Below, piece after piece: positions 1-21,073 of a stretch of DNA of 21,073 nt. The notes under the pieces were generated by a model. It was not told where the DNA came from. It worked only from the letters and a program-made list of their open reading frames with translations, and searched no databases. The first letter of the stretch is position 1. Every line of letters begins with the position of its first letter. Origin of the DNA: a virus; IMG/VR virus record IMGVR_UViG_3300000117_000219, positions 4,422 to 25,494 of that record. One strand, 5' to 3'. The translations under genes were made by a program, and so were the position numbers.

Positions 1-1541
1 ACTATCATATTAGAATTAATAGAGTTTGCTTGTATATGTGAACTGTCTATCGCTCCAGAGACAATTTGATTCGTGTCAATGCTATTTGCTGAGACATGAG
101 ATAAATCAATAGATCCTGCTATTATAGCAGCTGTTCCAATACTATTCACTGCTATTTCACTAGTTCCAATAGAGCCTGCTACTATAGCTGTTGAACCTAT
201 ACTATTCGCTGCAACATGAGAACTATTAATAGCTCCTGCTACTATAGCTGTTGACCCAATACTGTTTGCTGATACATGAGATGAATCAATAGCTCCTGCT
301 ATAATGTTTGCTGTACCAATGCTATTTACTGCCATTTCTGAGCTTCCAATAGTACCTGCTATTATAGCTGCTGAACCTATACTATTCGCTGCAACATGAG
401 AACTATTAATAGCTCCTGCTACTATAGCTGTTGACCCAATACTATTTGCAGAGATATGAGATGAATCAATTGCATCTGATATAATATTTGCTGTGCCGAT
501 ACTATTTGCTGCCATTTCCGAACTTCCAATAACGCCTGCGACTATTGCTGCTGAAGTTATGGAGTTTGCTTTTATTTGAGCAGTATCTACAGCATTTCCT
601 GCTATCAAGTCTCCTGTGATTGCATTTGATACAATTTCTGAAGTGTTTACAGAATTAAAAGATATTTGTGCATTTGTAATTGCATTTGATACAATTTCGG
701 AAGTATTTACTGCATTAGCTGCTATTTTTGCATTTGTAATTGCATCCGCGGCTATTTGTAAAGTTTTTACTGCTCCTGTTAATAGTTGCGCGGTATCTAC
801 AGCATTGCCTGCTATTTTAGTATTTATAACAATGTTATCTGCTAATTTAGCGGCAGCGTCTACTGCTCCACTAGATAGTATAATACCGTTTACAGAGTTT
901 GCTGCTATTTGAGTACCACCTACAGAATTTCCTGCTATAATTGTTCCATTTACAGAGTTTACTGATATTTCTGAACTTCCTATTGCGTTAGCTGATATTT
1001 CTATTCCTGAGATAGAGTTAGCAGCAATAGCTGATGAACCCACTGAGTTTGCAGCTAATTCTACTGCTGTAATAGAGTTTGCTGTAACTGTAAATGCTTG
1101 TACTGCATCTGCTGTTAATTGTGCTGCTGTAATACTATTTGCTTGAATAGCAACTGTCCCAATTGCGTTAGATGCTATTTCATTACTTGTAATGGAATCT
1201 GCTTGAATAGCAACTGTTCCAATACTGTTTGCTCCTATTTCATTACTTGTAATGGAACCTGCTTGAATAGCAACTGTTCCAATACTATTTGCTGCTATTT
1301 CAGAGTCTCCAATTGCATTTGCTGCTATAGCTACACTTCCAATACTATTTGCAGCTATATGAGAACTATCTATTTCTCCTGCTATAATATTTGCAGCTCC
1401 AATGCTATTTGCTGATATATGTGAATTATTTATAGAGCCTGCAACTATAGCTGCAGCTCCTATTGAATTTGCTTCAATATGAATAGATTGTACAGCATTA
1501 CCACTTAACTGTGTGCTTGTAATAGTATTTCCTGCAATTTC
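1..1541 (-). repeat. Decapeptide-coding tandem repeats in J (30-nt unit, 60- and 180-nt superunits)
   Basis: About 51 successive 10-residue units, each 30 nt, stay in frame without interruption to the window edge. The consensus alternates A-N-S-I-G-S-x-A-I-x with A-G-x-I-x-S-S-x-I-x, giving a 60-nt double unit. Segments 181-360 and 361-540 are near copies (about 21 mismatches in 180 by hand count), and 61-180 is a more diverged relative. A separate cluster of very similar 60-nt units lies at 1141-1320, and another at about 613-740. Isoleucine (sometimes Val, Leu or Met) recurs at fixed positions, as expected for a repetitive beta or trimeric fibre shaft. That structural reading is inference. 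Confidence 0.93.
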
Positions 1542-4500
1542 TAATGCGTCTTCAATTCTTTGCTTATTAGTAAATGGTGTATAACTATATGTACTTCCTG
1601 ATAAACTTACTTCACCAATAATAGTATCTTTCATTCTATCGAATGGAAGATTTTGTTTGAATGTGTTTGCACCACTATAAGACCTAGTTGGGCTAGCGTC
1701 AAGAGTTAGAACGGTATCACTTGTAATGTCCATAATTCTTCCCATGAAACGAGTAGTTCCCGCATCATCAAGAATCATTATATCTCCCTCTACATAATCA
1801 GTTGTAAAAGTAGTGCTTGAACCTGTTACTTCTGGTTCTCCTGCTGTAGTTGTAATTGTACCGTTTGCTTGGCTAATGTCATTATTAGATTGTCCTAATC
1901 TTGCTAAATACTGATAATTTACTGTAAATCCATCTGCATCTTCTGTAGATTCTGTTACAAGTTTTATAGGTCTCAATGGGTCACTTCTTACAGTTCCTCT
2001 AGCAGTATTTCCATCGTAATCAAACATTAAGTAAGCATTATCGCCATCGGACATATCTGGGAATGTTTGTTCTGTATATGCTGTATTTCCTGAATTTACA
2101 ATTACAGAACTAACACCGTTTGGTGGACTAAATACATAAGTGCTATTTGCAAAAGTAACAGTACCATTTGAACTATTGATAGTAGGAACAGTAGTTAGTA
2201 TTCCACCTTTTTGAATTGCACCATTAAGTCCTGCATTTATTGTACCTGCTCCGAATATCGTAAATAGTGCTTCATTGAACACACATAGTTTTTGTACCCA
2301 ACCAGAAGTCTGACCGTTAGTTGCTACTGTTTGAACACGAAGAATGTAGTTTCCTGGAACTACTTGATTAATTGTAAAGTCTGTTTTATTGTTTGAGTTT
2401 ATTCGTACTGTCGTAAATTCTCTATTTGCATCCACTTCATTATTTGGACTTATAATATTATGCTGTATATTATATCCTGCTAAATGTTCATAAACATCAT
2501 CTAAAACATTGCCCTCGGAGTCTGTTCTGCTAGTTTTAGGATGAGCCCAGTTTATAACTACTGAGTAATCGTTTATTGTATCTCCCTCTCCTACTTGGTC
2601 ACCGCCTTCTGCACTTCCTGGAACAATAGTTGAACTTACAGATCTAGGTACTGGAATTTGGTCTGTTCTTTTTGGAGTTTGGGCAATATCTGCATAAGTT
2701 GGAATTACCCAACCTCTGTCTACTGCATCATATTTTTCTACATGATACTCTGCAGCATTAATACTGTATATCATTTTATCATCTGGGCTTACAGATGTAA
2801 TAATATATTGTTTAGTAGAGCCTGATACATCTCCTCCTTCTACTTGGTCTCCTGTAACTGTAAAAATAACTTCTCCATTTGGAGCTGCACTAAATGCACT
2901 AGATACTGTTACAGAAGTTGCATTAAAGGAAGAAATAGTTTGAGTTTCGATTCTTACATCATCTGACCAAACTGTTTGAACTACATTACCTGCATCATCT
3001 TTTAAATTAGAAGCTTTTGCATGAGTATCGATAGCATTACCATCTTCATCAAAGAGTACTACATCTCCTGTTTGATATGTTACTGAATTAATAGTAGCTA
3101 AAGGTTGTGCTATGTAACAACCTCCACTTGGAAATATTAAATTTAATTTAAAGGTATCGTCATTATTTAGATAGCTAGTTATATCTCTATCTGTTTTAAT
3201 TACTGTTGAAGAAGATGCGGAAGATGTTGTAACTCTTCCACTTGCAGTTATATTTGTTAAGTCTGAATCTTGAACAGATATCACATCACCTGGTTTTAGC
3301 ATAGCGCCATTAAGTCCAGTTGAAAAACTAACTACTTCTTGTTCTAACTTTTCTGTATAAAGTTGATATTTACCATGTCTTATAGCTTGTCCTTGTGAAG
3401 TACATCCATAAGCAGTAACATCTTTTCTTCTTATTTTTCCTGTTCTAGCTATTTCATCATGGTCTTCGACTACTTCTACAGCTTGTTTATATCCATTATC
3501 TGGGTCATTCCAAGTTACTGCTATTTGATTGTGCTTAAAACGACCTGCAGTTCCAGAATATCCAAACTGACCTTCTATAACATTTGATTTGTTAAAAGCA
3601 TATACAGGGCCTTTTTGTATATTTGAACCTAAAGTTACTTGTCCATTGTACCATACTAACATAGAACGCACCATAGATGCTAAGTTTTTTAACATCTTGA
3701 TAGCATTTGTTGACTTAGAAATATATAAATTACAAGTAAATCTTGGTTCTGTTCCACCCTTTCCGTCTGGTACTAATTCATCACAGTATTTTGCTAATTG
3801 GAATAATGTATATTTATCTATTTGTGAAAAATCAAAATCTTCATCAAGGTATTTACCTAGTCCGTATCTTTGATTAGTCAGCAAGTCATAAAATACCCAT
3901 ATAGGATTACTACAATAAACTGATTCATAATTAGGGTCTGTTGGGTCTGTAAAAACTTTTTTATCGCCTCTAAAATTACCATCCCAATCTTGGACTGTTC
4001 CCGTATCGGCTCCAGTAATAACATTACGAGTATACGAAGCTACAGTAGCTCTTACTCCTGTAAGTGGATTTATTGCATCAAAAGGAAAATAGTTCGTAGG
4101 AACTTTTACTTTCATTCCACGAATTTCATATCCTCTTTTTGGTATTTGTTGGAAATCTTCAGCGTCAACTACTATAGCTGCATAGGCAGAATAAGGATAT
4201 GTTAATTTATCTGTAATAATATTTTCAATCTGTTTTATTACACCAGCATTTGTTTGTTGCCATGAATTTTCTTTTTGATTAACTGCTGAAATTCTTTCAA
4301 ATTTTAATCTATAAGCATCAAAAGGTTGATATTGACTGATATCTATAGTGAAAACTTGATTAAAAGGTTGTTTTGATTTTGCTGTTATTTTACCATTTGA
4401 GTAACCTCTAGGTTCACCGTTTGCTTTATAATTTGCTCTACCACTTACATTTGCTCTACCAACTTTTACAACATCTGTATAAGTGCTTCCTCCATCTCTT

Positions 4501-5576
4501 GAATACCCAAAAGTAATTCTATATTCTGCAAAACCGTTACCGAGTCTGCCATTTTCTTTTTGAGAAATCATAGAATTAAAAGCAATTGTTGCTTTTAATG
4601 TATCTACTTCTCCTGGGTTACCCACTCCCATTTCACTAGATGTTACTATAAGCGCATTTCCTGTATAGTCTTGGTGACCGCCACTAAAATCAAAGTTATT
4701 TCCACCACCAGTTGGGCCTGGATAACCAGTTCCTGCTGTAGTGCCTAAATTACCTCCAGAAACTTGAAAAGCTACAGAAGCACTACCAATACCTTTCGGA
4801 GTTGGCATATACTCTTGTTCTCTTTCTCCTGTTCTGAATCCATAACCAAAGTTTTGATAGTTATAAACAGGTTGTTGATGTGGATTGTATGTTGGACTAG
4901 AAAGTATTGCTGTTACATTAGAACTATCTAGTCCTCCAGCTGTAATAGTAGCAGTATTTCCACTAAAACTAGAAACATTAGCTACATAATCCATATAGAT
5001 TGCTGTATTTGAAATAGTAGTCATTGGAGTAGTGTCTACTCGTATTGCTGAAGTATTAATAAACTCTGTTACTCCTGCAACAAGTTGTCCACCATTTTTT
5101 CCTGCACCATCAATTCTTACTAGAGGTTCCATCCCTGACACATTTCCTGTGTATTCATCTGAACTTGCAAAGGCTATATTAGAAGTGTTGGAAGAAATTA
5201 TTATGTTATTTCCTGCTACAGTATTGATTGAGTTTGTTGACCTTTTTTTGCCCCCTGTTATAAGAACTTGTCTAATACCATCTGAAGTTGACGCACCCCC
5301 AAACATATTTTGAGAATTATTGTCAGTAACAACTCCTGTAGAAGCTACATAATTTACATCATAAGAAATTTGTGGGGATATTTTATTTTTATTTACTGTA
5401 TTTGCTACAGGATTATCATTTAATCGAATACTGGCAACACCATCTACAAGACCTTCAATTGGGCCTTCTGATAGTACATCATAGATTACTGCGGTTTGCG
5501 CACGAGTACCTGCTACTCTAACTCCATTAGTATCTTCGGATGAGGTTGCTGATGTTGTTCCTTCTGCTATTGCCAT
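1..5576 (-). CDS. J: Tail tip attachment / central fibre protein (lambda J-like), 3' end beyond window
   Basis: Host-recognition protein at the tip of the tail. The frame is open from ATG 5576-5574 to the window edge (1858 full codons, no stop), already longer than lambda J (about 1130 aa). The start has a good Shine-Dalgarno (AAGGA, 7 nt upstream) and lies 9 nt after gene I. The N-terminus has the J hallmark DVLSEGPIEGLVDG (about residues 33-46). Residues about 545-770 carry the conserved core: NPIWVFYDLLTNQRYGLG, YCDELVPDG, RFTCNLYI, TWNDPDNGYKQAVE, YGCTSQGQA and KPGDVISV. A fibronectin type III-like domain follows (about 995-1105; VVINWAHP through YILRVQTVATNG). From about residue 1346 to the window edge the chain is decapeptide repeats. 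The J assignment is firm from these motifs and the M-L-K-I-J order. The receptor-binding end is not in the window, so host range cannot be read. Confidence 0.93.
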   Translation of the reverse strand, partial: MAIAEGTTSATSSEDTNGVRVAGTRAQTAVIYDVLSEGPIEGLVDGVASIRLNDNPVANTVNKNKISPQISYDVNYVASTGVVTDNNSQNMFGGASTSDGIRQVLITGGKKRSTNSINTVAGNNIIISSNTSNIAFASSDEYTGNVSGMEPLVRIDGAGKNGGQLVAGVTEFINTSAIRVDTTPMTTISNTAIYMDYVANVSSFSGNTATITAGGLDSSNVTAILSSPTYNPHQQPVYNYQNFGYGFRTGEREQEYMPTPKGIGSASVAFQVSGGNLGTTAGTGYPGPTGGGNNFDFSGGHQDYTGNALIVTSSEMGVGNPGEVDTLKATIAFNSMISQKENGRLGNGFAEYRITFGYSRDGGSTYTDVVKVGRANVSGRANYKANGEPRGYSNGKITAKSKQPFNQVFTIDISQYQPFDAYRLKFERISAVNQKENSWQQTNAGVIKQIENIITDKLTYPYSAYAAIVVDAEDFQQIPKRGYEIRGMKVKVPTNYFPFDAINPLTGVRATVASYTRNVITGADTGTVQDWDGNFRGDKKVFTDPTDPNYESVYCSNPIWVFYDLLTNQRYGLGKYLDEDFDFSQIDKYTLFQLAKYCDELVPDGKGGTEPRFTCNLYISKSTNAIKMLKNLASMVRSMLVWYNGQVTLGSNIQKGPVYAFNKSNVIEGQFGYSGTAGRFKHNQIAVTWNDPDNGYKQAVEVVEDHDEIARTGKIRRKDVTAYGCTSQGQAIRHGKYQLYTEKLEQEVVSFSTGLNGAMLKPGDVISVQDSDLTNITASGRVTTSSASSSTVIKTDRDITSYLNNDDTFKLNLIFPSGGCYIAQPLATINSVTYQTGDVVLFDEDGNAIDTHAKASNLKDDAGNVVQTVWSDDVRIETQTISSFNATSVTVSSAFSAAPNGEVIFTVTGDQVEGGDVSGSTKQYIITSVSPDDKMIYSINAAEYHVEKYDAVDRGWVIPTYADIAQTPKRTDQIPVPRSVSSTIVPGSAEGGDQVGEGDTINDYSVVINWAHPKTSRTDSEGNVLDDVYEHLAGYNIQHNIISPNNEVDANREFTTVRINSNNKTDFTINQVVPGNYILRVQTVATNGQTSGWVQKLCVFNEALFTIFGAGTINAGLNGAIQKGGILTTVPTINSSNGTVTFANSTYVFSPPNGVSSVIVNSGNTAYTEQTFPDMSDGDNAYLMFDYDGNTARGTVRSDPLRPIKLVTESTEDADGFTVNYQYLARLGQSNNDISQANGTITTTAGEPEVTGSSTTFTTDYVEGDIMILDDAGTTRFMGRIMDITSDTVLTLDASPTRSYSGANTFKQNLPFDRMKDTIIGEVSLSGSTYSYTPFTNKQRIEDALEIAGNTITSTQLSGNAVQSIHIEANSIGAAAIVAGSINNSHISANSIGAANIIAGEIDSSHIAANSIGSVAIAANAIGDSEIAANSIGTVAIQAGSITSNEIGANSIGTVAIQADSITSNEIASNAIGTVAIQANSITAAQLTADAVQAFTVTANSITAVELAANSVGSSAIAANSISGIEISANAIGSSEISVNSVNGTIIAGNSVGGTQIAANSVNGIILSSGAVDAAAKLADNIVINTKIAGNAVDTAQLLTGAVKTLQIAADAITNAKIAANAVNTSEIVSNAITNAQISFNSVNTSEIVSNAITGDLIAGNAVDTAQIKANSITSAAIVAGVIGSSEMAANSIGTANIISDAIDSSHISANSIGSTAIVAGAINSSHVAANSIGSAAIIAGTIGSSEMAVNSIGTANIIAGAIDSSHVSANSIGSTAIVAGAINSSHVAANSIGSTAIVAGSIGTSEIAVNSIGTAAIIAGSIDLSHVSANSIDTNQIVSGAIDSSHIQANSINSNMI

Positions 5577-5585
5577 ATTTATTCC

Positions 5586-6281
5586 TTACGCTAACTTAAC
5601 ATTAACATTATTCGCTGGTTGTGATACTGAACTACCTCCACCACCTTCTGAGGTGGATATGTATCCAGTAGTATTATTTGTTCCTTTTCCTACGAAAGTA
5701 TATCCTTCGTTTCCTCTTATTCTGTAATCTGTAAATCCAAAGTTTACAACTGCTCCCCCTACTTCCAATCTGCCATATGCTATTGGAACAGGTATACCAG
5801 ATTTTGTATTATTAATGGGGCCGTTGAACATTGTTGATTTTTCTTCATCTAGTTCGTCGGGGTCATCTGTTGTTAATCCAATAATTCCTGCAAGTGCTAA
5901 ATTTAAACCAACTGTAAACATAGCTGCTGCTATCTGTGTTGCAAATTGGCCACTAGGGTCTATAAAAAATGAACCTATCATTAATGCAACACCTATAATT
6001 ATTTTAACAATATCACTACCTCCACTACCTGCAGGTATAGGAGATATTATAATATCATCTTTTCCTAATTGCACTCCAACTGTGTCCATATCTAAGAAGT
6101 CTTCTCCTTTCTGTACTGTAAAATTTACACCATTTTCTGTGCAATCCATAAGATAAGTACGAAGTCCTCCTTTCATAGTATCTATAGCGTGCATAGCTTC
6201 TTGAACTGTCTTACAGTTCAATCTATGTACTTCTCCGAATAGTTCTCCCATTCTTCCTTTTAGATATATGTTTCTTGTCAT
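5586..6281 (-). CDS. I: Tail tip assembly protein I (lambda I-like)
   Basis: 231 aa, similar in length to lambda I (about 223 aa). Residues 1-85 look like the ubiquitin-like beta-grasp domain of this family, ending in DDIIISPIPAGSGG. Two hydrophobic segments follow (about 91-106, KIIIGVALMIGSFF, and about 114-136). Then comes the family-typical stretch NGPINNTKSGIPVPIAYGRL (about 153-171) and a glycine/serine-rich tail. The start ATG overlaps the K stop as ATGA, suggesting translational coupling. J begins 9 nt after the stop. In lambda, I is needed for tip assembly and is thought not to stay in the virion; the same role is inferred here. The assignment rests on the sequence motifs and the K-I-J order. 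Confidence 0.88.
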   Translation of the reverse strand: MTRNIYLKGRMGELFGEVHRLNCKTVQEAMHAIDTMKGGLRTYLMDCTENGVNFTVQKGEDFLDMDTVGVQLGKDDIIISPIPAGSGGSDIVKIIIGVALMIGSFFIDPSGQFATQIAAAMFTVGLNLALAGIIGLTTDDPDELDEEKSTMFNGPINNTKSGIPVPIAYGRLEVGGAVVNFGFTDYRIRGNEGYTFVGKGTNNTTGYISTSEGGGGSSVSQPANNVNVKLA

Positions 6282-6589
6282 GGTTGATAAATCTCGTATT
6301 GTTTGTCAGGGTAGGAAACGATTAAATACGGTATTCCTACCTCGCGACATTGTATTTTGTCGACTTCGCTTGGGCGACAATCTTGGTTATAGTGACTATG
6401 GACTATATATTTTATTTTTGAAATGAGTTGATATTTTACGAAAGTTTTTGGGTCAATCATAAAGTCATTTTCATTTTCGGAAATATTTTCAAGTGGAATA
6501 TATTTTTCATTATTTCCATCTTGTACAACAAGTCCGCAACATTCTCTTGGTGCTTCCCTACCAGCGTGTTCATATATTTCCTGCATCAT
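6278..6589 (-). CDS. K: Tail tip protein K-like, JAMM/MPN metalloprotease domain only
   Basis: 103 aa with the zinc-dependent JAMM signature. Glu16 lies in RECCGL, and His64-Ser-His66, seven residues, Ser74, two residues, Asp77 form the metal-binding core (HSHYNQDCRPSEVD). Tyr67 replaces the usual proline. Lambda K has an N-terminal JAMM domain and a C-terminal NlpC/P60 peptidase domain; here the protein ends right after the JAMM fold, so the peptidoglycan-cleaving part is absent. The start ATG overlaps the L stop (ATGA), with AAGG 7 nt upstream; a second ATG immediately follows. The stop overlaps gene I. All JAMM residues are kept, so I infer an active metalloprotease or isopeptidase-like fold used in tip maturation or entry. 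The substrate is unknown. Confidence 0.85.
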   Translation of the reverse strand: MMQEIYEHAGREAPRECCGLVVQDGNNEKYIPLENISENENDFMIDPKTFVKYQLISKIKYIVHSHYNQDCRPSEVDKIQCREVGIPYLIVSYPDKQYEIYQP

Positions 6590-7812
6590 GAGAACGCCTT
6601 CGCTGCTGGAAACCCTCCAAACGGAAGAGTGGCTTGTGTATTAGTCTTTGCTTTTCCTGTTGAAGTTGCAGTTCCCGAATTGATTGGTGTCCAACCAAAT
6701 CGTTTTTTACATCCTTCAGTTCGTTTACTACAGCCATCTCCTCTTTCCCAATATTCACTTGCTGTAGGGGCTACACTTACGCTTGCTGCTTTCACTTTCC
6801 ATAATATAGTTTTATTGTAAGTAGCAGATGAAGATACATTGTCAGTAAATTTAACATAATCATTGTGTCTATCATCACTATATGCAAAATATTCAGTTCC
6901 ATGTGAGTATGTAGTATAAACTCGAACTCTATTAAAGTTAGAGTTAGTATCACTTGGAGTTCCTGGTGCAGACTGGTTTGCAATTGCTTGCCAATAATTT
7001 GTTACTGTTGCACTAGAAGTAGTACCATTTGCATGATACTTGGTTAAAGTACTTGTTGTGCTGTAATAACTGTCTGCAGTTACAGCTCCTGAAGAATATG
7101 CTGTAAAACTTGTATTACTAGGTATAATATACTCATCGTCTGTATTTACATAGATATTAGTATATGTTGTACCGTTAGCTTCTCCAGCGATTCCAAAAGT
7201 TTTTGAGCCTTCTAAATGCCAAGTACATCCGCTTTGTGCTCTTTTATATTCAGGAACATGGTCTCCCGCTCCTTGATATATAAAAGGACATCTATCAGGT
7301 AAAACATTTCTGGCTGGTATCATTATATTTTCTAAATCAAAAGGTGCTACACATTCTATAGTAATTGATTGTTTTGTTCTACTTTTAATTCTATCGATTG
7401 TATATACATCTCTTGAAAATTCTACTGGCGGACTTGCATCTCCACTTTCTCCATAAAGATACTTTTTAAGAGTTGTTCTACGAATAAATTTTAATCCTAA
7501 AAAGGTTTGATAATTAATAGTACCAATAGCTGCTGAAAACGCAGTAGTAGCATTTGCTATGGTTACTGTAGGTCTTGCTATTGCTCCATCGTTTTTATAT
7601 TCTATACCTTTTACTTGTGCAGGTATAGCTGTATAAGTATTTATTTGAGAATTATTAGAATAATCTCTCATTTGAATAGTAGTTAAATCATCATCAAGAC
7701 CAGACATAAAATATATAAAACTACCCGCAGAGTATTCTAGTTCATATAACTGGACTATCTCTGAGCCAGGGTCAAGTTTTTGTAAGTCTTTTGTTATTAG
7801 ATTTTCTGCCAT
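6586..7812 (-). CDS. L: Minor tail protein L (tip, putative Fe-S protein) with large insertion
   Basis: 408 aa from ATG 7812-7810 (MAENLITKDLQKLDPG), overlapping the M stop by 1 nt (TAATG). A TTG further upstream at 7848 would extend it by 12 residues inside M and has no appeal. Lambda L is about 232 aa and binds a 4Fe-4S cluster through four cysteines. Here Cys175 (LPDRCPFIY), Cys196 (SGCTWH), Cys361 and Cys368 (GDGCSKRTEGCKKRFGW) match that pattern, and the ending LPFGGFPAAKAF matches the family end motif. About 165 residues lie between the second and third cysteine, far more than in lambda. The inserted stretch is rich in Ser, Thr, Tyr and Asn and looks like a surface beta domain. L joins the tail tube to the tip hub. 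Family confidence is high; cluster binding is inferred. Confidence 0.88.
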   Translation of the reverse strand: MAENLITKDLQKLDPGSEIVQLYELEYSAGSFIYFMSGLDDDLTTIQMRDYSNNSQINTYTAIPAQVKGIEYKNDGAIARPTVTIANATTAFSAAIGTINYQTFLGLKFIRRTTLKKYLYGESGDASPPVEFSRDVYTIDRIKSRTKQSITIECVAPFDLENIMIPARNVLPDRCPFIYQGAGDHVPEYKRAQSGCTWHLEGSKTFGIAGEANGTTYTNIYVNTDDEYIIPSNTSFTAYSSGAVTADSYYSTTSTLTKYHANGTTSSATVTNYWQAIANQSAPGTPSDTNSNFNRVRVYTTYSHGTEYFAYSDDRHNDYVKFTDNVSSSATYNKTILWKVKAASVSVAPTASEYWERGDGCSKRTEGCKKRFGWTPINSGTATSTGKAKTNTQATLPFGGFPAAKAFS

Positions 7813-8195
7813 TATGCTTCGTAAACCCTTACAAATGTTGCTGTACAAGTATAGTAATCATCATAATCCCATTTTTGGTCAAATTCTTTTACATAAACTT
7901 TTACTGTTTCTTCATTTCCACTTGCATTTGTATCTGCAAAAGTAAAATTAAAAGCAGTTACACCATTAGTGCTTTCAAAAAATCCAATGATATCATCTAT
8001 TTCTGCTTTTGGTCTAGTTGCAAAGCCTACACTAAACTCTTGTTTTAAATTATTTATACCATTTGCAACTCTTTGTTCATAACCATCGCCAAATTCAGCT
8101 CTAAAAATAACTGGACTATTTTTTCTAGACATACCCTTATCAGGTATTATTGTTCTATTTCCGTATGTTGCTCCTGTGCTAAACCCTAACGCCAT
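7812..8195 (-). CDS. M: Minor tail protein M (lambda M-like)
   Basis: 127 aa against about 109 aa for lambda M. It carries the family core EFGDGYEQRVANGINN (about residues 34-49), then a ubiquitin-sized beta domain ending in CTATFVRVYE. This protein sits at the base of the tail tube where the tip is assembled, between tape measure and L in lambda-type phages, and the same order is seen here. The start is preceded by a near-perfect Shine-Dalgarno, AGGAGGTTAAGATG, built into the last codons of the tape measure gene, whose stop is 1 nt before this ATG. That suggests M is translated strongly on its own rather than only by coupling. Confidence 0.87.
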   Translation of the reverse strand: MALGFSTGATYGNRTIIPDKGMSRKNSPVIFRAEFGDGYEQRVANGINNLKQEFSVGFATRPKAEIDDIIGFFESTNGVTAFNFTFADTNASGNEETVKVYVKEFDQKWDYDDYYTCTATFVRVYEA

Positions 8196-8196
8196 C

Positions 8197-11100
8197 TTAA
8201 CCTCCTAGTATTCCACCTGGTCTCATTTGTTTTTCTAACTCGTTTTGTACTGCTGCATTAATTACTGCTCCTAATTCTGCGGCTCCATTTGCAGTTACAT
8301 CAGCACTTGCTCCACTATCATCAATATTAACGTTAATAGTTGTATTGTTTGTAGACATTTTTCCTTTGCCCATTTCAACAGGAATAGCTTTTCCATTTGG
8401 TAAAGGAACTACTGCTTCTGTACCATGAAGAACTGCACCATAACCAGAGTTTGGCCCTGTTGAAACTCCACCGTCTGCATAAGAACGATAACCTGGAGCA
8501 CTCATTATTCCACCTTGTCTACCTGCTGGGCCAAAGAAGAAGGTTTTAAGTATATTTAGTGGGCCGCCTCCTCCACCTTGTAGTGGGTCAAATGCCATTT
8601 TTGCTCTTTCATACATGGCGATAAGTAATTGAATCTGTGCTACTTTTGCCATAATTTTTGCAGTCTTTTCTTCTTCACCTGTAAGTGCGCCCATCATTCC
8701 AATAACACCTGAAAACTGATTTAGATTTTTACTAAATTTATCCATAGTGTAATCTTCTTTTTCTCCGCCGATTTTGTTATTATCAGTATCTTCTCCACTA
8801 AGTCTGTCAATATCTAATCCAAGTGATTGTTTTATTTTTCCTGCTAAATTAGGAGACGATATAAAAGTTTCTCCTGTATCTGGATTAAATATTACTTGAG
8901 TTCCATTTGGGTCAGCTGTTCCCATATTGTTCAAAGCTGTCATGTTGAATCCATTTTGGAAATCTTGTGCGGGCCCTAAAGTAGTTGGTAAATTAATAAG
9001 ACTAGGGTCTACTGGAGTAGCATTAGGGTCTGATGCAGGTTTTGTATATATTCCTGCTCTTTTTAATTGTAAATTTTGAGTAACTTTTAAATCCTCATTG
9101 GCATCTATTAGTTTATCTCTTGTTTCAATTGCAAGAGTTTTATTATTTTCAAGGAACTTTTCATATTCTTTCAAATAATTCCCTTTTAGATTTTCTTGCG
9201 CCTGTATGTTTCTTGTTAACTGGTCTTGTGTTTCTTTGAGTAAATCATTAAAAGTTTTTGCTGGAATGATTTTAGTTTGGTATGTACTAGCATCATACTC
9301 TGTCTGTTGCGGAACAGCTATATTATTACCTGCATTAGGGCCAGATTTTATCATGCTTTGAATAGAGGCTATTTTATCTCTAAGGTCTCTTTCGTTCTGT
9401 CCTAATGTTTCAAATCGTGCTTGTTCTTTTACTCCTCTATTTCTAAACTCAAAATCTATTGCTTCTTTTTTAAAGTCTTCGGTTTTCATAAACTGAAGAA
9501 TACCTGCAGCAGTAGTTTTCATTTGAGCTTGGTCAATTTTTTTCTGTGTTTTAGCTATTTCTGCACCTGTTGAAGCGGCGTCTGCTTTTGCAATAGCGGC
9601 ATTTAATCTTTTCTGTTCTTCAAATATACTATTTAGAGTTGCATTTTCTCCTTTTAATACTTCTCCATGAAATATTGCACCATTTTCGATAGCTTCTTTT
9701 ACTTCTTCTGCATGTTTATTTCCTGCAAGTGCGATTTCTTCTCCTATTGAAACAGGTTTTAATCCATCGGGGATTATATCTTCTATAAACTGTTCTGATA
9801 AAAACTGTCCAATTGCATCAGTCATTGTTTTAGTAAAGTTTGTACCTATTTTTTCAAAACCACTACTATCTCCTCTCATAGCTGCTCCAATGGCTTGTCC
9901 TAAGTCTTTTTCTAAATTTCCGTAAATTGTGTTAACGGTCATTGCCATCTGGTCAGCTCTTTTCTTTTCTAAATCATATAATTTTTCTGCTTTTACAATC
10001 ATATCAACTTGTAAATCTCTTTGTTGTAAAAGTGCAGTTAGTTTTGCATCATCGCCACTTAACTCAGCTGTTTTAATTTGTAGTTGAAGGTTATTTAATT
10101 TTTGTATTTCTTTTTCTACCTCAAGTTGTGCCTTTCTAACTCCTAGTTGTCTTCTTGAAGTATTATCTCCCGCAAAAGTTGTGAGTACAGCATTATCAAC
10201 ATCTAGTTGTAGTTGTTTTTTAGTTAATTTATTTGCATTTTCTTGCATTATAGTAAAGATTTCTAATTGATTACCAACTCTTTTTAGATGTAATTCATAA
10301 TCTCTACCTTCATTTACTAAATCTCTGTATGCTCTTTGTTGTGTATTTAATAGCTCTATTATGTCTTGATAAGGAACTTTTGGTAATGATTGAGTCAATC
10401 TATTTTGTGCTTTTATTAACTCTCCTGATGTTTGGTTTAAAGTTTCTTGTGCAGCTTTTACAGTTAAAATACTATCACTTAATGCTTTCAACTTTTTCCT
10501 ACTAGATTCGCTAAGGTTTCCTGTTTCTTGTAATTCTTTAGCAAATCCATCAAATGCAGGATTTATGTCTCTTAAGTTTTGAAAAGTAAATACTAATTCT
10601 TTTTGAAATTTTGCAAAACCTTCTGAATTTAAATCAGCTTGCTCTCTTAATTGATCTAAAGCTGTAATTCTTGAATCTAAATCAGCACTTTCTAAAGCAT
10701 TTCCTGAGAATATATCAGTTTCTGAGCCTGTATCTAGTAACCCTTTTCTGCTGACTTGTGCCATTTTCATTAGTTCTTCATTTATTCTTTCTAAAGAGTT
10801 TGTTTGTGTTTTTAATTTTTCATTAAATTTTTCTGTTCTCTCTATAAGGTCTTTTCTGGCAAAGTTATATAGTGCCTTTCCTAGCATAAAGACTATAGAA
10901 CCAATTGCTGCAATTGCTCCTAGTACTCCTATGAATCTTAAAACTGCTGAAGTCATTCTACTAAAGAAGTTGCCTACTCCTTCTGCCATTGTTCCAACTT
11001 GTTCTTTAAATATATCTAGTGTAACTCCTGCTTGTTGTAAAGATACTCTCATGGTTTTTGTCATTACACCACCATTCTTTTTCATATCTTGAATTATTTT

Positions 11101-12327
11101 TGTGACTTTCTTATTTTGTGCGTCGGACATCTTACTAAAGATTCCTACATTTCTTTTTTGTTGTGAAAGTAAATTACCTATTTGCTGTCCTGATAATTTT
11201 TTACCTGATTTTAAATCTTGTCCAACTTGTCCACCAAACATTAGACCTTGTGTATTTAACTCTCCCATAAGATTTTGTTGAGCAATAGGAGTATTTGCTA
11301 GTCTAAGTTTTGATTCACGAAGTTCTTCTTGTTTTAATCTTAGTCTGTCTAATCTTGCTTCATAATCTGCTGCCTGGGCTGCCTGGGCTGCTCGTAATTC
11401 ATGTGTTGCTGGTATGACTGACTTTAAAATACCTCCCGCAAAACCAATAATTGCAAATGTAAGAACATCAATATTCTTTTTACCAAAATCAGCTATGTTT
11501 TCTGCAACAAACGCTATAAAAGGTCTCATCTTATCAATTGCTTCTTCAAAAGCTACTCCTAATTGACTAATAGAGTTAGCTTGTGGTTCCATAATAGCAT
11601 TGATTTTACCAAACTTAGTTTCAGCTTGGTCAAGTACTTCGTTTACAACTGCTTGGGATTTTTGATAAATAGACAACTGGTTTTTGTTTAGACCGAGAGC
11701 AGCCGCATATTTAGTCGTTGCTTCTTCTAGTCTTAATACGATACCAAGTTCGTCCAATAGTTCTGGTTCAGCTTTGGTAACACCTCTTACCAATCTGTTA
11801 AATGAGTCTGTTACATCTCGACCGAGTGCAACCGATACTGTGAAAGCGGCTTCTGATAGTTCTTTTAACTGTCCTGCCGAAAGTCCTGCTGCTCTACCAA
11901 TAGCACCTGCTTGTGCAGCATCACGGAAATTAATCATTCCACGAGTAGCTGTCTGCAAGTCTCTTGCTAAACTAATATAAGCAACACCTGTAGCCGCCGC
12001 AAAGGCTAATTGTCCTTCTTTTAATACACGAAAGTCTGCGGATGATTTGAGAAACCTAAAAACTGCGTCTAAGGCAAATAAGTTCGCTGCTAGAGTAGCA
12101 TATGCGGGAACGAGACCACCTGTGATCCCTTGTGACATTTTTGAGAAGTTTTTAGAAGCACCAGAAGAAGCCCTTGCAGCTCCTTTTAGTTGCCTATCAG
12201 TGGAATGAGCAGACTTACCAAGTTTACCAACCCCTTTCTCGGCCTTCTTACTCTCATTAATTATGTCTTTTAAATCGGCCTTACCCTCTATATGAACGGT
12301 ACCGCCGTCGTATTTCTTTCCTGCCAT
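8197..12327 (-). CDS. Tail tape measure protein
   Basis: 1376 aa, by far the longest complete gene in the window, placed right after the G/GT chaperones as in lambda (gene H). The sequence is mostly charged helix and coiled coil, with hydrophobic segments at about residues 284-304 (DVLTFAIIGFAGGIL) and about 455-490 (VLRFIGVLGAIAAIGSIVFM). The C-terminus has the usual tape-measure ending with a glycine-rich stretch and YADGGVSTGPNSGYGAVLHG followed by EAVVPLPNG. The protein fills the tail tube and sets its length. At about 0.15 nm per residue, the lambda ratio, the predicted tail is about 200 nm. The start ATG abuts the GT stop (TAAATG) with AAAAGG just upstream. No peptidase or lysozyme motif was recognised in it. 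Confidence 0.93.
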   Translation of the reverse strand: MAGKKYDGGTVHIEGKADLKDIINESKKAEKGVGKLGKSAHSTDRQLKGAARASSGASKNFSKMSQGITGGLVPAYATLAANLFALDAVFRFLKSSADFRVLKEGQLAFAAATGVAYISLARDLQTATRGMINFRDAAQAGAIGRAAGLSAGQLKELSEAAFTVSVALGRDVTDSFNRLVRGVTKAEPELLDELGIVLRLEEATTKYAAALGLNKNQLSIYQKSQAVVNEVLDQAETKFGKINAIMEPQANSISQLGVAFEEAIDKMRPFIAFVAENIADFGKKNIDVLTFAIIGFAGGILKSVIPATHELRAAQAAQAADYEARLDRLRLKQEELRESKLRLANTPIAQQNLMGELNTQGLMFGGQVGQDLKSGKKLSGQQIGNLLSQQKRNVGIFSKMSDAQNKKVTKIIQDMKKNGGVMTKTMRVSLQQAGVTLDIFKEQVGTMAEGVGNFFSRMTSAVLRFIGVLGAIAAIGSIVFMLGKALYNFARKDLIERTEKFNEKLKTQTNSLERINEELMKMAQVSRKGLLDTGSETDIFSGNALESADLDSRITALDQLREQADLNSEGFAKFQKELVFTFQNLRDINPAFDGFAKELQETGNLSESSRKKLKALSDSILTVKAAQETLNQTSGELIKAQNRLTQSLPKVPYQDIIELLNTQQRAYRDLVNEGRDYELHLKRVGNQLEIFTIMQENANKLTKKQLQLDVDNAVLTTFAGDNTSRRQLGVRKAQLEVEKEIQKLNNLQLQIKTAELSGDDAKLTALLQQRDLQVDMIVKAEKLYDLEKKRADQMAMTVNTIYGNLEKDLGQAIGAAMRGDSSGFEKIGTNFTKTMTDAIGQFLSEQFIEDIIPDGLKPVSIGEEIALAGNKHAEEVKEAIENGAIFHGEVLKGENATLNSIFEEQKRLNAAIAKADAASTGAEIAKTQKKIDQAQMKTTAAGILQFMKTEDFKKEAIDFEFRNRGVKEQARFETLGQNERDLRDKIASIQSMIKSGPNAGNNIAVPQQTEYDASTYQTKIIPAKTFNDLLKETQDQLTRNIQAQENLKGNYLKEYEKFLENNKTLAIETRDKLIDANEDLKVTQNLQLKRAGIYTKPASDPNATPVDPSLINLPTTLGPAQDFQNGFNMTALNNMGTADPNGTQVIFNPDTGETFISSPNLAGKIKQSLGLDIDRLSGEDTDNNKIGGEKEDYTMDKFSKNLNQFSGVIGMMGALTGEEEKTAKIMAKVAQIQLLIAMYERAKMAFDPLQGGGGGPLNILKTFFFGPAGRQGGIMSAPGYRSYADGGVSTGPNSGYGAVLHGTEAVVPLPNGKAIPVEMGKGKMSTNNTTINVNIDDSGASADVTANGAAELGAVINAAVQNELEKQMRPGGILGG

Positions 12328-13133
12328 TTATCGCCTTTTAGCCTTATTCTCAGCTGCCTTTTGTCTTTGAGACTGTTTTTGATTTATATGATTTGAGTTT
12401 CTGTCATCAATTGCTTTTAACATCATAACAACAGTTCTTTTGTCTTCTATTTCAAATACATCCAATAAAGTACCAAGAGCTGACCAATCTTTTCCTAAAA
12501 ACATTCCACTCATACCATCCCAACGGTCTGGTAAACACGAATGTATTAAAAATGCCTCCTGAACTTCTGAAGGAAAATCCTCCATACCAGGTGGCATTTT
12601 TTCGGGGTCAGGCTCTTGACCTAACTGTTCGCATACATTTAGATACTTTGCTAAATCGATTTGGTCAGAAAAGTTTTTATCTAAAAGAGCAAGTATTAAT
12701 TCTACTTGCTCTTCGTAAAATTTTCTAACTCTCCGACAGTTTCGGAAACCCAGTTATCGAAGTCTCCAGAGTTTTTCATAAGTAACTCTGCATTTTCATG
12801 AGTGTAGTCAAGTTCGTCTTCAGGGTCTAAGTTGCTTGTATCTACTAATAGAAGCTCTTCTAAGTACTTATACTTTAAGCCTTTCCAGCCTTTAATAATT
12901 GATTTGCAGTATTCAACTAAGAATTTATCATTATCAAGCTGTTCTTCATATGCCCTAGTTTTTTTGTTTAAAACTTGTTTTACACTTCTGTTTCTTAATT
13001 TGAGTAATTCCTCTCTTGCAAGGTAAGTTAGTTTTACTTCGAAACCTTCTAATCCTGGCATTTCTATAGAAACAGTTTTGCTTGGAGTTAATAAACTCTT
13101 CAGTGATACTGGTGTTTTCTTTTCTTCTGTCAT
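12328..13133 (-). CDS. GT: Tail assembly chaperone GT fusion, made by -1 ribosomal frameshift
   Basis: Predicted 268-aa product: residues 1-139 of G, then 129 residues read in the -1 frame from TAC at 12717 to the TAA at 12328. The -1 frame is open for the whole distance and continues without a break into a reading frame that starts MPPGMEDFPSEV if taken alone; no Shine-Dalgarno-led start is needed for it. The downstream part ends in a Lys/Arg/Gln-rich tail (about QKQSQRQKAAENKAKRR). In lambda, G coats the tape measure and the T part of GT recruits tube subunits; position between tail tube and tape measure gives the same role here. The fusion is inferred from the slip site, frame continuity and family precedent. 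Confidence 0.88.
12685..12723 (-). promoter_or_regulatory. -1 frameshift signal: A AAT TTT slip site plus 11-bp hairpin
   Basis: In the zero frame the codons are GAA AAT TTT ACG, so 12723-12717 reads A AAT TTT, a canonical X XXY YYZ heptamer. After a 3-nt spacer a perfect 11-bp stem forms between 12713-12703 (AAGAGCAAGTA) and 12695-12685 (TACTTGCTCTT), with a 7-nt loop. The zero-frame stop TAG (12704-12702) sits at the top of the stem and loop. The spacer is shorter than the 5-9 nt common for stimulators. Slip site and open -1 frame are seen directly; stimulation by the hairpin is inferred. Confidence 0.85.
12702..13133 (-). CDS. G: Tail assembly chaperone G
   Basis: 143 aa, acidic toward the end, ending at a TAG (12704-12702). 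It starts MTEEKKTPVSLKSLLTPSKT, with AAAGGA about 6 nt before the ATG. Its place between tail tube and tape measure, and the -1 frameshift into a second frame close to its end, identify it as the abundant short chaperone that keeps the tape measure soluble during tail assembly. Sequence similarity to lambda G itself is not obvious to me, which is usual for this fast-diverging family; the call depends on the frameshift and synteny. The last four residues (TKSK) are replaced in the GT product. Confidence 0.85.
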   Translation of the reverse strand: MTEEKKTPVSLKSLLTPSKTVSIEMPGLEGFEVKLTYLAREELLKLRNRSVKQVLNKKTRAYEEQLDNDKFLVEYCKSIIKGWKGLKYKYLEELLLVDTSNLDPEDELDYTHENAELLMKNSGDFDNWVSETVGELENFTKSK

Positions 13134-13149
13134 AATTTTCCTTTAAAGT

Positions 13150-13170
13150 GGGAGGGCATTTCACCCTCCC
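13150..13170 (-). terminator. GC-rich hairpin after the tail tube gene (weak terminator or mRNA stabiliser)
   Basis: Transcript-strand GGGAGGG and CCCTCCC form a perfect 7-bp stem, extendable by a G-T pair, with a 5-nt loop. It lies 14 nt after the tail tube stop and 16 nt before the G start. Only a short TTT follows, so full termination is doubtful. It more likely limits read-through or protects the 3' end of the tail tube message. Confidence 0.6.
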
Positions 13171-13184
13171 GAGTTTAATTAGTT

Positions 13185-14477
13185 TTAGCTAGCTGCGTAA
13201 GTTACTTTAACTTCGTTTGTCGCATTAGCCTCAGTAGCTGATGTTAAGTCTGTTGCTAAACCGTGGAAGTTTACATCAACGGAAATTACATCCTCTATAC
13301 TGTGAGATGGTAATTCCAAATGCGCTTTTGGAACATGAACATTAATGTGGTTGCTTTCGCCTTGACCACCAATGCTAAATTTCAAATCAAATGCATTTGT
13401 AATAATCTCTCTTGACTCTTGTAAGTCTTCAAATAGTTCTGCTGAACCACCTGTTGCGTCATTTAAGTAACAAGTAAAGTTTCCAGAAACTGATCTTGTA
13501 CCCATGACATGGCCTAATGGCTGGTTAACACTACCGAGTGTTTCAGGTGTTAAATATGTAAGGTTGTTTTCAATGGTAATATTACCACCAGTTAAGGTAA
13601 TACCACTAAATGTGTTATTACTTGTACCTAACATAGAACCTGTTTTTACTCCTGTAGTATTAGCTGCATCATAAACCATTGTTAAGTTTGTAAGTTTTTG
13701 TCTTACATAGTTTGATGTAGAACTTATACCTTCATTAATCAAACCTAATGCTGTCGTACCAGATGCTGCAGTGTTCAATGCTGAACCTTCTCCAGAACCG
13801 ATATCTTCTTCAATTTTTTGTCCTTGACCTGACCATGCAACAGTAGCAATACCGTCAATGTCAAAATCAATTGAAGCCGAACCTATTGAACAGTTAGCCA
13901 GTTTGTAAACGGTAACACCGTCTGTTCCTGACGCAAATTCAGTAGTATCAGTATCTTTTGAAGCTCCTAATACAAAGTATAAATCAAATACACCTAAAGT
14001 TACTTGGTTTGACTTTGCAAAATTGAACTCTTTTGGCTCATAAACAGCAGCACCGTTAGCAAAGTCTAGAGTTGCACTTTCAAATACACCTGTTGCCTTG
14101 TCATAACTTGTTGCTACTTGAGTTCCACCTGGAGCAGACATAGCTGACCATAGAGGTCCTTCTACTGCAAATACTTTTGCGTTACCTGCGTGCTGGTTGG
14201 AAACAGCAGCATTGCTACTTCCTGACACAGTTGGTCGCATATAAGTACTAAAACTCCATTCAGCTGGTGCATAAGAGTCAGTAAACATTGCTCTTCCTCT
14301 TTTACTATAGCCTGTAGAATTAGCAGCTTCATTTAAAGTTACCTCTGAAGTATTAGTTCCTTGGCTAAAAGAAAATCCGTCTAGTACAGGGATCTCAAAC
14401 AGAGCTGTATTAGCTGTGGTTCCATCATAGCTGTGGGTCATAAATACTTTGGTATCTCTACTAAAGAAAAATGCCAT
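13185..14477 (-). CDS. Major tail tube protein, two-domain type
   Basis: 430 aa, Gly/Ser/Thr-rich with long beta segments, beginning MAFFFSRDTKVFMTHSYDG. It lies between the tail-terminator-like gene and the chaperones, the place of the tail tube gene in lambda and HK97. It is well over the usual 200-250 aa. The two halves appear to repeat the same fold: residues about 62-81 (RAMFTDSYAPAEWSFSTYMR) resemble about 323-339 (HVMGTRSVSGNFTCYLN), and about 200-217 (SASIDFDIDGIATVAWSG) resemble about 391-407 (SHSIEDVISVDVNFHGL). Such duplication is known in phage T5 tube protein, where trimers mimic hexameric rings. The start has TAGGAGA upstream at good spacing, and a GC-rich hairpin follows the stop, as expected for an abundant product. 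Confidence 0.82.
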   Translation of the reverse strand: MAFFFSRDTKVFMTHSYDGTTANTALFEIPVLDGFSFSQGTNTSEVTLNEAANSTGYSKRGRAMFTDSYAPAEWSFSTYMRPTVSGSSNAAVSNQHAGNAKVFAVEGPLWSAMSAPGGTQVATSYDKATGVFESATLDFANGAAVYEPKEFNFAKSNQVTLGVFDLYFVLGASKDTDTTEFASGTDGVTVYKLANCSIGSASIDFDIDGIATVAWSGQGQKIEEDIGSGEGSALNTAASGTTALGLINEGISSTSNYVRQKLTNLTMVYDAANTTGVKTGSMLGTSNNTFSGITLTGGNITIENNLTYLTPETLGSVNQPLGHVMGTRSVSGNFTCYLNDATGGSAELFEDLQESREIITNAFDLKFSIGGQGESNHINVHVPKAHLELPSHSIEDVISVDVNFHGLATDLTSATEANATNEVKVTYAAS

Positions 14478-14491
14478 TTTATTCTCCTATT

Positions 14492-14953
14492 TTAATATCG
14501 AATCTCGACTACGACTTCGCCGACGCCGAGTGGTTCGAGTACTCCTTCATCTGTATCTACAGAAATGATATTTGTCTGTACTGTAGACTGAGATGCTCCT
14601 GTTGAATCATAGTAAGTTAAGGGATCTTTATCCTCTACTATAGTTTCAACATCTTCTAACAATTCTTCGAGTGCTTCAATGACATCATTATCATCTGACA
14701 CATAACATCGAATTGTAATTCTTAAAAATCTAAACCTAAACCCGCCACCATCATATTCACGAGTTTCTGCTCCCGCTCCTACATGTATTGTAGGAAATTC
14801 TGATACTTCATCCCAAAATTTTAGTCTTCTTTCTACATTTGCGATTGAAGTTCTAAAAGGTGGAGTACCATTAATTTGTTCCAGTTCTTTCGCTAAGGCT
14901 TCTACTATGGCTCGGCGACGCGTGGTATGTTTCCTTGCTGTTGTCGAATCCAT
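14492..14953 (-). CDS. Putative tail terminator protein (lambda U / HK97 gp10-like position)
   Basis: 153 aa. The pattern is an N-terminal helix (ARKHTTRRRAIVEALAKELE), then an alternating beta core with FRFLRITIRCYVSDD (about residues 73-87), an acidic helix of DNDVIEALEELLEDVE type, and a C-terminal strand GVGEVVVEIRY. This layout is that of tail terminator proteins, which cap the tube as a hexameric ring and bind the neck. Its place directly before the tail tube gene supports the call. The start overlaps the previous stop as TAATG, with AAGGAG 7 nt upstream in the preceding gene. A role as head-tail joining protein of lambda Z type is the alternative. Confidence 0.65.
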   Translation of the reverse strand: MDSTTARKHTTRRRAIVEALAKELEQINGTPPFRTSIANVERRLKFWDEVSEFPTIHVGAGAETREYDGGGFRFRFLRITIRCYVSDDNDVIEALEELLEDVETIVEDKDPLTYYDSTGASQSTVQTNIISVDTDEGVLEPLGVGEVVVEIRY

Positions 14954-16680
14954 TATACTCTCCTTGTGGAAAGGAATTTATTTCCTAATATTCCTTGTGC
15001 GATTTCTCTAATACTTTCCCCTATTATTTTTCTTGGGTCTCTATAAGTGCTTCCTTGTGCAAACCCTGGTTCAAAAGTTTGGTAAGGGTACTTCATATAA
15101 GTATATTGTACTTCAGTCCCCCCTCTTGGCCCCATTGTAACATTCTCTACTTCGGCACTATTTGCAAATCTGCCTGTTCTATAATTTAGTGCAGGACTTG
15201 TCATTTTACTTGCTACTACTTTTGGTAGTGCTTTATTAATAAGTGTTGCTAAAGCTAGTGGATTTTCTCCTACGGCACTATCAACTCTACTTCTATAAGG
15301 CTGTGATCCAAATGATGCTAATCCTACTCTTGCAGCTCTACTTTTTTTCGTAGTTTGTTTAACACTTCCTTTTTCTTTTAAACTTCCTGAAGTTTTAGTA
15401 CTTCTTAAAGCTTCTTGGTACGCTTTTACTAAGTTTTTATTTGCAGTGATTCTCATATCAAGACCACCACTTTTTGTTATTCCTTTTTTCCTTTTATCAA
15501 GTTTTCCACTTTTTGTTAGTTTATCCATGATAAGATGAGGAGCTACATTACTTATGTCAGCAACGATACTAGGTGACCCTTCCAACATTGCAAAGTCTAA
15601 GGCTAACTGCTTTCCTAATTTTTCTGCTAATTCTTTATCGTGCTTTTTTAAGAAGGCTTCTATACCGCTTTTATCATACTTCGCCATAGCAGGGTTGTAT
15701 CCACCTACCTCTACATTTACAGTCAATTTTCTATTTATTCCACCCTTTGAGTTTCTTAAATAGGATAGTTTATATTCTTTTTCTAGTATTTCTTCGTACT
15801 CTTTAAAAAGTCTTTCTCCTACTGCAGTTCTTGTAATGCTATTTTTTTCTTTGTTCATTATGCTTTTAACAGCACCATCCATTTTTGTAGCATATGTTAC
15901 TGCAGCTACTGTTGTAGAAGTTCCTTTGTAGGTTTTAACTACTGCATTTCCTTCTGCATCTAACTTTGTTTTACCATGAGTAATTTGTCTACCTCGTCCT
16001 CTAAATGCAAAGTTATACTTACTTCTATCTTTACCAGTTGTAAAAGATTTGTAACCTCCATGACCGCTTACTGCATCAATATAGTTTTGTAAAGCGATTT
16101 TCATAACTTCATACATATAAAAGTAGTTTGCAGTTGAAATTATTTTTGTTAAAATCATTTCATTTTCTCCACTAGTTCGTTTAATAACTTTTTTACTAGT
16201 GTATCTTGCAAAATATCCTCGAGTTAAGGTTACTTTCAATCCATCAGACCCCTGCTTTGTATATCTGACAAAAGCTTTACTTTTATTTGGTGTAAGTGGT
16301 TTTCCGTCAAGAAGACCACCGTCTCCTAGTGCAGAAGTAACGTTCTCGTTCTTTTCTGCATTTTTTATTGCTTGTCTATATAAGTTACCTGCAATTCCTG
16401 TACTTCCATCTCTTAAAAGTGCTTTTACTGTAGCTTTTGCTATAGCACTATCCCAGGGTAAATTAGCTGGAGCTGTCTCATCAGGAGTTCTACTAATGTT
16501 TCCTTTATCTCTATTCATTTTTCTTACAATTTTTTGCATTGTACTTACAAATAAAGGATTCAAGTCTGACTCCTTTACAAATAAAGAATGAACATTTTCT
16601 TTAGCCATTACGTCACGAGTGTCTTTTATTTCTTTAGCATTTAAAGCTTTGAATAATTCCTCTCTTAAACTTTTTATCAT
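14953..16680 (-). CDS. Large neck / tail-completion protein, function inferred from position
   Basis: 575 aa, basic (many Lys/Arg), between connector and tail terminator. In HK97-like phages this place holds head-closure and tail-completion (HK97 gp10/lambda Z family) genes of 100-200 aa. The C-terminal 110 residues fit a tail-completion type domain (NYRTGRFANSAEVENV, then YTYMKYPYQTFEPG and RDPRKIIGESIREIAQG). The first ~460 residues are not recognised; they include a long helical, lysine-rich middle (about residues 270-460). The start ATG overlaps the connector stop (ATGA), so translation is probably coupled. No separate head-closure gene is visible, so this protein may do that job too. No catalytic motif was seen. 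Confidence 0.55.
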   Translation of the reverse strand: MIKSLREELFKALNAKEIKDTRDVMAKENVHSLFVKESDLNPLFVSTMQKIVRKMNRDKGNISRTPDETAPANLPWDSAIAKATVKALLRDGSTGIAGNLYRQAIKNAEKNENVTSALGDGGLLDGKPLTPNKSKAFVRYTKQGSDGLKVTLTRGYFARYTSKKVIKRTSGENEMILTKIISTANYFYMYEVMKIALQNYIDAVSGHGGYKSFTTGKDRSKYNFAFRGRGRQITHGKTKLDAEGNAVVKTYKGTSTTVAAVTYATKMDGAVKSIMNKEKNSITRTAVGERLFKEYEEILEKEYKLSYLRNSKGGINRKLTVNVEVGGYNPAMAKYDKSGIEAFLKKHDKELAEKLGKQLALDFAMLEGSPSIVADISNVAPHLIMDKLTKSGKLDKRKKGITKSGGLDMRITANKNLVKAYQEALRSTKTSGSLKEKGSVKQTTKKSRAARVGLASFGSQPYRSRVDSAVGENPLALATLINKALPKVVASKMTSPALNYRTGRFANSAEVENVTMGPRGGTEVQYTYMKYPYQTFEPGFAQGSTYRDPRKIIGESIREIAQGILGNKFLSTRRV

Positions 16681-17273
16681 ATAACGACTCTATACAAATC
16701 CAGTACTCTTTTGATATGGTCTGGAAAATCTGAGGAAGTTCTTATACCAGAAGTTCCTTGATTCTGTATATTTGCGCCACCTAAAGTTCTTCTTTCTTTG
16801 TGTTCGTCTTTCATGTAGTAATTTACTAAATCAAATAGTGCTAATTGTAAGTCTTTCGGAGTAGAGGCATATCCAGCGGTATATGTTACTTTGACCGCAC
16901 CAACACCCTTTGCAAAAGATGTGGGATTACCGTCTTTCGTCGTTCTTATAACTGCATCTGATTCAGTATCTACAAAGTACTCATAATTACCTGTAGTTAA
17001 AGTTGTATAGTCTCCCGAGTAAGATGTTCGCTCTTGCACTGCACTGACCGCAACTAACGGACTTTCACTCATAATTATGGTGGTAGTGTAGTTATCATCA
17101 ATGCTAAAAGTTTCAGTTTTACTGGTAAGATAAAAATCTATAAAAGATATGCCACAATATTTTTTAACTAAGTCAGAAACTTGGGGAACTATTACTGCAA
17201 GACGATCGTCGTCCTTCTCGCCTCTGAGCCCTTCCGCGTCTTTGTATTCTGCTACTGTTATTAAATCTGCCAT
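16677..17273 (-). CDS. Head-tail connector protein (HK97 gp6-like)
   Basis: 198 aa, mostly helical at both ends with a central beta region. The N-terminus MADLITVAEYKDAEG leads into a helix (DDDRLAVIVPQVSDLVKKYCG), typical of the gp6 adaptor family, and VGAVKVTYTAGYASTPKDL (about residues 122-140) is the family's familiar strand-turn before the helix LQLALFDLVNYY. The protein forms a ring on the portal and is the first neck part added after packaging. It follows the capsid gene after a 49-nt gap containing a terminator-like hairpin. Only a poor Shine-Dalgarno (TTTAAGAT) sits directly before the ATG, so expression should be far below that of the capsid. Confidence 0.8.
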   Translation of the reverse strand: MADLITVAEYKDAEGLRGEKDDDRLAVIVPQVSDLVKKYCGISFIDFYLTSKTETFSIDDNYTTTIIMSESPLVAVSAVQERTSYSGDYTTLTTGNYEYFVDTESDAVIRTTKDGNPTSFAKGVGAVKVTYTAGYASTPKDLQLALFDLVNYYMKDEHKERRTLGGANIQNQGTSGIRTSSDFPDHIKRVLDLYRVVI

Positions 17274-17278
17274 ATCTT

Positions 17279-17308
17279 AAAAAGTGGTGGGTTTAAGGAA
17301 ACCCACCA
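17279..17308 (-). terminator. Intrinsic terminator / attenuator after the capsid gene
   Basis: On the transcript strand GGTGGGTTT, loop CCTT and AAACCCACC form a perfect 9-bp stem (10 with a T-A pair), followed by AC and five T residues (17283-17279). The hairpin lies between the capsid stop and the connector start, only 6 nt before the next ATG. There is no T run on the other side, so it acts for minus-strand transcription. Because essential genes follow, partial termination is more likely than a full stop. Confidence 0.78.
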
Positions 17309-17322
17309 AAACCATCGTAGTA

Positions 17323-19374
17323 TTAAGCAGAAGCTTTATACATTTGTGCCCATTTTGAAGTTGCACCATCAATTAAATCGATGAAACCAAGTCTTTGTGA
17401 AGCCACAAGGACTCTTCTTTGGTTAGCTACTTCGTAGTCTGACTCAATTGTAACACCTCTTAATCTTGGCATTACATAGTTTCTTGGGTATACTGCAATA
17501 GCGTTGAACTTAGCAGCGGCTTTAGTTGCGAACTCGTCACACATTAGTACTCTTGAACCGAATACTTGGCCGATTTCACCATTTAGCTTAGTAGCCATGT
17601 CGCCAACTAGGTTAGCATCTTGGAACTCAGCATCTTCTAGAAGGTTATAATACACATCTTGTGATACGACATATACTACTTCTGAAGGGTTAACACCATA
17701 TTTACCCATATTCTTTCTTAGAGCAAGAAGGTCAGCTGCAGTTACAGCATCAGTTGACGCGAAAGTCCCTGATGGCTGTGTGTAGTCTGAATCATTTCTT
17801 GCAAGGTGTAATAGACCTTCGAAAGATGCACCACCAGTACCGAAAGCACCGTCAGCATCGTCACCAGCTAGAATAGCATTTTCAATTGCTCTAGCGTGTG
17901 ATCTTACCATTGACTCTCTAATTAAAGGAAGGATTGGTAAGATTGCATCTTCTTCAGTTTCATTACCTAAGTATGATTGTGAAATAAGTTTTTTGGTTGA
18001 AAGAGTTCTTTCTGTTAAATCAACCCCGCCATATGGTGAACCATATGTATCACCTCTTTCGGCTAAGTTACCGTGTGGTGATGCACCAGCAGCTGTTTGT
18101 GCTGAAGCGAATTCAGCGTAACCGCTATCTGGTAGGATTGGGATAATCATGTTTGCAGAAGTCATAGCAATTTCTCTAAATAGAGGTGCTAGAACTAATT
18201 CGTTTTGAATATCTCTTTCGATGTTTGTTGAAACAATCTGCTCGAAGTCTGCTGAAGAAACGCCAACACCTGAATGTGCGTTAACTTTTTCCATTAGACC
18301 TTTTGCCATATCATTGTCCCATCCTTTACCAGTAGCTAAACCAGCAAATTTTGCATCAATGATATCTTGTTCGAATTCCTTTTTCCAGTCGCCTTTACCA
18401 GATCTGTCACCAAAATGTCTTTTAGACTCACGAATACTCATGATTTCTTCTGACTTTTCAGCTAATTGCTTCTCTAGTTCATCGACTACTGATTTAAGGT
18501 CTTCATTCTTTTGATTAACTCTAGTTTCTAGGTCGTTCATTAGCCTTTCAGCTCCTGATAAACCTGCTTCAACTATAGTCTTTGTTTCTTCCTGTTTGGC
18601 TTCTTGAGCAGCCTTTTCTGATGCCTCTACAGCTTGCTTTTCTTCAAGCTCTTTAGCTTCTTTGGCCTTTTGCTCAGCTTGTTTCATTGCGATTGAAGTA
18701 GCAGTTTTTTCTGCAACTTCTTTTGCAAATGATTCAAGGTCAAAAGCGACTTCAGGAGATTTTTTTTCTTCTGACATATCAGTCTCCGTTGATGAGGATT
18801 TCTCCTCGCTTGGCTGCTCAATTTTAACAGCGTCTGCTGCTGCGGTTGAGTTAGCCTGTAAAATTTCTTTTTGGTAGCTTCTGTATTCTTCCATAGAATC
18901 AAATGATTTTGCTAATCCAAAGGTTGCTCCTTGGTTGCAAGGCACTGATACTACAGAAACTTCGAATAGTTCTGCGTCCTTTATTTTATATCCGTCGGTT
19001 TCAGTCATATATTCAGAATCCTTGCATCTAAAACCTACGGAAAATGCTCCAAGGACTCCATCTTTAACTAATTGGGTTATATCACCAGCAGCTTTTGATA
19101 TCTTTGCAGTGATATCTAAACCTTTATCTGTGACTTCTAAACCTGTTGCTCTACCAATTGGTTTATTGTAATCATGGTTAAAAAGAATAATAGGATTACT
19201 TTTAAAGTTTTCCAATCCCCCTTTTGTCCATGCTTCAGTCTCGATAATATCTCCAGCTCTATCTAGTCCATTTGTACTTGCAGAACCCTTAATATTAACT
19301 CCGCCATCATCAGTTTCACCTAATGATTTAAAAGTACTAGTCCAGTGATATATCTTTTCGTTATTTTTTGACAT
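17323..19374 (-). CDS. Fused prohead protease, scaffold and major capsid protein (HK97 fold)
   Basis: 683 aa in one frame. Residues about 10-155 are an S78-type prohead protease: His67 (LFNHDYNKPIG), Ser112 (GAFSVGF) and the segment AELFEVSVVSVP (134-145) hold the expected catalytic residues. Residues about 160-320 are charged, Glu/Lys/Ala-rich coiled coil, as in HK97 delta or scaffold domains. Residues about 330-683 are the capsid domain (IAMTSANMIIPILPDSGYAE, STKKLISQSYLGNE, RSHARAIENAILAGD, YEVANQRRVLVASQRLGF). Protease and capsid are separate genes in most relatives. The start has a strong AAAGGAGA 7 nt upstream and overlaps the previous gene by 14 nt. A second ribosome site before Met200 may yield a protease-free capsid precursor. 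Mature capsid is expected after the protease removes itself and the scaffold. Confidence 0.92.
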   Translation of the reverse strand: MSKNNEKIYHWTSTFKSLGETDDGGVNIKGSASTNGLDRAGDIIETEAWTKGGLENFKSNPIILFNHDYNKPIGRATGLEVTDKGLDITAKISKAAGDITQLVKDGVLGAFSVGFRCKDSEYMTETDGYKIKDAELFEVSVVSVPCNQGATFGLAKSFDSMEEYRSYQKEILQANSTAAADAVKIEQPSEEKSSSTETDMSEEKKSPEVAFDLESFAKEVAEKTATSIAMKQAEQKAKEAKELEEKQAVEASEKAAQEAKQEETKTIVEAGLSGAERLMNDLETRVNQKNEDLKSVVDELEKQLAEKSEEIMSIRESKRHFGDRSGKGDWKKEFEQDIIDAKFAGLATGKGWDNDMAKGLMEKVNAHSGVGVSSADFEQIVSTNIERDIQNELVLAPLFREIAMTSANMIIPILPDSGYAEFASAQTAAGASPHGNLAERGDTYGSPYGGVDLTERTLSTKKLISQSYLGNETEEDAILPILPLIRESMVRSHARAIENAILAGDDADGAFGTGGASFEGLLHLARNDSDYTQPSGTFASTDAVTAADLLALRKNMGKYGVNPSEVVYVVSQDVYYNLLEDAEFQDANLVGDMATKLNGEIGQVFGSRVLMCDEFATKAAAKFNAIAVYPRNYVMPRLRGVTIESDYEVANQRRVLVASQRLGFIDLIDGATSKWAQMYKASA
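18775..18787 (-). promoter_or_regulatory. Internal ribosome binding site and start (Met200) in the protease-capsid gene
   Basis: Within the fusion gene the transcript reads GGAG, a 6-nt spacer (ACTGAT), then ATG TCA GAA GAA. This is as good as the real start of the gene and falls exactly at the change from protease to scaffold. Starting here would give a 484-aa scaffold-capsid protein (17323-18777). Site and spacing are seen; use is inferred. Confidence 0.6.
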
Positions 19375-19627
19375 CTACTTTCTCCTTTACAACCTTTTTC
19401 TTAGGAGCAACCTTCTTAGGTGCTTCTTTTACTACAGGTGCTGGGACAGGATGTCTTTTAGCAACTACTGATAGTACTCTGTTCCAAGAACCAAATGCTC
19501 TTCTGAGTAAATAGTCTTTTACAGGTACGTTGTTGCCAAAACCTTTATAGGTAGCTAAATCCATAGTTTCAACGCCTTTGCTGGCTATGAAATCTGATAA
19601 AGCCTTTACCATCATATCTTTTGTCAT
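19361..19627 (-). CDS. Small lysine-rich protein between portal and protease, unknown function
   Basis: 88 aa, not recognised. The first ~58 residues look like a small helical domain (MVKALSDFIASKGVETMDLA, then NNVPVKDYLLRRAFGSWNRV). The last 30 are a Pro/Val/Lys-rich, strongly basic and probably disordered tail (VKEAPKKVAPKKKVVKEK). It is surely a gene: ATG overlaps the portal stop (TAATG), AGGA lies just upstream, and its end overlaps the capsid gene start by 14 nt. Between portal and protease one could expect a head-assembly or DNA-binding accessory protein. The basic tail would suit binding of DNA or of the acidic scaffold, but this is only a suggestion. Confidence 0.72.
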   Translation of the reverse strand: MTKDMMVKALSDFIASKGVETMDLATYKGFGNNVPVKDYLLRRAFGSWNRVLSVVAKRHPVPAPVVKEAPKKVAPKKKVVKEKVDVKK

Positions 19628-20835
19628 TATTCTTCCTCGCTTGGTGGCGCTTCTTGTGGTCGCCCACCTTCTTCGGGATTTGCGGCTGAACCTGCGATAT
19701 TCGCAGGAATTCTTGGTGTATCAAATCCTTCCACTCTTTCAAGTCTTAATGCCTCCCTTGCTTCATTCGGTGTCATAATACCTGTATTTACAAGTGTAGC
19801 ATAATAGCTTGCCTGGTCTCTTAATTCAGGTTGAAGTGCAGGTATATTACTTACATCTTCATCAAGTTTGAAACCGAAATATCTCTCGAAAGCATACCTA
19901 ATCTTATTAGTGATTGGTAGTATGGTTTCTAAATAATATAGACGGTGGTTTGGTCTAATATTAGCATTGTTACCGCTGTCCATCAAAATTGGTGGCACAC
20001 CTAGTGCTTCAAGTATTATTTTTTCATTGTCCTTTACGGCTTCTTGAAAATCTAAATTCTTAAAGTTTACTTCACTAAGGTTTTCCACTTCTAAACCACC
20101 ATCCAAAAATAGTGGTCTTCGTCCACCAGACTGTGGGTTATATCTAGCAACCCATGCCTGCAACATTCTTTCTTTGATTTTTTCAGAAAGAGTGTTTGGT
20201 GACTTTAGTACCAATCCTGGTACTGCTCCATTTTTAAAGAAGTTATCTTGAAACCTTCTCATACTTCCTAGTAACTGCATAGTTCTGAAAGCTGGTTTTA
20301 GTCTCGGTACTCCTCTATATATAGAATTAAAACTGTTTTCTTTTATGTGTATAATTTCTGAAGGGGTGTAGTCTATACTGTGGTCATAAGTATACTTTTC
20401 TACATAAGTTTTCTCATCACTGTGTATAGTTACATGTTCTGCTGGAAGATGATACAGATGTGCACCATCATAATAAACAAAAATATTCCCATCAATCAGT
20501 AAGTCTATCAAAAGATTTCTTTTAAATGTGCTTACATCTTGATAAGGATTTGGTTCCTTGTTTAGTAGTAGGTCGACTCTACTCCTTCTAATCTCTTTCT
20601 TTATAGGAGTTATTCCAGTAATCTTGTCACCAACATCAAAAGGTACTTCAGCAGCGTCATCCACAATCATGTTAACTGCTCTGTTTACTACCTCTAATGT
20701 TTCGTACGCATTTCTATAGTTAGTTACATTTTCACGAGTATCAATTGTAATACCTTGATCACGCGAAATAACATACTGAGCAGGATTTTCTTTTTCCTCT
20801 CTTTGTATGCCTAAAAATCTATCGTACCATGCCAT
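19627..20835 (-). CDS. Portal protein (HK97 family)
   Basis: 402 aa, close to HK97 portal (about 420 aa). Family landmarks in order: ETLEVVNRAVNMIVDDAAEV (about 45-64), NLLIDLLIDGNIFVYYDG (about 107-124), HLPAEHVTI, YTPSEIIHIKENSFNSIYRG (about 155-175), FFKNGAVPGLVL, FLDGGLEVENL, and DNEKIILEALGVPPILM (about 272-288). The C-terminal tail is rich in Pro, Glu and Gly. Twelve copies form the ring through which DNA is pumped and on which the prohead starts. The start MAWYDRF overlaps the upstream HNH gene by 17 nt; the stop overlaps the next ATG by 1 nt. Confidence 0.93.
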   Translation of the reverse strand: MAWYDRFLGIQREEKENPAQYVISRDQGITIDTRENVTNYRNAYETLEVVNRAVNMIVDDAAEVPFDVGDKITGITPIKKEIRRSRVDLLLNKEPNPYQDVSTFKRNLLIDLLIDGNIFVYYDGAHLYHLPAEHVTIHSDEKTYVEKYTYDHSIDYTPSEIIHIKENSFNSIYRGVPRLKPAFRTMQLLGSMRRFQDNFFKNGAVPGLVLKSPNTLSEKIKERMLQAWVARYNPQSGGRRPLFLDGGLEVENLSEVNFKNLDFQEAVKDNEKIILEALGVPPILMDSGNNANIRPNHRLYYLETILPITNKIRYAFERYFGFKLDEDVSNIPALQPELRDQASYYATLVNTGIMTPNEAREALRLERVEGFDTPRIPANIAGSAANPEEGGRPQEAPPSEEE

Positions 20836-21073
20836 GTTTTTTCCTTTGTATGTCCACCCAATTTCGTTGCTTCTTTGCTGTTAGTAACTTTGGTCTTTTA
20901 CCATAAATGTTATGCAGTTTTAGGTGGTGCATATGACATAAAGTAACAGCTTGGTTATAAACTTGTTCTTCGTTTTCTTTTATGAACTGTTCACGAAGTG
21001 CTAATATTTCTTCTTCTGTGTCAATGGTGATATTTCTTTCTTTTAGCCACCACTCAAGTAACTCGGTTAAACC
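20819..21073 (-). CDS. HNH endonuclease, C-terminal part (5' end beyond window)
   Basis: 84 residues are visible, open at the window edge and ending at TAG 20821-20819, 17 nt inside the portal gene. The sequence VTLCHMHHLKLHNIYGKRP has the final Cys-x-x-His and His of a zinc-stabilised HNH fold and the YG usual after it in phage HNH proteins. The preceding acidic helix (TEEEILALREQFIKENEEQV) is typical spacing. The first catalytic His and first Cys pair would lie outside the window. In HK97-type phages an HNH protein beside terminase and portal often aids packaging-site cleavage; a homing-type endonuclease is the alternative. It was called from the frame open at the edge and this motif. Confidence 0.68.
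   Translation of the reverse strand, partial: GLTELLEWWLKERNITIDTEEEILALREQFIKENEEQVYNQAVTLCHMHHLKLHNIYGKRPKLLTAKKQRNWVDIQRKKHGMVR

Follow-up and report, generated by a model that had tools for sequence, protein, structure and literature searches.

The DNA considered here is a stretch of 21,073 nt, hereafter the window, which covers positions 4,422-25,494 of a 25,494-base virus record in IMG/VR. It belongs to an abundant group of marine phages with several hundred related contigs in that database. Encoded on its minus strand is a single open reading frame (ORF) in which a prohead protease, a scaffold and a major capsid protein are joined (Table 1). Pfam places Peptidase_S78 (PF04586) at residues 40-161 of this fusion (E 8.8e-16) and Phage_capsid (PF05065) at residues 411-663 of the same ORF, and the PHROG annotation combines a head maturation protease with a major head protein. 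The genes around the fusion encode the portal, an 88-aa ORF, head completion, tail completion (T5 p143 family), tail terminator, major tail protein, tail chaperone and tape measure. The 88-aa ORF, situated between the portal gene and the fusion, shares 14 bases with the beginning of the fused gene (window 19361-19374, minus strand), an arrangement that suggests translational coupling of the full-length start.

Fused protease-capsid genes are already known (PMC8306868, PMC8508860). Such genes, frequent in prophages and phages alike, have so far been read as single or self-cleaving polyproteins, a reading that does not explain how a head would keep its protease copies from reaching the hundreds. 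In HK97, prohead I has about 60 copies of the protease to 415 of the capsid protein (PMC12749128), and a fusion made at 1:1 would therefore be unusual; prohead I of T5 contains 775 capsid copies (PMC5292684). A conserved start at the junction of the domains would offer a direct answer and, if such a start is real, the true capsid start would be missing from the annotation of such genes.

Table 1. Features of the fused protease-capsid gene, in coordinates of the window.
Feature	Position	Strand	Basis or conservation
Shine-Dalgarno AAGGAG of full-length start	19382..19387	minus	sequence; predicted anti-SD pairing -8.7 kcal/mol
Full-length start ATG	19374-19372	minus	sequence
Fused gene, 683 aa: S78 prohead protease, scaffold (delta) coiled coil and HK97-type major capsid protein	17323..19374	minus	ORF/translation, Pfam, PHROG
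SL1: GGCU/AGCC, AA/C internal loop, CUCAA/UUGAG, inner hairpin CAGC-AGAC-GCUG	18812..18856	minus	consensus fold, pair counts, counterparts
SL2: GAGGA-GAAA-UCCUC, ends 6 nt before GGAG	18794..18807	minus	21 complementary arm pairs in 247 homologues; covariation
Internal Shine-Dalgarno GGAG	18787-18784	minus	GGAG in 223, AAGGA in 24 of 247 distinct homologues
Spacer ACTGAT, 6 nt	18783-18778	minus	length kept in 217/223 GGAG homologues; letters vary
Internal start ATG, Met200 of 683, in frame	18777-18775	minus	ATG in 247/247, then Ser in 247/247
Predicted second product: 484-aa scaffold-capsid protein, T5 pb8 equivalent	17323..18777	minus	alignment to T5-like phiR2-01 and Ceto

A probable internal start at the domain junction

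A first-pass annotation, made from the sequence alone, had placed a GGAG, a 6-nt spacer and an in-frame ATG at Met200, exactly at the junction of the protease with the scaffold and capsid. These elements are directly observed on the minus strand (...AACGGAGACTGATATGTCAGAA), and translation from Met200 yields the predicted 484-aa product. The placement at the junction is also correct. The AlphaFold model of the fusion is weak (mean pLDDT 56.8), with the protease at about residues 7-174, pLDDT below 50 at residues 172-213 and a long helix at 213-318; by its low-confidence stretch, and with the reserve due to such a model, Met200 is situated in a linker.

The motif of a single genome is, by itself, not beyond chance. 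Past residue 8 the ORF contains 16 Met codons; one of them is Met200, and two of the others have stronger predicted anti-SD (Shine-Dalgarno) pairing. Among 68 representative homologues, GGAG or AAGGA is found 4-16 nt upstream of 95 of 1006 other Met codons (9.4%), and for this reason the evidence must come from conservation of the motif, which is beyond chance. The internal SD is unremarkable in strength: within the window the predicted value is -6.6 kcal/mol for the internal start vs -8.7 kcal/mol for the full-length start, and the family means are -6.7 and -7.0 kcal/mol, respectively. Because the two starts have SDs of similar strength, the ratio of short to full-length product cannot be read from the sequence, and no excess of the short product is predicted.

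Homologues were gathered by six scans of IMG/VR and one genome scan, which returned 430 ORFs, 247 of them distinct, with about 60-100% identity to the window protein. They are related to one another and their counts are not independent trials; the 33 with less than 84% identity were used in the main hairpin tests. The junction is open, that is, the genes are fused, in all recovered homologues, and nine further loci missed by the search motif are likewise fused and carry the site. In one member (L431) the match extends over the full length of the protein although the longest frame contains only 431 aa of the capsid part, probably through a frame break or an error of assembly. Two others (L292 and L293; CAJWKH010000043.1 and CAJWKH010000042.1), whose proteins are 68% and 61% identical to that of the window, are clearly different members, and their contigs have been binned into one marine Gammaproteobacteria genome.

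Residue 200 is Met in every distinct homologue, within a linker where most neighbouring columns have an entropy of 1.5-2.9 bits, and a GGAG or AAGGA lies 4-16 nt upstream of it in all 247. The GGAG spacer is 6 nt long in 217 homologues and 9 nt in six, the remaining 24 being those with AAGGA. At the other conserved Met columns (230, 361, 404 and 556) such a motif is found upstream in only 0, 1, 0 and 2%. The choice of codons at the site is equally marked. The codon before GAG is ATG in 84 homologues, ACG in 71, CAG in 59, AAG in 25, GAG in six and AGG in two, with G as the third base every time, where the gene-wide usage of CAG, ACG and AAG is 22.5%, 4.5% and 27%; the codon that follows is GAG in 217 homologues vs 24.7% gene-wide. 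A synonymous-site scan of 85 representatives finds the strongest synonymous constraint of the whole gene here, at codons 171-201, with the top 9-codon windows at codons 170-202. The first-pass annotation had proposed to ask whether close homologues keep GGAG and ATG beyond what codon constraint requires. They do, since the ATG and the SD are kept throughout, across clades that differ in the residues at the site, and the choice of codons is unexplained by amino acids.

The invariant Met200-Ser201 would also suit a site at which the protease cuts itself free, such that the fusion is made at 1:1 and then cleaved, and autocatalytic cleavage has been proposed for the fusion of PAJU2 (PMC8306868). 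Amino-acid constraint, however, cannot give a third-position G fixed over six codons, nor the preference for GAG, nor the paired hairpins described below, and each clade has its own residues around the site (ETDMSEE, QEKPMSTD, KETKMSDT). Self-cleavage is a distinctly improbable account of the junction; it is not excluded, and may adjust the stoichiometry and coexist with internal initiation.

Counterparts in T5-like phages

The best named relatives of the fusion are T5-like phages, which share 34-39% identity over most of its length and have the protease and capsid as two genes. In all, 1014 phage records match the fusion, 563 of them over at least 80% of the query, and among the matches listed those that cover the query are T5-like. 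The likeness to these Demerecviridae extends from the homologous sequences of the protease (pb11) and the capsid precursor (pb8), the latter with a scaffold domain at its N-terminus, to the order of the head genes: portal, small ORF, protease, capsid, head completion, tail completion and tail terminator. Unlike the fusion, they encode protease and capsid in separate genes, and the capsid ATG follows a stop codon at a distance of 3-15 nt. In alignments to phiR2-01 and Ceto, the separate capsid gene is directly observed to begin no more than a few residues from Met200. The simplest history would be that a separate capsid gene lost the stop codon preceding it and kept its own start.

With such relatives, whose separate capsid start stands at the matching place, the motif could in principle be a non-functional relic of the ancestral capsid start. 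A relic would be expected to decay, yet this one is kept in all 247 homologues down to 60% identity and against the codon bias of the gene, and its spacing is kept while the letters of the spacer change; the possibility can scarcely be entertained. Internal initiation, the preferred reading, is the only one that explains at once the fixed G in third position, the ATG and its spacing, and the T5-like match. As judged from conservation, codon choice and the match to the T5-like capsid start, the internal in-frame start that the first-pass annotation inferred for this fusion is supported, its use in infected cells not having been shown.

The geometry of two hairpins described in the next section is not consistently present in T5-like phages. 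In some of them (L083, L296, L297) a CTAGC...GCTAG hairpin lies near the end of the protease gene, shortly before the capsid start, and may only reflect LAIAL-type codons.

Tandem hairpins upstream of the start

Two hairpins, SL1 and SL2, precede the internal start, and across homologues the pair ends about 4-9 nt before the SD. Their sequences are not fixed. Counterparts of SL1 with different sequence are found in L292, L293, L317 and L341, and its outer arms across clades are GGCU/AGCC, GACU/AGUC, CUGGU/ACCAG and GAGACU/AGUCUC. The arms of SL2 include GAGGA/UCCUC, GGGA/UCCC, GGGC/GCCC, GGC/GCC, ACGG/CCGU, GUGG/CCAC, GAGG/CCUC, ACAGUC/GACUGU and GCAGAC/GUCUGC. Stability alone is no evidence for such an element, as other positions of the gene score as high and codon 200 ranks only 7 of 644 by hairpin score. 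Codons 110-119 form a second region of low folding energy relative to synonymous shuffles (mean z -2.1, 33 representatives).

The case for the hairpins accordingly rests on synonymous shuffles and covariation rather than on energy. In the 33 representatives below 84% identity, the mean stem score of SL2 is 11.5, vs 6.97 +/- 0.60 for 200 shuffles of synonymous codons, none of which exceeds 8.45. When 66 sequences are aligned plainly with MAFFT, 40 changes on both sides of a stem keep the pair, vs 13.3 +/- 2.5 when shuffled. In an alignment fitted to the model (A4), changes on both sides are seen for each of the 18 pairs and amount to 113 cells vs 24.1 +/- 4.6 shuffled and 9-18 when slid; this alignment is biased to structure by construction, and includes three matches away from the junction. 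The covariation of the hairpins is a direct observation, and by these tests they are inferred to be under selection as structure, with no role having been shown. They appear to represent an undescribed RNA element, and no Rfam family comes near its gathering score with it. The covariance model (R1) has one significant match each in a 105-kb and a 65-kb record.

Two other identities for the hairpins were rejected. An intrinsic terminator is ruled out by the absence of a T run after SL2 on reading of the sequences. The main-clade stem (GGCUAACUC...CAGCAGACGC; window 18812-18860, minus strand) resembles helix 18 of 16S rRNA (the 530 loop, 16S 505-545) by eye only; the score of this mimic was reached by 14 (window-type), 107 and 381 of 1000 shuffles for three members, and neither R1 nor nhmmer found a 16S match.

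Stem-loops inside ORFs can stimulate programmed frameshifting, which here would release the protease alone, and in the main clade a -1-frame stop does lie at the start of SL1. An in-phase slippery heptamer is nonetheless present in only four of 68 representatives, and no stop near the start is kept in the -1 or the +1 frame (1/68 and 5/68), leaving a frameshift very improbable. The invariant unpaired bases that SL1 of the main clade holds besides its pairs could instead mark a translational operator, at which a bound protein (capsid, protease or host factor) tunes the internal start. Clades have only the architecture in common, their loops and unpaired letters being different; this pattern is more readily understood if the structure matters than if a protein recognises the sequence, and an operator is considered quite unlikely. 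The position of two stable hairpins just upstream of the start, with A/U-rich sequence before SL1, is also compatible with an RNA processing site, where an upstream cut would produce a capsid-only mRNA protected by its 5' hairpins and translated from Met200. No transcript data bear on this proposal, which still needs the Met200 start and is in effect a variant of internal initiation; it is thought unlikely, while deserving to be kept in mind. For initiation within the intact mRNA or a processed one, the hairpins are inferred to serve the Met200 start, whether they keep the SD free of pairing, slow or space out the ribosomes arriving from upstream, or shield the end of a processed mRNA. The element constitutes a natural system in which to study start-site function inside an actively translated gene.

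Two probable products from one gene, and other fusions

Under the preferred reading of internal initiation, one mRNA would give rise to two in-frame proteins with a common C-terminus. The upstream start would produce the full-length protease-scaffold-capsid protein, and the internal ribosome-binding site at Met200 the scaffold-capsid protein alone. This internal site would be the original start of the capsid gene, which formerly stood alone, as it does in T5-like phages, and would have outlasted the joining of the two genes. Most capsid subunits would then be made without the protease domain, and a minority would carry the protease into the prohead. Internal initiation at Met200 is well supported, on evidence from nucleotide sequence in the absence of protein, ribosome-profiling or transcript data, and the use of Met200 by ribosomes remains an inference. 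That its purpose is to set the protease:capsid ratio is likely, and inferred. The reading as a whole, with two products, a start at Met200 and the ratio as the likely purpose, is held with considerable confidence. A bolder proposal, to which an even chance is given, is that the hairpins, SD and start are parts of one RNA module acting in cis, a structured element for internal ribosome entry within a translated phage gene that fixes the share of protease-bearing capsid, and that unrelated fusions have reached the same design without hairpins.

Nested genes of this kind have precedents. The herpesvirus UL26/UL26.5 genes encode nested, C-co-terminal protease-scaffold and scaffold products and keep the share of protease low; these arise, unlike the products predicted here, from transcripts with promoters of their own, and the fusion does not include the capsid protein. 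The lambda C/Nu3 arrangement, with an in-frame internal scaffold start inside the protease gene, is an apt precedent. A Mu-like protease gene also has an in-frame internal start for its scaffold (PMC4378225). The fusion in the window shares with the Mu and lambda systems an N-terminal protease, an in-frame internal start with an SD, and a structural short product with a shared C-terminus. It differs in that their short product is the scaffold alone, with the capsid protein in its own gene, whereas here the short product would contain both the scaffold and the major capsid protein, and two RNA hairpins precede its start. Taken singly, neither a nested start in a protease gene nor a fusion of protease with capsid is new. 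In the open-access literature searched, however, no test of an internal start in such a fusion was found, nor were the combination of fusion and nested start, the two-hairpin element or the recurrence across fusions described below.

Protease and HK97-type capsid also share one ORF in the capsid polyprotein of PAJU2, gp5 of MD8, gp8 of Stenotrophomonas phage S1 and the Rhodobacter capsulatus phages; for RcMamaDuck, one of the last, the predicted junction start is Met214. Where described, such fusions are read as one multi-domain or self-cleaved protein. They have low sequence similarity to the fusion in the window, and no upstream twin hairpins were seen in those that were folded. Most of the examined fusions of this type carry an SD and start at the junction, PAJU2 and MD8 being outside the sample. 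Further fused genes were gathered from other prophages with phrog_617 and phrog_4523, of which 19 are distinct with a recognisable S78 motif; many of these come from one family and do not represent 19 independent cases. A start codon with an SD of -7.5 kcal/mol or better lies 15-85 codons past the S78 motif in 17 of the 19, vs 10 of 99 other windows. Among named fused phages, an SD-like core with a start is present at the junction in 10 of 11 (vs 11 of 50 control windows), and an SD at -7.5 or better in four of 11 (vs 3 of 50). No twin hairpins were found in the folded members of these other families, with fold z of +0.7 to -1.5 vs -3 to -5 in the window family. As the junction SD and start are present in unrelated fusions, the capsid start has probably been missed in many prophage annotations.

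Examples of the junction motif are GAGGAGGTTGTT-ATG in L456 and AGAGGAGCCGAA-ATG in L471, and an SD and start are likewise present in L457 and the ClpP-type fusion L458. The unrelated S78 and ClpP fusions with such a junction comprise these four together with L470, L481, L482, L507, L511 and L514.
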